Assembly: GCA_947624325.1 (NCBI GenBank)
Contig: CANQJT010000005.1
Location: forward strand, 1 to 64,000
Reading direction: 5' to 3'
Length of the DNA stretch: 64,000 nucleotides
DNA from: Candidatus Gastranaerophilales bacterium
Lineage (GTDB): Bacteria; Cyanobacteriota; Vampirovibrionia; Gastranaerophilales; Gastranaerophilaceae
In this document: positions 1 through 64,000 of the stretch, piece by piece
Numbering within the stretch: the first letter of the stretch is position 1
Layout: every line of letters begins with the position of its first letter
Program-made: the position numbers and the translations under genes
The notes under the pieces: model-generated
What the model was told of the DNA's origin: nothing
The model's input: the letters and a program-made list of their open reading frames with translations, nothing else
Databases searched by the model: none

Positions 1-173
1 CAGCCTGCCGTTCCTTCGCTTCGCTGTCGTCACTTCGGCTTCCGCTTTACCGGATTTCATCCGTACGGAATTTCGCTGCCTTGAAATTCCTTTCGCTTCA
101 GCCTGCCGTTCCTTCGCTTCGCTGTCGTCACTTCGGCTTCCGCTTTACCGGATTTCATCCGTACGGAATTTCG

Positions 174-175
<2 letters not shown>
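1..175. repeat. GC-rich tandem repeat array ending at the groL stop codon
   Basis: A 77-bp segment at 1-77 recurs identically at 99-175, a period of 98 bp; the array runs off the left edge. One complete unit lies at 83-172, bounded by the 8-bp inverted repeat GAAATTCC (83-90) and GGAATTTC (165-172). The array is far richer in GC than its surroundings. Its last bases supply the TAG stop of groL, which is read on the minus strand. A diverged relative lies at 41122-41222. Confidence 0.9.
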
Positions 176-2122
<1,947 letters not shown>

Positions 2123-2221
2123 TTTATTTTCCTCCTTTTAATCTACCTTCTTATAATTTCTTTATACAATGAATTTTCAATTATTCTTAAAATATTAATG
2201 AAAAATTAATTTTTTAATTAT

Positions 2222-2974
2222 TTAACCGAATAACCAATCACAGCATACTGTTACAAATTTTTCTCTGTTTTGAATAAATAAATCCTCTGCATGACAACAA
2301 TTTTCAAATAATTCAAATTTTTTATCACATACCGCTTTCGTAAATAATGCTTTTGTATGCCAGTTTTCAACTGTAGGGTCTTTTTCACCTGCCAAAAAAA
2401 GTGTCGGACATTTTATTCTTTCCACTATATCTATCGGTCTTACTTTTTTTTCGGGTATTATTGAAGGTCGAACAGAAAACCACCTTTTTAACTCGCATTT
2501 TTGCAGTGTCGGAATCCATGCTTCTTTTTTCCACACTTTGTTTTCTATTTTTTCAAAACAGCTAGGGGCACTTATTGCAATAATTTTCGTTATGCTGTTA
2601 TTTTCTGCACCTGCAATTAAAGCTACAGCACCGCCTAAAGAAAACCCCATAACATATATTTTTTTATATTTTCCTTTTGCAAAGTCTATCACAGCCGATA
2701 AATCATTAACTTCTTTACTTGTAAATGTATATAATCCTCCGCTGTGTCCATGTCCTCTAAAATCCATGGTTATTACATCACTGTATCTGCAAAATATTTC
2801 ACTCATTTGTCTGAATGACTTGCTATCCTTTGTCATAAACCATCCCGGTGCAAGTATTACAACACTCTCAAAATTATTTTCATAATAATTTATTGCTATT
2901 TTTATATTGTCCTGAGTTGTGATTTTTACTTCATTCATAATTAAACAAATAACATAAATAGATAACTTTTTCAT
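2222..2974 (-). CDS. Alpha/beta hydrolase (serine hydrolase)
   Basis: Predicted cytoplasmic alpha/beta-hydrolase of the lysophospholipase/esterase-like group. In the longest reading (250 aa) the nucleophile elbow is GFSLGG with Ser112. An acidic residue lies in LAGEKDPTV (Asp199) and the catalytic His follows in CCHAEDLF (His228), completing a triad in the right order. DFRGHGHSGG (71-80) is the usual loop before the nucleophile. The start is uncertain: an internal ATG at 2938 (MNEVKITTQD) would remove a 12-residue hydrophobic leader, and neither start has a convincing ribosome binding site. The substrate cannot be told from sequence. Confidence 0.85.
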   Translation of the reverse strand: MKKLSIYVICLIMNEVKITTQDNIKIAINYYENNFESVVILAPGWFMTKDSKSFRQMSEIFCRYSDVITMDFRGHGHSGGLYTFTSKEVNDLSAVIDFAKGKYKKIYVMGFSLGGAVALIAGAENNSITKIIAISAPSCFEKIENKVWKKEAWIPTLQKCELKRWFSVRPSIIPEKKVRPIDIVERIKCPTLFLAGEKDPTVENWHTKALFTKAVCDKKFELFENCCHAEDLFIQNREKFVTVCCDWLFG

Positions 2975-3062
2975 TACAATTTGTTAACAAATCATACTAT
3001 TTCCTAAAGTTTTAAAAAAAGATGCCGATTATAAAAATATAAACAGTATAAGGACCCTATAA

Positions 3063-3218
3063 ATGGAAAGCAAATATATAATACCTGCGAGCAATATATC
3101 AGAAGGAGTAGAATTCTTTTTAAGAGGAGCTAAAAAAAGAAGATCTATGGCTATCGCAAGTGTAAGACAAATTAATTCGGATATCGGAGTTAACTTAAAA
3201 CTGATTTCAGCTAAATAA
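3063..3218 (+). CDS. Small basic protein, 51 aa, function unknown
   Basis: An open frame of 51 codons with an AAGGA ribosome binding site seven bases before its ATG, and followed within 20 bp by a hairpin terminator. The product (MESKYIIPASNISEGV...) has a Lys/Arg patch, AKKRRS, in the middle. There is no membrane segment, Cys pair or recognisable domain. An AT-rich TATAAAAATATAA stretch upstream could be its -10 region. It stands alone between two minus-strand genes, which argues that it is an independent transcription unit. Evidence is start, SD and terminator only; I do not recognise a family. Confidence 0.55.
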   Translation: MESKYIIPASNISEGVEFFLRGAKKRRSMAIASVRQINSDIGVNLKLISAK

Positions 3219-3234
3219 GTTTTAAAAAAAGTTT

Positions 3235-3260
3235 AAAACCGCTTTTATTGAGCGGTTTTT
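3235..3260. terminator. Bidirectional intrinsic terminator
   Basis: Nine-bp stem AAAACCGCT/AGCGGTTTT (3235-3243, 3251-3259) with a 7-nt loop. T runs follow in the plus direction, serving the 51-aa gene. In the minus direction A-rich sequence at 3222-3238 reads as T runs, serving the DivIC-like gene, whose stop codon lies inside the loop. Confidence 0.75.
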
Positions 3261-3610
3261 CGGTTTTTATTTTTCTTTTTATCATTAACAAGAACTTCCG
3301 AGTCCTTATTTTCAGTTTTATTAACTATTACAAGTATTTCATCCTTCTCAGCCATTTTAAGGTTATTTCTTGCAATAGATTCCAATATTTTATCAGAATT
3401 ATAATTTTTTAAATCTGATTTTAATTGTTTATTTTTATTTAATTCTTCATTTCTTTTTGCCTCAAGTCCTTTTATTTTAGAGGAAAAAGTAATATTTTTA
3501 GATATATTTTGAACCGCACTTACGGTAAGTTCAATAATACATATTAAAAGAACTACTGTAAGTATTGAATATTTAAATTTAGTTTGTTTCTTTTGAGGTT
3601 TATTTTCCAT
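3245..3610 (-). CDS. Septum formation initiator family protein (DivIC/FtsB-like)
   Basis: Small bitopic membrane protein expected to act in the divisome FtsB/FtsL/FtsQ-type complex. It has a short basic N terminus, one membrane helix (about residues 15-33), and a coiled coil (about 45-75). The family-typical segment ESIARNNLKMAEKDEILVIV (about 81-100) resembles the conserved A-R-x-x-L-x-M-x-x-x-x-E end of DivIC/FtsB. The tail is very Lys-rich (KKKNKNRKTAQ). It follows the OppD-type gene on the minus strand with a 25-bp gap. Confidence 0.8.
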   Translation of the reverse strand: MENKPQKKQTKFKYSILTVVLLICIIELTVSAVQNISKNITFSSKIKGLEAKRNEELNKNKQLKSDLKNYNSDKILESIARNNLKMAEKDEILVIVNKTENKDSEVLVNDKKKNKNRKTAQ

Positions 3611-3635
3611 AATTAAAATTATACTCTAATACAAG

Positions 3636-4586
3636 TTATTTATAAAGCCAGCATGCACATTTTGAATTATTTATATTGAAGCCGGGCGGAAACTCTTGTT
3701 TACATATTTCTATTTTTTTTGAGCATCTCGGTTCAAAAGAACATCCTTTAAAATAATCTTTTATATTAGGCGGCTGACCTTCTATTGCCTCAAGTTTTAA
3801 TGTATTAAAATCAGGCAGAGCCTTTATTAATGCTTGAGTGTATGGATGAAGAGGATTTTTAAATATTTCATCCGCTGATGAACTTTCAACCACATGCCCG
3901 TTATACATAACCGCAGCCGTATCCGCTGTTTCATATACAAGCCCGAAATCGTGCGATATAAATATAAATGAAGTTTTATTTTCTTTTTGAATTTCCTTTA
4001 AAAGCTCCGTAATTTGAGCCTGCACGGTAACATCCAATGCAGTTGTAGGTTCATCACAAATTATAATTTTTGACCTGCAGGCAATTGCCATTGCTATTAT
4101 TACTCTTTGACGCATTCCTCCTGAAAATTCATGCGGATATGACTTTAATCGCTCCTTCGCATTAGGGATTTTAACCTGCTCTAATACTTCTACCGCCCTA
4201 TTTTCAGCCTCTTTCCCTTTTAATCCCTGATGAATTTCTATAACTTCAAGTATTTGAGAACCTATGGTATATAAAGGATTTAATGAGGTCATAGGATCTT
4301 GAGGAATTAATGCAATTTCCCTTCCTCTAATTCGCTGCATTTCATTTTCATTTAATTTTAACAGGTTTTGCCCTTTATATATTATTTCACCCGATAAAAT
4401 TTTTGCATTAGGAGGCAATAATTTTAAAATAGACATCGCAGTAATTGTTTTACCGCACCCTGATTCCCCGACTATTGCCAGCATTTTCCCTTCTTCAAGA
4501 GACAAATTTACCTCGTGTAATGCCTTATAGTCTTTATTTTCAGAATGAAAAGCCAAACTTAAATTTTTAATCTCAAGAATGTTCAT
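3636..4586 (-). CDS. Oligopeptide/dipeptide ABC transporter ATP-binding protein (OppD/DppD-like)
   Basis: ATPase of a peptide-type (or nickel-type) importer on the cytoplasmic face of the membrane. Walker A is GESGCGKT (40-47), the signature is FSGGMRQR, and Walker B is IIICDEPTTALD. The C-terminal Cys-bearing extension (LHPYTQALIKALP ... GCSFEPRCSKK) is the oligopeptide-importer C-terminal domain, which in the family can bind an Fe-S cluster. No permease, binding protein or OppF partner is adjacent, so its complex must be encoded elsewhere. The start codon has no ribosome binding site but a good promoter 6 nt upstream, suggesting a leaderless mRNA. Confidence 0.9.
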   Translation of the reverse strand: MNILEIKNLSLAFHSENKDYKALHEVNLSLEEGKMLAIVGESGCGKTITAMSILKLLPPNAKILSGEIIYKGQNLLKLNENEMQRIRGREIALIPQDPMTSLNPLYTIGSQILEVIEIHQGLKGKEAENRAVEVLEQVKIPNAKERLKSYPHEFSGGMRQRVIIAMAIACRSKIIICDEPTTALDVTVQAQITELLKEIQKENKTSFIFISHDFGLVYETADTAAVMYNGHVVESSSADEIFKNPLHPYTQALIKALPDFNTLKLEAIEGQPPNIKDYFKGCSFEPRCSKKIEICKQEFPPGFNINNSKCACWLYK

Positions 4587-4592
4587 AAATGC

Positions 4593-4621
4593 ATATTAAC
4601 TTATGTCTTTTATAAAATCAA
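4593..4621 (-). promoter_or_regulatory. Promoter of the OppD-like gene, probably leaderless
   Basis: On the minus strand TTGATT (4621-4616), a 17-bp spacer, then TAATAT (4598-4593). Only 6 nt separate the -10 box from the ATG, and no Shine-Dalgarno is present. Confidence 0.65.
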
Positions 4622-4634
4622 TTATTCAAATTAA

Positions 4635-5480
4635 CTATACTTCAATTTTTCCGGTAAAAACAAATTCTGCATTACCTGACATGAATACATCACAGGAAGA
4701 ATTTTCTTTTGAGCCGTTCCATTCAATGACCAATTGGCCGCCCGGCAGATTAACTTTTACTTCATTATCGCATAATTCATTTAGTATAGATGCAACTACA
4801 CTTGCGCAAGCTCCTGTTCCGCAGGCAAGGGTAATAGCACAACCTCTTTCCCAAACATCCAGATTAATTTCATTTCTTGAAAGTATTTTTATAAATTCGA
4901 CATTTGTTTTTTCGGGGAATAATTCATTTGTTTCAACTTCTCTGCCATATTTTAAAGCAAGAGCTTTAGTATCTTCATCCGTTATTATTACACAATGCGG
5001 ATTGCCCATACTAACAGCATTCGCCGTAAATGTTCTATCAGATACCTTAACTTCAAAATTAAGATTATTCTCAACTTTAACAGGTATTTTAACAGGTTCA
5101 AGTATCGGCTTATTCATATTCACCCTGACCCTGCCATCCTCTAATATTTTAGGAATTATAGTGCCTGCTTTTGTTTCAACTGAAAATTCTTTCTTTTTCA
5201 TTAACCCTTTGGAATAAACGTATTTGGAAAAGCACCTTATACCGTTTCCGCACATTTGAGCAGGTGTTCCGTCAGAATTATAAAAGAACCAGCCTATATC
5301 CGTTTCTCTTGTATACGGATTTATTACAATTAATCCGTCAGCACCAATGCCAAAATGCCTGTCGCATAATTTTAAAGCTAATTTATCAGGGGTCTTCCCT
5401 GTTTTTATATATTCTTCATAATCAAGAATTACAAAATCATTTCCAAGTCCTTGCATTTTTGTGAAATTAATTACGGTCAT
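4635..5480 (-). CDS. dapF: Diaminopimelate epimerase
   Basis: Interconverts LL- and meso-diaminopimelate, supplying lysine and the peptidoglycan cross-linking residue. The two catalytic cysteines sit in MCGNGIRC and ACGTGACA, both intact; the opening FTKMQGLGNDFVILD and GGQLVIEW near the end are also canonical. Its 281 residues match the family. The start overlaps the end of the upstream GHL10 gene by 14 bp, suggesting co-transcription and translational coupling. Confidence 0.96.
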   Translation of the reverse strand: MTVINFTKMQGLGNDFVILDYEEYIKTGKTPDKLALKLCDRHFGIGADGLIVINPYTRETDIGWFFYNSDGTPAQMCGNGIRCFSKYVYSKGLMKKKEFSVETKAGTIIPKILEDGRVRVNMNKPILEPVKIPVKVENNLNFEVKVSDRTFTANAVSMGNPHCVIITDEDTKALALKYGREVETNELFPEKTNVEFIKILSRNEINLDVWERGCAITLACGTGACASVVASILNELCDNEVKVNLPGGQLVIEWNGSKENSSCDVFMSGNAEFVFTGKIEV

Positions 5481-7422
5481 CTTTTTTCTTCCTTGATTTT
5501 CTCTTCTTATCTTTATACATTACTTGAGGTTTATAATTTTCATCAATTTCTTTATATTTTTCATCACGAACTTCGTATGATTTATTAAATACTCTTGTCT
5601 TTAGTGCATCAATATATTTTTCATCCAAATGTGCATAATCAAACAAAATTTCGCCTTTTAAATTATATTCTCTTGTTTTATGTATTTGGACAAGTAAATC
5701 CTCATCTGCTCCGCCCATAAATGTAACAAATAATCCGGCATAAATTTTAGTCGCATTTGATGTATTATTTATAACATCACTTATAAGCATATTAGCAGTA
5801 TTTTTATCGCCTGTTAATATTAAAGGTGTTAATCCGTCTACATAATTATTAATTGACCAATCACGCCAATTCTGCATTTTTGTTGTAATGGATTTCCTTA
5901 AATCAGGAAAAATTACGGCAGTAAGTTTTATATTGGTATTTTTTGTTAAGTTTTGAACATCCTTTACAAAATCAGATATTCTGTTTTGTCTGTATAAAGA
6001 CCACAACTCCCAGTCACCAGTACCGTATTGTATATCAACAGGATCAATTCCGTATATTGACATAAACTCATTTCGTGCTGTTTGAGTATAACCCCAGTTT
6101 GTTTGAGCATAATTTGAAAATGATGAATCTACTGTTTGAGGATACCTTATATAATCTAAGTTAATTCCGTCAGGTTTATATTTTGTTATTATTTCATTCA
6201 AAATACCCATTAAATATGCTTTTACCTGCGAGTTTGCAGGGTCAAGAAAGTACCCGTTATGTTCCGATAATGAAGGTTCAAGAAATTCAGAATCATAATT
6301 TGAAAGTCTTCGATTTCCCCACATAGGATATACACTTAACACATGGTTTGGTGTAGTTTGGGGATTTTCATTCCCCACATAAAATGTTTCAAACCAAACA
6401 TGCAATTTCATATTTCGTTTATGACACTCTTTTATCCAAATTTCTAAAGGATCAAAACCTATAAATTCTTCTCTTTGAGGTATAACCCCGTTATTTTTAA
6501 GGTATTCACTGGGATATATTGTTTTTCCATGGAAATATGTTTCTAAAAATACATCTGTAATTCCTGCATTTGATATTCGTTCAACTGTTTTCTCAATAGC
6601 TGAAGGACTTTTTTCAACAGGTCTTACCCAAATACCTTTTAATTCATCTTTATTATAAGGAATAGCATTTTTAATTGCGGAATTCAAAGAAGTCATTGCA
6701 TTATTAATATATGCTTGAGTCTTATCAGGTTTTTTCTCCGCTTTTCGTAAATAATTTTTTGACTCTTCCATATATTCGCTTGCTTTTTTATCATTATATA
6801 AAATGTCAATTTTTTTATAATAATCAACTAAACTGTTTACTTCGGAAAGCTTTTCTTTAGCTGCGAAAACTAAACTGTCAGGGGTTAAATAAACCCTTAT
6901 AACACCCAACGCATAATCAATATATACTTTTGAACCTATCTGTATATTTTGATTAATCCAAGTTTTAGCTTGACCATGACCTGATATAACAAATCCGTTT
7001 TTCGGGATAATCGAATCGGCACCATTCAGCCGGACAACCATATTATTTTCAACAATAGCTTCTGTTCCAAATTCATTTGTTCCTGTCCTTAACCCATACA
7101 TTGGAGTATATATAACCAGCTGATTAGGACCTCTTAAGCCCGGATAATAGGAATAACTGCTGTTTGTTTTTTGAGGATTTATTGCATTATACTGCTTTTG
7201 TAATTCCTGATATATAATCCCATCAGGCATGACGGGTGCAGACAATACCGGTATTAATGATAAATTAAGTCCTTTATCATTATATATTATCTTGCTGCCG
7301 TTTGGTGAATTATACTGCACTGTCTGATTAGGCTGTAAATTGATATTCATATCATCCGCCAATGCAGGCTTACAAACAGCTAAAATTAAGATTAAAATTA
7401 AAATCCCTAACAATCTTCTCAT
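5467..7422 (-). CDS. GHL10 / family 10 glycosyl-hydrolase-like exported protein
   Basis: Predicted secreted or lipid-free envelope enzyme. After a hydrophobic signal peptide (MRRLLGILILILILAV) comes a beta-rich region of about 170 residues, then a helical linker. The GHL10 (DUF187, COG1649) barrel follows: ELKGIWVRP, ITDVFLETYFHG, NMKLHVWFETF and PDGINLDYIRYP. The tail is Lys/Arg-rich. Exact substrate is unknown; family members are thought to act on glycans. I prefer the ATG at 7422 over one at 7461: the signal peptide begins there and a promoter box fits 7 nt upstream, whose -35 region overlaps the longer start. Full length from 7422 is 651 aa. Confidence 0.85.
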   Translation of the reverse strand: MRRLLGILILILILAVCKPALADDMNINLQPNQTVQYNSPNGSKIIYNDKGLNLSLIPVLSAPVMPDGIIYQELQKQYNAINPQKTNSSYSYYPGLRGPNQLVIYTPMYGLRTGTNEFGTEAIVENNMVVRLNGADSIIPKNGFVISGHGQAKTWINQNIQIGSKVYIDYALGVIRVYLTPDSLVFAAKEKLSEVNSLVDYYKKIDILYNDKKASEYMEESKNYLRKAEKKPDKTQAYINNAMTSLNSAIKNAIPYNKDELKGIWVRPVEKSPSAIEKTVERISNAGITDVFLETYFHGKTIYPSEYLKNNGVIPQREEFIGFDPLEIWIKECHKRNMKLHVWFETFYVGNENPQTTPNHVLSVYPMWGNRRLSNYDSEFLEPSLSEHNGYFLDPANSQVKAYLMGILNEIITKYKPDGINLDYIRYPQTVDSSFSNYAQTNWGYTQTARNEFMSIYGIDPVDIQYGTGDWELWSLYRQNRISDFVKDVQNLTKNTNIKLTAVIFPDLRKSITTKMQNWRDWSINNYVDGLTPLILTGDKNTANMLISDVINNTSNATKIYAGLFVTFMGGADEDLLVQIHKTREYNLKGEILFDYAHLDEKYIDALKTRVFNKSYEVRDEKYKEIDENYKPQVMYKDKKRKSRKKKDDRN

Positions 7423-7429
7423 ACATAAT

Positions 7430-7458
7430 ATAATAGTAAAAACTTGCTGATTTGTTAA
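7430..7458 (-). promoter_or_regulatory. Promoter of the GHL10-dapF unit, probably leaderless
   Basis: Minus strand: TTAACA (7458-7453), 17-bp spacer, TATTAT (7435-7430), then 7 nt to the ATG at 7422. There is no Shine-Dalgarno. It faces away from the dnaJ-type promoter. Confidence 0.5.
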
Positions 7459-7503
7459 CATATTTTTTCGGATAAAATTAAAAAAAAATTAACTATTTAA
7501 GAT

Positions 7504-7531
7504 TTGATGCTTTTTTATATTAATATATTAA
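7504..7531 (+). promoter_or_regulatory. Promoter of the dnaJ-type operon
   Basis: TTGATG (7504-7509), 16-bp spacer, TATTAA (7526-7531). A leader of about 12 nt carries the strong AAGGAG ribosome binding site before the ATG at 7551. Confidence 0.5.
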
Positions 7532-7550
7532 GGTAAGGAGATATAAATTA

Positions 7551-8609
7551 ATGGAATATAAAGATTATTATAAAATCTTAGGTGTAGAAAGAGATGCAAC
7601 CGAAGCAAAAATAAAATCGGCATACAGAAAATTAGCAAGGCAGTATCATCCGGATGTTAATAAATCTCCCGATGCGGTAAATAAATTTAAAGATATTAAT
7701 GAAGCATATGAAGTATTATCTGATAAAGAAAAGAAAAGCAGATATGACAGTTTAGGAGCGAATTGGCAGCAAGGTGCTAATTTTACACCTCCTCCCGGCT
7801 TTGAAGGATTTAATTTTAATAATTTTAATCAAGGCGGATTTAGTCAGGGATTTTCTAATATGGGAGATTTCTCAGACTTTTTCAGTTCATTATTCGGCGA
7901 TTTTATGGGTGCAGGTCAAACAGGAAGAAGAACTTCAAGAAAATCATCTCAAGGATTTTCTTATGAAGATTTATTTTCCAATCCGGGGAAAAGAGCAAAG
8001 TCACAAAATTCATTCCAAAATGAACAGCCTGCAGAAAATCTTGACATAACGCAAGATTTAAATATAACAGCAAAAGATTTAATGAGTGATAAACCCATCA
8101 GTGTAAAAATGAACACTGTAGAAAAATGTATGAAATGCTCGGGAGCCGGAAGCATTTGTTCTGAATGCGGAGGAACAGGAATTGTAAGTAAAACAAGAAC
8201 TTTGAGCGTTAAACTGCCTAAAGGAGTAAAAGAAGGTCAAAAAATAAGACTTAAAGGTGAAGGTAAAACCGATAATTACGGAAGAAAAGGCGATTTATAT
8301 TTTATCATTAAATTTAAAGATAATGAATACATTATAGATGAAGAAAATCTTACCAAAACAGTAGAAATAACTCCTGCTGAAGCAGTAATGGGCTGTAAAA
8401 AAGATATTTCAACACTGCATGGTATTATTAATATTAAAATACCGCCTGAAACAAGAAGCGGTAAAACATTAAGACTCAAAGATTTGGGACTCCCGAAAAA
8501 AACAGGAGGCTACGGCAATTTAAATCTTAAAATATCAATTAATATACCTGTTTCAATATCATCAAAACAAAAAGAATTATATAAAAAATTATTGGAAATT
8601 GAACAATGA
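7551..8609 (+). CDS. DnaJ-family co-chaperone with a reduced (two-repeat) zinc finger
   Basis: Hsp40 that should stimulate a DnaK ATPase. J domain at 1-66 with HPD at 33-35, then a Gly/Phe-rich linker (about 75-135). A short zinc region with only two CxxC units, C193-C196 and C203-C206, follows in place of the usual four CxxCxGxG repeats. Two C-terminal client-binding domains complete it (352 aa, against roughly 375 for full DnaJ). The two-repeat finger could hold one zinc, not two. No dnaK or grpE is adjacent. The next gene overlaps its stop (ATGA), so the two are coupled. Confidence 0.9.
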   Translation: MEYKDYYKILGVERDATEAKIKSAYRKLARQYHPDVNKSPDAVNKFKDINEAYEVLSDKEKKSRYDSLGANWQQGANFTPPPGFEGFNFNNFNQGGFSQGFSNMGDFSDFFSSLFGDFMGAGQTGRRTSRKSSQGFSYEDLFSNPGKRAKSQNSFQNEQPAENLDITQDLNITAKDLMSDKPISVKMNTVEKCMKCSGAGSICSECGGTGIVSKTRTLSVKLPKGVKEGQKIRLKGEGKTDNYGRKGDLYFIIKFKDNEYIIDEENLTKTVEITPAEAVMGCKKDISTLHGIINIKIPPETRSGKTLRLKDLGLPKKTGGYGNLNLKISINIPVSISSKQKELYKKLLEIEQ

Positions 8610-9226
8610 AAGTAAAAATATACCAAACAGGTCCGTTGGAAGTTAATACATATGTTTTAACTGATGAAAATTCAAAAGAAGCAGTAATAATTGATTTGGG
8701 CGGAAGCTATCAAAAAATTAAAGAAGATTTATCAGGATATAATATTAAGTTTGTTTTAAATACGCACGGACATTTGGACCATATTTTAGGTGAAACGGAA
8801 TTACAAAAAGAAAATCCTGAAATTCCAATATATATGCATAAAAATGATGAAATACATATAAATCATATGGCACAGACAGCGCAAATGTGGGGTCTGGATA
8901 AAATTTCAAATGTAATAAAACCTGATAAATTTATAGATGAGACATCCCAATTATTTATAGGTAAAAATCAAATTAATATTATACATACTCCGGGTCATTC
9001 AAAAGGCAGTTTATCTTATTATACAGACGGAAAACTGTTTTGCGGCGATGCATTATTCTTCCGTAATATAGGCAGAACAGATTTTTTTGACGGCGACTAT
9101 GACGAATTAATCGCATCAATAAAAGAAAAACTGCTAATTTTACCTGATGATACTACCGTATATACAGGGCATGGGCCTTCTACCAATATAAAGGATGAGA
9201 AACTTTATAACCCATATCTACAATAA
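8606..9226 (+). CDS. MBL-fold metallohydrolase (glyoxalase II-like)
   Basis: Cytoplasmic binuclear metal hydrolase of 206 residues. The metal motif is HGHLDH (H54, H56, D58, H59); further ligands are expected in HTPGHSKGSL and FCGDALF, and the final His in YTGHGPST. This is the short YcbL-like form that lacks the C-terminal substrate domain of classical glyoxalase II, so thioesterase activity is likely but the substrate is not fixed. Its ATG overlaps the dnaJ-type stop codon by 4 bp. Confidence 0.9.
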   Translation: MKVKIYQTGPLEVNTYVLTDENSKEAVIIDLGGSYQKIKEDLSGYNIKFVLNTHGHLDHILGETELQKENPEIPIYMHKNDEIHINHMAQTAQMWGLDKISNVIKPDKFIDETSQLFIGKNQINIIHTPGHSKGSLSYYTDGKLFCGDALFFRNIGRTDFFDGDYDELIASIKEKLLILPDDTTVYTGHGPSTNIKDEKLYNPYLQ

Positions 9227-9254
9227 AAGAGAACCATTTTACCGCTTTTTATGC

Positions 9255-9362
9255 TTAATTACTAAGCATATCTATTTCCTGTAAACCTTTTACAACTTCA
9301 AAGCTCAATAAATGTAAAAAGAGTCCAAGATTTTCGGCTAATTTTAAATTTAACTCGTTCAT
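9255..9362 (-). CDS. Small protein, 35 aa, function unknown
   Basis: A 35-codon frame on the minus strand (MNELNLKLAENLGLFL...). It has an AAAGGAT ribosome binding site spaced for its ATG and a good promoter just upstream. The peptide is amphipathic: a Leu-rich central stretch (LGLFLHLLSF) is flanked by acidic residues, so it could lie on a membrane or bind a partner. A 7-bp hairpin at 9251-9269 overlaps the stop codon. It sits alone in a 420-bp gap between plus-strand genes. I do not recognise a family. Confidence 0.5.
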   Translation of the reverse strand: MNELNLKLAENLGLFLHLLSFEVVKGLQEIDMLSN

Positions 9363-9384
9363 AAATATCCTTTTTATATCCTAT

Positions 9385-9413
9385 GATATATCTAACGGCA
9401 TATTTATAATCAA
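9385..9413 (-). promoter_or_regulatory. Promoter of the 35-aa small gene
   Basis: Minus strand: TTGATT (9413-9408), 17-bp spacer, TATATC (9390-9385), followed about 15 nt later by the ribosome binding site. Confidence 0.5.
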
Positions 9414-9646
9414 ACTTTAGATTTAAATAATTAACAGAAACAAATCTTTACAATTAAAAACCTTATAAAAATTAACGATTAGGGGTATTTTGTACACTAA
9501 ATAAAATTTAAAATAAATACATCAAATCATCCAAAAATTATTCAAAATTTAATTATTATTTACACCAAAAGTATGATATTAAAAAAAGCCAAATATGATA
9601 ACCTTATTGTACCAATTAGGAATGTAAAAAAATAGAAAGGGCTATT
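9414..9646. other. AT-rich intergenic stretch
   Basis: Very AT-rich sequence between the divergent small gene and the 149-aa hypothetical gene. I see no gene, hairpin terminator or repeat in it. It presumably holds the promoter for the gene at 9647, but no -35/-10 pair is convincing. Confidence 0.5.
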
Positions 9647-10096
9647 ATGCAAATAGGTAAAATCAGTTTACATACAACAAAAACAAACGCAAACAATAAA
9701 TCTGCAGCTGAAAAGCAATTCAGCACAAATCCTTTTGGGGTAAGTTTTAAAGGGAATGTAATACAAGCAGATGTTTTTGAAGGTGCAAAAAATTCAAGCA
9801 TCACTAAAAACATAGCAGAAAAAAGCAAATTATATGCATCTGCCATTGTAAGCGGAATAAATAATTTTAACGAAGCTTTTAAATCCAGAATGAATTCAGT
9901 TGTATCATTCGGTAAAAAAATAACACACAATGTATTTGACACTCTTGAAAGAATAGGTAGTACAGAAATTACTATAGATATGAACGGAATAAAAAATAAA
10001 ATATTCCCGGACAGACAATACAGTGTTAAACAATTATCAAATAAATCAGTATGTGAACTGAAATCCTTGTGGCAAGACTTGGATGCTATTGAATAA
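9647..10096 (+). CDS. Hypothetical protein with an N-terminal VSFKG motif
   Basis: A 149-residue protein of unknown function. It has no signal peptide or membrane segment. The first 40 residues are Asn/Ser/Thr/Lys-rich and contain NPFGVSFKGNV (29-38); the remainder is mixed helical. A similar short motif occurs early in three other hypothetical proteins of this window (see findings). GAAAGGG precedes the ATG. It is followed at 25 bp by the HEAT-like gene, so the two are probably one operon. Products of this kind are, as far as I recall, common and lineage-restricted in gut Melainabacteria. Confidence 0.75.
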   Translation: MQIGKISLHTTKTNANNKSAAEKQFSTNPFGVSFKGNVIQADVFEGAKNSSITKNIAEKSKLYASAIVSGINNFNEAFKSRMNSVVSFGKKITHNVFDTLERIGSTEITIDMNGIKNKIFPDRQYSVKQLSNKSVCELKSLWQDLDAIE

Positions 10097-10121
10097 TTAA
10101 GAAAAATTGGGGAGAGAGATA

Positions 10122-10490
10122 ATGGAAAAAATTCAAAAAATAAAAAATATCATTACAGCACTCGGTAATCACGAAGATTCTAAAGCTGCAATAGATATTC
10201 TTACCGAAATAGGAACTAATTCACCTGATGATGAAATCAGAGAATTAACGGCTCAAACATTAATAAGGAAAAATACGCATGAATCATTAAGAGTAGTTTT
10301 AATATCAAAAGGAAAAGGTATTAATGATTTAAGTGCAAGAGTTGCAATGACTGCAATAAATGAATTATTAGCCCTTAAAGATAAAAAAGAAGCCATCAAA
10401 ATTCTGGATGATACAATAAAAATGCATTCGGAAGAAGATGTAAGAAATACAGCTCGTTCAGTAAGAGCATTGATGACATTTTCCTCATAA
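10122..10490 (+). CDS. Small HEAT-repeat-like helical protein
   Basis: Predicted 122-residue all-helical protein. It shows three or four pseudo-repeats of about 35 residues with ITALGNHEDSKAAIDILTEI, IRELTAQTLIRK and VAMTAINELLALKDK patterns, as in HEAT/armadillo scaffolds. Such proteins usually bind other proteins; no catalytic motif is visible. I choose the ATG at 10122 because GGGGAGAG lies at the right distance; an in-frame TTG at 10107 lies upstream of that site. A terminator follows at 10516. Confidence 0.7.
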   Translation: MEKIQKIKNIITALGNHEDSKAAIDILTEIGTNSPDDEIRELTAQTLIRKNTHESLRVVLISKGKGINDLSARVAMTAINELLALKDKKEAIKILDDTIKMHSEEDVRNTARSVRALMTFSS

Positions 10491-10515
10491 ATCGGAAAGG
10501 AATTAAATATATATA

Positions 10516-10542
10516 AAAGCCTCTTAAAATAAGAGGCTTTTT
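10516..10542 (+). terminator. Intrinsic terminator
   Basis: Eleven-bp perfect stem AAAGCCTCTTA/TAAGAGGCTTT around an AAA loop, ending in a T run; it closes the 9647-10490 unit. Confidence 0.9.
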
Positions 10543-10572
10543 CGTTATATAATCATTAAAAAAGGAGTAAAC

Positions 10573-11658
10573 ATGAAAACTTATAATATTGCACTGTTAG
10601 CAGGTGACGGAGTAGGGAAAGAAGTAACCGATGAAGCTGTTAAAATATTAAATGCCGTAGGCGAAAAACAAAGTATTGAATTTAATTTTGAATCTGCACT
10701 TATCGGCGGATGCGCTTATGATAAGTATAAAACACCCCTGCCCGAGGAAACATTAAAAATTGCGAAATCAGCTGATGCCGTGCTGTTAGGAGCTGTTGGC
10801 GGATGGGAATATGATAAACTTCCGCCCGAATTAAGACCTGAAAAAGCACTGCTCGGTATAAGAAAAGAATTAAATTTATTTGCAAATTTAAGACCTGCTA
10901 TAGTTTACCCCGAATTAACATCTATATCACCATTAAAATCTGATATCGTTGCAGGTACGGATATTATGATAATAAGAGAATTGACTGGTGATGTATATTT
11001 TGGCACACCTAAAGGAATTGAAATTAAAGACGGTGAAAAATTCGGTTTTAACAATATGTGCTATTATGAGAGCGAAATAAGAAGAATAGCCCACTCGGCA
11101 TTTAAAACAGCGATGCAGAGAAATAAAAAAGTCTGCTCCGTTGATAAAGCAAATGTGCTTGATGTATCCCGTTTATGGAGAGAAACGGTTACCGAAGTCG
11201 CCAAAGAATACCCCGAGGTTGAACTTTCATATATGTATGTTGATAATGCAGCAATGCAAATAATAAGAAACCCAAAACAATTTGATGTTATTTTAACAGG
11301 TAACATATTCGGTGATATTTTATCAGATGAAGCATCAATGCTGTCAGGCTCTTTAGGACTTCTGCCAAGTGCTTCTTTATCAGACTCAAAATATGCCATG
11401 TATGAACCAATCCACGGAAGCGCTCCCGATATAAAAGGGAAAAATATTGTTAATCCCATTGCAACAATATTATCTGCAGGCATGATGCTTAAATACTCTT
11501 TTAATCTGGATTATGAATATGAATTAATTGAACATGCCGTAAGAAAATCTTTAAAAGACGGTTACAGGACTAATGATATTATGCAGGAGGGTATGACTTT
11601 GACCTCTACGTCTAATCTTGGCAACATTATTAAAGATAATATTTTATCAGGCATGTAA
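10573..11658 (+). CDS. leuB: 3-isopropylmalate dehydrogenase
   Basis: NAD-dependent oxidative decarboxylation of 3-isopropylmalate in leucine synthesis. The protein is 361 residues, the usual length. It has the opening [13 protein letters not shown], the substrate-site [10 protein letters not shown], the metal-site [21 protein letters not shown], and the adenine-site [25 protein letters not shown] precedes the ATG. No other leu genes are adjacent, so the leucine pathway is split across the genome. It is transcribed separately from its upstream neighbour, behind a terminator. Confidence 0.97.
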
Positions 11659-11729
11659 TCCTATAGAAGTAACTTAAAAGTATTAACAAAAATTAAAAAA
11701 CTTATCACATAGAAGAATGAAAAAAATTT

Positions 11730-11842
11730 TATAATAAGTTATAGTTAAAATGTAGATTGAAACAAACGAACACTTTTATTCGGGGTTGCGAACAAGTATT
11801 ATTCAAATAGTTCGGTAAAGCAGTTTCAATCTACACTTTTTT
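11730..11842 (+). ncRNA. Candidate structured small RNA with 13-bp closing stem and T-tail
   Basis: A perfect 13-bp inverted repeat, TGTAGATTGAAAC (11751-11763) and GTTTCAATCTACA (11823-11835), encloses 59 nt and is followed by C and six T, the form of an intrinsic terminator. The interior can fold further: CGAAC near its start pairs with GTTCG near its end, and TTCG with CGAA nested inside. A consensus TATAAT (11730-11735) lies about 15 nt before the stem, though without a clear -35. It lacks the features of SRP RNA, tmRNA or RNase P RNA, and is much shorter than 6S RNA. I cannot name it. Confidence 0.55.
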
Positions 11843-11929
11843 ATGCGTAAAAAATCACCGCAGTGAGGTAATTGCTTTTTATAAAATTATGATAAAATAT
11901 ATATAATTAAATAAATTACAGAGGTTAAA

Positions 11930-12442
11930 ATGAACAAATTAATTAAATTAACAATAGCAATAATGTCATTAATATATTTAACAGGTGCCAATATAAACTA
12001 TAATGAAGCGATGGCAGCAGCTATAGCACCGGCGAAACCGGCTCCTGCGAAACAAGCGGCTCCAACTATTTCTTATATGCTTGTTTCACCTGTTGATGTA
12101 GTCAGCACTCCTAATGAATTCTTAAAAAAGGATATTACTTTTAATGCCGAATTTGTTGCATATACTTCATTAGGCTTAGACTATAAACCTGCATTTAAAG
12201 ACAGCGGTAAATATATCGGGATATTAATAAGAAGAGATGATGTTAAAGACCATGTTATTCCTCTTTCTGAAATGAAAATATTCCTTTCAAGAGATGTTGC
12301 CGAAAAACATATAGATTTAGAAGCAGGGGATAAAGTAAAAATATCAGGAAATGTTTTTTCCAACGCATTAGGCGACCCCTGGGTTGATGTAAAAGTATTT
12401 GAGGTCATTACAAAAAAAGATAATAAACAGGTAAAAAAATAA
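11930..12442 (+). CDS. Exported OB-fold-like protein
   Basis: A 170-residue protein with a signal peptide or membrane anchor (about 1-30) and a Pro/Ala spacer (PAKPAPAKQAAP). A small beta-rich domain follows; its end (GDKVKISGNVFSNALGDPWVDVKVFEV) reads like an OB-fold strand pair. It should act outside the cytoplasmic membrane. No catalytic motif is visible. GAGG precedes the ATG. The GH57/DUF3536 gene starts 20 bp after its stop, so the two are likely co-transcribed, although the neighbour looks cytoplasmic. Confidence 0.7.
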   Translation: MNKLIKLTIAIMSLIYLTGANINYNEAMAAAIAPAKPAPAKQAAPTISYMLVSPVDVVSTPNEFLKKDITFNAEFVAYTSLGLDYKPAFKDSGKYIGILIRRDDVKDHVIPLSEMKIFLSRDVAEKHIDLEAGDKVKISGNVFSNALGDPWVDVKVFEVITKKDNKQVKK

Positions 12443-12462
12443 AATATTAACAGGATAGAGTT

Positions 12463-14985
12463 GTGAAGGAAAATAAAAAAGCATATTTAACAATACACGG
12501 TCATTTTTATCAGCCGCCGAGAGAAAACCCCTGGCTTGAAACAATTGAAATTCAAGATAGTGCCAATCCGTTTCATGACTGGAACGCAAGAGTTACCGCA
12601 GAATGTTATACACCAAATTCGGTTTCTAAGATAGTAACTCAAAATAATAAAATTCTCGATATTGTTAATAATTACACATATATAAGTTTTAATTTCGGCC
12701 CGACTCTGTTATCGTGGATGGAACACTACAGCCCTTATTCGTATGAAAGAATTATCAAGGCCGATGTTGAAAGTGCATCAAGAAATAACGGACACGGTAA
12801 TGCAATAGCACAGGTTTATAACCATATAATTATGCCGTTAGCTAATAAAAACGATAAATACACTCAAATTATATGGGGAATTAAAGATTTTCAATACAGA
12901 TTCGGAAGAAAACCGGAAGGTATGTGGCTTGCAGAAACTGCCTGTGATGATGCGACACTTGAAGCTCTTATTGATTGCGGAATAAAATTTACAATATTAT
13001 CGCCTCACCAAGCTAAAGCCGTCAGAAAACTTAATTCTGACGACAACTGGCATGATGTAAGCTGGGGTAATATTGATCCTGCAAGAGCATACAGGTATTT
13101 TGTTAAATCCGATAAATCCAAATATATAGATTTATTCTTTTATGACGGTTCTATTTCTAAATCCGTAGCATTCGACGAATTATTAACGGACGGGAATAAA
13201 TTTATATCCCGTTTAAAAGACGGAATATCAAGCCAGAGAGATTATAATCAGCTTGTTCATATTGCTACTGACGGTGAAAGTTACGGTCATCATACCAAAT
13301 TCGGAGACATGGCACTTTCATACATCTTAAAAATAAAAGCAGAAGATGAAGGATTTGAAATAACTAATTATGCAAACTATCTTGAACAGGAAGGTGTTCA
13401 ATACGAAGCGGATATTAAAGATGTATCTTCCTGGAGCTGCGCTCACGGAGTCGGAAGATGGTGCGATGATTGCGGATGTTCGACAGGCGGAGGATACGGC
13501 TGGAATCAAAAATGGAGAAAACCTCTAAGAGAAGCGCTTGATTATGTTCGAGACAGGCTTATTGAAGTTTATAAAGAACATGCTTCTTTATACTTAAAAG
13601 ACATTTGGGCTGCAAGAAATGACTATATTGACGTTATTTTGGACAGATGTAAAAATTCGGTCAGTAAATTTTTTGAAAAACACCAAAAATATTCACTGGA
13701 AAAACCTGAAATTGTTAAAGCACTTAAATTACTTGAAATGCAAAGACAAACAATGCTTATGTATACAAGCTGCGGATGGTTTTTTTCGGAAATTTCAGGC
13801 ATAGAAACCACTCAAATTATGAAATATGCAGCTCGTGCACTTCAACTTGCAGGCTACTTCACAAACGAAGATATTGAATCCGTATTCTTATCCATATTGG
13901 ATAAAGCTCAAAGCAATATTCCTAACTATGGAAGCGGAAAAAATGTTTATGAAAAATTTGTTAAACCTTCAATTGTTTCCATTAAACAAATTGGTGCACT
14001 TTGGGCAATTTCTTCCATGCATAAAGAATTTGAAGATTTTACAAACTTATACTGTTATGAAATAAAAAAACATTACAGTAAATTTATATCAAAAGGAGCA
14101 ACTGCATTTTCTTCGGGAAGAATTGAAATTGAATCTAAAATTACATTGGAAAAAGGAGATTTCTTCTTTGCCGCAATTCAATTCCCTGAGGGTGATTTCC
14201 ATTGCGCTATAAAAAAATATGATGAAACTGACAATATTAAAGAAATCACCGAAAAATTATCAAAAATATATATGGATTATCCTATAACCGAAATTATAAG
14301 AGCTTTAGATAACATTTTCGGCAATGAATACTATACTTTAAAAGATATTCTTATCGAAGACAGAAGCAACATTCTGCTTTCTTCCTTAAAAGATAAACTT
14401 GGTAAGTTTTCTAATACCTACAGAGAAGTTTATAACGAAGGCAAGAATTTTATTATCCAACTAATAAAGCTTGGGATTAATGTTCCGGTTGAATATAAAC
14501 TTGCAGCTCAATATACTCTTTCAAATGATTTTAACGAAATTTTTACTAATTGTGTTAACATTACAGATGACGAAATAATTCAAAAAGCCGTTAATATTGT
14601 TAAAGAAGCTCAAGATTTTAAAATTGATATTGATAAAACACAAACCAATGAAATTTTTTCAAAGCAAATCCAGCTGGCAATATATAATTTTATGAAAAAT
14701 TTTGAAATACACAGACTTGAAAACATTTTAAAAATGTTTGAATGCGCTTCTAAATTAGATTTAAAAATTGACATCTCTGAAGCCCAAAATATGTACTTTA
14801 ATAAAATATATGCCAAATTTACAACACTTTTGGATAATGCATCCAAATTAAACACTAACATGGAAGAAATCAGAGAATATTTATTCTCATTACTGGTTTT
14901 GGGAGAATATTTGAATATTAATACGGAATTTTATAAATCATCAATTTTAAAACTTACCGCACCAAATCTTAGTGTTAATGATTAG
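12463..14985 (+). CDS. Glycoside hydrolase family 57 / DUF3536 protein
   Basis: Large (840 aa) cytoplasmic GH57-type protein of a kind frequent in Cyanobacteria and thought to act on alpha-glucans. The opening HGHFYQPPRENPW (12-24) is a GH57 region-1 signature. MWLAETACDD gives Glu158 as the probable nucleophile and FFYDGS gives Asp228 as the candidate acid/base; TDGESYGHH (269-277) is a further conserved site. A Cys-rich segment follows (SCAHGVGRWCDDCGCSTGG). The start is GTG, with AGGA nearby; no ATG lies in a better place. The last 11 bp overlap the convergent coaE gene. Substrate and direction of the reaction are not shown by sequence. Confidence 0.9.
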   Translation: MKENKKAYLTIHGHFYQPPRENPWLETIEIQDSANPFHDWNARVTAECYTPNSVSKIVTQNNKILDIVNNYTYISFNFGPTLLSWMEHYSPYSYERIIKADVESASRNNGHGNAIAQVYNHIIMPLANKNDKYTQIIWGIKDFQYRFGRKPEGMWLAETACDDATLEALIDCGIKFTILSPHQAKAVRKLNSDDNWHDVSWGNIDPARAYRYFVKSDKSKYIDLFFYDGSISKSVAFDELLTDGNKFISRLKDGISSQRDYNQLVHIATDGESYGHHTKFGDMALSYILKIKAEDEGFEITNYANYLEQEGVQYEADIKDVSSWSCAHGVGRWCDDCGCSTGGGYGWNQKWRKPLREALDYVRDRLIEVYKEHASLYLKDIWAARNDYIDVILDRCKNSVSKFFEKHQKYSLEKPEIVKALKLLEMQRQTMLMYTSCGWFFSEISGIETTQIMKYAARALQLAGYFTNEDIESVFLSILDKAQSNIPNYGSGKNVYEKFVKPSIVSIKQIGALWAISSMHKEFEDFTNLYCYEIKKHYSKFISKGATAFSSGRIEIESKITLEKGDFFFAAIQFPEGDFHCAIKKYDETDNIKEITEKLSKIYMDYPITEIIRALDNIFGNEYYTLKDILIEDRSNILLSSLKDKLGKFSNTYREVYNEGKNFIIQLIKLGINVPVEYKLAAQYTLSNDFNEIFTNCVNITDDEIIQKAVNIVKEAQDFKIDIDKTQTNEIFSKQIQLAIYNFMKNFEIHRLENILKMFECASKLDLKIDISEAQNMYFNKIYAKFTTLLDNASKLNTNMEEIREYLFSLLVLGEYLNINTEFYKSSILKLTAPNLSVND

Positions 14986-15568
14986 ATAATTGTTCTAAAA
15001 TACTATTAATCTGCTTTCTGAGATTATTAAAATCCGAATTGTTGAAAATAATAAAATCCGATTTTTTAATTTTTTCATCTTCTTTTTGTTGAATTTTTAT
15101 TCTTTTTCGTGCATAAGCTTTAGTATAATTATTTCTTTCCATAAGCCGTTTTAACCTGATATCCTCATCAGCGGATACAAAAATTATTTTGTCATAGTTA
15201 TTTTCTAAATTTGCTTCAAAAAGTAACGGAATTGATACAAACACAAATTTTTCGTTTGAATTTTCGTTAAAAAAAATATTTACTTTATCGAAAATTCTTT
15301 TATGAAGGATATCTTCAAGTTTTTTGCGTTTATCTTCGGAATAAAATACGACATCACCCAATTTTTTTCTTGAAATATTACCGTCCTCGTCCAAAATATC
15401 TTCATCGGAAAATACGGATTTTATTTCTTTAATTACATTATAATCCGAAGCTAAAATATAGTGATTTATTTTATCTGTATCAACAACCTTATAACCTGAC
15501 GATAAAAGTATTTTTTCGACCTGCGATTTACCGCTTGCGATATTTCCCGTTATTGCAACTTTTAACAT
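14975..15568 (-). CDS. coaE: Dephospho-CoA kinase
   Basis: Last step of coenzyme A synthesis: ATP-dependent phosphorylation of dephospho-CoA. The P-loop is GNIASGKS (8-15) and the family segment VFVSIPLLFEANLENNYDKIIFV is intact; 197 residues is normal. GAGGAACAGGT lies before the ATG and a TATAAT about 20 bp upstream. The gene converges on the GH57/DUF3536 gene with an 11-bp overlap. Confidence 0.95.
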   Translation of the reverse strand: MLKVAITGNIASGKSQVEKILLSSGYKVVDTDKINHYILASDYNVIKEIKSVFSDEDILDEDGNISRKKLGDVVFYSEDKRKKLEDILHKRIFDKVNIFFNENSNEKFVFVSIPLLFEANLENNYDKIIFVSADEDIRLKRLMERNNYTKAYARKRIKIQQKEDEKIKKSDFIIFNNSDFNNLRKQINSILEQLSNH

Positions 15569-15620
15569 ACCTGTTCCTCAATTAAATTATAACAATAAAA
15601 TATCAGAACAGATATATTAA

Positions 15621-15932
15621 TTATTTTTGCTCAAGATAGTTTATTAAGGTATTTAAAAGTTCATATTTAGTTTTATATCCGGAAAAATTTGCAATTAATC
15701 GTCCTTCCTTAAATAAAAGGAAAGTCGGGAATGCATTTATTCCAAACCTGTTAACGAGAGAAGGATTTTCATCGGGGTCGACTTCGCCTATCCAGATATT
15801 TTGGTCAGCTATTTCTTTTAATATAGGTTTTTGTCTTTGGCAGAATCCGCACCACGAAGCAGTAAAAGCTACAAGTTTTATACCGTCTTTTATATTATCG
15901 TCAAAATTGTTTTCATTTAATATTTCAAGCAT
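15621..15932 (-). CDS. Thioredoxin-like protein
   Basis: Cytoplasmic thiol-disulfide protein of 103 residues. The active site is WCGFC (Cys28, Cys31), against WCGPC in classical thioredoxin, and a cis-Pro lies in INAFPTFLLF. Replacement of Pro by Phe in the active site usually changes redox potential, so it may be a specialised thioredoxin. AAGGAG precedes the ATG. It lies between coaE and the yqeG-type gene on the same strand, with its own ribosome binding site. Confidence 0.92.
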   Translation of the reverse strand: MLEILNENNFDDNIKDGIKLVAFTASWCGFCQRQKPILKEIADQNIWIGEVDPDENPSLVNRFGINAFPTFLLFKEGRLIANFSGYKTKYELLNTLINYLEQK

Positions 15933-15992
15933 AAATAACTCCTTTTTTAGGAAGTTTATTATACTTATACAAAATATTCATTGACCTGCAAG

Positions 15993-16472
15993 CTATTTTT
16001 TTATAACTAGCCTTTCGAGCCATCTTACGACTCGAGTAGGTTTGTTTTCTGTTTCACAAGTAATAGAATCAACCAGTGCTGTTTTAGCGCCCAAAAGTTT
16101 TCCTGCGAGAATATCCGTCAGGGGTCTATCTCCTACAACAAGAGTTTGTTCGGGCAATATGTTTACACTCTTTAAAAAGCTGCGCATTACATTCGGATTA
16201 GGTTTATTTGCTTCACCGATAACAGGGAAATCAGACATTGCCTGCACTTTTGATATATATTCTTTTCTTTTGTTGTTGCTGATTACTGCTATAACAAAAT
16301 TTTGTTTCAGTTCATTTAAAAGTTCTCTGACTTTAGGGGGATACTCGCCTGACTTAGACGGCATTACGGTGCTGTCCAAATCGAAAAGAATTGCATTTAT
16401 TCCTAATGTTTTAATTTCTTTAAAATCCAAATCAAAAAGTGATATTACATTATAATCAGGTTTTAAAATCAT
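15993..16472 (-). CDS. YqeG family HAD phosphatase
   Basis: HAD-superfamily hydrolase, subfamily IIIA, 159 residues. The nucleophile motif is FDLDSTV (Asp31, Asp33) and motif III lies in VVGDRPLTDILAGKLLGA. YqeG-type proteins are widespread in Gram-positives and Cyanobacteria; proposed substrates include phosphatidylglycerol phosphate, which I cannot confirm here. Its ATG overlaps the U32-family stop codon by 4 bp, so the two are translationally coupled. Confidence 0.9.
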   Translation of the reverse strand: MILKPDYNVISLFDLDFKEIKTLGINAILFDLDSTVMPSKSGEYPPKVRELLNELKQNFVIAVISNNKRKEYISKVQAMSDFPVIGEANKPNPNVMRSFLKSVNILPEQTLVVGDRPLTDILAGKLLGAKTALVDSITCETENKPTRVVRWLERLVIKK

Positions 16473-17719
16473 CTTAAATTTTTTACTCCGATTGTTCGTG
16501 CAAGTGCATATTTATAATTTTTCGGGTTTTGCGAAAGTTCAATTAAAAACTCATCATTTGTATTACATAGTTGTTTTTCTTCTTGAGATTTCTCGTCATA
16601 AATCCTTGTAACTTTGGCTTTAAAACATTCATCAGGTGTAATTATTTCAATCTCATCATTTAATAAGAATTTATTCTTAGTCAGCACTTTAAACATATTA
16701 TCTTTTTTATCAAGGAAAACACAAAGACAGTCGGCACCTGCCAGCCCTTTTGAAATATCATAACTGTAGCCTTCGCTGTCGGGTTTATGAAGATAAAATC
16801 CCGTAGTGTAGCCTCTGTTGCCTATTTTAATTATTTCATTATAGTTTTCTTCTTCGTTTATTTTACCTGTTAAAAGGTAGTCATCAATAGCTTTTCTGTA
16901 GGCTTTAGCAACGGCTGATACGTAGTATAAACTCTTTGTTCTGCCTTCTATTTTAAATGAATCTATACCTAAATCAATTAATTGGGGCAGATAATTTATA
17001 AGTGCCAAGTCTTTAGGACTTAATATATGCGTACCTTTTCCGTTTTCTTCTATATCAAAATATTCGCCTTCACGAGTTTCTTCAACTAATTTATAACTCC
17101 ATCTGCATGATTGAGAGCAGTTTCCGTGATTGGCTTTTCTTTCGCCTTTTGTCATATAATCGCTGATTAAACATCGACCCGAAAAAGATACACACTGGGC
17201 TCCGTGAACAAACACTTCATATTCAATATCAGGTACATTATTTTTTATTTCCGCAATCTGCTCAAGTGATAAATCCCTTGATAAAACAACCCTCTGTGCA
17301 CCTAAATCTCGCCAGAATTTAACAGCTTCAGAGTTTAATATATTAGTCTGAGTACTGACATGTATAGGAATATTGGGCATATATTTTTTTATCAAATTAT
17401 ATACCCCGAAATCCGAAAATAATATTGCATCAGGGTTTGCGTCATTAATCCGTTCGGCGCATTCTATCATACCTTTTATATCGTTATCATAAGCAAAAAT
17501 ATTTAAAGTAAGATAGACTTTCTTCCCTAATGAATGAGCTAAATCAATACAATCTTTTAAATTATCAATTGTTATTAACTCACCTTTACGCATAGCTCTG
17601 AGACTGAAATCAACCATACCAAGATACACTGCATCAGCACCGTAGTGTATTGCATAATCCAATTTTTCTTTACTTCCTGCAGGTAACAGTAATTCAGGTC
17701 TTTTTAAATTTTTATCCAT
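16469..17719 (-). CDS. Peptidase U32 family protein (RlhA/TrhP-like)
   Basis: A 416-residue member of COG0826. The signature is present as SGRCLISDYMTKGERKANHG followed by NCSQSCRW; its cysteines, with that of HGAQCVS, are the expected Fe-S ligands. Characterised relatives hydroxylate RNA (23S rRNA C2501 or tRNA wobble uridine) rather than cleave protein. It lies 12 bp after the membrane-protein gene and overlaps the yqeG-type gene, forming a three-gene minus-strand unit. No ribosome binding site is visible before the ATG. Confidence 0.88.
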   Translation of the reverse strand: MDKNLKRPELLLPAGSKEKLDYAIHYGADAVYLGMVDFSLRAMRKGELITIDNLKDCIDLAHSLGKKVYLTLNIFAYDNDIKGMIECAERINDANPDAILFSDFGVYNLIKKYMPNIPIHVSTQTNILNSEAVKFWRDLGAQRVVLSRDLSLEQIAEIKNNVPDIEYEVFVHGAQCVSFSGRCLISDYMTKGERKANHGNCSQSCRWSYKLVEETREGEYFDIEENGKGTHILSPKDLALINYLPQLIDLGIDSFKIEGRTKSLYYVSAVAKAYRKAIDDYLLTGKINEEENYNEIIKIGNRGYTTGFYLHKPDSEGYSYDISKGLAGADCLCVFLDKKDNMFKVLTKNKFLLNDEIEIITPDECFKAKVTRIYDEKSQEEKQLCNTNDEFLIELSQNPKNYKYALARTIGVKNLR

Positions 17720-17731
17720 ATGTATATTTTA

Positions 17732-19237
17732 CTACAAACTTTTTTTATCAGTTTTTTGAAATTCAAAACCTTTTTTAAATGCGTTTTTTATATAATATTT
17801 TTCATCATCCGAAGGCACATAATACAAATCTTTTAATTTATCACTTAATGAATATATAATATAAAATTCTGTATTATAAACTGTTTTATAATTTTCCGGA
17901 ATATAATCATTTATCAATGCATCAGCAGGAATAATTATATAGTCCGGCTTATAAGGCTCTTCAAATATTTGCTGCCAACCGTCTTGCGCATTATAAAATT
18001 TATCAAGAAGTTCTTTTTCTTTATAAAAATATACTTCTTCATAGCGCCCATCCATATAAATTAAGTTATTGGGGAATAATTTATAAGCTGTGTAGCTTCC
18101 TAAATCTAACGGAGCAAGAATTTTGCCTTTTAAATCATTTACCTTAAAAAACTCAATTTCTTTTAAAGGCTGTTCCTTTAAATAATTAAAATCGGCATTC
18201 TTCACAATATCATAACTGCCAATTCCTAATATACAGAAAGCAATTATTAAATACGGAAATATTTTATAATCCTTTTTTTGGTGAAAATACAAATTTTCAT
18301 ATAAGAAAATCATTGATACTATTATAAAAAACGGTATATTCTTTATGTACTTATAAGATAAATATGCACAAACAATAAGTAATATGTATTTTGTAAAATC
18401 ATTTTTAAAATCTTTAATTCTTAAAAACAACAATATAAAAAACAAAATATAGAATATTTTAAAAAGATTAAATATTCCGCTAGAAGTTACAAAGGGACTA
18501 ATCCACTCTGTTACATAAGGCCGAGGCATCGTTGATGCAATAAAAACAAATTTTACATAATCAATTCCGTAAGGATTAATAAACATTACTGCAAGACAGG
18601 CAAGAAGTGTAAATAAATATTTTTTAAATGGTTTTTTGTTTAGGAATTCACCAAATGTGTAAATTGCCAACATTCCCAGCCCTGCTACACATCCGCCATG
18701 ACAATTTACCCATATAATCATTATTAATGGTAAGATTAACAATAATTTATTTTCAAATTTATTACGAACTCTTTCAAGTATATAAATATATATTGTAAAA
18801 AATAAAAAAGTAAAAAAATGACATCTTAAGCTTGACTGAAAAACAGTAGGCATAGCCGAAATACCTGCTGCGGCAATTAATATATCATACCAGCAAAAGG
18901 TTTCTTTATGCTTAAGTCTTATTGTTTTAAAAATAAAAACAATAATTAAAAGACTTATAAGAATTTTAAAACAGAATATTCCCCAATATCCAAAATAATT
19001 CAAAATAAAAGAAAATATAACACTTGCACCCCACTCATGGTCAATCCAGATATGAGTGGGAGTATACGAAAAAATATCTGTTTTTAATATATGTCCTAAT
19101 TGCCAAAAAGCATCCCCCTGCATTATTCTTGCCCAAAAGTCAGGATCTATATTATTTGACAAGAATGCATATATTATTACAATCAACAAAACATATATAT
19201 AAAAAAAAGTATTAAACTTTAATTCATTATATTTCAT
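17732..19237 (-). CDS. Multi-pass membrane protein, GT-C glycosyltransferase-like
   Basis: A 501-residue protein with about ten hydrophobic helices over residues 10-350 and a soluble C-terminal part. The first periplasmic loop has DPDFWARIMQGDAFWQLG and DIFSYTPTHIWIDHEWG. This D-x-F/W ... D-x-F-S-Y-T ... HEW pattern is seen in uncharacterised envelope proteins resembling GT-C glycosyltransferases. The acceptor is unknown. It leads the minus-strand unit with the U32 and YqeG genes. No ribosome binding site is visible; the promoter sits 6 nt before the ATG. Confidence 0.7.
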   Translation of the reverse strand: MKYNELKFNTFFYIYVLLIVIIYAFLSNNIDPDFWARIMQGDAFWQLGHILKTDIFSYTPTHIWIDHEWGASVIFSFILNYFGYWGIFCFKILISLLIIVFIFKTIRLKHKETFCWYDILIAAAGISAMPTVFQSSLRCHFFTFLFFTIYIYILERVRNKFENKLLLILPLIMIIWVNCHGGCVAGLGMLAIYTFGEFLNKKPFKKYLFTLLACLAVMFINPYGIDYVKFVFIASTMPRPYVTEWISPFVTSSGIFNLFKIFYILFFILLFLRIKDFKNDFTKYILLIVCAYLSYKYIKNIPFFIIVSMIFLYENLYFHQKKDYKIFPYLIIAFCILGIGSYDIVKNADFNYLKEQPLKEIEFFKVNDLKGKILAPLDLGSYTAYKLFPNNLIYMDGRYEEVYFYKEKELLDKFYNAQDGWQQIFEEPYKPDYIIIPADALINDYIPENYKTVYNTEFYIIYSLSDKLKDLYYVPSDDEKYYIKNAFKKGFEFQKTDKKSL

Positions 19238-19243
19238 ATGTAT

Positions 19244-19272
19244 ATGTTATTTATTTTAAAAACATTAATCAA
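19244..19272 (-). promoter_or_regulatory. Promoter of the membrane protein unit, probably leaderless
   Basis: Minus strand: TTGATT (19272-19267), 17-bp spacer, TAACAT (19249-19244), then 6 nt to the ATG at 19237. No Shine-Dalgarno. Confidence 0.5.
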
Positions 19273-19388
19273 TATGTAAAGTTTTATGAAGACTTAAAAC
19301 CCAATATCTAAGGGATTTTTTACTTTTTCATAAAAATTATTAAATAAAAAACTAAAGTTTAAAAAATTAATGCCGACATATAAATATG

Positions 19389-19462
19389 TCAAGGGCAATA
19401 AGCCCCATAAAACCTCCCTCCCCAAAAAGTCTAGTAGCCGCCTTAGTGACGGCTTTTTTTTT
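19389..19462 (+). ncRNA. Candidate small RNA: hairpin, CU-rich single strand, terminator (Yfr1-like layout)
   Basis: Stem GGGC/GCCC with loop AATAA (19393-19405), then an unpaired stretch with CCTCCCTCCCC (19413-19423). A terminator hairpin AGCCG/CGGCT (19436-19454) with nine T (19454-19462) closes it, about 74 nt in all. The CU-rich stretch is complementary to ribosome binding sites. This matches the layout of cyanobacterial Yfr1 (two hairpins flanking an unpaired CU-rich element), though the motif differs from ACUCCUCACAC. TATAAA at 19378-19383 is a possible -10. Alternative: the complement gives a strong SD and a 13-aa frame on the minus strand. Confidence 0.5.
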
Positions 19463-19477
19463 ACATATTTATATCAA

Positions 19478-19633
19478 TTAATCAATTCTGCTGATGGGGA
19501 CAGTAACTTTTACAGGTTTCAAGAAATTAAAAAAGTTTCTTTTACCGCCTTTAAAATTAATTGTTTCTTCCGTTTTTTCTTCTTTATTCATTGTTTGTAA
19601 TTCAACTGCAAATTTAATTAATCTCGGATTCAT
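19478..19633 (-). CDS. Small basic protein, 51 aa, with INFKG motif
   Basis: MNPRLIKFAVELQTMNKEEK... is a 51-residue frame with GGTGGGA eight bases before its ATG. An in-frame TTG at 19687 would lengthen it but has no ribosome binding site. The middle holds ETINFKGGKR (residues 23-32), resembling the N-terminal VSFKG motif of the 9647 protein. There is no membrane helix. It is oriented toward the candidate sRNA and lies divergent from the PSP1 gene. Existence as a gene is plausible, not proven. Confidence 0.4.
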   Translation of the reverse strand: MNPRLIKFAVELQTMNKEEKTEETINFKGGKRNFFNFLKPVKVTVPISRID

Positions 19634-19712
19634 ACAAAATTCCCACCCATTTACTAACCTATAATTTAAATAAGTATTTTTATTCAAGAAAATTGCGTTT
19701 AATTAAATTTTT

Positions 19713-19741
19713 TTTACAAATGTATATAAATTTATGATAAT
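19713..19741 (+). promoter_or_regulatory. Promoter of the PSP1 gene, probably leaderless
   Basis: TTTACA (19713-19718), 17-bp spacer, GATAAT (19736-19741) within TATGATAAT, then 8 nt to the ATG at 19750. No Shine-Dalgarno is present. Confidence 0.65.
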
Positions 19742-19749
19742 ATATTTTT

Positions 19750-20676
19750 ATGTTTGCAGTAAATTTAATTAAAAATAAACAATATCCGCTTGATATACCT
19801 GAAAATGTCACAGTAAAACACGGTGATATGGTAATTGTATTAACTGAAAAAGGTGAAGAAGCCGTTAAAGCATTTCTTGTACCGCCGCAGGTTGAAAGCA
19901 TTTTAAAGCGGAAAAAAGTACCTGCTATTCCATTTTTAAGAGTTATGACTGATGAAGATTTAGCAGTCTACGAAGAAATAAAGAAAATGGAAGTTCAAGG
20001 ATATAAAGATTGCCTTGAGCTTATAAATCAGCACAAACTTGTAATGAATTTAATACAATGCAAATATACCTTTGACAGAAGGAAAGTTACTTTTTATTAT
20101 ACAGCACCTGAAAGAGTTGATTTTAGAGAGCTTTTAAAAGATTTAACAAAGGTTTTTAAAAGAGTTCGTATTGACTTAAAGCACATTGGGGTCAGGGATG
20201 AAACGTCTTTATGCTGCGGAAACGGATTATGCGGAAGACCGTTTTGCTGCTGCACGTTTAAACGGCAGTTCGATTCCATAAATATAAAGCTTGCTCATGA
20301 CCAGAGTATGCCTATAACTCCCAGTAAAATATCGGGAACCTGCGGAAGACTATTGTGCTGTTTAAATTATGAATATAAAAACTATATTGAAACAGCGAAA
20401 GAAATGGTTCCTATAGGCTCGGGTGTAATGACCGCTGACGGGGTCGGCAGGGTGTGCGCATTAAATATTTTAACCAAAAATGTTTCAGTTAAATTAGCTG
20501 ACGGTAAAATTAAAGAATTTCCGTATAATGAAGTTGAAATGATTGATACTGATGTTAACATTGAAATTGATATCGGAAACACAGGCTATAAATACGCATC
20601 TATGCAGCAAACAGATGAAAATGTTGATATAAGACAATTTGAAGACGATAAAAACAGCTCAACAGGAAATATTTAG
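19750..20676 (+). CDS. PSP1 domain protein (YaaT/RicT-like)
   Basis: A 308-residue cytoplasmic protein of the PSP1 C-terminal domain family. The domain spans about 1-235 and carries the Cys clusters CCGNGLCGRPFCCC and CGRLLCCL. In Bacillus subtilis YaaT (RicT) binds [4Fe-4S] clusters with YlbF and YmcA and promotes mRNA processing by RNase Y. The Cys pattern here fits a metal cluster, but partners are not in this window. The acidic tail (from about 255) is variable. Its stop overlaps the convergent histidine kinase gene by 18 bp. Confidence 0.88.
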   Translation: MFAVNLIKNKQYPLDIPENVTVKHGDMVIVLTEKGEEAVKAFLVPPQVESILKRKKVPAIPFLRVMTDEDLAVYEEIKKMEVQGYKDCLELINQHKLVMNLIQCKYTFDRRKVTFYYTAPERVDFRELLKDLTKVFKRVRIDLKHIGVRDETSLCCGNGLCGRPFCCCTFKRQFDSINIKLAHDQSMPITPSKISGTCGRLLCCLNYEYKNYIETAKEMVPIGSGVMTADGVGRVCALNILTKNVSVKLADGKIKEFPYNEVEMIDTDVNIEIDIGNTGYKYASMQQTDENVDIRQFEDDKNSSTGNI

Positions 20677-21663
20677 AGGAATTGTAACAGAAAAAGAAGT
20701 TTCATCAGATTTACTGCATTCTGCTTCTATTGTCCCTTTGTGGGCGGACATAATCTGCTTTGATAAATACAGACCTAAACCTGTACTTACTTTTTTAAAT
20801 TTTGAATGACAGGTATAATATTTCTGAAAAATCAATTCTAAATCTTCTTTAGATATACTGCTGCCTTTATTTGATACGGTTATTTTTATTTTATCCTGTA
20901 TTTTTTCTAATCTGATTAATATTTTTGTATTTTTAGGGCTGAATGACACTGCATTTTGAAGCAGATTTTTTATTACTCGTTTTATTTGAAATGTATCAAA
21001 TCTCGCATTTTGAGTTTCTGAAATCTTACTTTCAACAACAATTTGATGATTATTTTCTGATGCAATTGGTTTCATTTCGTTAACTAATAAGTTTATAAAT
21101 TCATTTATATTATTATCCGACAAATTAAGCTCGATATTTTTTTGCTCAAGCTTGTATGTTTCAAGAATATTTTCAATTAATTCTTTCAACTCTTGATTTG
21201 AGGATTTCATTAAATTTAATACTTCGGTTTGTTTATCATTTAAATTTCCAAACCTACCATCTAAAAGGTAATTTAATGAATTCAGCTCTGCAATAACAGG
21301 AACCTTCATATCATGAGTCAACGTTGCCGTAAACTCTTCTTTAAATAATTGAATTTCTTTTTCCTGCTTTATTATTTCCTCCAAAGACAAATTCTTTTTA
21401 GAAAGCGCATTTTGATATTCTTTAATCATTAATTCACGGTCATTAATTGTTTCTATTAAACGATTAACAGCATTTTCAAGATTTTTATCATTAAGATTTT
21501 CCGCTCTTATATTTATGTCGCCGTATCTTAGCCTTTTTACGGCAAGCATTATTTTTAATACGTCATTTTTAAGTCCTTTATACCTGCCAAAAAGGACAAA
21601 TAAAAGATAAATACAGGATAAAATAACAACTGTTAATAATATAAATATAAATTTTAAAATCAT
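20659..21663 (-). CDS. Sensor histidine kinase
   Basis: Membrane-anchored kinase of 334 residues: one N-terminal helix (about 3-25), a linker coiled coil (60-110) and a HisKA domain with THDMKVP (His117). The ATPase domain has an N box (NLLQNAVSF, 233-241), a G1-like NKGSSI (265-270) and a G2 box GLGLYLSKQ (295-303). There is no extracellular sensor loop and no PAS or HAMP domain, so it is not NblS/Hik33. No response regulator is adjacent; rpaB lies about 17 kb away and pairing is unproven. It lacks a ribosome binding site; the -10 box is 6 nt before the ATG. Confidence 0.92.
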   Translation of the reverse strand: MILKFIFILLTVVILSCIYLLFVLFGRYKGLKNDVLKIMLAVKRLRYGDINIRAENLNDKNLENAVNRLIETINDRELMIKEYQNALSKKNLSLEEIIKQEKEIQLFKEEFTATLTHDMKVPVIAELNSLNYLLDGRFGNLNDKQTEVLNLMKSSNQELKELIENILETYKLEQKNIELNLSDNNINEFINLLVNEMKPIASENNHQIVVESKISETQNARFDTFQIKRVIKNLLQNAVSFSPKNTKILIRLEKIQDKIKITVSNKGSSISKEDLELIFQKYYTCHSKFKKVSTGLGLYLSKQIMSAHKGTIEAECSKSDETSFSVTIPLNISC

Positions 21664-21669
21664 AGAAAA

Positions 21670-21697
21670 ATTATATCAAATAAAAAGAGAGAAACAA
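21670..21697 (-). promoter_or_regulatory. Promoter of the histidine kinase, leaderless, nested in the tsf terminator
   Basis: Minus strand: TTGTTT (21697-21692) lies inside the terminator hairpin of tsf, then a 16-bp spacer, then perfect TATAAT (21675-21670). The ATG is at 21663, 6 nt on. Confidence 0.6.
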
Positions 21698-21711
21698 AAA
21701 TGTTTCTCTCT
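21682..21711 (-). terminator. Intrinsic terminator of rpsB-tsf
   Basis: Perfect 11-bp stem AGAGAGAAACA/TGTTTCTCTCT (21686-21696, 21701-21711). On the minus strand it is followed by five T. Confidence 0.9.
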
Positions 21712-21730
21712 TAAATTCATTTTATATTAA

Positions 21731-22594
21731 CTATTTTACCATTTGATTCATAACTTCTTCGGCAAAGTTATCTTGTCTTTTTTCAAGTCCTTCACCTAAA
21801 GTCCAGCGAACAAATGATAATATTTGAAGTTTTCCGTTTAAGTGCTGTTCAACTGTTTCATCGGGGTTTTTAACAAACGACTGTTCAAGTAAGCATTTTT
21901 GAGCCATAAGTTTATTAACTCTGCCTTCAACAATTTTAGCTCTTATATTTTCGGGTTTTTTAGCTAAATCTTCTTTACCCATTTCAATTCTTGTTTCTTC
22001 TTCAATTACACTTTGAGGAATTTGATTTCTTGAAACAAATTCAGGTGCTGAAGATGCAATATGAAGAGCTACATCTTTTAATAATGTTTCATCTTGTGCT
22101 GAAGCATTAATTAAAACACCTATTTTACCGTTATGAACATAAGTAGCTAAATTACCTTGCATTACTTCAAATCTTCTTATGCTGATTTTTTCGCCGATTG
22201 TAGCTATTTTATCTTTAACGGCATCTTCAATTTTTAAACCGCAATCCGGACATACTGAAGAGTTTAAAGCATCTAAATCTGCAGGTTTTGTTTCAGCAAT
22301 ATGTTTTGCTAAGCAGTTAACAAACTTTTTAAAATCTTCATTTTTAGCAACGAAGTCTGTTTCGCAGTTAACTTCAACGATAGAACCGACACCGTTTTCA
22401 ATGTATGTAGCAACTAAGCCTTCAGCTGCTATACGATTTTGTTTTTTCTCAGCGGAAGCAATACCTTTTTGTCTTAAAAATTCCATTGCTTTTTCTATAT
22501 CGCCGTCGCATTGTTCAAGCGCTTTTTTTGAATCCATAAACCCTGCGCCTGTTTTTTCTCTTAAATCTTTAACCATTGCGGCTGTTATTGTCAT
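21731..22594 (-). CDS. tsf: Translation elongation factor Ts
   Basis: Guanine-nucleotide exchange factor for EF-Tu. The N-terminal UBA-like part (VKDLREKTGAGFMDSKKAL) and the core TDFVAKNEDFK are canonical. At 287 residues it has both halves of the dimerisation domain, the long bacterial form rather than the short cyanobacterial one. A CPDCG pair around residue 113 is unusual for EF-Ts. It follows rpsB by 41 bp, and an AAGGAT ribosome binding site precedes its ATG. Confidence 0.97.
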   Translation of the reverse strand: MTITAAMVKDLREKTGAGFMDSKKALEQCDGDIEKAMEFLRQKGIASAEKKQNRIAAEGLVATYIENGVGSIVEVNCETDFVAKNEDFKKFVNCLAKHIAETKPADLDALNSSVCPDCGLKIEDAVKDKIATIGEKISIRRFEVMQGNLATYVHNGKIGVLINASAQDETLLKDVALHIASSAPEFVSRNQIPQSVIEEETRIEMGKEDLAKKPENIRAKIVEGRVNKLMAQKCLLEQSFVKNPDETVEQHLNGKLQILSFVRWTLGEGLEKRQDNFAEEVMNQMVK

Positions 22595-22635
22595 AATTTA
22601 TTATCCTTTCAAAATTTATTGTTATTACAAATCAA

Positions 22636-23448
22636 TTATTCTTCAACTACAACAGGTGCTTCGTCTTTAACTTCAGCAGTTTCTTCTGCTTTAACTTCTT
22701 CTGTAACACCTGCATCTTCAGCTTTTATAGCCTGAACTTTATTCATTTGATTTGCTTTATTTTCTCTTAATTGTTTACCTTCCAATATAGCATCAGCTAA
22801 TTTAGAACAAACTAATTTTATTGATCTGATTGCATCATCATTTCCCGGGATAATGTAATCAATACCGTCAGGATCTGCATTAGTATCAGCTAAGCAGATA
22901 ACGGGAATATTTAATTTGTTGGCTTCTGCTATAGCAATGGCTTCTTTCTTTTGGTCAATAACAACCAATAAATCAGGCATTCCTCTCATTTCTTTGATAC
23001 CGCCTAATGTTTTGGTTAATTTGGAAAGTTTTCTCATTGTTTGAGCTATTTCTTTTTTAGGAAGCTTTTCTAATTGACCCGAGTTTGAAAATTCTTCAAT
23101 TTCTCTTAATTTATTAACTCTTCCTCTTATTGTTTCAAAGTTAGTAAGCATACCGCCTAACCATCTTCTGTTAACATAATAAGAACCTGCTCTTAGAGCT
23201 TCTTCCGCAACTACATCAACAGCCTGTTTTTTAGTTCCGACAAAAACTACATTTCTGCCTTTTGCTGCATAATCTCTAACAATTGCGTATGCTTCATCAA
23301 GTTTATCGGATGTTTTTCTTAAATCTAAAACATAAATTCCGTTTCTTGCTCCGTAAATATACGGTTTCATTTTTGGGTTCCATCTTTGTGTTTGGTGACC
23401 AAAGTGTACACCTGCGTCTAATAATTCAATCATTGATGCTACCGGCAT
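22636..23448 (-). CDS. rpsB: 30S ribosomal protein S2
   Basis: Small-subunit protein S2, 270 residues. The opening [25 protein letters not shown] and the segment [15 protein letters not shown] are diagnostic. The last 40 or so residues form an acidic Val/Glu/Ala-rich extension, common in this family. AAAGGAG precedes the ATG. It is first gene of rpsB-tsf; the 5' leader folds into a candidate autoregulatory structure (23480-23546). Confidence 0.98.
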
Positions 23449-23479
23449 CTTTTTTCTCCTTTTGTTTTACTTGTACCTC

Positions 23480-23546
23480 GTGAATTGCTTTCCCATCTTA
23501 ACTAAGACTAAGCCGTTACTAGTGTAATCTAACCTATCGGATTCAC
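23480..23546 (-). promoter_or_regulatory. Candidate rpsB mRNA leader structure
   Basis: Read on the minus strand, GTGAAT (23546-23541) pairs with ATTCAC (23485-23480), closing a roughly 55-nt interior. Inside, a CCG/CGG helix and a CTTA/TAAG helix can form, a three-way junction. The structure ends about 30 nt before the rpsB start. Ribosomal protein operons often carry such autoregulatory leaders; binding by S2 is an inference. Confidence 0.45.
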
Positions 23547-23694
23547 AACTCAAACAATATATTATTACAAACAAATTAAAAGTAAAATTCTTTTTTAGCT
23601 TTTAGCTGTAACATAAGTTAAAAATTTAAATAATTAAATATTATTTGAATTATAATTTTCTAAACACAATAACTTTTGAGGTTAGGAGAAGGAA

Positions 23695-26600
23695 ATGAAA
23701 AAATTTTTTAAGATATTGGGAATTACTATTATAAGTATTGTTGTGCTTTTATATTTAGCATTTTTATTTGTACTGCCGAAAGCAGTTGATTTAAATAAAT
23801 TTAAACCTGACCTTCAACAGATTGTCAAAGAACAGACCAATTTAACTCTTGATTTTGATAATCCTCAAATAACCGTAACTCCGCTTTTATCGGCAGGCAT
23901 TACGGCAGATAATGTTAAAATAAAGCTTCCGGATAACTCTGAAGTTATCACATCGGATAATTTTAAAGCAAGAATAGCACTTCCTTCTCTATTTCTTCTA
24001 ACCGTAAAAATTCCGACAGTTGAAATTCTTAATCCCGTTATTAATATTGATATAGTTGACGGAAAAGCATTTAAAGCAGTTCAGGCTTTTGAAGAAATTT
24101 TAAATAAAAAAGAAGAAAATATTGAACAAAACCTTCAAACCGCTCAAAAACCTTTAATTGACCCTGCGTTAATAAAAGTTGTTATCCCCGGAATAAGAAT
24201 TATTAACTACAGCGCAAAAGTAAATGATTTAAAAACAGGAAACTACCTGAAACTCGCAGGTGATGAACTTGTTTTCGGATACAATAACGGGAAAAGCATA
24301 TCATTAAAAACAAATGCGGATTTATTCTTAAATGAAGTCAAAAATATTACCGCCAATATTGATATAGATACTTGCATTCCTCAACACAGTAAACTGGATG
24401 AAGAAGATGATAAAGTTCAAAGAGTTGAAATCCCTTTCATTAATCCTGTTGCTATGTATATGGCATATGATTTAAAAACTAATATTGATTCTAAAATTAA
24501 AATAAGACAAAAAGAAAATTATTTGGTATCAAGAGGTTATTTAAACATTGATAATTTTACTTTAAAACTTGCAGGATTACAACTCCCAGAAAGTAAACTG
24601 CACATTAAAACGAGAGGAACAAAAGCAGATTTAGATACCGACTTATACATTACCGAAAAAGAAAAATTATCACTCCTCGGAATGATTAAATATGCAAAAA
24701 ATCCTAAAATGGATTTAAAAATAACATCTAATGAAATACACACTGATAATGTAATAAACTTAATAAGAGCAACTCTTGATTCGCTCCATATAAAACACGA
24801 ATTACAACCGATTGCAGGTGAGGGCTACTTTATCGCAGATACAAAAATTAAAACCGATTTTAAAAAACTTAATTCTTACGGTAAAATTACCATAAAAGAC
24901 CTCGTAATTAAAAATAATGCTAAGAAACTCCAACTTGCAAGAATAAATTCAATTATATCTCTTGATAACAGCATTTTAAAATTTATAGACACAACTGTTG
25001 AAATTGCTCAAACTCTGTTTAAAATAGACGGAACTATTGATGAAAAATCAATCGCAGATATTAACGTATTTATGGAAAAAATGCCGTTAGCAAAAGTATT
25101 TACAATGTTTCTGCCATCTGAAATTAATAATACTTATGATGTTAATTCTGGCTTTATTAACCTTACGGCACACATTAAAGGCGAATTAAAAAAAGCATCT
25201 GCCGATTTAAATCTTACATTAAGTAATTTATCGTTAACTGATAAAGTAAATAAAATTAATTATTTAAATAATATTTTAACTGCAGATTTTATAAGCGATT
25301 TTCAAAAGGTTACAGGAAATATAAAAAATTCCGATTTTAAATTAATGATGAACGGAGCAAATGTAGCCTGCGACAAATTTAACCTTGAAATAGGCGATAA
25401 AATAATAACTATACATCCTGCAAAAATAAGTATAAATAATTCATCAAACGTAGATTTTTCAGGTACTATTGAAAACTACATAAAAAATCCCGTATTTAAC
25501 TTTGACGGAAAAGGAAATCTTATAACAAACGATTTAAAACAACTCTTAGGTAAAGACCTTGCAATCTTTATAAAAAATAAAGGTGCACTTCCTATTGCCT
25601 TTAATTTTGCAGGCGATAAAAAGAAACAAACTTTTAAAGCCTCACTTGAAGCAAATAAAGATAATTATATAACCCCTGTTGACATAAAAAATGTACAAAA
25701 TTTAAATACAATTCTTCAAGCAGTTATTGATTTTAAAGGGGACAGATTAAAAATAAAAGATACGGGTTTCTTTATTAAAACAGTAACTCAAGACCCCGAA
25801 GACCCTGAAAAAACAATAACGAAGTTAACTGATATCGTTAGTGTAGACGGAACTATAACAAAATTAAACACTTTAAATCCAAACATAAACCTTATAAAAG
25901 TTAAAATGCCCTCTGATATTGAAGGAATAATTTGTGCATTTCCAAAATCAACTTTAAAAGCACAAGGACAAATGTTCGTATTTGGTGATTTAAAAGCACC
26001 GAGAATTAGAGGGGAATTTAATCTTTGGGATATTTCAATTCCCGAACTGCTTATAAAAACAGAAAAAATAATGTCTAAATTTGAAGGTAAAGATTTGGAT
26101 GTAGATATCAAAAATCTTACGGCAAACGGCTCAGACTACAATGTATTAATTAATGCGGATTTAAGCCCGTCTAAATATTTTACTATTAAAAATTTAAACT
26201 TAATATCTCAATTAACCGATGTTGATAAATTAATGAAGGTATCTGATTTGGCAATGAAATATGTTCCGCAATCATCAGGCGGTAATACTTCAAATAATTC
26301 GGCTTCAGCAGATATCCCGGTTATAATCAGAAACGGAAATATTGATATTAAACAAATAAAAACAGGAAATATAAAATTAACTGATACAACAGGAAATATA
26401 TCATTATTAAATAATATATTTTATGTTAATAAGCTGGTAACATCTGCATTTGAGGGAAGAATCAGGGGCGATGTTTCAATGAATTTAATATCAAGCGAAA
26501 TAAAAGCCATATTAAACGGAACAGGTTTAAATGTAGAAAAAACATTACTTGATACTGCCAATATGAAAGATACTCTGACTGGTAAAATGGATTTTTCAAC

Positions 26601-27612
26601 CGATTTATCATTGAAAGGTGCAACATATGAGGAACAAATGAAATCACTTAAAGGAAAAGTTGATTTTATGATGAAAGACGGACAATTAGGGCCTTTCGGA
26701 AAACTTGAAAATCTTATTATGGCAGAAAATATAAGAGAAAATGACTTCTTTAAATCAACAATAGGAAGTGTTTTAAACTCATTATTATCTTTTGATACCA
26801 GCCGTTATAATGCATTAAAAGGACATTTAACTTTCAATAACGGAATTACTGAAATTAATCCGATTACAACAGAAGGAAACATAATGGCAACATATATTTT
26901 CGGTAATTTTGACTTATTAAAAAATAAAATAGACATAAAATTAAGAGGAAGACTCGGTTCTCAGGTTTCTGATTCACTTGGACCTGTTGCTATGTTAAAC
27001 CCTATTAACTTAATGAAAGCGACCCCCGGGATGAGCCTTGTAATGGGTAAATTATTCTTCTTGTTTACAGAAGTGGTTACAGAACCTGAGATAAATCAAA
27101 TTCCATCACTCGGGAAAGAAATATCTGACACTAATGCAACTAAATTTCAGGTAGTTGTAAGAGGTGATGTGGCAAAACCTTTAACTTTAATCAAATCTTT
27201 TAAATGGCTTGTTCTTTCAACTGATATGGAGAAAGCTCAGGAATACTTAAAATCACTGCCTCAAGATACTAAAATTCCTGAAGAATTTCAAAATATGATG
27301 ACTATGGATAAAGAACAGCTTAAAGAACAAGCAAAAGAAACAGTTAAAAAGAAAGCTAAACAAGCTGTTTCTGATTCTTTATCAGAAGAAACAAAAACAT
27401 CAATAAAAGAAACAAAACAGGCTATTGAAGAAAATAAAGAGAATATAAATAAATTAAAATCTTTATTTAAAAATAAGGATAAAGCAAAGGAAGATGCAAA
27501 AGCTCTTTTAAAAGAAAAAGCCCAAAAAGCGAAGGAAGATGCAATTAACGAATTGAAAAAGCAGGCTGAACAAAGCTTATCCGATACAGTAAATGAAGAA
27601 ACCGCAAAATAA
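23695..27612 (+). CDS. AsmA-like / TamB-related giant envelope protein
   Basis: A 1305-residue protein with an N-terminal membrane helix (about 5-27) followed by AVDLNKFKPDLQQIVKEQTN, typical of AsmA. A very long repetitive beta-strand region, typical of the bridge-like AsmA/TamB superfamily proposed to move phospholipids between membranes, spans to about 1180. It contains a C-terminal conserved block (LKGKVDFMMKDGQLGPFGKLE). The last 110 residues are a Lys/Glu/Ala coiled coil, unusual for the family. A paralogue lies at 56209. GGAGAAGG precedes the ATG. Implies a two-membrane envelope. Confidence 0.85.
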   Translation: MKKFFKILGITIISIVVLLYLAFLFVLPKAVDLNKFKPDLQQIVKEQTNLTLDFDNPQITVTPLLSAGITADNVKIKLPDNSEVITSDNFKARIALPSLFLLTVKIPTVEILNPVINIDIVDGKAFKAVQAFEEILNKKEENIEQNLQTAQKPLIDPALIKVVIPGIRIINYSAKVNDLKTGNYLKLAGDELVFGYNNGKSISLKTNADLFLNEVKNITANIDIDTCIPQHSKLDEEDDKVQRVEIPFINPVAMYMAYDLKTNIDSKIKIRQKENYLVSRGYLNIDNFTLKLAGLQLPESKLHIKTRGTKADLDTDLYITEKEKLSLLGMIKYAKNPKMDLKITSNEIHTDNVINLIRATLDSLHIKHELQPIAGEGYFIADTKIKTDFKKLNSYGKITIKDLVIKNNAKKLQLARINSIISLDNSILKFIDTTVEIAQTLFKIDGTIDEKSIADINVFMEKMPLAKVFTMFLPSEINNTYDVNSGFINLTAHIKGELKKASADLNLTLSNLSLTDKVNKINYLNNILTADFISDFQKVTGNIKNSDFKLMMNGANVACDKFNLEIGDKIITIHPAKISINNSSNVDFSGTIENYIKNPVFNFDGKGNLITNDLKQLLGKDLAIFIKNKGALPIAFNFAGDKKKQTFKASLEANKDNYITPVDIKNVQNLNTILQAVIDFKGDRLKIKDTGFFIKTVTQDPEDPEKTITKLTDIVSVDGTITKLNTLNPNINLIKVKMPSDIEGIICAFPKSTLKAQGQMFVFGDLKAPRIRGEFNLWDISIPELLIKTEKIMSKFEGKDLDVDIKNLTANGSDYNVLINADLSPSKYFTIKNLNLISQLTDVDKLMKVSDLAMKYVPQSSGGNTSNNSASADIPVIIRNGNIDIKQIKTGNIKLTDTTGNISLLNNIFYVNKLVTSAFEGRIRGDVSMNLISSEIKAILNGTGLNVEKTLLDTANMKDTLTGKMDFSTDLSLKGATYEEQMKSLKGKVDFMMKDGQLGPFGKLENLIMAENIRENDFFKSTIGSVLNSLLSFDTSRYNALKGHLTFNNGITEINPITTEGNIMATYIFGNFDLLKNKIDIKLRGRLGSQVSDSLGPVAMLNPINLMKATPGMSLVMGKLFFLFTEVVTEPEINQIPSLGKEISDTNATKFQVVVRGDVAKPLTLIKSFKWLVLSTDMEKAQEYLKSLPQDTKIPEEFQNMMTMDKEQLKEQAKETVKKKAKQAVSDSLSEETKTSIKETKQAIEENKENINKLKSLFKNKDKAKEDAKALLKEKAQKAKEDAINELKKQAEQSLSDTVNEETAK

Positions 27613-27674
27613 AAAGACCTTTTCAATTAACAAAAAAAATGATATACTCAATTTTGTAATTGAAAGGAGTTTCT

Positions 27675-28109
27675 ATGGGAATTTTAGAATTTTGGATGAT
27701 TTTTATAATCATATCAATTATTGCAATAATTATTGAAATATTTATTCCTACAATGTTTTGCATTAATTTTGCAATAGCAGGTGTTATAACTGCAATAGTA
27801 TCAATATTTTGGGGCACACTTCCAAACTTATTTGTATTGTTTGCGGTTTTATCAATACTATCAATAATATTCATTAAACCTATACTGCAGAATTTATTAA
27901 AAAAAGAAAGCAATGCGGATTTTGCATCTCAATATATAGGTAAAATAGTAAAGGTAATAGAACCTATTACAACAACATCCGGAGCAGTAATGATTTATGA
28001 AGAAAGATGGGAAGCAAGAGCCGAATATGAGGCAGAACCTATTCCTGTTGATTCTGATGTAAAAATTATTAAAAATGACAGTTTGATTTTATTTGTAGAA
28101 AAAGTATAA
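27675..28109 (+). CDS. NfeD-like membrane protein
   Basis: Short NfeD of 144 residues: two or three membrane helices (about 3-75) followed by an OB-fold (about 90-144, with GAVMIYEERWEA). Such proteins work with a neighbouring SPFH protein in membrane microdomains; here the SPFH gene starts 11 bp downstream. The true start is the ATG at 27675, which AAAGGAG precedes at correct spacing; an in-frame TTG at 27660 precedes that site. Several helix residues (FWMIFIIISIIAIIIEIF) are typical. Confidence 0.9.
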   Translation: MGILEFWMIFIIISIIAIIIEIFIPTMFCINFAIAGVITAIVSIFWGTLPNLFVLFAVLSILSIIFIKPILQNLLKKESNADFASQYIGKIVKVIEPITTTSGAVMIYEERWEARAEYEAEPIPVDSDVKIIKNDSLILFVEKV

Positions 28110-28120
28110 GGAGGAAAAAT

Positions 28121-29107
28121 ATGGGAATAGCATTCTTTGCAGCAGTAATAATATTAGTAGTAATAGTAGTTGCGAAATGTGTAATTATTGTCCAACAACA
28201 AGAAGCTGTAATCATTCAAGCTTTCGGGAAGTATTCAAAAACATTAACAGCAGGTTTTCATACTATTATTCCTTTTATAGAAGCACCAAGACCAATGCTT
28301 AAAATAGATAAACAAAAAACAATGGATGGCAGAACATACTCTGTGTTAAACTACTCACCAAGAATAGATTTAAGAGAAACAGTTTATGATTTTCCCCGTC
28401 AAAACGTAATTACAAAAGATAACGTTACAATAAGTATTAATGCTCTATTGTACTTTCAAATTGTTGATGCAAGAAAAGCAATTTATTCTATTGAAAATCT
28501 GCCTGAAGCTATAGAAAAACTTACTCAAACAAACTTAAGAAACTTGGTAGGTCAATTAGCATTAGATGAAACTTTGGTATCCCGTGATATTATCAATGAT
28601 AAATTAAGAGAAATATTAGATAAAGCAACCGATAAATGGGGTGTAAAAGTTAACCGTGTTGAACTTCAAGATATCGTACCTCCTGCATCAATACAACAAG
28701 CAATGGAAAAAGAAAAGAAAGCAGAACAAGACAGACGTGCTACAATTCTTGAAGCAGAAGGTATTAAGAAATCAGCTATCTTAACCGCAGAAGGTGAAAA
28801 AATGGCAGCTATTAATAAAGCAGAAGGTGAAAAACAAGCGGAAATATTAAGAGCTGAAGGTATTGCGCAGGCAAGAATTATTGAAGCTGATGCCGAAAAA
28901 GAAGCCATCACAAGAATTATTAATGCTTTAGCTGATAAAGGCAAGCCCGATCAATACTTAATTGCGATGAAATACTTAGAAACAATGACAGCCATAACAA
29001 ACGGTGCTAATAATAAAATTGTTTATATGCCTTATGAAGCAACAGGTATATTAAGCTCAGTTGACGGCATTAAACAAATGTTTGATAAAAATCCTGTTAA
29101 CTACTAA
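28121..29107 (+). CDS. SPFH/Band 7 (stomatin/paraslipin-type) membrane protein
   Basis: Integral membrane scaffold of 328 residues: one N-terminal helix (about 3-22), then the SPFH domain (IVQQQEAVIIQAFGKYSKTL ... DKQKTMDGRTYS). A long Ala/Glu helix with repeated ILRAEG/ILTAEG motifs (about 205-270) drives oligomerisation. Its likely role is organising membrane microdomains with the NfeD partner just upstream. AAGGAGG precedes the ATG. A terminator follows at 29124. Confidence 0.93.
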   Translation: MGIAFFAAVIILVVIVVAKCVIIVQQQEAVIIQAFGKYSKTLTAGFHTIIPFIEAPRPMLKIDKQKTMDGRTYSVLNYSPRIDLRETVYDFPRQNVITKDNVTISINALLYFQIVDARKAIYSIENLPEAIEKLTQTNLRNLVGQLALDETLVSRDIINDKLREILDKATDKWGVKVNRVELQDIVPPASIQQAMEKEKKAEQDRRATILEAEGIKKSAILTAEGEKMAAINKAEGEKQAEILRAEGIAQARIIEADAEKEAITRIINALADKGKPDQYLIAMKYLETMTAITNGANNKIVYMPYEATGILSSVDGIKQMFDKNPVNY

Positions 29108-29123
29108 TTTTTATAAATAATTA

Positions 29124-29154
29124 AAAGAAGGACAATATTTGTCCTTCTTTTTTT
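29124..29154 (+). terminator. Intrinsic terminator
   Basis: Perfect 11-bp stem AAAGAAGGACA/TGTCCTTCTTT with an ATATT loop and a T run. It closes the NfeD-SPFH unit. Confidence 0.92.
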
Positions 29155-29170
29155 ATGTTAACATTTACTT

Positions 29171-29839
29171 ATGAAAGGCATAATATTTGATTTTAACGGT
29201 ACTTTATTTTTTGATTCTCATATGCATTATGAGGCTTGGAGGTTGTATTCTAAAAAATTAAGAGGCTTCGAATTTTCGGATGATGAAATGCGAAACCACA
29301 TGTTCGGAAGAACAAATGCAGATATTATAGAATATGCAATCGGTAAAAAACCTTCTGAAAATATGGTCAAAAGACTTGCAAAAGAAAAAGAATCTATGTA
29401 CAGACAAATGTGCCTTGATAATAGAAAAGAACTTAAATTGGCACCGGGTGCCGAAAACTTTTTAAACTTTTTAAAAGAAAATAACATCCCAAGAACAATT
29501 GCAACAATGTCAGAATGGGATAATGTTGAATTTTATATAAAAGAATTTCAACTGGAAAAATGGTTTGATTTAAATAAAATTGTATATTCAAACGGTAAAA
29601 TCCCCGGAAAACCTGCCCCTGATATATATGAAATTGCAGCAAAAAATTTAAATTTAAAACCACAAGACTGCGTTGTTATTGAAGATGCCATATCAGGTAT
29701 TAATTCCGCCAAAAATGCAGGTATAGGCATGATTATAGCAATAGCTTCCATTGAAAACGATAATTTATATAAAGCTATTCCCTGTGTAAATCAAATTATA
29801 CATAATTTTAACGATATAGACAAAAATATTTTTATTTAA
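29171..29839 (+). CDS. HAD superfamily hydrolase (beta-phosphoglucomutase-like)
   Basis: A 222-residue HAD subfamily IA phosphatase or phosphomutase. Motif I is FDFNGTLF: the second Asp of DxD is replaced by Asn (DFNGT), a change seen in several members. Motif II Thr lies in TIATMSEWD, motif III Lys in GKPAPDIY, and motif IV in VVIEDAISGINSAKNAG. The cap domain is helical. Substrate unknown. There is no clear ribosome binding site; a TAACAT box lies 6 nt before the ATG, so this may be another leaderless gene. Confidence 0.88.
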   Translation: MKGIIFDFNGTLFFDSHMHYEAWRLYSKKLRGFEFSDDEMRNHMFGRTNADIIEYAIGKKPSENMVKRLAKEKESMYRQMCLDNRKELKLAPGAENFLNFLKENNIPRTIATMSEWDNVEFYIKEFQLEKWFDLNKIVYSNGKIPGKPAPDIYEIAAKNLNLKPQDCVVIEDAISGINSAKNAGIGMIIAIASIENDNLYKAIPCVNQIIHNFNDIDKNIFI

Positions 29840-30034
29840 TAAATATATACTTAATATATACTATATATTTATTTTAAATATACAATTATTAAGTTTTGTA
29901 AAGCATTAAAATGCCGTAAAATCAGGCATTTCACAAAAAAGTTGGAATTTTATGACGAAAATAGTCAATTTACAATTTTTAAAATACTTTATAGGAATAT
30001 AAGAAAAAGTTAATTAATAAGAGAGGATAAAAAT

Positions 30035-31516
30035 ATGTCAGTAAATTTTAACGGAATTAATGGTGTAGAAAATCAATACTTGTTTGGAACAACTTCTGCG
30101 GCTCAAACAGAACAAACAGAAGGCACAATTTTCGACAGTGTAAATAAAAGCGAAGATGATGCTGAACTAAACAAAGCATTGGAAGAATATACAGAAGCTG
30201 CTGCTGCAGTTGGTGAAACAGTTACAACATCAGATGTTAAAGATAAGTCATTAGAAGATATTCAAGAAGAAATCGACGATCTTAAAGAAGAAAAAGAAGC
30301 TCTTGAAAAGAAAATGGAAAAAGTCGAAGATAAAATTGAAGATCTCGCTGAATCTGCTCAAAAGAATATAGAAGAAGCACTTGCAACACAAGAAAATGCA
30401 ATTGAAGAATATAACGAAGATGCCGAAAAAGCATTAAAAGATAACATAAAAGCATACATCGAAGCCAATAAAGAAGGCGGAGAAGGTATGACAAGAGACC
30501 AATTACAAGAAAATATCAAAACATCTTTACCAAATCAACCCGGACTTGCTGATGCAATAGCTAAATTGACTGCAGCAAGCAGAGATATCAATGAAATTGA
30601 TGCATTACTCGGTGATTTGAACGGATATATTGAAGAAGCAAAATCATTAGATAATGAAATATCTTTAAAACAAGGCGAATATGATGATGCTAAAGCAGAG
30701 GAAGAAGCAAAGAAATGCTGTGACCCGATAGGATTTGTAATGGGTGAAGGCGAAGATAAAGCACAATATGATTTCATAGTAGATGACGGTGCATTTGATT
30801 CAACCAACGACTTCTTAGGTGCTGACAATCAATGGGCAGCAATGACAGCTCTTGATACAGACGGTGACAGTGTTGTTACATCAGAAGAATTAAAAGCAGG
30901 AAATATAAAAGCAGTAAAAACTGATGCAGCAGGCAATCAAACAGTAGTAGATATAGCTGAAGAATTTGGAAATGACTTCTCGGTTGATTTAAATTCCTTC
31001 AGAGCAGGTGGTTCACACAGTGCAGTTGATACTAACGCAGATGCTGACGGAAACGGAATAAAAGACCAAACATTATTAGGTACATTCAATGTAAATGTTA
31101 ATGGTGAAAAAGTCCAAGGTTATGATACTCTTGATGATAATTCATACTTAGAATCCAAATACAATCTTTCTTCTGGAAATGCTGAAGCTGCAGCAACAAC
31201 AGAAGGTATCTCAGACGGCTTACAAGCTCATACAAATTTCTTCAACATATATACAGAAAGATCAGCTCAATTAAAAGAAAATCTTAAATCAGCATATGAA
31301 CAATTAGGCTTAACAGATGAAGAAATTGACGGCATAAATGAAGCTACTAAAGTTGAAGCTCAGGAAGAAGTTCAAAGTTTCTACGCATCATTAGCAACAG
31401 AAGACCAACAAAAAATTGATGACCTTGAAAATGGTACAACAGTAGAATCTGAAGAAGCTAAAGAAGAAGAAGAAGAAGAAAAAGAAGAAGAAATCCCTGA
31501 AGAACAAGCTGCATAA
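30035..31516 (+). CDS. Acidic coiled-coil protein with EF-hand-like calcium sites
   Basis: A 493-residue, very acidic protein of unknown function without signal peptide or membrane helix. The N terminus is MSVNFNGINGVENQYLFG, followed by a long Glu/Lys coiled coil (about 70-125). A middle region has CCDPIGF, an EF-hand loop (DTDGDSVVTSEE) and a second Asp/Asn-rich loop (DTNADADGNGIKD). It ends in a poly-Glu tail. Calcium binding is likely. AGAGAGG precedes the ATG. VNFNG at 3-7 resembles the motif shared with other hypotheticals here. Standing alone between terminators, it may be a structural or secreted protein. Confidence 0.75.
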   Translation: MSVNFNGINGVENQYLFGTTSAAQTEQTEGTIFDSVNKSEDDAELNKALEEYTEAAAAVGETVTTSDVKDKSLEDIQEEIDDLKEEKEALEKKMEKVEDKIEDLAESAQKNIEEALATQENAIEEYNEDAEKALKDNIKAYIEANKEGGEGMTRDQLQENIKTSLPNQPGLADAIAKLTAASRDINEIDALLGDLNGYIEEAKSLDNEISLKQGEYDDAKAEEEAKKCCDPIGFVMGEGEDKAQYDFIVDDGAFDSTNDFLGADNQWAAMTALDTDGDSVVTSEELKAGNIKAVKTDAAGNQTVVDIAEEFGNDFSVDLNSFRAGGSHSAVDTNADADGNGIKDQTLLGTFNVNVNGEKVQGYDTLDDNSYLESKYNLSSGNAEAAATTEGISDGLQAHTNFFNIYTERSAQLKENLKSAYEQLGLTDEEIDGINEATKVEAQEEVQSFYASLATEDQQKIDDLENGTTVESEEAKEEEEEEKEEEIPEEQAA

Positions 31517-31549
31517 TATAACAAAAATAAAATTAAAACATAACATTTA

Positions 31550-31581
31550 AAAGCTGTATTCTAATGAATACAGCTTTTTTT
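31550..31581 (+). terminator. Intrinsic terminator
   Basis: Twelve-bp stem AAAGCTGTATTC/GAATACAGCTTT with a TAAT loop and seven T. It ends the EF-hand protein gene. Confidence 0.93.
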
Positions 31582-32629
31582 ATTTATTAATTACATTTAC
31601 TTTAAAATCGGAATGTTTTTTCAATTTTTCCTTTATTTCATCGAAAGATAAAAATCCGCATTGTGCGCCGAAATGTTCAACAATTGATGCGGCAACAACC
31701 GAAGCATATTTTAATGATTTTTCAATATCACCTTCAGTCTTAACTAATGATGCCGTAAATGCCGAAGCGAATGCATCGCCTGCACCGAGAGTGGAAACTA
31801 CTTTTGCAGGGAACTCGCAGCACTGATAGAATTTCTTAGAATCATATGCATAAACTCCGTTTTTACCGTCAGTTATAATTGTAATTCTTCCGTCGCCGAA
31901 ATTAAGTTCCTTAAGCATTTTAATTACATCGGGATGTATTATATCATCGGAGTATTTTTCTTTTTTCGTATCGGGTCTTACTTCAATCTCTGTCAGCATT
32001 GAAGCTTCATCTTTATTTAAAATTATAACTTCTGCTGTTTTTAAAGTTTTAATTAAGTTCTTTTTTCCTTGTTTTATACTGCTTGTACCAAGGTTTATTG
32101 CAAGATTTACTCCGTGTTTTTCAGCAAAATCCGCAACTTTATCAAGCACTTTTGTTGAATCACCGTTTAAAGGTGCTAAATATAACCATTTTGATTGCTT
32201 TATAGCATTAAAATTTATATCATCCGTCTTTAACTTAGCATTTGCACCTCTATGAGCCAAAACTGTTCTATCACCCTGAAAACTTGTTAAAATAATTGAA
32301 AAACCTGTTTTATATTCTTTACTTCTTATAACATTAGATGTATCAATTCCAAAATGTCGAAGAGAACTCATCACCTTTTCGCTTTGAATTTCATCACCAA
32401 TTTTTATAATAGTGGAAGTTTTAAAACCTAATGTTGCAAAATTAGCAGCCGTATTAATAGCTCCTCCGCCTGTTTGAAAATCAAATTTATCTATTTCAAT
32501 TTTTGCACCGTAAGGATATGCCATAAACTCTTTTTTTGTTGATACCGAACTTACGGATACTATATTTGCCGCATCCGTTTCAATAAAAGCATCTAATGTT
32601 GCACTTCCCATTGTTATAAAATCATACAT
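31580..32629 (-). CDS. PfkB family carbohydrate/nucleoside kinase
   Basis: Ribokinase-superfamily kinase of 349 residues. PfkB signature 1 lies around GGGAINTAANFATLG and signature 2 is STLGAGDAFASAFTA, with the catalytic Asp in GAGD. It is somewhat long for ribokinase and resembles adenosine-kinase-like members; the phosphate acceptor (a sugar or nucleoside) cannot be read from sequence. AAAGGAATT precedes the ATG. Confidence 0.88.
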   Translation of the reverse strand: MYDFITMGSATLDAFIETDAANIVSVSSVSTKKEFMAYPYGAKIEIDKFDFQTGGGAINTAANFATLGFKTSTIIKIGDEIQSEKVMSSLRHFGIDTSNVIRSKEYKTGFSIILTSFQGDRTVLAHRGANAKLKTDDINFNAIKQSKWLYLAPLNGDSTKVLDKVADFAEKHGVNLAINLGTSSIKQGKKNLIKTLKTAEVIILNKDEASMLTEIEVRPDTKKEKYSDDIIHPDVIKMLKELNFGDGRITIITDGKNGVYAYDSKKFYQCCEFPAKVVSTLGAGDAFASAFTASLVKTEGDIEKSLKYASVVAASIVEHFGAQCGFLSFDEIKEKLKKHSDFKVNVINK

Positions 32630-32655
32630 AATTAATTCCTTTTCTTACATTATAA

Positions 32656-33558
32656 CTAATTTGCCCTCGGATGAGCAAGATTATATGATTGCTTTAATCT
32701 TTCCGCCGAAACATGCGTATAAATTTGAGTGTTACTAATACTGCTATGACCTAATAATTCTTGAACAACTCTTAAATCAGCTCCGTTTTCAAGCAGTTTT
32801 GTTGCGAAACTGTGTCTGAATACATGCGGAGTCACGTGTTTAGGCAATTCTATTTTATCCATTACATCTTTTATTGCATGTCTTACACTCTGCGGTTGAA
32901 GCCTGTATCCTGTTTTATTAATAAATACAGGTGAAACCGATTTCTCATCATCATTTTTAAAAATTAAGTATCTTACAGTTTTTATGTAATCTTCCAAAAA
33001 TTTTTTAGCTCTCTGGGAAACCAGCACAATTCGTTCTTTTGCACCTTTACCAAAAACTTTTATTTCATTTTCATCAAGGTTTAAATTTTCAAAATTTAAA
33101 CTGCTTAACTCTGAAATTCGCATTCCCGTTGCATATAAAAGTTCAAGTATTACCCTGTTTCTGTAGCCTGCAGGGGTGTCAATTTTAACATTATTTAAAA
33201 CCTGTTCTATTTCATTTTCAGTTAAAAATTCAGGCAGGGATTTTCCTCGTTTTGGTGCATGGACTCCGACTGCAGGATTTGTTTCAACTATCTTTTCTCT
33301 GTATAAGAACCTGTAAAATGTTCGCAATGATGCAATTTTTCTTGCAATTGTTGTTTTAGTATAATTAAATTGCTGAATATAACCTAAAAATTCTCTTATG
33401 ACCGAATAGGAAACATCTTTTATATCACGGTCATTCAGCCATATTAAAAAGCTTAAAATATCAGAACAGTACGCAGTTACCGTGTACTTGGAAAAGTTCT
33501 TTTCAACTTCTATATACAGTTTAAACTCTTGCAGATATTTTTTTGACAACTCATTCAT
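32656..33558 (-). CDS. Tyrosine recombinase XerC/XerD
   Basis: Site-specific recombinase of 300 residues expected to resolve chromosome dimers at dif. The N-terminal SAM-like domain spans 1-90. The catalytic set is complete: Arg147 (ATGMRISEL), Lys171, His245 and Arg248 (HVFRH), His271 (LLGHSS), Tyr280 (QIYTH). The chromosomal setting between housekeeping genes, without integrase-type neighbours or attachment repeats, argues for Xer rather than a phage integrase. C versus D cannot be settled from one copy. Confidence 0.93.
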   Translation of the reverse strand: MNELSKKYLQEFKLYIEVEKNFSKYTVTAYCSDILSFLIWLNDRDIKDVSYSVIREFLGYIQQFNYTKTTIARKIASLRTFYRFLYREKIVETNPAVGVHAPKRGKSLPEFLTENEIEQVLNNVKIDTPAGYRNRVILELLYATGMRISELSSLNFENLNLDENEIKVFGKGAKERIVLVSQRAKKFLEDYIKTVRYLIFKNDDEKSVSPVFINKTGYRLQPQSVRHAIKDVMDKIELPKHVTPHVFRHSFATKLLENGADLRVVQELLGHSSISNTQIYTHVSAERLKQSYNLAHPRAN

Positions 33559-33610
33559 AATTATAAAATTTTAAAAAATTTTTAACAAAAAATCAATATA
33601 TGAATGTTTT

Positions 33611-33641
33611 TTAAGCATATGTTAAGAAAAGTTAAGCATAT
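33611..33641. repeat. Direct repeat of TTAAGCATAT, 21 bp apart
   Basis: TTAAGCATAT occurs at 33611-33620 and 33632-33641, a start-to-start distance of 21 bp (two helical turns). It lies in the divergent region between xer and yggS, about 80 bp upstream of the yggS -35 box. The spacing suits a dimeric regulator; nothing else supports an operator. Confidence 0.4.
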
Positions 33642-33720
33642 TGAAATCATGGGAAAAACCATGGTTACATGGGTTTCGGGGATTATAGAATACTCATTTT
33701 TTTGTTTACTAAACAATTTG

Positions 33721-33749
33721 TTGTGTTCTTTAAATTCTTTTATTATAAT
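33721..33749 (+). promoter_or_regulatory. Promoter of yggS-sepF
   Basis: TTGTGT (33721-33726), 17-bp spacer, perfect TATAAT (33744-33749). A leader of roughly 50 nt precedes the ATG at 33806, with AAGGGA about 20 nt before it. Confidence 0.7.
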
Positions 33750-33805
33750 TAATTCAGTGCTTAGATTTTTAGAAATTCTGTAAGGGAAAGATTTTCAAAA
33801 ACATT

Positions 33806-34465
33806 ATGGACAAAATTATTGAAAATTACGAAAAAATCAAGGCGCAGATTGTACCTTATAATCCGAAGATAGTTGCAGTAACAAAATACTTTGATGAAAG
33901 TCAGATAATAAAATATTATAAATTAGGCTTTAGAGACTTTGGCGAAAACCGTGTTAAAGAAGCCGTGGATAAAATCAAAAAGCTGCCTGATGAAATAAGA
34001 CAAAACAGTAAGTTTCATCTTATAGGACATCTGCAAACCAATAAAGTTAAGCTTGCAGTAGGCAATTTTGATTTAATCCATTCCGTAGATTCATATAAAC
34101 TGGCGGAAATGATTTCAGAAGAAGCATTAAAAAAAGGCATAGAACAAAAAATTCTGTTGCAGATAAACAATGCCGGAGAAATTCAGAAATCAGGCTTTTC
34201 GCCTGAAGAAATAAAAAAGGAATTTATAAAAATTTATAACCTGCCTTCAATAAAAGTCTTAGGAGTTATGAATATGGCACCTATAGACAGTTCAGATGAA
34301 GAGCTTCACAAATTATTTGGAAATATCAAACAAATATATGATGAATTACAATCTGAATTCGGAGTAGAATTAAAACAGATATCGATGGGTATGAGCAGGG
34401 ACTTTAAAATAGCACTTGAAGAAGGTGCAACAATTATAAGACTTGGAAGAATACTATTTGAATAA
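33806..34465 (+). CDS. YggS-family pyridoxal phosphate homeostasis protein
   Basis: Single-domain PLP-binding barrel (219 aa). The PLP Lys is in KIVAVTKYFDE, and the conserved segments FGENRVKEA, FHLIGHLQTNK, LGVMNMAP and SMGMSRDFKIALEEGATIIRLG are all present. It buffers PLP and amino- or keto-acid pools in the cytoplasm. It is followed 18 bp later by sepF, a pairing (ylmE-sepF) widespread in Firmicutes and Cyanobacteria. Confidence 0.95.
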   Translation: MDKIIENYEKIKAQIVPYNPKIVAVTKYFDESQIIKYYKLGFRDFGENRVKEAVDKIKKLPDEIRQNSKFHLIGHLQTNKVKLAVGNFDLIHSVDSYKLAEMISEEALKKGIEQKILLQINNAGEIQKSGFSPEEIKKEFIKIYNLPSIKVLGVMNMAPIDSSDEELHKLFGNIKQIYDELQSEFGVELKQISMGMSRDFKIALEEGATIIRLGRILFE

Positions 34466-34483
34466 TACTTAGGAGGAAGAAAA

Positions 34484-34972
34484 TTGGCAGTTGCAGACAA
34501 ATTTAAAGGGATTATTGATTTCTTAACATCAGGATTTGATGGTAAAGAAGACAGCATTTATGGTGAAATGATGGAAGAAACGGAAGATTATCCTACTCAG
34601 GGAAATTATGCTTTAAATCCGTCATACACAGAACAAGAAGAAAAACCGCAAAATTCAAAGGTTATTACACATCCGAATTTTAGAGGTTATGAAGTTATGG
34701 TTTGTGAACCTCGTTCTTATGAGGATTCTATTTCTATTGTTAAACATCTTAAAGACAGAAAAACTATAGTCTTAAATTTACATCTTTTAGATAAAGAACA
34801 AGCTTTAAGAATTGTGGATTTCTTATGCGGTGCTACTCACGCACTTTCAGGAAATCAGCAGAAAATAGGTGATTCTGTATTTATCTTTACTCCTAATAAT
34901 GTTGCACTGTCAGCAGAATCACAAAAAAGCAAATTTTTAAGAGATGCTTTGTGGAATCAACCGCAAGCTTAA
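34484..34972 (+). CDS. sepF: Cell division protein SepF
   Basis: Membrane-binding FtsZ anchor of 162 residues: an N-terminal amphipathic stretch (about 1-15), a variable acidic linker, and the SepF core (about 70-155). The core has YEVMVCEPRSYEDSISIVKHLKDRKTIVLNLHLLDKEQALRIVDFL split by a normal loop, then GATHALSGNQQKIGDSVFIFTP. The start is TTG, chosen because AGGAGG stands at the right distance and no ATG lies before the amphipathic helix. A FtsA-independent Z-ring tether fits a cyanobacterial relative. A terminator follows at once. Confidence 0.95.
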   Translation: MAVADKFKGIIDFLTSGFDGKEDSIYGEMMEETEDYPTQGNYALNPSYTEQEEKPQNSKVITHPNFRGYEVMVCEPRSYEDSISIVKHLKDRKTIVLNLHLLDKEQALRIVDFLCGATHALSGNQQKIGDSVFIFTPNNVALSAESQKSKFLRDALWNQPQA

Positions 34973-34990
34973 GTTTTGGGGAAATAACTA

Positions 34991-35018
34991 AAAGAGGAAC
35001 TTTGGTTCCTCTTTTTTA
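34991..35018 (+). terminator. Intrinsic terminator of yggS-sepF
   Basis: Perfect 10-bp stem AAAGAGGAAC/GTTCCTCTTT with a TTTG loop and a T run. Confidence 0.92.
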
Positions 35019-35957
35019 TTATTTTGTTATGCCTTTTAAATATTCTAAAAGCAACTTAATCTTTGTTGGATTATCTTCTATTTTAGATAATAATACATTA
35101 ACATCATTCTGCATTTTTGTTAATTCATCAGATTGTTTTAAATGTCCGTTATCATCTTTGACAAATGTTCTGTCAGATTTAACTATCCCGTTGTCTAAAG
35201 ATACATTACCGTAGTATACGGTTTTTATATTTCTGTCTTTATCAAAGAATACAATAGCGGTTCTTGCATTTTCTTCATCAGTCATAGGGCAAACCATAGA
35301 TTGCGGCTTATATCTGACAGATGAAAGAACTCCGTTTTTATATTTACAAGAGAACTCTTCTTTTGCTGAAAAATGATTTTTTACGATTAGAGAAGTTATT
35401 TTTCCGTTTTTAATTTCAGCATCACAATATGAATGATTATCATCTATATTCCAATCTCTTAACATGATTGACATTTTAGTATTATCGCCTCGAGTATCAA
35501 CATCAATCATTGACCATTGATTTCTCATTTCCATATCACAAGGAGGTGTTCCTGAGTATTTCATATTAAATCTTTTCGGATAAGGAATACCCTTATAATA
35601 TTGACGCAGTTCTATCGTAGGCTTTGAAGTTTCTTCTAAAGAATCCATAAGTATATATGCTACATTACTGTTAATATCTTTTAATTCCACTATTGAACTG
35701 TCTTGAGCATTCTTTTTCAAAAGCTTTTGGGCATTATTATAATATTCAAGTATTTTGGATTCAAATTCAGGAGTTATAAAATCTTCAATTTTTTTGGAAA
35801 TTTTTTCGGCATCATTTTCAAATGACTTAACCGATAAAGCGACTTTACCGAAAGAAACCGTATCAGTTTTCAAATTCTTACTCTTATATGGTATAGCACA
35901 CGGTTTTGCTATACGCATAATATTATTATTTATAACATTTACACCGGAAATCCTCAT
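35019..35957 (-). CDS. Hypothetical protein with N-terminal VSFGK motif
   Basis: A 312-residue protein I do not recognise. It has no signal peptide or transmembrane helix. The N terminus (MRISGVNVINNNIMRIAKP) is followed by TDTVSFGKVALS (31-42), which resembles the motif of the 9647 protein. Residues 50-100 are helical, and the rest appears beta-rich (MRNQWSMIDVDTRGDNTK, MSIMLRDWNIDD). AAGGATA precedes the ATG. It stands alone on the minus strand between a terminator and the activase-like gene. Confidence 0.7.
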   Translation of the reverse strand: MRISGVNVINNNIMRIAKPCAIPYKSKNLKTDTVSFGKVALSVKSFENDAEKISKKIEDFITPEFESKILEYYNNAQKLLKKNAQDSSIVELKDINSNVAYILMDSLEETSKPTIELRQYYKGIPYPKRFNMKYSGTPPCDMEMRNQWSMIDVDTRGDNTKMSIMLRDWNIDDNHSYCDAEIKNGKITSLIVKNHFSAKEEFSCKYKNGVLSSVRYKPQSMVCPMTDEENARTAIVFFDKDRNIKTVYYGNVSLDNGIVKSDRTFVKDDNGHLKQSDELTKMQNDVNVLLSKIEDNPTKIKLLLEYLKGITK

Positions 35958-36029
35958 AATATTATCCTTATTTTTCTATAAATTTCTATTATGTTAAAAA
36001 CGGAAAATATATTTTTTGCCGATTATTTA

Positions 36030-37079
36030 TTATATTAAATCCCTGCATTTAACTTGGAATTTATCGGCTTGAGCGGTTTTAAGATTGATTTTATTTAAAA
36101 TTCCCGACCGTTTTTTTCTGAAGAGCATATCAACAAATGCTTCAATCCTGGTAACAAAGCCTGCTTCACCTGTTTGTTCATCTATCGATAAATGAAGTAT
36201 AGGCTTATTTAATTTCTGAGCAAATCTTGAAATTCTTTCAAGCATTAAAGAATCAGGCCCGCAGCCGAATGCGTTAATTGTTATAATTCCGTCTATTTTT
36301 TTATCCTGAATATAATGAGCCGCCGCCCCTGTTATTTCATACTCATTAGCCCAATATAAACGGCTGTTTATTGCATTTAAACCTTCCTGCATTTGTTCAA
36401 CGGTTAAGTTTTGAGCAGTATATGATTTAACATCCAGCTTTTCAAGTTTTTCAAATATTTTCATACTTGCTCTATCGTCATATAAATTATACCCATGAGC
36501 AATAACAGCAATATTAATAGGATATGATTTCTGCTCAGAAGCAATAACTACTTTATTTTCAATTGCGGATTTAAGCGCTTTTTTATATTCAACACCGCTT
36601 CTTCTCATTATTTGAAAGTTATTATATACCCTCCAAGCTGATTTAGATGCCTTTTTAATCCTTTCAAAATCAGTAATGCCGTAATAAGAAGCTATTTCTT
36701 TAAGAAAATCATACAGACCTCTGTTTTTTTCGGATTTATCTAATGTAGCATCTATTATGGTAAAAGGTTTTTTTACAACATTTCTTATTAAATCAGGCAA
36801 TCCCCTTATCTTTGAACAGTTATATATTTTGGGTGCAATTGATTGAATAGATGGCACAAGAATTTTATCTATTCCTTTATCAAGCAGATTTAATACATGT
36901 CCGGCATATATTTTAACAGGCAGACATGTTTCAGGTACAACTAAAGATGACCCTTCTGACATTGTCTTTTTGGTCGTTTTATCAGATAAAACTATTTCTA
37001 TCCCCAAGTCCGAAAAAAATCCGTACCAGAATGGAAAAAAATCATAATATGAAAGTGCTCTTGGTATTCCTACCTGCAT
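36030..37079 (-). CDS. Acyl-CoA dehydratase activase-related protein (DUF2229-like)
   Basis: A 349-residue protein of the BcrAD/HgdC-associated family that accompanies 2-hydroxyacyl-CoA dehydratases. The opening VGIPRALSYYDFFPFWYGFF, VVPETCLPVKIYAGH and NAFGCGPDSLM are diagnostic; the Cys of the second and third motifs suggest an Fe-S site. Such domains usually belong to very large activase fusions or to stand-alone proteins of unknown substrate. No dehydratase or ATPase subunit is adjacent. AAAGGGA precedes the ATG. Confidence 0.82.
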   Translation of the reverse strand: MQVGIPRALSYYDFFPFWYGFFSDLGIEIVLSDKTTKKTMSEGSSLVVPETCLPVKIYAGHVLNLLDKGIDKILVPSIQSIAPKIYNCSKIRGLPDLIRNVVKKPFTIIDATLDKSEKNRGLYDFLKEIASYYGITDFERIKKASKSAWRVYNNFQIMRRSGVEYKKALKSAIENKVVIASEQKSYPINIAVIAHGYNLYDDRASMKIFEKLEKLDVKSYTAQNLTVEQMQEGLNAINSRLYWANEYEITGAAAHYIQDKKIDGIITINAFGCGPDSLMLERISRFAQKLNKPILHLSIDEQTGEAGFVTRIEAFVDMLFRKKRSGILNKINLKTAQADKFQVKCRDLI

Positions 37080-37127
37080 TTATATCCCTTTATAACATAC
37101 TTCACAATGGATTATAACACGAACAAT

Positions 37128-38090
37128 TTATTTTTTGCTCGGAATTAAAAAATTTGCAAGCGGAAATTTTTTTGTAAATTTTAGAAATCTTCGCTTGTTA
37201 TTTATACTGCATATATAAATTCCTAAAAAGACCAATATACAAGCTGCAAATTGTTTAGCATTAATTGTTTCGCCAAGGAAAAACCACCCGAATATAACTG
37301 CAGCTACCGGAAGTAAAAATAAAAACGGTGAAAATTTACTTGCCTGCAATGTACATATTGCATAATTATACAATGCATATGTAACTACAGAAAGTATCCC
37401 TAAATAAATCACAACAAATATACTTGTATTTAATACAACTTGGAAACTTCCTCCCGAGAATGCATTTAACAATGTAAAGAATATTGCACCACCGACTACG
37501 GAAATTCCTGCGAGGAAAAACGGGGGATACTTTTCCATTAAATACTTTGTTGTAATAACGCAAGTATCTGTCAGAATAATTGCAATCAGCTCCAAAAAAT
37601 TACCCAACAGAGGATTTGGGGCAAGCTCAGATACATCAGAAGAAACACTTAACAATACAGAGCCTAAAATTGATATAAACAACCCCAAATATACTATTTT
37701 CATAAACTTTTCTTTTAATATAATCCTTGCAGCAATAACAAGAATAACAGGCTCCAAAGAGCTGACAATACCTGCCTGACCTGATGTAGTGTACTTTAGA
37801 GCATTTGTTTCAAAAATAAAATATAAGCACGGCTCGCAAAGCATCATTAAAAGTATTAATTTTATATGCTTTTTCTCAATTCTTATATGTTTGTATATTG
37901 TAAAAATAAAAGGCAGAAATAATAATGCCGATATTATTAACCTGAAAGACATTAATTGTGCAGAAGTATAATATTGCAGACAAATTTTAGTTGCGGTTAG
38001 TGTTGTTCCGTATAAAAGAACTGCTATTGTTATTGAAAAATATGCAAAAATTTCATTTTGATTTTTATATTTGGATAAAAAATCTTTCAT
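37128..38090 (-). CDS. EamA/DMT family transporter
   Basis: Ten-helix drug/metabolite-type transporter of the inner membrane, made of two EamA repeats (about residues 20-150 and 165-300). The helices are easily seen, for example FSITIAVLLYGTTLTATKI and LLLPVAAVIFGWFFLGETI, the latter being the E-x-x-x-family signature late in repeat two. Substrate unknown. The ATG at 38090 (MKDFLSKYKNQ) is preferred; a longer in-frame TTG start at 38114 is possible. Confidence 0.88.
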   Translation of the reverse strand: MKDFLSKYKNQNEIFAYFSITIAVLLYGTTLTATKICLQYYTSAQLMSFRLIISALLFLPFIFTIYKHIRIEKKHIKLILLMMLCEPCLYFIFETNALKYTTSGQAGIVSSLEPVILVIAARIILKEKFMKIVYLGLFISILGSVLLSVSSDVSELAPNPLLGNFLELIAIILTDTCVITTKYLMEKYPPFFLAGISVVGGAIFFTLLNAFSGGSFQVVLNTSIFVVIYLGILSVVTYALYNYAICTLQASKFSPFLFLLPVAAVIFGWFFLGETINAKQFAACILVFLGIYICSINNKRRFLKFTKKFPLANFLIPSKK

Positions 38091-38221
38091 TTCATAAAAA
38101 GCCCTCAATTCCAAATCTGCAATAGTAAAATCATTGTATAAAATAAGTTAAAAATCAAACATTATGGAAATTTACTTAACAAAAATATATTAAATAATTT
38201 TATGTTTTTTTAAGAAATGTT

Positions 38222-38249
38222 TTGAAATTTTTATATTTTGTAATATAAT
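38222..38249 (+). promoter_or_regulatory. Promoter of rpaB
   Basis: TTGAAA (38222-38227), 16-bp spacer, perfect TATAAT (38244-38249). A leader of about 35 nt carries GAGGA before the ATG. Confidence 0.75.
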
Positions 38250-38254
38250 GTAAA
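38237..38254 (-). promoter_or_regulatory. HLR1-like RpaB binding site overlapping the rpaB -10 box
   Basis: On the minus strand TTTACATT-AT-ATTACAAA. The cyanobacterial HLR1 consensus is (G/T)TTACA(T/A)(T/A), two free bases, then the same repeated. The first half matches 8/8 and the second 7/8 (A where G/T is expected). It covers TATAAT, a position from which RpaB would be expected to repress. Confidence 0.6.
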
Positions 38255-38291
38255 CAAAGGTAATATTATTTATATTGAGGATTTCTTAAAA

Positions 38292-39038
38292 ATGACTGAT
38301 AACAATGAAATACAAGAACAAGAATCACATCAAAAAATATTGGTAGCAGACGATGAAGCAAGTATAAGAAGAATACTTGAAGCACGTTTAAGTATGATTG
38401 GATACGAAATTATTACCGCAACAGATGGCGAAGAAGCAATTGCGGCTTTTAATAAACATAATCCTGATTTAATTGTACTGGATGTTATGATGCCAAAAGT
38501 TGACGGCTACGGTGTAGTTAGAGAAATCAGAAGAACCTCTGACGTCCCGATTATTATTCTTACTGCATTAGGTGATGTATCAGAAAGAATTACGGGACTT
38601 GAACTCGGCGCAGATGACTATGTTATTAAACCTTTCAGCCCGAAAGAACTTGAGGCAAGAGTTAAAGCTGTTTTAAGAAGGACAAATACAAAAGAAGTTT
38701 CCGCTCCGACCAGCAAAATAGCTAAAAACGTTATTACAACGGGTAATATAAGAATTGATACCGCAAGAAGACAGGTATTCAGAAAAAATGAAAGAATCAG
38801 ACTTACAGGTATGGAATTCAGCTTACTTGAATTATTGGTTAATAACTCAGGTCAAGCATATTCAAGAAATGAAATTCTGCAGCATGTTTGGTCTTATCCG
38901 CCGGATCACAGAATTGATACAAGAGTTGTTGATGTTCATATATCAAGACTTCGTTCAAAACTTGAAACAGACCCTGCTAACCCCGAATTAATACTTACTG
39001 CTCGCGGTATAGGTTATATGTTCCAAAGAATTTCTTAA
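38292..39038 (+). CDS. rpaB: OmpR-family response regulator, RpaB-like
   Basis: Two-domain DNA-binding regulator of 248 residues. Receiver domain at 14-130: acidic pair Asp20/Asp21, phosphoacceptor Asp64 (VLDVMMPKVDGYGV), Thr91, Lys113. A winged helix follows at about 145-248. The receiver (DDEASIRRILEARLSMIGYE, TALGDVSERITGLELGADDY) is strikingly like cyanobacterial RpaB/Ycf27, which controls high-light genes and is essential there. Since this organism has no visible photosynthesis genes, its targets must differ. It is followed by a strong terminator, so it is monocistronic; the kinase is not adjacent. Confidence 0.9.
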   Translation: MTDNNEIQEQESHQKILVADDEASIRRILEARLSMIGYEIITATDGEEAIAAFNKHNPDLIVLDVMMPKVDGYGVVREIRRTSDVPIIILTALGDVSERITGLELGADDYVIKPFSPKELEARVKAVLRRTNTKEVSAPTSKIAKNVITTGNIRIDTARRQVFRKNERIRLTGMEFSLLELLVNNSGQAYSRNEILQHVWSYPPDHRIDTRVVDVHISRLRSKLETDPANPELILTARGIGYMFQRIS

Positions 39039-39062
39039 TTGAACGAATAAAATAAGAACTTA

Positions 39063-39091
39063 AAAACTACCCTTAAACGGGTAGTTTTTTT
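39063..39091. terminator. Bidirectional terminator between rpaB and the DUF374 gene
   Basis: Ten-bp stem AAAACTACCC/GGGTAGTTTT with a TTAAAC loop; T run on the plus side, A run at the left giving T on the minus strand. Confidence 0.9.
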
Positions 39092-39109
39092 ATTTTGTTT
39101 TTAAACCTT

Positions 39110-39772
39110 TTATAATATGAGGTACTTTTCATAATTTTCTTCTAAATCCTTTTGCAGTCGGTTCATTTCATCTTCAACTTTTTGACACCAGAGCTGAGTT
39201 TGCTCTTTAGTTAATTCATTAGGAATAAAAATAGGATCTCCGTAGAGTGCAACGGTATTACAAGGTCCAAAAGGAGCAATAAATCTATCCCATGTGTTAA
39301 AAGAAAAAAATGTTTTATCCTTAGAATGCCATGCCACAGGAATTATGGGAACACCCGTTATTTTTGCAATGTTAATAATTCCGTCTTTAACTTTACCATT
39401 TGGACCTCTCGGGCCATCAACCATTATTCCGACAGAATTACCTTCATTTAATTTTTCAATTAACTCCATTGATGCAGCGACACCTCGCCTTTTTGATGAG
39501 CCTCTTACACTCATTATATTAAGGCTTTTTGCCGCATTTGCTATTATTTCACCATCATTTGAAGCGCTTATTAACGCATAAAAAGAAGATTTATCTTCTA
39601 CCCCGTATGTTAAACACTGATGGCGATGCCACATTGAAAATATAAACTGCCGTTTAGGATAATTAACATTTTTTATTTTCAATAAGTGCTGTTCCGTTAG
39701 AAAATACCATTTTAATAATTTAGTTAAAATTTTTAATTGAATTTTTTCTTTTAAGCTTCTTTCAAGTGCCAC
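39110..39772 (-). CDS. DUF374 lysophospholipid acyltransferase-like protein
   Basis: A 220-residue membrane-associated acyltransferase-fold protein. Its active-site-like motif is SMWHRHQCL; the EGxR-like segment is MVDGPRGPNGKVKDG; and GVPIIPVAWHS and YGDPIFIP are typical of DUF374. Such proteins are distant LpxL/LpxM relatives and may acylate lipid A-like or other glycolipids. The start is GTG (39772), with GGGAGAG before it. It lies behind the ribosomal rplA terminator, so it is separately transcribed. Confidence 0.88.
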   Translation of the reverse strand: MALERSLKEKIQLKILTKLLKWYFLTEQHLLKIKNVNYPKRQFIFSMWHRHQCLTYGVEDKSSFYALISASNDGEIIANAAKSLNIMSVRGSSKRRGVAASMELIEKLNEGNSVGIMVDGPRGPNGKVKDGIINIAKITGVPIIPVAWHSKDKTFFSFNTWDRFIAPFGPCNTVALYGDPIFIPNELTKEQTQLWCQKVEDEMNRLQKDLEENYEKYLIL

Positions 39773-39783
39773 ACAACTCTCCC

Positions 39784-39821
39784 TAAAAAAATAGAGTATA
39801 TCAAAATTTGATATACTCTAT
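39784..39821 (-). terminator. Terminator of the secE-nusG-rplK-rplA operon
   Basis: Near-perfect 14-15-bp palindrome (39791-39821, with TAGAGTATATCA arms). On the minus strand it is followed by seven T (A run at 39785-39791). Confidence 0.92.
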
Positions 39822-39839
39822 TATAACTTAAAATTTGAA

Positions 39840-40565
39840 TTATTGCATATTTTCTTTTACTTCAGCAGCAACATTCTTTGAATCAAGCTTAATTCCGGGT
39901 CCCATTGTTGTTGTTAAGTAAACGGATTTTAAATATACACCTTTAGAAGATGAAGGTTTTGCTCTTAAAACTGCATCAGCTAATGTAATGTAGTTTTTCA
40001 TTAAATCGTCATAAGAGAATTGAATTTTACCGATTGGTACATGAATCATACCTTGTTTATCGGCTCTGAATTCAACTTTACCTGCTTTAGCATCTTTAAC
40101 TGCTTTAGCAACTTCTAAAGTAACGGTGCCTGTTTTAGGGTTAGGCATTAAACCTTTTGGTCCTAAAACTCTACCTAATTTACCGAGCATACCCATACAA
40201 TCAGGTGTAGCAATTAAGGTATCAAATTCAAACCAGCCGTTAGCTATTTTATCAATAACTTCTTCAGCACCGGCTTCATCTGCACCTGCTTCTTTTGCTT
40301 CAGTTGCTTTTACACCTTTTGCGATAACACATACTCTTACTGTTTTACCAAGACCTGCAGGAAGTACAGTGGTTGAACGAATCTGCTGGTCTGCGTGTTT
40401 AACATCAATACCTAAAGACATATGGCATTCAACTGTTTCGTTAAATTTGCATGTTTCTTTAGATACTTCCTGTAATTTTTTTATTGCTTCTGAAGCACTG
40501 CAAGGCTGAGTAAACCCTTCCATCATTTCAGATATTTTCTTTTGTTTTTTTGTTAATTTTGACAT
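39840..40565 (-). CDS. rplA: 50S ribosomal protein L1
   Basis: L1-stalk protein and, in many bacteria, translational repressor of its own operon. It has 241 residues; [22 protein letters not shown] is split here by normal variation ([18 protein letters not shown]). [29 protein letters not shown] carries the RNA-binding core. AAAGGAG precedes the ATG, immediately after a hairpin (40579-40605) resembling one before rplK. Confidence 0.98.
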
Positions 40566-40578
40566 TTTTTCTCCTTTT

Positions 40579-40605
40579 GTGGTCTTAACGCAAATTTGCT
40601 TCCAC
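40579..40605 (-). promoter_or_regulatory. Hairpin before rplA, candidate L1/L11 regulatory site
   Basis: Minus strand: GTGG-AA-GCA-AATT-TGC-GTTAAGA-CCAC, directly followed by AAAAGGAG. The outer GTGG/CCAC stem, a 2x7 asymmetric internal loop and an inner stem match the arrangement before rplK. Confidence 0.5.
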
Positions 40606-40615
40606 TATTTAGTAA

Positions 40616-41041
40616 TTAATCAGCTACTGTAACACCCATTGCTCTGCAAGAACCTTTAATCATTTCAACAGCAGCATCAAGTGTTGTTGCATTAAGGTCT
40701 TCCATTTTTGTTTTAGCAATTTCTTCAAGTTGAGCTCTTGTAATTTGCCCTACTTTTGTCTTATTAGGTGCTGCACTTCCTTTTGCTAGGTTGATTGCTT
40801 TTTTAATTAACACTGCTGCCGGAGGTGATTTTGTTATGAATGAGAATGATCTGTCTTCATATACATCAATTACAACAGGAATAATGTATCCTGCTTGTGA
40901 CTCTGTTTTAGCATTAAATTGCTTACAGAATTCCATAATGTTTACACCGTGCTGACCTAATGCAGGTCCGACAGGCGGTGAGGGGTTTGCTTTACCCGCT
41001 TGAATTTGTAGTTTAATTTTTCCTACAACTTTCTTTGCCAT
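40616..41041 (-). CDS. rplK: 50S ribosomal protein L11
   Basis: Component of the GTPase-associated centre. It is exactly 141 residues, the family standard. [21 protein letters not shown] and the C-terminal rRNA-binding [21 protein letters not shown] are canonical. AAAGGAG precedes the ATG, just after the 41058-41088 hairpin. rplA begins 50 bp downstream. A GC-rich repeat separates it from nusG. Confidence 0.98.
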
Positions 41042-41057
41042 TTTATTTTCTCCTTTC

Positions 41058-41088
41058 GTGGTAATGGCGGAATTTTACTTCCTTCCAC
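41058..41088 (-). promoter_or_regulatory. Hairpin before rplK, candidate L1/L11 regulatory site
   Basis: Minus strand: GTGG-AA-GGAA-GTAAAA-TTCC-GCCATTA-CCAC followed by GAAAGGAG. It has the same outer stem, 2x7 internal loop and position next to the SD as the hairpin before rplA. Confidence 0.5.
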
Positions 41089-41121
41089 AATTTTGTATAT
41101 TTGTTTTGTTTTTCGCCTCTT

Positions 41122-41226
41122 GAAATTCCTGTTCGCGCTCGCCTGTCGTTCCTTCGCTTTCGCTGTCGTCTCTTCGGCTACCGCTACCCTCGGGTTCGCT
41201 TCGCTCCACCCTGCGGAATTTCGCTA
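41122..41226. repeat. GC-rich dispersed repeat ending at the nusG stop codon
   Basis: About 101 bp bounded by GAAATTCC (41122-41129) and GGAATTTC (41215-41222), the same inverted ends as the array at 1-175. It shares interior segments such as CGTTCCTTCGCTTTCGCTGTCG and TCTTCGGCT in diverged form. It is much more GC-rich than its surroundings. As at groL, the edge supplies the TAG stop of the minus-strand gene (nusG). Confidence 0.8.
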
Positions 41227-41919
41227 AATTTTCTGAATTTGTTTATATTCAAGTTCGACAGGTGTTTCACGGCCAAATATTGATACCATTGCTCTTAATT
41301 TAGACTTATCAGGATAAACTTCCGTAATATCACCGATAAATTCTGAGAACGGCCCTGAAATAATTCTGACCTTATCGCCTGCTTTAACATCAAGTTCAAC
41401 TTTTGTAACCTGATTTTGTGTTTTATGGATAATCTTCTTAATTTCGCTGTCTTTTGCAGGAATAGGTCTTTTAGCCGAACCCACAAATTTTGTTACACCA
41501 GCAGTGTGTCTTACAACATACCAAGAATCATCATCCATTATCATTTCTACAAGAACGTAGCCCGGGAAGATTTTTTCTTCTCTGTCTGTCTTTTTCCCGT
41601 CTTTCATTTTTGTAACTGTTTTTTGCGGAACTTCAATTCTGAAGATTTTATCAGCCATATTCATATATTCAATACGTTTTTCAAGGTTAACTTTTACCTT
41701 GTTTTCGTGACCTGAATATGTATGAACAATGTACCATCTTTTCTTTGGCTGTTTAGCTTCTTTAACGGTATCAGATACTTCCTGTTCAACAGATGTTTCA
41801 ACTTCCGCTTTAGTCTTTTCTTTAGCTTTCTTGGTTGGTTTTTCTTTGGCAACTATGCCTTCTTGACCAAGCTCCATATCTGCTAAATGTTCAACTATTT
41901 CTTGATTTTCGTTTGTCAT
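41224..41919 (-). CDS. nusG: Transcription termination/antitermination factor NusG
   Basis: RNA polymerase processivity and Rho/ribosome-coupling factor. The NGN domain starts at about residue 60 (KKRWYIVHTYSGHENKVK) and a KOW motif follows (KAGDKVRIISGPFSEFIG). The C terminus (ETPVELEYKQIQKI) is natural and complete. An N-terminal extension of about 58 Lys/Glu-rich residues makes it 231 aa, longer than the usual 180. AGGA precedes the ATG. It lies in secE-nusG-rplK-rplA; the TAG stop is made by the edge of the GC-rich repeat. Confidence 0.97.
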   Translation of the reverse strand: MTNENQEIVEHLADMELGQEGIVAKEKPTKKAKEKTKAEVETSVEQEVSDTVKEAKQPKKRWYIVHTYSGHENKVKVNLEKRIEYMNMADKIFRIEVPQKTVTKMKDGKKTDREEKIFPGYVLVEMIMDDDSWYVVRHTAGVTKFVGSAKRPIPAKDSEIKKIIHKTQNQVTKVELDVKAGDKVRIISGPFSEFIGDITEVYPDKSKLRAMVSIFGRETPVELEYKQIQKI

Positions 41920-41952
41920 TATTCAAATATTCCTATCTTTACAAATCACTCA

Positions 41953-42141
41953 TTATGCTTTAAGGTTCAAAATATTTATTATTCCTTTGAAAAGGACATC
42001 CAAACCATATGTATATATTGTAAATGCGATAACTATTACAAGAACAACAATAGTTTGAGCTATTACCTGTTTTCTTTCAGGCCAGGTTATTTTGCCCCAT
42101 TCAAGTTTTACACCTTTAAAATATTGTATGACTTTTTCCAT
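41953..42141 (-). CDS. secE: Preprotein translocase subunit SecE
   Basis: Single-helix SecE of 62 residues: an amphipathic part (VKLEWGKITWPERKQVIAQT) then one membrane helix (IVVLVIVIAFTIYTYGLDVLF). It is an essential part of the SecYEG channel. I start at 42141 because AAAGGAAAC stands before that ATG; a longer frame to 42189 would run into the tRNA gene. nusG follows 33 bp after its stop. Confidence 0.95.
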   Translation of the reverse strand: MEKVIQYFKGVKLEWGKITWPERKQVIAQTIVVLVIVIAFTIYTYGLDVLFKGIINILNLKA

Positions 42142-42159
42142 TGTTTCCTTTTTATAATC

Positions 42160-42232
42160 CGCGCCCTGAAGGACTCGAACCCTCGACATCCGGTTTTGGA
42201 GACCGACGTTCTACCAACTGAACTAAGGACGC
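42160..42232 (-). tRNA. tRNA-Trp (CCA anticodon)
   Basis: A 73-nt cloverleaf on the minus strand. Acceptor GCGTCCT pairs with AGGGCGC, with G73 as discriminator; the anticodon arm loop reads CTCCAAA, giving anticodon CCA; the T arm has GGTTCGAGTCC. The 3' CCA is not encoded. It lies between rpmG and secE, the common bacterial rpmG-trnW-secE arrangement, and must be cut from that transcript. Confidence 0.97.
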
Positions 42233-42245
42233 TTTTTATATTTCC

Positions 42246-42413
42246 TTATTTCGTTTCTTTATGTAATACGTGTTTTTGGCAGAACGGACAATATTTATTT
42301 AATTCCATTCTTTCTTTTGAGTTCTTCTTGTTTTTTACTGTTGTGTAGTTTCTTCTTTTGCATTCTTCACAAGCGAGAACTACCATTCTGTCGTTTTTTC
42401 CTTTGATTCCCAT
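42246..42413 (-). CDS. rpmG: 50S ribosomal protein L33
   Basis: A 55-residue zinc-ribbon L33: [18 protein letters not shown] then [10 protein letters not shown], with all four cysteines (two CxxC pairs) present. The N terminus is slightly extended relative to the usual start. AAGGAAG precedes the ATG. It is first gene of the rpmG-trnW-secE-nusG-rplK-rplA unit. Confidence 0.95.
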
Positions 42414-42628
42414 TGTGCTTTCTTCCTTATTAAATTATTTCTCTTTACAATAGAAAATTATAGAATATAGCTTTTTTCCATATATTCTATAGCTTTTGTG
42501 TTAAATCACTGTTAATATCATATCTTAAACATATTTTTTTTCAATCATAAATTTACAAATCGCAAAAATATTATTAAATCCCTTATGAAAGAAGATTAAA
42601 AGTTTTTATCAATTGAATTAATTCTCAA

Positions 42629-42656
42629 AAAAGATGAGGTTTTAATTCCCCACTTT
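42629..42656 (-). terminator. Weak terminator-like hairpin after the BaiN-like gene
   Basis: On the minus strand AAAAAAGTGGGG and CCTCATCTTTTTT form an imperfect stem ending in six T, just after the stop of the flavoprotein gene. The 42414-42628 gap holds no other gene that I can see, only a 10-bp AT inverted repeat at 42459-42491. Confidence 0.4.
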
Positions 42657-42657
42657 T

Positions 42658-43836
42658 TTAATTAATATCTTTTGAACTTAAATATGCCCCTGACCAGCAG
42701 TTTTGCAGGTTAAATCCACCCGTAAAACCGTCAATATTAAGCATTTCGCCTATAATATACAGCCCCTTATGAAGTTTTGATTCCATTGTTTTCGGGTTAA
42801 TTTCATCTAAGTCCACTCCCCCTGCAGTTACTATCTCAGAATCTTTTATTCTGCCCTCTGCATGGAGTTTTAGCTCTATAAGTGAATTTATAAGTATTTC
42901 TTTCTCCTGCTTTTTTATTTGTGCAATTTGTTTTATGCCGTCAATATTATTATTTATCAAAATCGCATTTATTAAGCTTTCGGGTGCAAATTTTGAAAAT
43001 ACATTTTTAATTGATTTTTTTGAATTATTTTTTATTTCGTCTTCGATTTCTTCTTTTGTATAAGAGGTTAATTTTAAAGATATTTCAACAGGTAATTGTT
43101 CATATGCGGTTAGTGATGATATTTTAAAAATACAAGGTCCCGTTATAAATTTATGCGCAAAAAGTACATCACCATTACATTTGTGTTTATTAACTTTAAC
43201 TTCGGCATCTTTAATCGTAATCCCTGAGAGTTTATACAAATATTTTTCACTTATATCAAGCGCACAAAGAGCAGGTTTCGGCTCTATAATAGTATGTCCC
43301 ATGTCTTTTGCAAGTTTAAAGCTTTCAGTATTTCCGCCTGCTGAGAGTATAACCGTATCAAACTTATATTGATTACATTCAGTTTTTATAATGTATTGCG
43401 TTCCCTCTTTTTCCAGTTTTAATACTTTTTCTTTTTTTAATTGAAAATTGCAGCATTTTAAATGACTTCTTAAAATTTCAACAGTTTTTTTTGAGCTGTT
43501 CGATTCGGGAAAAACCCTGTTATCACTTTGAACATATGTTTTAATTCCTAAATCTTCAAAGAGTTTTCTTGTATCTTTTTGCGAAAATCTTGAAAAGACA
43601 GAAAGAAGGAATTTTTCGCCCCTCGGGTAATTTTTAACAAACTCTTTTATATCGGGTTCATCATTTGTAATATTACACCTTCCGCCTCCTGTCGGAAGCA
43701 AAGTGGTAAAGGGTTCTTTTATGTCAAAAGCCGTTACTTTATTATAGGGATTTTTAACCAGCATCACGGAAGCTAATCCGCCTGCTGCTCCGCACCCTAT
43801 AACCGCAATCTTTTTATATATCGACTCTTGTTCCAT
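42658..43836 (-). CDS. HI0933/BaiN-like FAD-dependent oxidoreductase
   Basis: Flavoprotein of about 392 residues. The FAD Rossmann motif is VIGCGAAGGLASVML; TGGGRCNITN, RVFPESNSSKKTVEIL, LSAGG and the terminal GEMLNIDGFTGGFNLQ-containing segment are typical of the HI0933 family, which includes the bile acid enzyme BaiN. The true substrate is unknown. I choose the ATG at 43836 (MEQESIYKK); a start at 43851 would only add MTFSY. Either way it overlaps the 3' end of folK, so the two are co-expressed. Confidence 0.9.
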   Translation of the reverse strand: MEQESIYKKIAVIGCGAAGGLASVMLVKNPYNKVTAFDIKEPFTTLLPTGGGRCNITNDEPDIKEFVKNYPRGEKFLLSVFSRFSQKDTRKLFEDLGIKTYVQSDNRVFPESNSSKKTVEILRSHLKCCNFQLKKEKVLKLEKEGTQYIIKTECNQYKFDTVILSAGGNTESFKLAKDMGHTIIEPKPALCALDISEKYLYKLSGITIKDAEVKVNKHKCNGDVLFAHKFITGPCIFKISSLTAYEQLPVEISLKLTSYTKEEIEDEIKNNSKKSIKNVFSKFAPESLINAILINNNIDGIKQIAQIKKQEKEILINSLIELKLHAEGRIKDSEIVTAGGVDLDEINPKTMESKLHKGLYIIGEMLNIDGFTGGFNLQNCWSGAYLSSKDIN

Positions 43837-44320
43837 ATAAGAAAACGTCATCTAATGTTTCTAAGCTTTCATGGAGCTGTAAGAGCGATTTTTTATATTT
43901 AGGATGTTCATAATCAGGGATTAATTCCAATAAAGGAACTATTGCAAATGCTCTTTCGTGCAAATGAGGATGAGGGATTTTTAAATCAGGCTCATCTACC
44001 GTTAAATCGCCATAGAAAAGGATATCTATATCTATTTTTCTTGCCTCATATTCTTTTGAAGAACTTTTTTCTCTGCCCATTTGAATTTCGGTATTTTTGC
44101 ATAAATCAAGCAATTCTCTGGGTGAAAGTTTTGTTTTAACTTCTATAACACCGTTTACAAACCAGTCTAAATCTTTATTTCCCCAAGGTTCTGTTTCGTA
44201 TAAAGCTGAAGTCCTTACGACCGTAACCATTCCGCTCTGAGTCAGCATTTTTACAGCCTGTTGTATATAACCGACTTTATCACCTACATTTGAACCTAAA
44301 CACAAATATGCTACTGCCAT
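43814..44320 (-). CDS. folK: 2-amino-4-hydroxy-6-hydroxymethyldihydropteridine pyrophosphokinase (HPPK)
   Basis: Transfers pyrophosphate to 6-hydroxymethyl-dihydropterin in folate synthesis. LCLGSNVGDKVGYI, YETEPWGNKDLDWFVN and the signature ARKIDIDILFYGD are all present; 168 residues is normal. No folB or folP is adjacent. The downstream flavoprotein gene overlaps its end. It is divergent from ribE. Confidence 0.96.
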   Translation of the reverse strand: MAVAYLCLGSNVGDKVGYIQQAVKMLTQSGMVTVVRTSALYETEPWGNKDLDWFVNGVIEVKTKLSPRELLDLCKNTEIQMGREKSSSKEYEARKIDIDILFYGDLTVDEPDLKIPHPHLHERAFAIVPLLELIPDYEHPKYKKSLLQLHESLETLDDVFLYGTRVDI

Positions 44321-44409
44321 TAGAACTCCTTAACAATATTCTATTATTATTTTTTTTAAATTACAAGAATATTAATTGTTAATTTATAAATTGTAATAAT
44401 AATTAAAAG

Positions 44410-44439
44410 TTGAAACAATACACTTAATATTTGTGATAA
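44410..44439 (+). promoter_or_regulatory. Promoter of ribE-ribBA, probably leaderless
   Basis: TTGAAA (44410-44415), 18-bp spacer, TGATAA (44434-44439), then 9 nt to the ATG at 44449, with no ribosome binding site. There is no space for an FMN riboswitch between promoter and gene. Confidence 0.55.
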
Positions 44440-44448
44440 ACTTAAGTT

Positions 44449-45090
44449 ATGTTTACAGGATTAATTGAAGAACAAGGTGTAATTACGGATATTCGTAAAA
44501 GCACTGAAGGAATGGAATTGACGGTAAAATGCTCTAAAATACTTGACGGTACGGTAAAGGGGTCAAGTATATGTATAAACGGTGCCTGTCAAACTGTTAC
44601 GGAATTGGGAAAAGATTATATAAAAGTACAAGCTTCCAACGAAACTCTTTCTGTTACAAACTACAACGATATGAAAAAAGGCGACATTGTAAACCTTGAA
44701 AGAGCATTAACTTTAAATAAAAGGATAGACGGGCATATTGTATCGGGGCATATTGACTGCGTTGCAGAATTTAACGGTTCAAAAGATGACGGATTTTCAA
44801 AGACCTTTTATTTTAAACTCCCCGAGAATTTTTCAAAATATGTTATATATAAAGGCTCGATAGCAGTAAACGGAGTAAGTTTAACCGTTGCTTCCGTTGA
44901 AAACAATATTTTTTCCGTAGAATTAATACCCTCTACATTAAAAGAAGTTAACCTTACAAACCTAAAAAAAGGCGATAAAGTTAACATTGAAACGGATTTA
45001 TTCGCTAAATACGTTGAAAAAATTTTTAATTCAAAAGATAATAACAGTAAAATAAACTACAATTTTTTAGCTGAGAACGGATTTGTATAA
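44449..45090 (+). CDS. ribE: Riboflavin synthase, alpha subunit
   Basis: Dismutates two lumazine molecules to riboflavin. Two lumazine-binding repeats: MFTGLIEEQGVITDI from residue 1 and HIVSGHIDCVAEF from about residue 100, with CSKILDGTVKGSSICINGACQTV-type segments shared in both. The 213-residue length is normal. ribBA follows at once, its ATG one base after the stop. ribD and ribH are not in the window. Confidence 0.96.
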   Translation: MFTGLIEEQGVITDIRKSTEGMELTVKCSKILDGTVKGSSICINGACQTVTELGKDYIKVQASNETLSVTNYNDMKKGDIVNLERALTLNKRIDGHIVSGHIDCVAEFNGSKDDGFSKTFYFKLPENFSKYVIYKGSIAVNGVSLTVASVENNIFSVELIPSTLKEVNLTNLKKGDKVNIETDLFAKYVEKIFNSKDNNSKINYNFLAENGFV

Positions 45091-45091
45091 T

Positions 45092-46306
45092 ATGGACGAA
45101 ATTAAATTTAATACTATAGAAGAAGCAATTGAAGATTTTAAAAACGGCAAGCCTGTTATCGTTGCCGATGATGAGGACAGGGAAAATGAAGGCGATGTTA
45201 TAATCCCTGCTCAATATGCAAATGCGCAAATTATAAACTTTTTAATTTCTCATTGTAAAGGGGTTCTATGCCTTGCACTGACGAGAGAAAAAGCCGAAAA
45301 ACTCGGCCTATCCGAAATGGTCAGCCATAATACTGACCCAAAAGGCACTGCTTTTACTCAAAGTATTGATGCTGTTAAAAAATACGGTGTGACAACAGGT
45401 GTCAGCGCATTTGACAGGGCCAAAACCATTGAAGTTGCCATCGCAAATGACGCCGTTCCTTCTGATTTATCAAGACCCGGACATGTGTTCCCGTTAATAG
45501 CAAGAGATGGAGGAGTGCTTGAAAGAGTTGGACACACGGAAGCTTCCGTTGATTTATCAAGGCTCGCAGGCTTAACCCCTGCTGCCGTTATTTGCGAAAT
45601 CGTTAATGATGACGGAACTATGGCAAGAAGAGATAATCTTGTTGAATTTTCTAAAAAATATAATCTCAAATTTATTACGGTCGCTCAATTAATTGAATAC
45701 CGATTAAGAAAAGAAATGTTTATGAAACGAGAAGCCATAGCTGACCTGCCTTCTGATTTCGGCAATTTTAAAGTTTACGGATACATAAACAAATTAACGG
45801 GTGTTGACCAGATTGCAATTGTAAAAGATGACGGCTCGGATAAAATCCCTATGGTGAGAGTTCACTCTGAATGTCTTACAGGCGATGTTTTCCATTCAAA
45901 AAGATGCGACTGCCAAAATCAGCTTGAAACTGCGCTAAAACTGATTGAAGAATACGGGAAAGGCGCACTCGTTTATATAAGAGGTCATGAAGGCAGAGGG
46001 ATAGGGCTTGTTAATAAAATTAAAGCTTATGCGCTTCAAGAACACGGGCAAGATACCGTTCAAGCTAATATTTCTTTAGGTTTTCAGCCCGACCTCAGAA
46101 ACTACGGAACAGGTGCACAAATTCTCCGTGACTTAGGTTATACTAAATTTAAATTGATAACAAACAACCCCACAAAAATAGTCGCCCTTAAAGGCTATGG
46201 ACTTGAAATAGTTGAAAGAGTAGCACTGAAGCCCAATTTAAACAGGTACAACGAAAAATATATGCACACCAAAGTTGATAAAATGGAACATATGATCGAT
46301 TTATAG
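45092..46306 (+). CDS. ribBA: Bifunctional 3,4-DHBP synthase / GTP cyclohydrolase II
   Basis: Fusion enzyme of 404 residues making both riboflavin precursors. The RibB half (about 1-205) has VADDEDRENEGD and the GHTEASVDLSRLAG site. The RibA half (about 210-404) has VRVHSECLTGDVFHSKRCDCQ split by the zinc cysteines, and EGRGIGL with TNNP. I place the start at 45092 directly after the ribE stop; an in-frame TTG at 45083 would overlap ribE. Translational coupling is likely as no strong ribosome binding site is seen. Confidence 0.96.
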   Translation: MDEIKFNTIEEAIEDFKNGKPVIVADDEDRENEGDVIIPAQYANAQIINFLISHCKGVLCLALTREKAEKLGLSEMVSHNTDPKGTAFTQSIDAVKKYGVTTGVSAFDRAKTIEVAIANDAVPSDLSRPGHVFPLIARDGGVLERVGHTEASVDLSRLAGLTPAAVICEIVNDDGTMARRDNLVEFSKKYNLKFITVAQLIEYRLRKEMFMKREAIADLPSDFGNFKVYGYINKLTGVDQIAIVKDDGSDKIPMVRVHSECLTGDVFHSKRCDCQNQLETALKLIEEYGKGALVYIRGHEGRGIGLVNKIKAYALQEHGQDTVQANISLGFQPDLRNYGTGAQILRDLGYTKFKLITNNPTKIVALKGYGLEIVERVALKPNLNRYNEKYMHTKVDKMEHMIDL

Positions 46307-46318
46307 GAAGATTTACTT

Positions 46319-47311
46319 ATGGCAAATTTAACTATGTATAAAGTAGAATCATACAAACAGGAATATTATAAAATCTTTTCGGGACTTTATAACGATTTTA
46401 AAAATTCCGCTTTTACTGATTATAACTTTGAACTTATGCCTTTAGATTATGAGTCTTTTATAAACAGCATAGAAAAAGGCTTATTAAATTGTTTGATATT
46501 ATTTGAAGATAATATTCCGACCGGATTTTTGGTTTATACAACGGTAATTTCTGAAGCACTGGAATTAAACATTATACATTGTCTGGGCAGCGAAAATCTT
46601 AATTCAAAAAGAAGAGCTTTACTTGAAAAATTTATTGAATTAAATAAACACATAATGCGTGAAAAAGTGGTTACTTATCCACTATTGGGGAAACAAGGCA
46701 CATTTGCGGACGAAATATTAAATTTCGGATTTAAAATTATTAATACAGCAGTATTGGCATTGGATTTAACCGATAAAGAACTTCTTTCAAGAGTTCAGCA
46801 GGTTGAACTTCCTGTTCTCGGCAATGAATATACACTATCTAACTGGAAAACCACATATTTTAAAGATGCAGCCGAACTTGTTCATCAGGCATTTAAAGAA
46901 TCCTCTGATGCTCTATTTGACAATCGTTTTATGTCATTCAACGGCTGCAGAGATATATTGGAAAAAATCACTGAAAATGTATATGGTGATTTTCTTCCGG
47001 GTATTACAAAAATTTTATTACATAAAAAAAGACCAATCGGAATATGTTTTGCAAACCTTACAAATAATTCAATCGCAAATATCCCTATTGTTGCAGTACT
47101 TAAAAAGTATAGGAACAAAGGGTTTGGTAAAATCTTATTAAAAAATACAGTTGAAAATCTTATTACATCTGCAAATGCCGGCAGTTGGAATGTAAGAGAA
47201 CTAAATGTAAGCTGTGACGAAGATAGTATTCCTTCCGTCAATATGTATAAAGCTATCGGATTTAATGTAAAATATACATATCCTCAAGCATATCGTTCAA
47301 AATATAATTAA
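46319..47311 (+). CDS. GNAT family N-acetyltransferase
   Basis: A 330-residue protein with a C-terminal GNAT domain: the acetyl-CoA loop reads VLKKYRNKGFGKILLKNTVENL (about 260-281), preceded by beta strands ANIPIVAV and followed by LNVSCDEDSIPSVNMYKAIGF. The N-terminal half (1-160) looks like a degenerate second GNAT-type domain. Substrate unknown. AGGAAG precedes the ATG by 11 bases, and the gene is 12 bp after ribBA. Its stop overlaps the convergent 67-aa gene by 4 bp. Confidence 0.85.
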   Translation: MANLTMYKVESYKQEYYKIFSGLYNDFKNSAFTDYNFELMPLDYESFINSIEKGLLNCLILFEDNIPTGFLVYTTVISEALELNIIHCLGSENLNSKRRALLEKFIELNKHIMREKVVTYPLLGKQGTFADEILNFGFKIINTAVLALDLTDKELLSRVQQVELPVLGNEYTLSNWKTTYFKDAAELVHQAFKESSDALFDNRFMSFNGCRDILEKITENVYGDFLPGITKILLHKKRPIGICFANLTNNSIANIPIVAVLKKYRNKGFGKILLKNTVENLITSANAGSWNVRELNVSCDEDSIPSVNMYKAIGFNVKYTYPQAYRSKYN

Positions 47312-47511
47312 TTGTTACTAAATACAACTTTCATTGTTGCTAAATTCTTTATGGCAAGCATTTTATGCTTATTTTTTTGTTCTTCATTTATTTGAAAAAT
47401 CCTTGTCATCCTTTGAATTTCCGCAACTTGAAATCTTGTTGAAAGTTGAAACCTATTTTTCACCGGTTCACAAGTGGTGCCTAAAATTTCATTTAATTGC
47501 TGCTCGTTCAT
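47308..47511 (-). CDS. Small basic protein, 67 aa, function unknown
   Basis: MNEQQLNEILGTTCEPVKNRF... with GGAGATTTT directly before the ATG, so translation is credible. It is helical and basic (QINEEQKNKHKMLAIKNLATMK), with a single Cys and no membrane segment. It could be a small nucleic-acid-binding or regulatory protein, but nothing specific is recognisable. Its stop overlaps the end of the convergent GNAT gene. Confidence 0.6.
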   Translation of the reverse strand: MNEQQLNEILGTTCEPVKNRFQLSTRFQVAEIQRMTRIFQINEEQKNKHKMLAIKNLATMKVVFSNN

Positions 47512-47645
47512 AAAATCTCCGAATAAAATATAAAATAAATTAAATCCTCTGTATTTATATAAAGTATTTTTTTATTCAAAAATTGCCTTACATTTAACAA
47601 TTGTAAAATTTTATGTTACATTTATTTTATAAAGGAGAATTGCTT

Positions 47646-48089
47646 ATGATTATTGATACTTTAGACAATTTAGAAAAATATATAAAGTTACATCCTGATT
47701 TCAAAACGGTATTTGATTATTTAAAATTACATAATCTTAATAACATGGAATGCGGAAGGCATGAATTAAAAGGCAATGAAGTCTTCTTCAACCTTCAGGA
47801 ATACGAGACAAAACCAGTTCAAAAACTTGAAGCACATAAAAAATATATTGATATTCAAGTTATGATTAATGGCGAAGAATATATGGGCTATACGAACATT
47901 GAAAATACCAAAGTGATTGAAGAATACAATGAAGAAAAAGATGTAATGTTCTTAAACGGGAATGTTGATAAATTAAGAGCCGATAATAAAACTTTTTTAA
48001 TATTTTATCCGGAAGACGCTCACATGCCTGCATTATGTACAGATAAACCCCAAAAAGTAAAAAAAGCTATTTTTAAAATTTTAATATAA
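47646..48089 (+). CDS. YhcH/YjgK/YiaL family protein (DUF386 cupin)
   Basis: A 147-residue beta-sandwich (cupin-like) protein. The family motifs are LNNMECGRHELKGNEVFFNLQEYETKP and HKKYIDIQVMINGEEYMGY, with the metal-ligand His and Glu residues, and FYPEDAHMPAL near the end. Relatives are linked to sialic acid or other sugar breakdown (anomerase-like). No sugar catabolic genes adjoin. AAAGGAG precedes the ATG at 47646; an upstream in-frame ATG at 47613 precedes that site. Confidence 0.9.
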   Translation: MIIDTLDNLEKYIKLHPDFKTVFDYLKLHNLNNMECGRHELKGNEVFFNLQEYETKPVQKLEAHKKYIDIQVMINGEEYMGYTNIENTKVIEEYNEEKDVMFLNGNVDKLRADNKTFLIFYPEDAHMPALCTDKPQKVKKAIFKILI

Positions 48090-48187
48090 CTTAAACAAAT
48101 GTAACTTTAACACTAGTCAAAAACAAAAATAAGAGTTAAAATGTTAAAGAAAATTTTTAGAATTAGCAAAAAGGGGTAAAGGTAAAT

Positions 48188-48295
48188 ATGAAATTTAATT
48201 TTGTTAATCTTTTAATTGCGTTAGTTAACCTTTTTACTGATTGGTTCTCATCCAATAATAAAAAAATGGCATATTGTCCAGTAAGAAATAAATAA
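48188..48295 (+). CDS. Small hydrophobic peptide, 35 aa, upstream of a radical SAM gene
   Basis: MKFNFVNLLIALVNLFTDWF followed by a short polar tail, SSNNKKMAYCPVRNK. AAAGG lies before the ATG. Residues 4-20 could span or coat a membrane; the tail has one Cys and is basic. Two readings fit: a small membrane peptide (as in type I toxins) or a substrate of the radical SAM protein encoded 65 bp downstream. It lacks the repeated Cys, Gly-Gly or charged leader of typical RiPP precursors, so the second is only a possibility. Confidence 0.5.
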   Translation: MKFNFVNLLIALVNLFTDWFSSNNKKMAYCPVRNK

Positions 48296-48300
48296 TTTTG

Positions 48301-48328
48301 TTGATAATATTTTCTTAATATATATAAT
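48301..48328 (+). promoter_or_regulatory. Promoter before the radical SAM gene
   Basis: TTGATA (48301-48306), 16-bp spacer, perfect TATAAT (48323-48328). Transcripts from here would start near 48335. Confidence 0.65.
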
Positions 48329-48331
48329 AAT

Positions 48332-48351
48332 CCTTAAGAGAAAAATTAAGG
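48332..48351 (+). promoter_or_regulatory. Hairpin covering the ribosome binding site of the radical SAM gene
   Basis: CCTTAA (48332-48337) pairs with TTAAGG (48346-48351), which is part of the SD TTAAGGAG. It would form on readthrough mRNA from the peptide gene but not on mRNA started at about 48335. Confidence 0.4.
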
Positions 48352-48360
48352 AGATTTTAC

Positions 48361-49350
48361 ATGCCTTCATATCATTGTCATAAACTTGAAACATCGTTAC
48401 ATTTTCTGCCGAGAGATATTAAATTTTGCTGCAGCTGCGCAGAAGGTCCCGGCATTGCAATAAAAGACTACAATAAAATTAATAAGAAAGATATTGAAAA
48501 TGTAAAATCGAAGTACATAAAAGCATTAAGAAAAGGTCAAATACCAAGACAATGCCAAGGCTGCACCGAATACGAAGAAATTCATAATGAACCTGAAAAA
48601 AATTTATTTGCTTCGCTTTTTAAAAAAGAAGAACCTCATCCTGTAAGTTATTTAATTGTTGATAATTTTACACAATGTAATTGTAACTGCATATACTGTT
48701 CTCAAAAAATTTTATACAACGGAAAAGAAACAAATTATTCTCTTCTCCCACTTATTAAACAATTATATGAAAATAATATGATTGATAAAAACAGCCTAAA
48801 AGTTGAATTTCAAGGAGGAGATATTTCTTGTTTGAATGAATTTAATTTGCTTTTAGAAGAATTTAAAAAGAATAATTGCACTAAGTATGCAATTCATACT
48901 AACAGCATAAAATATATGCCTCAATTGGAAACTTTAAATGATACCCCTGAAAGTTTTATATGTATATCTCTTGATTGCGGAACAAAAGACACTTTTAACA
49001 AAATAAAAAATGTTGATGCGTTTGAACAAACTGTAGAAAATATTAAAAAACTAAGGGATAATTCAAACATTAATCTGAATTTAAAATATATTATTATTAA
49101 AGGTGTTAATGATAATCTTGATGAACTTAAAAACTTTTTAAATCTTTCAAAAGAATTAATTAAAAAAGGAGCCGTTATACTTGATATTGACTATAGAGAC
49201 ACCATTATGAATCATTCATATAAATTTACAGCTCCAAGTCATTATAAAGAATTATTCCATTATGCTGAAACATTCTGTAAAGAAAATAATATCAATTATA
49301 CGATTTCAGATCTGACAAAAAATATATTGTCACAGTCAGAAAATAATTAA
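48361..49350 (+). CDS. Radical SAM protein with extra N-terminal cysteines
   Basis: A 329-residue radical SAM enzyme. The [4Fe-4S] motif is C106-x3-C110-x2-C113 (QCNCNCIYC), followed by the GG(E/D)-type strand EFQGGDIS. An N-terminal cluster region carries C23, C24, C26 and C65, C68 (FCCSC ... CQGC), probably an auxiliary Fe-S site, placed N-terminally instead of in a C-terminal SPASM domain. LETSLHFLPRDIKFCC is reminiscent of radical SAM proteins near polysaccharide genes. Reaction unknown. A 35-aa peptide gene lies just upstream. Confidence 0.85.
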   Translation: MPSYHCHKLETSLHFLPRDIKFCCSCAEGPGIAIKDYNKINKKDIENVKSKYIKALRKGQIPRQCQGCTEYEEIHNEPEKNLFASLFKKEEPHPVSYLIVDNFTQCNCNCIYCSQKILYNGKETNYSLLPLIKQLYENNMIDKNSLKVEFQGGDISCLNEFNLLLEEFKKNNCTKYAIHTNSIKYMPQLETLNDTPESFICISLDCGTKDTFNKIKNVDAFEQTVENIKKLRDNSNINLNLKYIIIKGVNDNLDELKNFLNLSKELIKKGAVILDIDYRDTIMNHSYKFTAPSHYKELFHYAETFCKENNINYTISDLTKNILSQSENN

Positions 49351-49420
49351 AACTTGATAAATGTTTATTTTTTACCTAATATCAAACATGTAATCAGAAT
49401 TAATGAAAGAAGGTAGAATT

Positions 49421-50197
49421 ATGTCAAGAAGACCTGTTATTGCAGGGAACTGGAAAATGCACAATCTCCAGCAGGCTGCGATTGATTTAACAAACGGAAT
49501 TATGCAGGAATTAAGAAGCGAAGATAAAAATGCGCTCCCCGAAGTAATAATAGCTCCTACATTTACATCACTTTATGCCGCTAATAAAGCTTTAAAAGAT
49601 TGCGGATGCGGTAAAGTAAGATTAGCCGCTCAAAACTGCTACTTTGAAGAAAAAGGCGCATTTACGGGTGAATGTTCCGTTCAAATGTTAAAAGATACCG
49701 GATGTGAATATATTATTATCGGTCACTCTGAAAGAAGAGAATATTTTGGTGAAACCGATGAAATGGTTAACAAAAAAGCTAAAGCTATTTTAGCTGAAGG
49801 CATAGTACCAATTATATGCTGCGGTGAATCTTTAGAACAAAGAGAAGCAGGTGTTACTGATTATCATATAGCATCTCAAATCACAAAAGCATTAAGAGAT
49901 ATATCTGCATCTGATGTTGCCAAATCAATTATAGCTTATGAACCCATTTGGGCTATAGGTACAGGTAAAACTTGCGACAGCACTGAAGCAAACAGAGTTA
50001 TTGCAATGATTAGAAATGTTGTAAAAGGTTTATATGATGCAAATACCGCTGATTCAATAAGAATTCTCTACGGCGGAAGTGTTAAACCTAACACTATTAA
50101 AGAACAAATGGCACAATCAGATATAGATGGCGCTTTAGTCGGCGGTGCAAGCTTAACGGCTGACAGTTTTGCTCAAATAGTTAAAGGTGCTATGTAA
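49421..50197 (+). CDS. tpiA: Triosephosphate isomerase
   Basis: Interconverts dihydroxyacetone phosphate and glyceraldehyde 3-phosphate in glycolysis. It has VIAGNWKMH with the catalytic Lys, IIGHSERR with the catalytic His, AYEPIWAIGTGK with the catalytic Glu, and the phosphate loop ILYGGSVKP. It is 258 residues from the ATG at 49421, which GAAGGT precedes; an in-frame ATG at 49403 lies before that site. A strong terminator follows. Confidence 0.97.
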   Translation: MSRRPVIAGNWKMHNLQQAAIDLTNGIMQELRSEDKNALPEVIIAPTFTSLYAANKALKDCGCGKVRLAAQNCYFEEKGAFTGECSVQMLKDTGCEYIIIGHSERREYFGETDEMVNKKAKAILAEGIVPIICCGESLEQREAGVTDYHIASQITKALRDISASDVAKSIIAYEPIWAIGTGKTCDSTEANRVIAMIRNVVKGLYDANTADSIRILYGGSVKPNTIKEQMAQSDIDGALVGGASLTADSFAQIVKGAM

Positions 50198-50214
50198 TTA
50201 AAATTTTATATTTT

Positions 50215-50242
50215 AGAGGCGCCCTACGGGCGCCTCTTTTTT
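50215..50242 (+). terminator. Intrinsic terminator of tpiA
   Basis: GC-rich perfect stem AGAGGCGCCC/GGGCGCCTCT with a TAC loop and six T. Its end touches the stop codon of the convergent hydE. Confidence 0.95.
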
Positions 50243-51230
50243 AATAATTATCTTTGCGAAATCCTTTTGAAGTTGATATTTTTCTTCCTATTGATTCTAT
50301 TTTGGATTTTATACATATTGCGCATTTATCGGGCGACTCATTTATACATATTTTATCAGGGTATATTTCATACTTTGCCCTGTATTTTGTATCAGTCATA
50401 TTAGGCATTACAACATTTGCGCCCGATTTTAAAGCAATTATCCTGCCGTTCGGATGAAGTGTTTCCATAGCTGTTGTTGCAGGGATATTAATCTCTTTTA
50501 AAATAAGTCTTATAACCGCCATAACTCTTAAAGCAAGATTAAAATTATCCTTTTTTGCATTAGCGAGCGGAGTATTTGGGTGAGGAATTAAAGGCCCCAC
50601 CCCGACCATATCGGCATCAAGCTCTTTAAAAAATAGAATATCATCAGCTAAAGCTTCAATACTTTGATTGGGAAGCCCGACAATACATCCCGTTCCCGTT
50701 TCATAACCGAGTTCTTTTAATTCATACAGGCATTTTTTGCGGTGTTCGAAATCCATATTGGGATGAAGCTGTTTATATAATTCTTTATCCGTCGTTTCAA
50801 TTCTTAATAAATATCTGTCCGCTCCCGAGGCTTTAAAAGCTTTATAATCTTCAAAGCTTCTTTCACCTATACTTAAAGTCACAGCTACATCATAATTTTT
50901 TATTTTTTCAATCAGATTGCAGATTTTATCCCTTGTATAATATTTATCTTCTCCTCCTTGAAGAACAACCGTTTTATATCCCATATTTACGGCATTTTTT
51001 ACACAGTTTAAAATTTCATCCTCAGACAATCTGTACCTTTCAAGCTCCTTATTTTCCGCTCTGAGCCCGCAGTAAAAACAGTTACACCTGCATATATTTG
51101 TAAACTCAATTAAACCCCGAAGATGTACAAAATCACCTTTATATTCTTTTCTGACCTCATCGGCTTTACGAAAAAGTTCGTCATCAGAGGATTTTAATAT
51201 TTCAATTATGTCTTTTTTATTTAAACTCAT
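50241..51230 (-). CDS. hydE: [FeFe]-hydrogenase maturase HydE (radical SAM)
   Basis: Radical SAM enzyme that helps build the 2Fe subcluster of [FeFe]-hydrogenase. The motif is C47-x3-C51-x2-C54 within LRGLIEFTNICRCNCFYCGLR. RYRLSEDEIL, TVVLQGGED, DRYLLRIETT, MVGVGPLIPHPNTPLA and IPATTAMETLHPNGR all match HydE rather than BioB. The C-terminal Cys triad KIC...KCAIC, seen in some HydE, is also present. No hydF, hydG or hydrogenase gene is in the window. It is probably leaderless. Confidence 0.87.
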   Translation of the reverse strand: MSLNKKDIIEILKSSDDELFRKADEVRKEYKGDFVHLRGLIEFTNICRCNCFYCGLRAENKELERYRLSEDEILNCVKNAVNMGYKTVVLQGGEDKYYTRDKICNLIEKIKNYDVAVTLSIGERSFEDYKAFKASGADRYLLRIETTDKELYKQLHPNMDFEHRKKCLYELKELGYETGTGCIVGLPNQSIEALADDILFFKELDADMVGVGPLIPHPNTPLANAKKDNFNLALRVMAVIRLILKEINIPATTAMETLHPNGRIIALKSGANVVMPNMTDTKYRAKYEIYPDKICINESPDKCAICIKSKIESIGRKISTSKGFRKDNY

Positions 51231-51238
51231 ACTAATGT

Positions 51239-51267
51239 AGAATACATTCAGATATAAAAAATATCAA
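51239..51267 (-). promoter_or_regulatory. Promoter of hydE, probably leaderless
   Basis: Minus strand: TTGATA (51267-51262), 17-bp spacer, TATTCT (51244-51239), then 8 nt to the ATG at 51230, with no ribosome binding site. Confidence 0.6.
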
Positions 51268-51268
51268 G

Positions 51269-51297
51269 TTCAATTTTTTTTAAATATGTGGTAACAT
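51269..51297 (+). promoter_or_regulatory. Candidate promoter of the atp operon
   Basis: TTCAAT (51269-51274), 17-bp spacer, TAACAT (51292-51297). A leader of about 15 nt carries AAGGAA before the atpB start. It overlaps the divergent hydE promoter region. Confidence 0.45.
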
Positions 51298-51318
51298 AAA
51301 TTTGTAGTAAGGAAAATT

Positions 51319-51993
51319 ATGGGCGAACACTGGGCAGGTTATATAGGCAGTTTTCATGTACACTGGGACACATTAATAACAATGTGGGCCGCAATGCTCA
51401 TTGTTATAATTATTTCATTTATTCTTACAAGAAAACTTGAAATTATTCCAAATAAGCTGCAAACATGCGCCGAAGGAGCAATAAAATTCTTTCTCGGTAA
51501 CTTATCCGAAGTTAAAAACGGAGAAAAACATATCCCCATTGTTGCCTCATTGTTTTTATTCATCCTTACCGCAAACTTAATGGGGCAGCTCCCTTTAAGA
51601 TTAATTCACTTAAAGCAGGGCGAAATAGCCTCCCCTACAAATGACATAAATCTAACGGCAGCACTGGCTGTTATGGTTTTACTATACTATCTGTTTCAAG
51701 GGTTTAAAGAAAAAGGAATTCACTATATATATCACGGGCTAAGCATTACGGGAATTATAACAACTCTTGTTGATTTGCTTGAAATGATAACAAGACCTTT
51801 AAGCTTGGCAGTGCGACTTTTTGCGAATATTTTGGCAGGGGAAATACTTGTGTCGGTAATCCTTGGTATATTTGCCTTTATGGCGCCCATACCCGTTATG
51901 TTGTTTGAAATATTCGTTGCCTTCTTACAGGCATTTGTATTTATGATGCTTACTATAGCATACATATTAACCTCGGTTTCGGAAGAACATTAA
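51319..51993 (+). CDS. atpB: ATP synthase F0 subunit a
   Basis: Membrane subunit forming the two proton half-channels. It has 224 residues with five or six helices. The essential Arg lies in the helix RPLSLAVRLFANILAGEIL, and HIPIVASLFLFILTANLMGQLP is typical of the bacterial and plastid proteins. The first gene of an a-c-b'-b-delta-alpha-gamma operon; no atpI precedes it. AAGGAAA precedes the ATG. Confidence 0.97.
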   Translation: MGEHWAGYIGSFHVHWDTLITMWAAMLIVIIISFILTRKLEIIPNKLQTCAEGAIKFFLGNLSEVKNGEKHIPIVASLFLFILTANLMGQLPLRLIHLKQGEIASPTNDINLTAALAVMVLLYYLFQGFKEKGIHYIYHGLSITGIITTLVDLLEMITRPLSLAVRLFANILAGEILVSVILGIFAFMAPIPVMLFEIFVAFLQAFVFMMLTIAYILTSVSEEH

Positions 51994-52014
51994 TTGAAAG
52001 GAGAATAAAAAATT

Positions 52015-52236
52015 ATGGCAGATTTAGCAACATTAGGAGCAGGATTAGCTATCGGACTTGCAGGTTTAGGTGCGGGGCTTGGGCTTGGTATTGCTACTAA
52101 AGGCTTAATGGAAGGTATCGCAAGACAGCCTGAAGCTTCAGGTAAACTTGTCGGATTCTTTATCATCGGTGCAGCCTTAGCAGAAGCCTGCGGTATTTAC
52201 GGACTGCTTATCGCATTTATGCTTATCGGTAAATAA
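52015..52236 (+). CDS. atpE: ATP synthase F0 subunit c
   Basis: Rotor-ring hairpin of 73 residues with a Gly-rich first helix (GLGAGLGLGIATKG), the RQPE loop (37-40) and the ion-binding Glu57 in ALAEACGIYG. Sodium-type rings have Gln in helix 1 and Ser/Thr after the Glu; here those positions are Leu24, Ala58 and Cys59, so proton coupling is more likely. AAAGGAG precedes the ATG. Confidence 0.97.
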   Translation: MADLATLGAGLAIGLAGLGAGLGLGIATKGLMEGIARQPEASGKLVGFFIIGAALAEACGIYGLLIAFMLIGK

Positions 52237-52247
52237 CGGGCTATATT

Positions 52248-52706
52248 ATGGAATTTGATGCTACTTTTATATTTGCGGCAATAAGTTTTATTTTGTTTGT
52301 TTTTGTTATGAACAAAATCTTTTATGCTCCAGTCTTGAAGATTATGAAAGCAAGACAGGATTTTGTCGAACAAAACTACACATCTGCAAATCAAACAAAA
52401 GAAGAAACTAAAAAACAAACGGAATATAGAGAATCAGAACTTGAAAAATCCAGAACACTTGCCCGCAATAAAATAGCAGAACATTCTAAAGCCTTAAAAG
52501 AAAATCAAGCAAAAAAGCTTGCCGATTATAAAACGGAATTATACTCCGATATCGGTAAACAAAGGGACGAATTAAAACAATCAGCACTTGATGCAAAAGA
52601 AACCCTTAAAGATACTGTTGTTGATATAGCAAAAAATATATCCGATAAGCTTTTTGGTTCTTCCGTTACTACGGAAACCATAAATAAATCCAAAATAGAA
52701 GAATAA
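52248..52706 (+). CDS. atpF': ATP synthase F0 subunit b'
   Basis: First of two peripheral-stalk b-type subunits (152 aa): a short N terminus, one membrane helix (about 8-23, FIFAAISFILFVFVMNKIF), then a long charged coiled coil. Two distinct b genes side by side are typical of Cyanobacteria, plastids and some alphaproteobacteria, giving a b/b' heterodimer. The start is 11 bp after atpE. Standard position and length support the call more than sequence identity, since b subunits diverge quickly. Confidence 0.9.
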   Translation: MEFDATFIFAAISFILFVFVMNKIFYAPVLKIMKARQDFVEQNYTSANQTKEETKKQTEYRESELEKSRTLARNKIAEHSKALKENQAKKLADYKTELYSDIGKQRDELKQSALDAKETLKDTVVDIAKNISDKLFGSSVTTETINKSKIEE

Positions 52707-52709
52707 TTT

Positions 52710-53210
52710 ATGAGTAACTTATTTCAAACTTTAATACATTCAAATACCATAAACTTTTTAATTGTTTTGTCATTGCTTTTATTTCTTATGTCAAAATTAA
52801 AAATCGGGAATAAAATCGATTTAATGCGCAATGAAATAAAAAACTTTGTTGATGAATCGACAAACGAAAAAAATCTTGCGGAAAAAGAATTGGAAAACAT
52901 AAATAATAAGATTAAAAACCTTCCGAAAGAAACTCAAGAAATAGAAACAAGCGCTCAAAAGAATATTGAAGGGTTTGAAAAAAGAATTGAAAATGAATTA
53001 AAAGATAAAATGCTTGATATTAAAACAAGTTCAGACAGAATTTTAAATTTAGAAATCAAGCAGTTTAAAGCAAAACTGACAGGGCTGTTATCCGAAGCTT
53101 CAATAAATCTTGCCCAAAAAAATGCGATAGAACAACTTGAAAACAACAGAGAACTTCATAATAAATACATTTATGAAGCCATAGATGAAATTGACGGTAT
53201 TAATTTATGA
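52710..53210 (+). CDS. atpF: ATP synthase F0 subunit b
   Basis: Second stalk subunit of 166 residues: membrane helix at about 12-29 (TINFLIVLSLLLFLMSKL), then a coiled coil to near the end. It starts 3 bp after the b' gene and its last 4 bp overlap atpH (ATGA), so translation is coupled. No ribosome binding site is seen beyond the AGAAGAA in the b' gene end. Confidence 0.9.
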   Translation: MSNLFQTLIHSNTINFLIVLSLLLFLMSKLKIGNKIDLMRNEIKNFVDESTNEKNLAEKELENINNKIKNLPKETQEIETSAQKNIEGFEKRIENELKDKMLDIKTSSDRILNLEIKQFKAKLTGLLSEASINLAQKNAIEQLENNRELHNKYIYEAIDEIDGINL

Positions 53211-53764
53211 AAACAGGCGATTTAAAAAATATTAAAATAGCAAGAAAATATGCGGATGCTCTTTATAAATCGGCAAAAGAGGCGGATTTGTGCGAAAAGA
53301 TATACAATGAAACCCTTTTCGTTCATGAAACCTTAAAATCAAATAATAATCTGAATGAATTTTTACAAAGTCCTTTAATTAAAAACGATGATAAAAAAGA
53401 TGTTATAAATAAACTCTTTACACCTCACACAGATAAACTTTTGGTAAATTTCCTTAATATACTTATTGATGAAGGAAGATTTAATGCCCTTAACGAAATA
53501 ATTAACAAGTATTCTGAGATTTATTACAAAGAAAAAAATATAATAAAACCCGTTATAATCTCAGCGGTAGAATTGGATGATAACCAGAAACAAGCCGTTT
53601 TAAATAAGCTTGAAACTAAACTAAAAAAACAAATAGAACCCGAATATATTATAAATAACGATATAATCGGAGGCTTAATAATTGAAATAGACGATAAAAC
53701 AATAGATTGCAGTATAAAAACCAAATTTGATAACATGAGAAAAGAATTAGCAAAAGGAAATTAA
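53207..53764 (+). CDS. atpH: ATP synthase F1 subunit delta
   Basis: Links the F1 head to the b/b' stalk. It has 185 residues: an N-terminal helical domain ([19 protein letters not shown] ... FLQSPLI) and a C-terminal part ending in [27 protein letters not shown], where G-G-x-x-x-x-x-D-x-x-x-D is the family's final signature. It overlaps atpF by 4 bp and lies 1 bp before atpA. Confidence 0.95.
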
Positions 53765-53765
53765 T

Positions 53766-55286
53766 ATGACTACAATAAATCCTGACGAAATTACATCAAT
53801 AATAAAAGAAAAACTTCAAAACTACGAAAACAAACTTGAAGTAAAAAATATAGGTGTTGTCCTTGAAGTATCGGACGGCATTTCCAGAATATACGGACTT
53901 AGCGACGCAATGAGCTCCGAACTTGTTGAATTTGAAGACGGAAAAGGAACTCTCGGGATTGTATTAAATCTGGAAGAAGATAATGTCGGTGTAGTTATTT
54001 TAGGCGATTATACCCACATAAAAGAAGGTATGACGGTAAAAACAACGGGAAGAATAGCATCAGTTCCCGTCGGTGAAGGACTGCTCGGGAGAATAATTAA
54101 CCCGACAGGCATGCCTGTAGACGGCAGAGGGGATATAAATTACACAAAGACAAGAGCAATAGAAAGAGTAGCCCCGGGTATCGTAACGAGAAAATCGGTA
54201 TGTGAACCATTGCAAACGGGTCTAACTGCGATAGACGCATTAACCCCGATAGGCAGAGGGCAGAGAGAACTTATAATCGGCGACCGTCAAACGGGGAAAA
54301 CCGCCATTGCAATAGATACAATAATAAATCAAAAGGATAAAAACGTAATCTGCATATATGTTGCGATAGGGCAAAAGACTTCAACTGTTGCGCAGTTAGC
54401 TAAAACACTTGAAAATTACGGAGCAATGGAATACACAATAATAGTATCCGCTCCTGCCAATGAATCTGCGCCTGCTCAATATATAGCACCTTTTGCTGGA
54501 TGTGCCATTGCGGAAGAATTTATGGAGGAAGGAAAATCGGTATTAATAATATATGATGACCTTTCTAAGCACGCACAGGCTTATCGTGCAATGAGTCTGC
54601 TGTTAAAAAGACCGTCAGGCCGTGAAGCATACCCCGGTGATGTATTTTATCTCCATTCAAGACTGTTAGAAAGAGCCTGCAAATTAAATGACGAACTCGG
54701 AGGCGGAAGCATAACGGCTCTGCCGATTATTGAAACACAGGCAGGGGATGTATCAGCATATATTCCGACAAATGTAATATCCATTACGGACGGACAAATC
54801 TTCTTAGAATCGAATTTATTTAACTCGGGGACAAGACCTGCAATAAATGCAGGTATATCGGTATCTCGTGTGGGCGGTGCCGCTCAAACAAAAGGTATTA
54901 AACAAGTTGCAGGTAAATTAAGGCTCGATTTGGCTCAATTCAGAGAACTCGAAGCCTTCGCACAATTTGCCAGCGACCTTGATAAAGCAACAAAAGACCA
55001 GTTAACAAGAGGTCAAAAACTTACGGAAGTATTAAAACAGCCTCAATACTCACCATTAACCGTTGCAAATCAGATAAGTATACTATTTGCAGCAAATGAA
55101 GGACTGCTTGATGATGTCGCTAACGATAAAATTAAGGACTTTAAAACAGGCTGGTTTGATTTCTTTGAATCAAATATGAAAGAATTATCCGATAAATTAA
55201 ATGCGGGCGATAAACTCTCTGATGAAGATAAAAAAGCTTTAACGGATAAATTAAATCATTTTAAAACAAACTTTTTTGAAGGCTAA
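53766..55286 (+). CDS. atpA: ATP synthase F1 subunit alpha
   Basis: Non-catalytic nucleotide-binding subunit of 506 residues. Walker A is [32 protein letters not shown]-type segment ([21 protein letters not shown]) and the arginine finger [10 protein letters not shown] are canonical. It begins 1 bp after atpH and is followed 2 bp later by atpG. The catalytic beta gene is not in the window. Confidence 0.98.
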
Positions 55287-55288
55287 AA

Positions 55289-56209
55289 ATGGCAAATTTA
55301 AAAAAAATTAAAACAAGAATAAATTCAATAATAAGCACCCAGAAGATTACCAGAGCAATGAAAATGGTAGCTTCCGCCAAGGTTAAAAAATTTGAAAACA
55401 AAGTAAAAGCTTCAAGACCCTTTACTTATGAACTTGAAAAGGTCTTTTACAGGCTTCTGCATTCAATACCTGAGGTAGAAGCAGCAGAAACTCATTTTAA
55501 AGAGCCTATAAATAATTACCCCGTATTGCTTCAGGAAAGAGAAATTAAAACAGTCGGGATGCTTATTATCACTTCAAATAAAGGACTTTCCGGTGCATTT
55601 AATGCAAATCTTGTAAGATATACCTTAAAAACCATAAAAGAATACCACGACCAAAATAAAAAATGCGAGCTGTTTATTATAGGTCAAAAAGGATTTAACG
55701 CACTTAAAAGAGCCGCTGATGAATATGATTTTAAAATAACGCAGACATATTTAAATTTCAGTGAAAATCCGACTTCATCACAAGCAAGATTAGCTGCTTC
55801 CGATATGGCAAGAGCTTTTATAAACGGTAATATTGATTCAATGGAAATCATAACAACCCGTTTCAGAAACATGATGTCTTATTCCGTAGAAAAATGGGAT
55901 ATTCTTCCCCTTGATGAAATTGAAGAAGACTATACAAAAGAAGAATTTTCCGATATGGAAATTGAACCGAATATATCCGCAATGCTATCCGAAATAGTTC
56001 CTCTATTTATATCAAGTATAATTTTTCAAGCCATGCTAGAATCTATAGCAAGTGAGTTAGCATCAAGAATGACAGCAATGTCAGCGGCTTGCAACAATGC
56101 GGAAGAAATGATTCAAAAATTAACTGTGGATTACAATAAAGCACGACAAGCAATGATAACTCAGGAAATTACCGAAATAGTCGGCGGAAGTACAGCAATT
56201 AATAAGTAA
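55289..56209 (+). CDS. atpG: ATP synthase F1 subunit gamma
   Basis: Central rotor shaft of 306 residues. The N-terminal helix (RINSIISTQKITRAMKMVASAK) and C-terminal helix (SRMTAMSAACNNAEEMIQKL ... RQAMITQEITEIVGG) form the coiled-coil axle. The 35-residue redox-regulatory insert of plant gamma is absent. It is the last atp gene; the following AsmA-like ATG overlaps its stop (TAATG), so that gene shares the operon. Confidence 0.97.
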   Translation: MANLKKIKTRINSIISTQKITRAMKMVASAKVKKFENKVKASRPFTYELEKVFYRLLHSIPEVEAAETHFKEPINNYPVLLQEREIKTVGMLIITSNKGLSGAFNANLVRYTLKTIKEYHDQNKKCELFIIGQKGFNALKRAADEYDFKITQTYLNFSENPTSSQARLAASDMARAFINGNIDSMEIITTRFRNMMSYSVEKWDILPLDEIEEDYTKEEFSDMEIEPNISAMLSEIVPLFISSIIFQAMLESIASELASRMTAMSAACNNAEEMIQKLTVDYNKARQAMITQEITEIVGGSTAINK

Positions 56210-59200
56210 TGAGTAAGACTAAAAAAATATTTTTAACTTTATTGACGGGTGCAATATCGCTAAGTGCCGTATACTATGGCGCACTTATTGCAATACCTAA
56301 TGTTGTTGATTTAAATAAATATAAAGAGCAGGTTTCAAAACAAATTGAAGCTCAGACAGGGTTTAAAGTATCCTGCGAAGATATTTCTTTTATGAAGAGC
56401 TTATCACCTTATTTAAAGATTAAAATGTATCATACTATAGTTTTATACCCTGATGATGAAATATTTATAAAACTGAAAGATGCCGATTTAAAAGTTAAGA
56501 TTTTTCCGCTTATATTAAAAAAAATAGTTATTAAAGATGCAAAATTAACAAGACCGATAATTAATATAACACTCTATAAAGATTTAACTACTTCGCTTGA
56601 AAAATATATTAATGCTCAAAAACCTGTTTTGGCAGGAAACTTTTTCTTAAACAGCATTATATCAGATACCTTGTGCCAAAATTATAAAATTAAATTCAAT
56701 GATGAATCAATTAATAAAACATTTTATCTTGAAGGTAATGAATTAATCTTAAAAGATATAAAATTAAACGATAAAGCACACCTTATTTTAAAAGGGGCTT
56801 TATACGAGAATAAAACCGAATACTTAAAATATGATTTGGACTTAATTTCAACATTAACTCCCGAAAAGAAAAAATTTACTTTTTCTCCGTTTAAAGCAAT
56901 CTATGACTCGGATATCAAAGGCGAAATAACGGGTGTTTTAAAATACGAAAAAAACAATAACTTAATCGGAAATATCAGTATAAATAATTTATCCCTAAAA
57001 GCGGAAGATACAATACTTTCAAACAATAATGCAATTGTTATATTTAAGGGCGAAGAAGCTCAAATATCATCAGAACTTCATACTTCTAAAACGGATATTG
57101 CAAAGCTTGAAGGAAAATATAACTACGGGAAGAAAAAATATATAGAACTAAATGCAAATGCCAAAAATGTTAATTTGAAAAACCTTTATAAATTAGTATC
57201 AGAAGTATCAAAGGGCTTAAATATCCCGAATAAATATGACGGTATCAATATAACAGGCTTAGCAAATGCCGATTTTTCAATAAGTTCTGATTTTAAAAAG
57301 CTTAAATCATCAGGAAATTGCGAAATTAAAAATACAAAAATAACCTACGAAAAACTGCCTTATAATATAGAAAATATAAATGCAAACATTAATTTTGCAA
57401 ATAATAATATTAATATAGAAAATGCCTCGTTAAAAGTTAATACAACTCCTATTAAACTAACTGGGAAAATAGATGAAAATGTCAATGCAAATTTAACGGC
57501 ATCATCCGAAAATTTAGACTTAAAAACAATTACATCATTATTTTTAAAAGATAAAAAAATTCCCGTTAATATAGTAAAAGGCAAATTGGATTTCACCTCT
57601 CAAATAACGGGCAATATTGAAAAAAACTTAAATGCAAAAAATTTTATTACAATTAAAGATTTAAAAATAACGGATAAAAAAACAAACATACCGATTACCT
57701 CGGCAAAAACGACTATTAATGCGGATTTAACGAAAACAAAATATAACGGTACAATAAAATCAGAGAATTTAAAAACAATATACGATAAAAAACAAATTGA
57801 AGCTCCTGAATTTACCGTTACATTTAACGAAAAAGACTTAAAAATTCCTGAAAATCAAATAAGAATAATAAATTCACCCATACAAATAAAAGGGGAAGTA
57901 AAGAACTACCAAACAGAGCCAAAAATTAATGCTGAATTTTCAGGAAAACTATCCTCCTTTGATGCTGAAAAATTTGTATCTGAATATATAAAACAGCCTC
58001 ATAAAGCGGTAGGAAATCTGCCTGTTTCGGGCTCTATAATGACTCAAGGGAATAACACTCACATTAAAATGCAGTTATCTGCGGATAAAAATAACTATTT
58101 ATCATATACGGTTATAGGGGAATTATTAAATAAGCCATCCGTTATTACATTTGACGGAGAATTAAATGATAAAACTCTTACAATAAAAGAGTTATCATTA
58201 AAAGAAAATACCCAAACAAAACAAAATAATATAAATAAAATAATAAATATATCAGGACAGGTTATAAACCAATCGGAGCCCGTATTAAAGAACTTAAGAG
58301 TTCAAATACCAAATACGATAACAGCCTCATCAAACTTCTTTGGAGGAGAAGATTTCTCGCTGAATGCCGATTTAACCTTAAATAACTCTGTAAATAACCC
58401 TGCCGTAAGCGGAAATGCAAAAATATTTTATTACAATATAAAAAAATATTTGACGGCAATAAAAAATGCCGATATAAGCTTTTCACCACAAAATATAAGG
58501 TTAATAGCACCCGACATTCAAATAAATACCTCAAAAATAAATCTGATAGCGGATATCGAACCTGAAATTAAAAATAAAATCATTATAAATAATGCTCAAT
58601 TAAACTGCTCCAATTTAGATTTAAATTCACTTTACCCGATTTTTGAAAAAAATTCCAATACCTTATCAAATCAAATACCGACAGTAAAAAAAGGTACGGC
58701 AACAATAAATAATTTTCAGGTAATGGATTTAAAAGCAAAAGATATAAGTAATGACTTTACGATTGAAAAGAATATATTAAGCATAAAAAATATATCAGGC
58801 AGGGCATACGGCGGAAGTATATCGGGGAATATAAATCTGGATATACCTCATAATCATCTTGAAATTATGCTTAACGGTAAAAATATTTCAATGAATGAAT
58901 CACTGTATGATTTATGTAAATTAAGCGACAACATATCAGGAATGGCAGACTTCAATTCAAATTTGTCATTATTAATCGGCGACTATAATTCCGTAATAAA
59001 ATCATTAAACGGAAAAGTTGATTTTAAATCCGTAAACGGAAGAATGGGAACACTTGGAAAATTTGAACACTATCTGTATGCCCAAAATATTCTTTACCAC
59101 GGGCTTTTAAATACAACATTAAACAGAATAGCCTCGGCGCTTGAAAAAGATAATACGGCGCACTATAAATACTCTGAAGGCGGAGTATTGTTCCAAAACG

Positions 59201-59631
59201 GATATATGATATCAAACGGAATTAAAACAACGGGCAAGGATATGAGTCTTTATGTAACAGGCAGACACAATCTATTATCAAATCAGGCAAATTTAGATAT
59301 TTACGGCAGAATATCCGATGAAATTAAAAATAAACTTGGTCAGTTCGGGAATGTATCAATATCTGATTTACTTTCTTCCCCATCGCAAAAAAGAAACGAT
59401 ATACTAATCGTAAATAAAGAAATAATAGAAAAAATCCCTGAATTATCCAATAACACAGGCGGAAAAACAAATACATTTAAAGTTAATATTTTTGGTGACA
59501 TAAATTCAGTTAATGCTATTAACTCTTTTGTATGGATACTTCCAAAAGAAGAACCTCAGCAGATAATTGAACATCAAGGGCAAGAAGAAAAGCTCCCCGA
59601 TTTTTCGGATTTACAAACTGAAAATCTTTAG
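56209..59631 (+). CDS. AsmA-like envelope protein, paralogue, coupled to the atp operon
   Basis: A 1140-residue AsmA/TamB-superfamily protein: N-terminal membrane helix (about 7-30), then VVDLNKYKEQVSKQIEAQTGFKV, then a long beta-repeat region in the periplasm. A C-terminal block (LNGKVDFKSVNGRMGTLGKFEHYLYAQNIL) aligns with LKGKVDFMMKDGQLGPFGKLE of the 23695 protein, but the Lys/Glu tail of that protein is missing. Its start codon overlaps the atpG stop, an unusual partner for ATP synthase. It converges with the symporter gene, overlapping by 4 bp. Confidence 0.85.
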   Translation: MSKTKKIFLTLLTGAISLSAVYYGALIAIPNVVDLNKYKEQVSKQIEAQTGFKVSCEDISFMKSLSPYLKIKMYHTIVLYPDDEIFIKLKDADLKVKIFPLILKKIVIKDAKLTRPIINITLYKDLTTSLEKYINAQKPVLAGNFFLNSIISDTLCQNYKIKFNDESINKTFYLEGNELILKDIKLNDKAHLILKGALYENKTEYLKYDLDLISTLTPEKKKFTFSPFKAIYDSDIKGEITGVLKYEKNNNLIGNISINNLSLKAEDTILSNNNAIVIFKGEEAQISSELHTSKTDIAKLEGKYNYGKKKYIELNANAKNVNLKNLYKLVSEVSKGLNIPNKYDGINITGLANADFSISSDFKKLKSSGNCEIKNTKITYEKLPYNIENINANINFANNNINIENASLKVNTTPIKLTGKIDENVNANLTASSENLDLKTITSLFLKDKKIPVNIVKGKLDFTSQITGNIEKNLNAKNFITIKDLKITDKKTNIPITSAKTTINADLTKTKYNGTIKSENLKTIYDKKQIEAPEFTVTFNEKDLKIPENQIRIINSPIQIKGEVKNYQTEPKINAEFSGKLSSFDAEKFVSEYIKQPHKAVGNLPVSGSIMTQGNNTHIKMQLSADKNNYLSYTVIGELLNKPSVITFDGELNDKTLTIKELSLKENTQTKQNNINKIINISGQVINQSEPVLKNLRVQIPNTITASSNFFGGEDFSLNADLTLNNSVNNPAVSGNAKIFYYNIKKYLTAIKNADISFSPQNIRLIAPDIQINTSKINLIADIEPEIKNKIIINNAQLNCSNLDLNSLYPIFEKNSNTLSNQIPTVKKGTATINNFQVMDLKAKDISNDFTIEKNILSIKNISGRAYGGSISGNINLDIPHNHLEIMLNGKNISMNESLYDLCKLSDNISGMADFNSNLSLLIGDYNSVIKSLNGKVDFKSVNGRMGTLGKFEHYLYAQNILYHGLLNTTLNRIASALEKDNTAHYKYSEGGVLFQNGYMISNGIKTTGKDMSLYVTGRHNLLSNQANLDIYGRISDEIKNKLGQFGNVSISDLLSSPSQKRNDILIVNKEIIEKIPELSNNTGGKTNTFKVNIFGDINSVNAINSFVWILPKEEPQQIIEHQGQEEKLPDFSDLQTENL

Positions 59632-60974
59632 TTTTCTATATTTTCCCCGACTCCGCAGTTTGAATGCTCTTCAATATTAATTTGAGGCATAATTTCATCA
59701 TTGATTATATAATTAAATTTTTTATTTTTAATAAACTGCTTATTAAATTCTTCCATTTTTGAATAATTAAATTCGTTTTCCCATTTTGCAATAACCATAG
59801 TAGCGATACAGTTTCCTATTAAGTTAACCGTAGTTCTTCCCATATCAAGAATTTGGTCAATACCGAGCAAAATAGCAACACCGATAATAGGATACCCAAA
59901 TCCGGATAAAGTACCTGCCAGAACGACAAGAGCAATTCTCGGAACACCTGCTATACCTTTACTTGTAAGCATCAAAGTACCCATTATAAATAAAAGCTGG
60001 AACGGTTCAAGATTAATACCTGCAATTTGCAGTGAAAACAACATAGCAAGAGCAAGGTAGAGGGTAGAACCATCCAAATTAAATGTATAACCTGTAGGCA
60101 TGACAAAACCTACAATATTTTTAGAAGCTCCGAAGCTTTCCATAACTTTCATGGCTTGAGGAAGTGCCGCTTCTGATGTTGAAGTCGTAAATGCCAATAA
60201 TGCAGGTTCTCTTATAGCCCTAAGTACTGAAAATACGGAAACTCCTACTATTCTGCAAGCTATATTCAGTATTACAAACAAAAATAAAACCAAAGCAAAA
60301 TAAAGTGAGCCAATTATTTTTGCATAATTTAACATCACACCCATACCGCTTTCAGCGATGGTATAAGATATAGCACCAAATACACCTATCGGTGCAAAAT
60401 TCATTACAAGATGAGTAAATTTAAACATTATTTCGGAAAGTGAAGATACCCAATTAAGAACAGGCTTTGCTTTTTCACCTGCGGCACAAATTGCAAGAGC
60501 AAAAAATATTGAAAATACAACAATTTGCAATAAATTTCCGTCAGCCATTGATTTTATAATACTGTTAGGAACTATATTAACAAACATATCAGATACAGAG
60601 GAATGAACATTTTGAGATGCCATTACTGAAACGGTATCAATCATGTTTTGCGAAACAATACCTGTAGAAAATCCGGCACCGGGTTTAAAAATAAGACCTA
60701 CAGATAGCCCGATAACAAGTGCAAAAGATGTTGCAGCCGCAAAATATGTAAAAGTTTTTATTCCCAACTTGCCAAGAGCTTTTATATTCCCGTGAGTAGC
60801 AATACCTGTAACAACAACCGAGAACAAGAGCGGAGCAATAATCATTTTTATCATATTTAAGAAAATATGCGCCAAAGGCTGCATTTTAGAACCTATTTCA
60901 GGAAACTTCCATCCTACAAATGTTCCCAGAACTAAGCTTAAAAATATATATAATGTTAATCTTGATGTTTTCAT
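59628..60974 (-). CDS. Dicarboxylate/amino acid:cation symporter (DAACS, DctA/GltP-like)
   Basis: Inner membrane secondary transporter of 448 residues with eight helices and two re-entrant loops. HP1 contains the Ser-rich TTSTSEAALPQAMK, and the unwound helix 7 reads FNLDGST where NMDGT is usual. HP2 contains GIAGVPRIALVVLAGTLSGFG; the TM8 segment GRTTVNLIGN is conserved. Substrate is glutamate/aspartate or a C4-dicarboxylate, coupled to sodium or protons. CAGGT precedes the ATG. It follows the serine hydrolase gene on the minus strand by 91 bp. Confidence 0.93.
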   Translation of the reverse strand: MKTSRLTLYIFLSLVLGTFVGWKFPEIGSKMQPLAHIFLNMIKMIIAPLLFSVVVTGIATHGNIKALGKLGIKTFTYFAAATSFALVIGLSVGLIFKPGAGFSTGIVSQNMIDTVSVMASQNVHSSVSDMFVNIVPNSIIKSMADGNLLQIVVFSIFFALAICAAGEKAKPVLNWVSSLSEIMFKFTHLVMNFAPIGVFGAISYTIAESGMGVMLNYAKIIGSLYFALVLFLFVILNIACRIVGVSVFSVLRAIREPALLAFTTSTSEAALPQAMKVMESFGASKNIVGFVMPTGYTFNLDGSTLYLALAMLFSLQIAGINLEPFQLLFIMGTLMLTSKGIAGVPRIALVVLAGTLSGFGYPIIGVAILLGIDQILDMGRTTVNLIGNCIATMVIAKWENEFNYSKMEEFNKQFIKNKKFNYIINDEIMPQINIEEHSNCGVGENIEN

Positions 60975-61065
60975 TTAAATTGTACCTGTAATAATTATAT
61001 CAAAAAAAAGACAGGATTATTTTTTTGACAGATTTTAATTTTTAATTATATAAAATGATACAAAA

Positions 61066-62223
61066 CTACATAGAAATATTATTATATATTATCTTTGAAG
61101 CCTCAACAATGAACTCTTTTCCCTGAGAACTGTTATAAGGGCGCATTGCAAGAATAACAACAATATATTTTCTGCCGTTTGCGGTTCTGACGATTCCCGC
61201 ATCACCCAGCATGTAACCTATATCTCCTGTTTTATGGAGGAGTATCGCATCAGAAGGAAGCCCTGCCTGAAGTAATCTGTTATTTTTAACATGAGACAAG
61301 TAATCTGCAATATATTTTTTTGAATTTGAAGAGAGAATGTTAGTAGTATCAATATTATAAAGCATTTTAGCCAGTTCTCTTGCGGTTGTGGTATTTGTCC
61401 CGTCTAAATCGGGGAGCCAATTATTAATTCGGGTATTAACAAGTCCCCAAGATTTCATTGCTCTGTTTACTGAAGGCATTCCGCCCATTTTTGCCATTAT
61501 CATATTTGTAGAAGAATTATCTGAATTTTCTATCATAATTTTAGCCAGATAATCCATACTGTGAGCTATTCCCCCTTGAGAATACTGCAATTTTCCTGAC
61601 CCGGGAGCCCTGTAATAATCTTCCAAAACCATAGTATCATTCAACGAGAAATTCCCCTGATCAATTTCACGAAACATTTCAATTAAAACAGGCAGTTTAA
61701 TTATGCTTGCGGCAGGGTATACAACATTGGCATTTATATCTACATAAGTACCTGAATTATACTCCCAAACGAAAACAGCAGGTTGTATAGCTTTATAATT
61801 TTGTGCCAAATCAATTAATCGGTTTTTAAGTCCGTGTCTTTCTGAAGTCTCTTGTAAGTTAACCATTAAAGGCTTATTATAATTCGTATCTTTTATTATA
61901 TATTTACCTAAAAATAAATCTTTATACAAATATTCATAAGTGGGATACATTAACCTTTGATAATCAACCCTCAGCATATTTTTAGGATTTTGCGGAAAAA
62001 TATCCGCTACAAAAGTTTTATAAGAATACGGAAAAACATAAAATAACAAAAAAAAGAAAATTGCTAAAAGTGTAATTCTTTTTATTAAATTAGCTTTATT
62101 TTTCTTTTTCTTTATAACTTTTTCTATCGGTTTAACTTTTCTGTAAGGAGAATTTTTAAAATAGTACTGCTCATATGCGGCAGTATACATATCAATATTT
62201 TCCCTGTACTTTGGTTCCGGCAA
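61066..62223 (-). CDS. Class A beta-lactamase-fold serine hydrolase, membrane anchored
   Basis: A 385-residue protein with a long basic cytoplasmic N terminus, one membrane helix (about 49-66) and an external PBP/beta-lactamase domain. The motifs are SIIK (Ser173, Lys176), SDN (234-236) and KTG (331-333). The omega-loop segment is W269-L-P-D-L-D where class A enzymes have W-E-P-E-L-N: the deacylating Glu166 is Leu270 and Asn170 is Asp274. Drug hydrolysis is therefore unlikely; a peptidoglycan role is more plausible. The start is TTG, backed by GGAGGGG at ideal spacing. Confidence 0.88.
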   Translation of the reverse strand: MPEPKYRENIDMYTAAYEQYYFKNSPYRKVKPIEKVIKKKKNKANLIKRITLLAIFFFLLFYVFPYSYKTFVADIFPQNPKNMLRVDYQRLMYPTYEYLYKDLFLGKYIIKDTNYNKPLMVNLQETSERHGLKNRLIDLAQNYKAIQPAVFVWEYNSGTYVDINANVVYPAASIIKLPVLIEMFREIDQGNFSLNDTMVLEDYYRAPGSGKLQYSQGGIAHSMDYLAKIMIENSDNSSTNMIMAKMGGMPSVNRAMKSWGLVNTRINNWLPDLDGTNTTTARELAKMLYNIDTTNILSSNSKKYIADYLSHVKNNRLLQAGLPSDAILLHKTGDIGYMLGDAGIVRTANGRKYIVVILAMRPYNSSQGKEFIVEASKIIYNNISM

Positions 62224-62312
62224 TTTCCCCTCCTGAAAATATTATATTATATATTTTATTTACTAAGCAATTTTGTTAACTTATGCAACAAATACATTAC
62301 TAATTTAATACT

Positions 62313-62340
62313 TTGAATTTTTAAATAAATTTGCTAAAAT
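62313..62340 (+). promoter_or_regulatory. Promoter of the GGDEF gene
   Basis: TTGAAT (62313-62318), 16-bp spacer, TAAAAT (62335-62340). A leader of about 18 nt carries GGAAAGGG before the ATG at 62366. Confidence 0.6.
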
Positions 62341-62365
62341 AATAACAAACGGAAAGGGTTAATTA

Positions 62366-63244
62366 ATGAGCAACATAATTATTTATTCAGAAGGAAACAG
62401 TCCGGCAATAGAAAAAATCTGCAGAGATTATACTGATTTTGATGTAAGAACAATGAATATCGACGATGTAAAAGATGCCGAAAAATACAATCCGGCTATT
62501 ATGGTATTAGATATTCCGATGAATAAATTAAAAGAAATATCAATGGTAACAAAATTTCCCGTCCCCGTTCTTGCGGTTACGGATGAAATTCCGGAAACTA
62601 TTACCGTAAGAGGCGAAGCTTTTGACTATATAATTAATCCTATTAATGAATATGAATTTAAAGTAAAAATCAAAAATCTGATAAAAATAAAAGAATTAAA
62701 TGATAAGATAAATAACATTTCAACTACCGATGATTTAACAGGGCTGCATAACCGTAAGTTTCTGCTTGAGCGATTGGAATCAGAAATGTCGAGAGCAAAA
62801 AGATATAATTCTCAATTATCCTGTATTTTGTTTGATTTAGACTTTTTCAAAGTAGTAAACGATATGTACGGGTATGAATGGGGTGATGTATTATTAAAAA
62901 AAATAGCGGAAATGTTATTAAATCTTGCAAGAAAAGAAGATGTTGTTACTCGCTACGGTGATGAAGAGTTTATGGTTGTACTGCCTGATACAAGTGAAGA
63001 AAATGCATTTATATTTGCTGAAAGATTTAGAAGAGATGTGGAAAAAATGACATTTATTCCGGCAGGTGAAGATGAAAAACACCCTGTAAGAGTATCAGGC
63101 GGAATTGCATCATATCCTCACCTTGAAGAAGTTGACGAGAATGCCAATTCATTAATCAGATATGCGGAACACGCACTGTATAATGCTAAAAAAAGAGGTA
63201 AAAATCGTATAGTATTATTCTCTCAGGTAAATCTGGATTATTAA
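62366..63244 (+). CDS. Degenerate receiver-GGDEF protein
   Basis: A 292-residue protein. The N-terminal receiver-like domain (1-105) keeps Asp49 (MVLDIPM) and Thr72 but lacks the N-terminal acidic pair and has Asn91 where Lys is expected. The diguanylate cyclase domain (about 118-290) has DDLTGLHNR, FDLDFFKVVND and RxxD (189-192, product-inhibition I site). The active-site loop reads R-Y-G-D-E-E-F (196-202), GDEEF instead of GGDEF. It may make c-di-GMP poorly or act as a receptor. A radical SAM gene starts 1 bp after its stop. Confidence 0.88.
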   Translation: MSNIIIYSEGNSPAIEKICRDYTDFDVRTMNIDDVKDAEKYNPAIMVLDIPMNKLKEISMVTKFPVPVLAVTDEIPETITVRGEAFDYIINPINEYEFKVKIKNLIKIKELNDKINNISTTDDLTGLHNRKFLLERLESEMSRAKRYNSQLSCILFDLDFFKVVNDMYGYEWGDVLLKKIAEMLLNLARKEDVVTRYGDEEFMVVLPDTSEENAFIFAERFRRDVEKMTFIPAGEDEKHPVRVSGGIASYPHLEEVDENANSLIRYAEHALYNAKKRGKNRIVLFSQVNLDY

Positions 63245-63245
63245 A

Positions 63246-64000
63246 ATGCTGTTAGACCCCGAAAAAAAACCTGTTTCTTTTGCATTTAATAATACCGACA
63301 GGTGCCAATCAAGATGCATAACCTGCAACAGTTGGAAAACACCTGCTTGTGTTATGGAAAAAGAACTGACTACAGAAGAATGGAAAAGGATTTTAACTAA
63401 TATCCATAATTGGATGGGAAATTATCAATTTATATTATCCGGCGGCGAACCATTTATTCGTGAAGATATATTTGAACTTGCCAAATTCGCATCAGATATG
63501 GGAGATACTGTAAATGTTGTTACAAATGCACTATCACTGGGTGATAAACTGGATAAATTAATAAACTCGGCATTTAATAATATTACATTTTCGCTGAATT
63601 CTGTTAAAGACCCTAAAATCCATAATACATCAAGAGGCCGTGATGATGCTTTTCAAAGAACAATGTATGCATTACAGAACTTAAACTATTTAAACAAGCA
63701 CCATAGGGGTCACAGATGGAAAAATATTTTTTTATCGACTGTTATTATGCCCACAAATTTAAGTGAAATGAAACCTATAGTTGAATTTTGTAAAACTGAA
63801 GGGATAAATGCAACATTCCAATTAATGGATAACGGAGAAGCATTTACAAGCAATATAAGTAAAGATAATCAAATATATCAGCAAGCGACAAAACAGGATG
63901 CAATAAATGCAATACAAGAATTAATAGAACTAAAGAAGGCAGGATATCCTATAAGCAACGGTTTTGAGCAAATGGAAAAGTTCAAATTGTTAATAAATAC
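63246..64000 (+). CDS. Radical SAM protein, cut by the window end
   Basis: The first 251 residues of a radical SAM enzyme, open at the right edge. The cluster motif is TDRCQSRCITCNSWK (C-x3-C-x2-C), followed by ILSGGEPFIREDIFELAKFA (the GGEP strand) and VVTNALSL, all typical of MoaA/PqqE/SPASM-type enzymes. C-terminal auxiliary cysteines would lie beyond the window. It begins 1 bp after the GGDEF gene without its own clear ribosome binding site, so the two are coupled. Substrate unknown. Confidence 0.85.
   Translation, partial: MLLDPEKKPVSFAFNNTDRCQSRCITCNSWKTPACVMEKELTTEEWKRILTNIHNWMGNYQFILSGGEPFIREDIFELAKFASDMGDTVNVVTNALSLGDKLDKLINSAFNNITFSLNSVKDPKIHNTSRGRDDAFQRTMYALQNLNYLNKHHRGHRWKNIFLSTVIMPTNLSEMKPIVEFCKTEGINATFQLMDNGEAFTSNISKDNQIYQQATKQDAINAIQELIELKKAGYPISNGFEQMEKFKLLIN

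Follow-up and report, generated by a model that had tools for sequence, protein, structure and literature searches.

The window analyzed here is a 64,000-nucleotide stretch of Candidatus Gastranaerophilales bacterium (GCA_947624325.1, contig CANQJT010000005.1, forward strand 1-64,000), a member of a non-photosynthetic cyanobacterial order found in animal guts and groundwater. Between two minus-strand genes lies a compact plus-strand locus with the organization of a small RNA (sRNA) gene, and the features of the region are as follows:

17732-19237, minus strand, large membrane-protein gene flanking the sRNA on the left
19353..19360, plus strand, -35 element TAAAGTTT, an exact match to the sigma-28 (FliA)-type consensus
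19372..19379, plus strand, -10 element GCCGACAT, N11 downstream of the -35 element
19388..19462, plus strand, sRNA gene of ~75 nt, its probable start 8-9 nt past the -10 element and its end at the T run
19393..19405, plus strand, 5' hairpin GGGC-AATAA-GCCC, the fold of most copies, with compensatory changes at 4/4 pairs
19413..19423, plus strand, CU element CCUCCCUCCCC / CCTCCCTCCCC, predicted to be single-stranded and proposed as the pairing seed
19430..19436, plus strand, UCUAGUA (TCTAGTA), conserved and unpaired, directly 5' of the terminator stem
19436..19462, plus strand, intrinsic terminator AGCCG-CCTTAGTGA-CGGCT + T9, a GC hairpin plus T run
19478-19687, minus strand, small ORF flanking the sRNA on the right
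19750-20676, plus strand, PSP1-domain gene to the right of the small minus-strand ORF

The hairpin, unpaired CU element and T9 terminator of the original prediction are all present as described. The predicted length of 74 nt also fits the ~75 nt proposed here, but the start assigned to it, 19375, falls within the -10 element (19372-19379). The inverted repeat GACATATAAATATGTC (19375-19390), which likewise begins inside the -10 element and is lost in relatives, belongs to the promoter, and the spacing of the elements indicates that a transcript of ~75 nt most likely starts near 19388. A generic sigma-70/terminator scan of the locus reported neither the promoter nor the terminator. The CU element is unpaired in single-sequence folds of the window copy and of most other copies. 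The fold of 19388-19465 in this one genome is only weakly better than its shuffles (z -0.86), and the evidence for the sRNA structure is thus comparative.

The promoter and the T run of the terminator both point to the plus strand as the coding strand. A 13-residue frame preceded by a good Shine-Dalgarno sequence had also been noted on the opposite strand, and it does exist in the window (GGGGAGGGAGG followed by an ATG and 13 codons, MGLIALDIFICRH) on a strand whose fold reaches a z of -2.79. It is not a conserved frame, however, as frame-shifting indels break it in relatives and the ATG is missing in several of them (L028, L029, L032), and no consistent downstream gene accompanies it. We consider it exceedingly improbable that the functional product comes from the minus strand, as a small ORF or leader peptide behind a strong Shine-Dalgarno sequence.

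The surroundings of the sRNA speak to its autonomy. The flanking proteins cluster within genera and differ between genera and families, with no fixed neighbour gene across genera at the loci compared, and tandem sRNA copies occur at L025, L044, L053, L060 and L181. This mobile synteny, together with the tandem copies, indicates that the sRNA is neither the leader nor the trailer of a fixed gene. A strong terminator at the 3' end would suit a cis-acting role on an adjacent gene, as a 5' leader or terminator-attenuator, but with neighbours whose identity changes between genera and families, and with copies in tandem, such a role is very unlikely. On the evidence of its genomic arrangement, the sRNA is a stand-alone trans-acting gene.

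When sequences from mixed families were aligned with MAFFT and folded with RNAalifold, the 5' helix escaped notice, its 3' arm being shifted one column in the alignment. A covariance model, R1, was for this reason built solely from families outside the window's genus, and was trained on 21 sequences, all from families or genera other than that of the window. R1 matches the window copy across 19389-19462 with 46.7 bits (E 2.3e-7, where E-values are rough owing to a shortened calibration). As the model contained nothing from the window's genus, this score places the elements beyond chance, and by this comparison the sRNA locus is real.

A DNA search of 58 genomes recovered the sRNA in most genomes of the window's genus and gave order-wide matches through the CU element, UCUAGUA and the terminator. 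Searching 386 genomes across the phylum with R1 located it in 170 of 173 Gastranaerophilales, counts that rest on draft genomes in which some absences are assembly gaps; all seven families examined carry it. Families f3, f5 and f6 of the order were R1 positive, one genome with three tandem copies. In three near-complete family members FliA is present and a copy of the sRNA was undetected. Outside the order R1 found no credible sRNA: ten sister-order genomes were empty and no sampled Cyanobacteriia genome carried it, also when the search was repeated with laxer filters. Several weak matches were discarded. Two in cyanobacteria (E 0.05-0.09) are at chance level, have no promoter and lie away from Yfr1 loci; marginal ones in a sister-order genome (G374) and in G376 lack the promoter; and another overlaps an apparent tRNA gene. 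The promoter is present at true weak sRNA copies and absent at weak R1 matches elsewhere. When 84,980 named species genomes were scanned with a sequence pattern, the matches fell almost exclusively in Candidatus Gastranaerophilales/Melainabacteria or uncultured records, and a single Bacillus match was judged to be chance, given that a handful were expected by our own estimate for a 20-base gapped pattern.

The 5' helix covaries in related genomes, one of the checks proposed with the original prediction. Across 79 distinct sequences 93% of the cells of the inner 5' helix are paired, and all four pairs show compensatory changes. Over the whole structure there are 89 double-changed cells against 27.2 in shuffles of the 79 sequences; the alignment had been fitted to this structure and so is biased towards it, the copies are not independent and the shuffles ignore relatedness, while the slid-register control agrees in that every slid register scores far below the true one. 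In the terminator stem, three of the five modelled pairs are invariant and one has a compensatory change (79 sequences). The CU-rich element, whose conservation was central to the same prediction, is retained among relatives in two forms, CCUCCCUCCCC or CCUCCUCCCC, which cover 73 of 84 copies (CCTCCTCCCC in 52/84 and CCTCCCTCCCC in 21/84), and it varies by 1 nt in length between genera. TCTAGT[AT]GCCG is found in 74 of the 84 copies, and UCUAGUA, as conserved as the CU element, could be a second contact site. Copies range from 66 to 88 nt. A divergent sub-family (L044, L052, L059) has a shortened 5' part, AATCTCTTCCCC replacing AACCTCCTCCCC, GTCTGGTAGCCGCC and an unchanged promoter, with normal copies alongside in L044 and L052. 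Rfam gave no above-chance match at the locus at gathering or relaxed thresholds, and the literature searched describes no sRNA family for Gastranaerophilales. By these comparisons the sRNA is a previously undescribed family, separate from Yfr1 and restricted to the order Gastranaerophilales.

The promoter is as characteristic of this family as the RNA. Upstream of nearly every copy stands TAAAGTTT-N11/12-GCCGATAA, the sigma-28 (FliA) consensus, and the distance from promoter to RNA start is usually 9-10. The -35 TAAAG is kept in ~60/63 copies, the -10 CGA in ~58/63, and a spacer of 11 or 12 in 59/63. Scored over the 16 positions of TAAAGTTT-N10-13-GCCGATAA (spacers of 10-13 allowed), a site matching at least 12/16 lies upstream in 80 of 84 copies, compared with 8 of 321 control stretches taken at these loci. 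The window's own genome contains seven strict sigma-28 sites and none for the reversed pattern, and FliA (TIGR02479) scores above the curated cut-off in 52 of the 56 relatives, among them the window's genome (G000), where the gene lies at G000:C2:205884-206546. Judged by its sequence, the sRNA promoter is of the sigma-28 (FliA) type, and FliA is the likely regulator of the sRNA.

Flagellin genes, abundant in other Gastranaerophilales families, are missing from the window's genome and from almost every member of its genus. Loss of flagella has been reported in gut members of the lineage (PMC4040986). Among the flagellin genes retrieved from flagellated relatives, roughly half have a similar promoter upstream, which suggests that the sRNA once belonged to a flagellar-type regulon and has outlasted the flagellin genes. 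The best explanation of this distribution appears to be that the sRNA gene is older than flagellin loss in the gut lineage and survived it. The other six strict sigma-28 sites of the window's genome precede protein genes, and the persisting regulon (L067-L073) includes EF-hand-like proteins and very small ORFs; strict promoters stand before proteins of 41, 45 and 86 residues and one beginning MGLAASQARFLGITARKSNIEYEGQQVNQQR. We raise, tentatively and as a less probable reading, the idea that the sRNA is a relic of the flagellar programme: sigma-28 in non-flagellated Gastranaerophilaceae would now drive a non-motility regulon in which the anti-Shine-Dalgarno-like element of the sRNA would broadly curb translation from G-rich ribosome-binding sites for as long as sigma-28 is active.

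Two further observations concern the flagellar apparatus. An FHIPEP (FlhA-like) export-gate gene (G000:C1:485805-487781, ~710 bits) is present in all non-flagellated Gastranaerophilaceae tested, and flagellated relatives have both this ~710-bit gene and a distinct ~875-bit FlhA. The order may thus have conserved another type III export apparatus, one that is simplified or non-flagellar. The flagellin mRNA leaders of flagellated Gastranaerophilales (L128-L131, L347-L386) are apparently ~90 to several hundred nt long, and some of them carry repeated GGA/GGGAG motifs, a pattern expected under CsrA-type control.

We propose that RNA polymerase carrying sigma-28 (FliA) would transcribe the sRNA from TAAAGTTT-N11-GCCGAYAW, from ~19388 to the T9 at 19462. 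The covarying 5' hairpin and the terminator hairpin would flank and protect the C/U-rich element and hold it open. As Yfr1 and the C-rich sRNAs of other bacteria suggest by analogy, this element would base-pair with G-rich Shine-Dalgarno regions in particular mRNAs and, while sigma-28 is active, keep ribosomes from binding. The CU element is complementary to a strong Shine-Dalgarno sequence, so the most straightforward prediction is that the sRNA represses the initiation of translation, again on the model of Yfr1 and UCCC-type sRNAs. Taken together, we think it probable that the locus encodes a sigma-28-dependent, order-restricted, stand-alone trans-acting sRNA whose CU element base-pairs with G-rich ribosome-binding sites.

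Computed target searches gave no convincing match. The full 11-mer complement, GGGGAGGGAGG, occurs in the window's genome solely at the sRNA locus itself, and relaxed complement matches there are about as frequent as in the reversed control (33+32 vs 24+31). A GGGAGG ribosome-binding site occurs at only a small and mixed set of genes. Those common to 2-3 species include genes that, going by their sequences, are leuD-, CoA-transferase- and thioredoxin-like; they were set aside as targets because GGGAGG is an ordinary Shine-Dalgarno sequence. Among flagellin leaders, GGGAG motifs are limited to some of the genes. The mRNAs of the sigma-28 regulon pair with the sRNA no better than background. Among 58 window genes the top predicted duplex, at -21.1 kcal/mol, is with a HEAT-repeat ORF (10107-10490) whose ribosome-binding site is TTGGGGAGAGAG, a candidate target only.

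These results leave some room for a CU element that binds a protein or the ribosome, either as a general anti-Shine-Dalgarno decoy (ACCUCC) or by titrating an RNA-binding protein. Across most of the order ACCUCCU, the core of the 16S anti-Shine-Dalgarno sequence, forms part of the element. The element tolerates a length change of 1 nt between genera, its extended complement is not enriched in the genome, and UCUAGUA, being conserved in its own right, hints at another binding partner. Yet the sequence is conserved beyond the needs of the anti-Shine-Dalgarno core alone and no known protein with such a site was identified, making this reading a rather unlikely one, and pairing with selected mRNAs remains our preferred interpretation.

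The layout that first drew attention to the locus, a 5' hairpin, a single-stranded CU element and a terminator arranged as in Yfr1, is borne out in this melainabacterium. Yfr1 resembles the sRNA in size class (54-69 nt vs 66-88 nt), in its 5' stem-loop, unpaired CU-rich centre and 3' terminator stem-loop, in being a free-standing gene, and in a CUCCUC core found in Yfr1 and in most copies of the new sRNA. Yfr1 is described as 54-69 nt long with an invariant unpaired ACUCCUCACAC, and is linked to guaB in 25/31 and to trxA in 27/31 genomes (PMC2190773). In the new sRNA ACUCCUCACAC is absent from the CU element and no listed variant among the 84 copies matches it, UCUAGUA, which Yfr1 lacks, is added, the promoter is of the sigma-28 type, and the neighbours are different: guaB and trxA do not recur beside the sRNA loci compared, and the thioredoxin gene of the window lies ~3.5 kb from the sRNA with several genes between. 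The two RNAs have disjoint taxonomic ranges and neither model matches the loci of the other. The Rfam Yfr1 model (RF01116) leaves the window's genome unmatched and finds nothing over its gathering score in 16 Vampirovibrionia genomes, while five cyanobacterial genomes pass the threshold in the same search, and R1 scores Yfr1 loci at noise level (<=8 bits). None of the five genomes with Yfr1 reaches the FliA cut-off; it is exceeded in the sister orders, which lack the sRNA, and in four other tested phylum members without Yfr1.

That the locus is a genuine Yfr1 homologue passed down from an ancestor shared by Melainabacteria and Cyanobacteria, as the original prediction envisaged, is therefore highly improbable. 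Neither RNA is present in the sister orders of the class, a gap that speaks against straightforward vertical inheritance, and the suggestion that Yfr1 is older than the divergence from photosynthetic Cyanobacteria, attractive as it was, is now without support. The resemblance is best read, from the sequences at hand, as shared design through convergence, although with RNAs so short a deep shared origin is possible. A second cyanobacterial RNA, Yfr10, has the Yfr1 motif as its functional part, there in a loop and with a motif sequence different from that of the new sRNA (PMC6778093); such a motif is thus used by otherwise dissimilar RNAs. The sRNA is cleanly bounded and occurs in nearly every genome of the order with its own conserved promoter pointing to FliA, and it opens two questions: why a flagellar sigma factor is retained after flagellin loss, and whether the CU-rich Yfr1-like design originated independently in two sister lineages.

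Beyond the cyanobacteria, RsaE/RoxS and FsrA of the Firmicutes are C-rich (UCCC) sRNAs that target Shine-Dalgarno sequences. They share with the new sRNA a single-stranded C/U-rich seed expected to act on G-rich ribosome-binding sites, and differ from it in structure, promoter and lineage; the locus has no Rfam match. The closest functional precedents are sigma-28-dependent sRNAs, namely MotR, FliX, UhpU and FlgO of E. coli (PMC10578931) and the FliA-dependent CJnc170/FlmR of C. jejuni (PMC11187230), which have in common with the new sRNA a shown or predicted transcription by sigma-28. The comparison is made by promoter, with no sequence relation noted. The E. coli FliA-dependent sRNAs are UTR-derived, whereas the new sRNA is its own gene, and unlike both CJnc170 and the E. 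coli set it persists in a lineage without flagellin genes.

Follow-up and report, generated by a model that had tools for sequence, protein, structure and literature searches.

The closest described system is the cyanobacterial NblS-RpaB pair with its DNA element HLR1, KTTACAWW-N2-KTTACAWW, which can be read as tandem WWTGTAAM half-sites with a 10-bp period. In cyanobacteria the element activates when placed at about -45 to -66 and represses when placed at -38 to +23 (PMC13421787). RpaA, RpaB and NblS have already been published from Melainabacteria, and it was proposed as early as 2013 that these regulators predate light sensing and had a pre-photosynthetic role (PMC3787301, PMC4040986). That the lineage has the factor, and the idea of a pre-photosynthetic role for it, both raised in the earlier note, are therefore prior knowledge; what is new here is the HLR1 DNA code and a putative regulon in Gastranaerophilales, for which no earlier report was found in the open-access literature searched. 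A second comparable system is WalRK (YycFG) of Firmicutes, which likewise has an OmpR-family regulator and tandem TGTWAH-like half-sites. The WalRK site is a direct repeat with an N5 spacer, that is, an 11-bp period.

The window, meaning the whole 64-kb stretch of DNA that was analysed, comes from a Gastranaerophilales genome of 1.98 Mb in 20 contigs. The features of its rpaB locus are as follows.

38209 to 38218, plus strand: conserved block TTTAAGAAAT immediately ahead of the -35 hexamer, near-invariant in 30 aligned congeners.
38222 to 38227, plus strand: -35 hexamer TTGAAA of the rpaB promoter, with a TTTTGA core kept in congeners.
38233 to 38246, plus strand: element ATATTTTGTAATAT, which makes up the left portion of the HLR1-like site and is retained ahead of rpaB in most of the family's genera.
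38237 to 38254, minus strand: HLR1-like site matching 15 of 16 specified positions, with plus-strand half-sites TGTAAT (38239 to 38244) and TGTAAA (38249 to 38254).
38244 to 38249, plus strand: -10 hexamer TATAAT, inside the HLR1-like site and invariant in congeners.
38259 to 38264, plus strand: third half-site GGTAAT, in exact 10-bp register, from the congener alignment.
38292 to 39038, plus strand: rpaB ortholog, an OmpR-family response regulator of 248 aa (NCBIfam NF045944 equivalog).

The orthology of the gene to rpaB, as claimed in the earlier note, was upheld by an NCBIfam profile search in which the protein scored 363 bits against a cut-off of 330 for NF045944; the remaining equivalog models shown scored under their own cut-offs, including that for YycF (225 against 340), which sets the window protein apart from the WalRK system. 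At E<=1e-60, rpaB was found in 140 of the 146 genomes of the order. The recognition helix, DTRVVDVHISRLR, is the same as in cyanobacterial RpaB and is identical in 116/116 Gastranaerophilales RpaB proteins and in 31/33 other RpaB-type proteins. The window RpaB contains no cysteines, and the region of residue 76 reads GYGVV. Judging from the aligned proteins, most Gastranaerophilales RpaB have, unlike the cyanobacterial regulator, lost the conserved receiver-domain cysteine, the corresponding column being without C in 111 of 116. In Synechocystis this cysteine was reported to be dispensable for redox sensing, and it was hence not taken as a defining feature of RpaB (PMC13421787). Since it is missing from so many of these proteins, a redox role exerted through the receiver cysteine appears unlikely, which weakens the redox part of the older stress or redox role that had been suggested.

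The rpaB promoter is of the sigma-70 type and strong (TTGAAA-16-TATAAT, scoring 11/12). The minus strand from 38254 to 38237 reads TTTACATTATATTACAAA, with one mismatch to HLR1, KTTACAWWNNKTTACAWW, and overlaps the -10 box; the 15/16 sequence match reported in the earlier note was thus confirmed. The sole mismatch falls at T 38244. Because the -10 hexamer begins with this same base, completing HLR1 at this place would harm the promoter, and the HLR1-like site is partly forced by the -10. On the plus strand, the half-sites TGTAAT, TGTAAA and GGTAAT begin at 38239, 38249 and 38259, and in many congeners a fourth, TGTAAT, follows ten bases further on, where the window has a degenerate TTTATA (38269 to 38274). 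The HLR1-like site covers the -10 and, together with the third half-site, reaches beyond the transcription start predicted from the promoter. The upstream TTTAAGAAAT block could be an activator site or an UP-like element. An Rfam search of the window returned tRNA only.

As an isolated match, the rpaB site is no more than chance: the 64-kb window holds one 15/16 match where 1.06 are expected, and about 1.2% of shuffled 200-bp upstream regions (1.3 of 110) reach the same score. These counts are in keeping with an AT-rich genome that yields functionless HLR1-like sequence, as is the genome-wide search with up to two mismatches, which showed no enrichment (258+245 against 273+276 for the control) and means that only near-perfect sites are informative. 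Perfect sites, on the other hand, argue against chance. In pattern searches, on which all spacing counts rest, 12 of the 40 TGTAAM...WWTGTAAM pairs in the window's own genome were found at HLR1 spacing, with the other 28 spread over 14 other spacings (mean 2.0 each; Poisson P = 1.4e-6). Among 146 Gastranaerophilales genomes, perfect HLR1 occurred 2602 times in the 124 genomes of the family and 196 times in the 22 others. The corresponding counts were 404 and 29 at an 11-bp period, and 331 and 34 with the pattern reversed. The HLR1 arrangement is about 6.5 times commoner than the same half-sites at 11 bp, so that the period of the WalRK site is much the rarer of the two in this order. Perfect sites are also placed in promoters, as the genome scan proposed in the earlier note had sought, and they recur beside the same target families. 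Few class genomes from outside the order were available; these and several deep lineages of the phylum had almost no HLR1 matches, in counts uncorrected for base composition, which differs there. The HLR1 code is present across the order and very likely in use there, which supports the suggestion of a non-light role for the RpaB-HLR1 system. Chance as an explanation for the code as a whole is strongly disfavoured, also by the conservation of the site at rpaB, and we consider it very improbable.

Another OmpR-family regulator, for example an RpaA homolog, might read these sites instead of RpaB. RpaA too is encoded in Melainabacteria (PMC3787301), a first look at the genome gave about 20 candidate homologs, and RpaA or another OmpR-type regulator of this genome could share the half-site. 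Relatives of the WalR type use similar TGTWAH half-sites, at the 11-bp period. Both the half-site and the spacing match those of RpaB's HLR1, however, and the recognition helix is that of cyanobacterial RpaB. Photosynthetic cyanobacteria, in which RpaB is known to bind HLR1, served as a positive control and showed the same enrichment for the same pattern in the same test. A reader other than RpaB is accordingly improbable in our estimation, and RpaB is preferred as the protein that would bind the sites.

The location of the sites was examined with 60 perfect HLR1 sequences, nearly all from genomes of the window's genus. Fifty-three were intergenic, against 7 of 19 own-genome sites with other spacings (P = 2e-5). 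Unidirectional sites were oriented toward the gene in 30 cases and away from it in 11 (P = 0.004), and their distance to the start codon peaks at 80-100 bp. Recurrent families account for 57 of the 97 target sides, although the sampled genomes are related and these events are not independent. The recurrent families consist of uncharacterised genes, the largest starting with MGLAASQ(G/A)R. No credible match in Pfam or NCBIfam was obtained for ten own-genome targets, nor any match in Pfam or PDB for the MGLAASQ family, so the Gastranaerophilales targets differ from those of cyanobacteria in being lineage-specific genes without Pfam matches.

At 13 of the 97 target sides, most of them belonging to the MGLAASQ family, HLR1 is followed at a near-fixed distance by a promoter of the sigma-28 type (L005, with the sequence TAAAGTTTTTGATAAACAGTGCCGATAT, L346, L260, L276, L277, L281, L360 and L365 are such loci). 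The sigma-28 (FliA) consensus is TAAAGTTT-N11-GCCGATAA. The motif GYCGAYA lies no more than 70 nt downstream of HLR1 at these sides, in most cases 34-37 nt off and preceded by a TAAAG- or TTAAG-like sequence. It was seen in 0 of 161 control upstream regions, which were taken from around rpaB in related genomes, so that P values from this comparison are indicative. The arrangement suggests that RpaB and a sigma factor resembling FliA may act together at the 13 target sides. Two perfect HLR1 sites, at 1501 and 1540, are found next to genes from two recurrent target families in both L268 and L270, and in L268 the two genes are divergent; this pairing suggests that they may be controlled together. 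Many lineage proteins, several HLR1 targets among them, have in common an N-terminal stretch ending in a (V/S)SF(K/G)G-like sequence (for example the window gene at 35019 to 35957 on the minus strand, and targets in L285, L007 and L303), which is possibly a sorting or export signal.

Conservation at rpaB itself was compared within and beyond the genus. Among the 32 congener rpaB promoters listed, 29 keep the 15/16 match, and conservation extends outside the -10 to GTAAA and GGTAAT (30 sequences aligned, 27 unique). Within the genus, the zero-mismatch triple array TGTAAN5TGTAAN5KGTAA was found at rpaB only, among the matches listed. It is this conservation, together with the third in-register half-site and the genome-wide enrichment of the spacing, that makes the rpaB site significant. 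Another genus, g7, has TGTAAC-N4-TGTAAC-N4-TGTTAT on its own rpaB -10. Over 38 genera, pairs of half-sites upstream of rpaB were overrepresented at distances of 10, 20 and 30 bp but likewise at 5 and 9 bp, so that this comparison is no more than suggestive.

Beyond these, most other genera have no full HLR1 upstream of rpaB. What they retain is the left part alone, AATATTTTGTAATA, as a rule located behind another promoter. About half of the genera have AATATTTTGTAATA upstream of rpaB with a mean mismatch of 0-1 (0.2% of shuffles at 1 mismatch). This family-wide element (L020, L034, L040, L081 and others) mostly sits 55-80 nt ahead of rpaB and behind a CTTGCA...TTAATAT promoter, and a reading of it as HLR1 was rejected because outside the window's genus it holds a single half-site, TGTAAT. 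At 40 photosynthetic cyanobacterial rpaB upstream regions, with start codons assigned by a simple rule, there was no excess of HLR1 (2 matches scored at least 14/16, with about 1.5 expected), and none above 13/16 was seen among named Vampirovibrio, Obscuribacterales and picocyanobacterial rpaB upstream regions. With the site missing from most genera and no excess in photosynthetic relatives, autoregulation of rpaB would therefore be a lineage-level rather than an ancestral trait. The distribution of the site marks it as a feature of the genus, with at least one parallel, rather than an inherited autoregulatory element; the expectation of conservation in sister genomes held for the congeners and failed for most other genera and for photosynthetic cyanobacteria.

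The same observations allow for a real HLR1 regulon in which the rpaB match is a by-product of a conserved AT-rich promoter and the family-wide AATATTTTGTAATA, serving some other binder or a role in the 5′ leader, without autoregulation by RpaB. Such a reading draws on the retention of the left part without a second TGTAAM half-site in most genera, on its position behind a different promoter outside the genus, and on the chance level of the single match. It does not account as readily for the conservation within the genus of GTAAA and in-register GGTAAT, positions that are not part of the -10, nor for the g7 array, and the cross-genus pairs at 10, 20 and 30 bp also speak against it, as far as the further excess at 5 and 9 bp allows. 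We regard it as unlikely, though the most serious of the alternatives.

Preference is given instead to a model in which Gastranaerophilales use the RpaB-HLR1 code without photosynthesis and an array in rpaB's own promoter limits RpaB synthesis; we consider this model probable on the strength of sequence comparisons. From the sites computed here, their spacing, conservation and location, the recurrent targets and the identity of the recognition helix, we infer the binder (RpaB rather than a paralog), the sign of its action (activation or repression) and its phosphorylation by an NblS homolog. RpaB would bind tandem WWTGTAAM half-sites at 10-bp spacing. For most targets, the perfect HLR1 is located ahead of the core promoter, and RpaB would probably act there as an activator. 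The rpaB promoter of this genus carries an imperfect array of at least three half-sites over the -10 and the transcription start, where RpaB would probably block RNA polymerase and so limit its own synthesis. The cyanobacterial position rule, applied here, would have RpaB activate most targets and repress rpaB; the placement it links to repression was found at rpaB, with the site over the transcription start deduced from the promoter, and this position is what points to negative autoregulation.

The system thus resembles cyanobacterial NblS-RpaB/HLR1 in its orthologous regulator with an identical recognition helix, in the same perfect motif and 10-bp period, and in having placements of both types, over the start site (repression) and upstream (activation). 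It differs in that the published Melainabacteria genomes are without photosynthesis genes and in that, in the window's genus, rpaB itself bears a site.

Arguments about the origin of the cyanobacterial light-stress regulators have so far relied solely on which genes are present. Where a DNA code has been preserved and its targets can be listed, one protein and a set of promoters are enough for a test in vitro. It may be, although we hold this only tentatively, that the RpaB-HLR1 code predates oxygenic photosynthesis or is independent of it, that it controls lineage-specific and possibly surface or exported proteins in a non-photosynthetic gut order, partly with a sigma-28-type factor, and that cyanobacteria later added light genes to it. 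For the Gastranaerophilales, which are largely uncultured, the HLR1 code would provide a first regulatory handle on many uncharacterised genes.

Follow-up and report, generated by a model that had tools for sequence, protein, structure and literature searches.

What is a structured repeat doing between nusG and rplK, in the middle of a ribosomal operon? In the window (the whole 64,000-nucleotide stretch of Candidatus Gastranaerophilales DNA analysed here) the two genes are separated by a repeat with inverted ends, hereafter E1, and the question is whether it acts as a control device or is a mobile sequence that the operon bears. An earlier note had allowed for both, the repeat being either tolerated within the transcript or used there, as an mRNA stabiliser or processing site.

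The repeat at the nusG–rplK junction

The junction comprises the following features, in the direction of transcription.

41224-41919, minus strand: nusG (NCBIfam TIGR00922, above cut-off)
41224-41226, minus strand: TAG stop of nusG, in which TA belongs to the gene and G is base 1 of E1
41122-41224, minus strand: E1 core (103 nt), with its tail AAGA at 41118-41121; model R2 matches 41118-41224 (77.7 bits, E = 8e-14)
41215-41222, minus strand: 5' arm of helix P1, GAAATTCC (inverted end, fold)
41192-41211, minus strand: hairpin P2, GGGT..ACCC (predicted fold and covariation)
41135-41184, minus strand: P3, an irregular long stem (GCG..CGC, GCC..GGC, apical GC..GC) with purine internal loops (fold and covariation)
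41122-41129, minus strand: 3' arm of helix P1, GGAATTTC (inverted end, fold)
41050-41088, minus strand: conserved rplK leader hairpin, intact 3' of E1 (a comparable box is present in 65 of the 80 named loci)
40616-41041, minus strand: rplK, encoding L11 (NCBIfam TIGR01632, above cut-off)

On the minus strand E1 thus follows nusG directly and is succeeded by an A-rich spacer, the leader hairpin and rplK. That an inverted-end repeat lies here and supplies the TAG of nusG had been claimed before, and is borne out with a length of 103 nt. The element is rich in G and A at this site, and GC content is 54% at 41100-41199 compared with 19-46% in the non-overlapping 100-nt segments profiled. Looked for as a GC hairpin followed by a T run, an intrinsic terminator was not found at E1, the sequence on its 3' side being AAGA and then A-rich. 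We take the hairpin at 41050-41088 to be the probable L1-binding leader of rplK. Leader-like sequences that are 78% alike precede both rplK (41046-41082) and the next gene (40567-40603), and may be L1-binding sites.

Copies at groEL and across the genome

A second gene in the window, assigned to GroEL by NCBIfam above cut-off, is followed by two copies in tandem.

79-174, minus strand: E1 copy directly after groEL, with TAG at 174-176 (repeat match)
1-76, minus strand: second tandem E1 copy, cut by the contig end (repeat match)

The same junction, TAGCGAAATTCC, ends both groEL and nusG; that two essential genes share a junction had been observed in the earlier note. In the window TAGCGAAATTCC has two exact occurrences, on the minus strand at 41215-41226 and 165-176, and a minus-strand copy with one mismatch lies at 67-78; three matches were obtained in none of 100 shuffles. 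The groEL and nusG copies match at 87% over 65 nt (E = 1e-14). Together, this match and the shuffles rule out a chance origin of the shared junction, in agreement with the earlier view that two such genes would not share it by accident. Base 1 of the window is also base 1 of contig C5 and falls within the groEL tandem array; a further contig, C15, terminates in this repeat.

Model R1 finds 29 matches in this genome at E ≤ 1 and R2 finds 30 at E ≤ 0.1. E1 is without coding capacity and dispersed, its units are mostly 92-120 nt in length, and the 5'-GC and 3'-AAGA ends are kept among copies. A different dispersed element, bounded by TTGTCCGAG and GCGACACYAGATTA, measures about 118 nt without inserts and often carries E1 units; counted by its right end with up to one mismatch, it has 37 places in this genome and 150 in a second, G007.

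A covarying fold on the sense strand

The ends of different copies differ in sequence and pair nevertheless (GAAATTCC/GGAATTTC, GAATTTTCC/GGAAAATTC, GGATTTTTT/AAAAAATCC, GGATTTTGC/GCAAAATCC and others), a perfect arm being part of the rule by which these copies were selected. In a plain MAFFT alignment of seven units, also chosen by the arm rule, of which the inner helices are not part, 26 pairs show 96% pairing with 22 double-changed cells, a level reached in none of 500 shuffles. Model R1, built from those seven units, gives 116 matches in 80 loci. Over 103 distinct rows of a model-fitted alignment, pairing is 93% and there are 558 double changes compared with 146 in shuffles, again with none of 500 as high. 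E1 copies therefore share a covarying three-helix fold, and the covariance analysis proposed in the earlier note yields conserved structure. Over the E1 alignment G-T pairs outnumber A-C pairs by 61 to 19 (7 to 7 in P1 alone), an excess that points to the sense strand as the folding strand. Taken singly, copies exceed shuffles only slightly in stability (z = -1.3 and -1.7), which is no clear difference. The Rfam covariance models contain no known RNA family that matches E1.

Presence and absence among relatives

E1 was found in all 17 of the same-genus genomes searched and, among genomes belonging to different families within the order, in one of 11. An order-wide sample searched with R2 at E ≤ 1e-4 yielded matches in 52 of 79 genomes, and in a sample of the phylum R2 matched 41 of 117 genomes, all 41 of them members of the organism's own family. 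Among open-licence papers, none turned up that describes repeats of this kind in Melainabacteria, Gastranaerophilales or Vampirovibrionia.

Among 80 named nusG–rplK junctions, ten have a complete E1 placed precisely at the stop, six only its start, two an E1 elsewhere and 62 none, the perfect-arm rule being applied here too, so that degraded copies count as none. The closest named NusG contigs are Candidatus Gastranaerophilales metagenome-assembled genomes, the best two with 98% NusG identity. In these two (L027 and L028) nusG ends in TGA, is followed by a 49-nt spacer and has no E1. The earlier suggestion to compare strains with and without the repeat is answered here for genomes only: presence does differ, even at this short distance. 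Similarly, among genomes with identical RpsH, an insertion with E1 ends is present at rplX in two (L290, L292) and absent in the window's own (L291), and the rpsN junction likewise differs between genomes whose RpsH is 100% identical. Such differences at the same junction in close relatives suggest, as far as genome sequences can tell, that E1 is mobile.

At rplF in other genomes an older element directly follows the stop; in this genome E1 separates the two, which we read as the newest insertion lying nearest the stop. The position exactly after a TAG stop is also where another element, CCGGCAGAGCCGG..GGTGCCGCTGCACC, begins, and it forms stacks together with E1 (L290-L315, rpsN-rpsH, rplF-rplR).

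Insertion at stop codons and other targets

Where E1 inserts was assessed in two sets of sites. The first comprised 86 arrays from this and same-genus genomes, with perfect arms of at least 7 bp and with orthologous sites included; arrays whose left flank was shorter than 20 nt were left out. The second comprised 67 sites, the best-scoring matches of nine other genomes and so not a random sample. Altogether, 31 of the 153 sites lie exactly at a stop codon, in 17 different genes and always in the sense direction.

In the first set, 25 of the 86 arrays are exactly at the stop, 21 as TA|G or TA|A and four, at rpmJ, just after it. Nine others directly follow a T-tract and the remainder are in tandem, in another dispersed element or elsewhere, the classes other than exact stop and T-tract being defined by simple patterns. 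In the second set a script called seven exact stops, one of them spurious (L395, a 75-codon frame of no known gene), leaving six genes: flgI, flgG, rpmJ, a probable ssb, nrdJ and rplN. The ssb assignment is our assumption from a weak NCBIfam match below cut-off and a typical tail. Two further sites follow T-tracts, three are in tandem and 55 are elsewhere, by our reading mostly in other hairpin repeats and at displaced tRNA ends.

When frames were restricted to 100 codons or more, the upstream stop, where there was one no more than 100 nt away, fell at offset +1 in 17 of 24 cases in the first set and five of 11 in the second. In such frames there was no upstream stop 1-12 nt before E1 and no converging stop within 10 nt of its 3' end. 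Selection should permit insertion at the next few bases too, and for this reason a choice of target, more than selection by itself, best accounts for the exact position recurring in 17 genes; since orthologous sites may descend from one inherited event, independence is shown between genes only. At nusG, the stop is TAG in 15 of 16 filled sites compared with 14 of the 62 sites without E1, showing that the G comes with the element.

Two broader definitions of the target were rejected. Hairpin loops in general hold 21 of 42 sites (42 of the 67 in the second set were used) compared with 354 of 840 controls, which is no difference. Highly expressed genes only would fit the first set but fails in the second, with flgG, flgI, nrdJ and the probable ssb.

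A probable mobile element tolerated in the operon

Taken together, E1 is probably a mobile element of the non-autonomous kind. The TAG would arise on its insertion, the nusG–rplK operon would tolerate it, and its structure would be kept for mobility rather than for regulation of the operon. Recombination or transposition acting on the folded strand would insert E1 between TA and the last base of the stop, and its first base, G, would complete a new TAG. Arrays would be built by repeated insertion, since the new TA|GCG and the right end of E1 can again serve as targets. The nusG–rplK copy most likely reflects insertion preference, not a special control device. Tolerance, one of the two roles considered at the outset, is supported, and is understandable here since the reading frame of nusG keeps a stop at its end and the leader of rplK is undamaged.

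The other role is not supported. As a domesticated regulatory RNA, E1 would form a hairpin after the stop that makes the mRNA more stable, cleaves it or delays termination, and highly expressed operons would keep it for that. The first-set genes are indeed all core genes (12 of 12), which we take to be typically highly expressed, and orientation is sense at all stop-codon sites. However, by the perfect-arm rule E1 is missing from nusG–rplK in most relatives, and copies also occur at unrelated genes, at terminators and, in many cases, in other repeats. The presence of flgG, flgI, nrdJ and the probable ssb in the second set shows, in addition, that high expression is not the rule. Such a role is, on this evidence, unlikely. 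An effect of E1 on nusG output or mRNA is possible by analogy, since GTAG REPs are reported to supply TAG stops (PMC3733652) and REP hairpins within 15 nt of a stop to stall ribosomes (PMC12306157).

Exact insertion at the stop codon explains how essential operons can be colonised by a mobile repeat and stay unharmed, and with E1 the coupling of target choice to gene ends becomes open to test. A caution goes with this: a hairpin after an essential gene should not be read as a regulator before its relatives have been checked.

tRNA ends and the chemistry of insertion

Pairs of empty and filled repeats (L119 compared with L111 and L117; L111 compared with L119 at a second point) differ by E1 itself, with at most 1-2 ambiguous bases. 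Neither these pairs nor the displaced tRNA ends, set against the intact tRNA of the same locus, contain a target duplication of more than 1-2 nt. A tRNA gene precedes ten copies (L126, L128, L399, L412, L413, L426, L431, L435, L443 and L444) at a distance of 66-93 nt, and on the other side of each copy comes a repeat of the 3' part of that tRNA, from the T-loop on. The exact repeats so formed are of 15-22 nt in eight of the ten, and of 40 and 88 nt in the other two. On the 5' side of E1 at the tRNA sites is GAAC..GTTC, in several an inverted copy of the 5' half of the T-arm. To judge from the sequences, E1 at tRNA ends looks like the product of site-specific integration or a tiny integrative element.

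Could E1 then be a folded single-strand recombination site, like the attC of integrons, used by a tyrosine recombinase? An attC site folds as a single strand and lies after a gene in fixed orientation, with the ends RYYYAAC and GTTRRRY. E1 too folds on one strand, the sense strand, and is found after genes, at stops, in fixed orientation; the lack of target duplication and the direct repeats at displaced tRNA 3' ends would also fit. Unlike attC, however, the E1 alignments are without RYYYAAC or GTTRRRY ends, and the neighbours are genes of chromosomal operons; this identity is quite improbable. More tentatively than the main reading, and with more doubt than confidence, one may picture E1 as a recombination module in the form of a folded strand, for which the end of a gene is itself the signal (stops, terminator ends and tRNA T-loops), with insertion in the sense direction. 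Its route could be single-stranded DNA plus a recombinase, or RNA ends at stops and terminators copied back to DNA.

Search for a mobilising enzyme

Y1 (RAYT) transposase genes were found in four of 16 genomes and IS110 transposase in one of 19, with neither in the window's own genome (G000), so that mobilisation by RAYT or IS110 there is rejected. A reverse transcriptase (RVT_1) is present in nine of the 16 genomes, this one included, but a resident enzyme of this kind as common factor is rejected by the seven without a match. An autonomous partner gene beside the copies was likewise rejected in seven genomes, the clusters there being translations of repeats, overlapping loci or core genes.

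It is accordingly very unlikely that E1 is a REP element mobilised by RAYT. GTAG REPs often give the TAG stop to ORFs (PMC3733652), as E1 does, but E1 has no GTAG tag, is 92-120 nt long rather than 20-40, and abounds in G000, G007 and G010, all of which are without a Y1 gene. It is hardly credible that E1 is a 3' RNA element passed down vertically from an ancestor and since lost from some species: widespread as E1 is in the family, different families are found at the same junction, it stacks nearest the stop, and rplX and rpsN differ even between genomes whose RpsH is 100% identical.

Comparison with known systems

A MITE of a DDE transposon would share its terminal inverted repeats with a full-length insertion sequence; the arms of E1 are 8-9 bp, and no recurrent gene is found near copies in seven genomes. 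IS621, IS1397 and ISPpu9 are insertion sequences that target REPs or stem-loops (PMC1525189), and IS1272 inserts at stem-loops without target duplication (PMC5678879). Insertion into palindromic repeats is shared by E1 which, however, carries no gene. IS1272 is also reported to replace its target stem-loop (PMC5678879), whereas E1 leaves its target in place.

With MITEs derived from DDE transposons E1 has in common that it is non-coding and dispersed, but not a target site duplication. ERIC, YPAL, RUP and NEMIS, as described in PMC2229807, are like E1 non-coding, about 100-170 bp, intergenic and foldable when transcribed; E1 differs in its covarying 8-9 bp arms and in having no visible target duplication.

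The GTAG REP/RAYT system differs in its Y1 gene, none being found in E1's own genome, and in its tag, the 5' flanks of E1 being a T-tract, CAAGACA, TTCG and others. Its palindrome of 20-40 bp is about one third of the length of E1, mostly 92-120 nt with a three-helix fold. The likeness is that both are dispersed palindromes near gene ends (PMC3733652), with a terminus that supplies the TAG.
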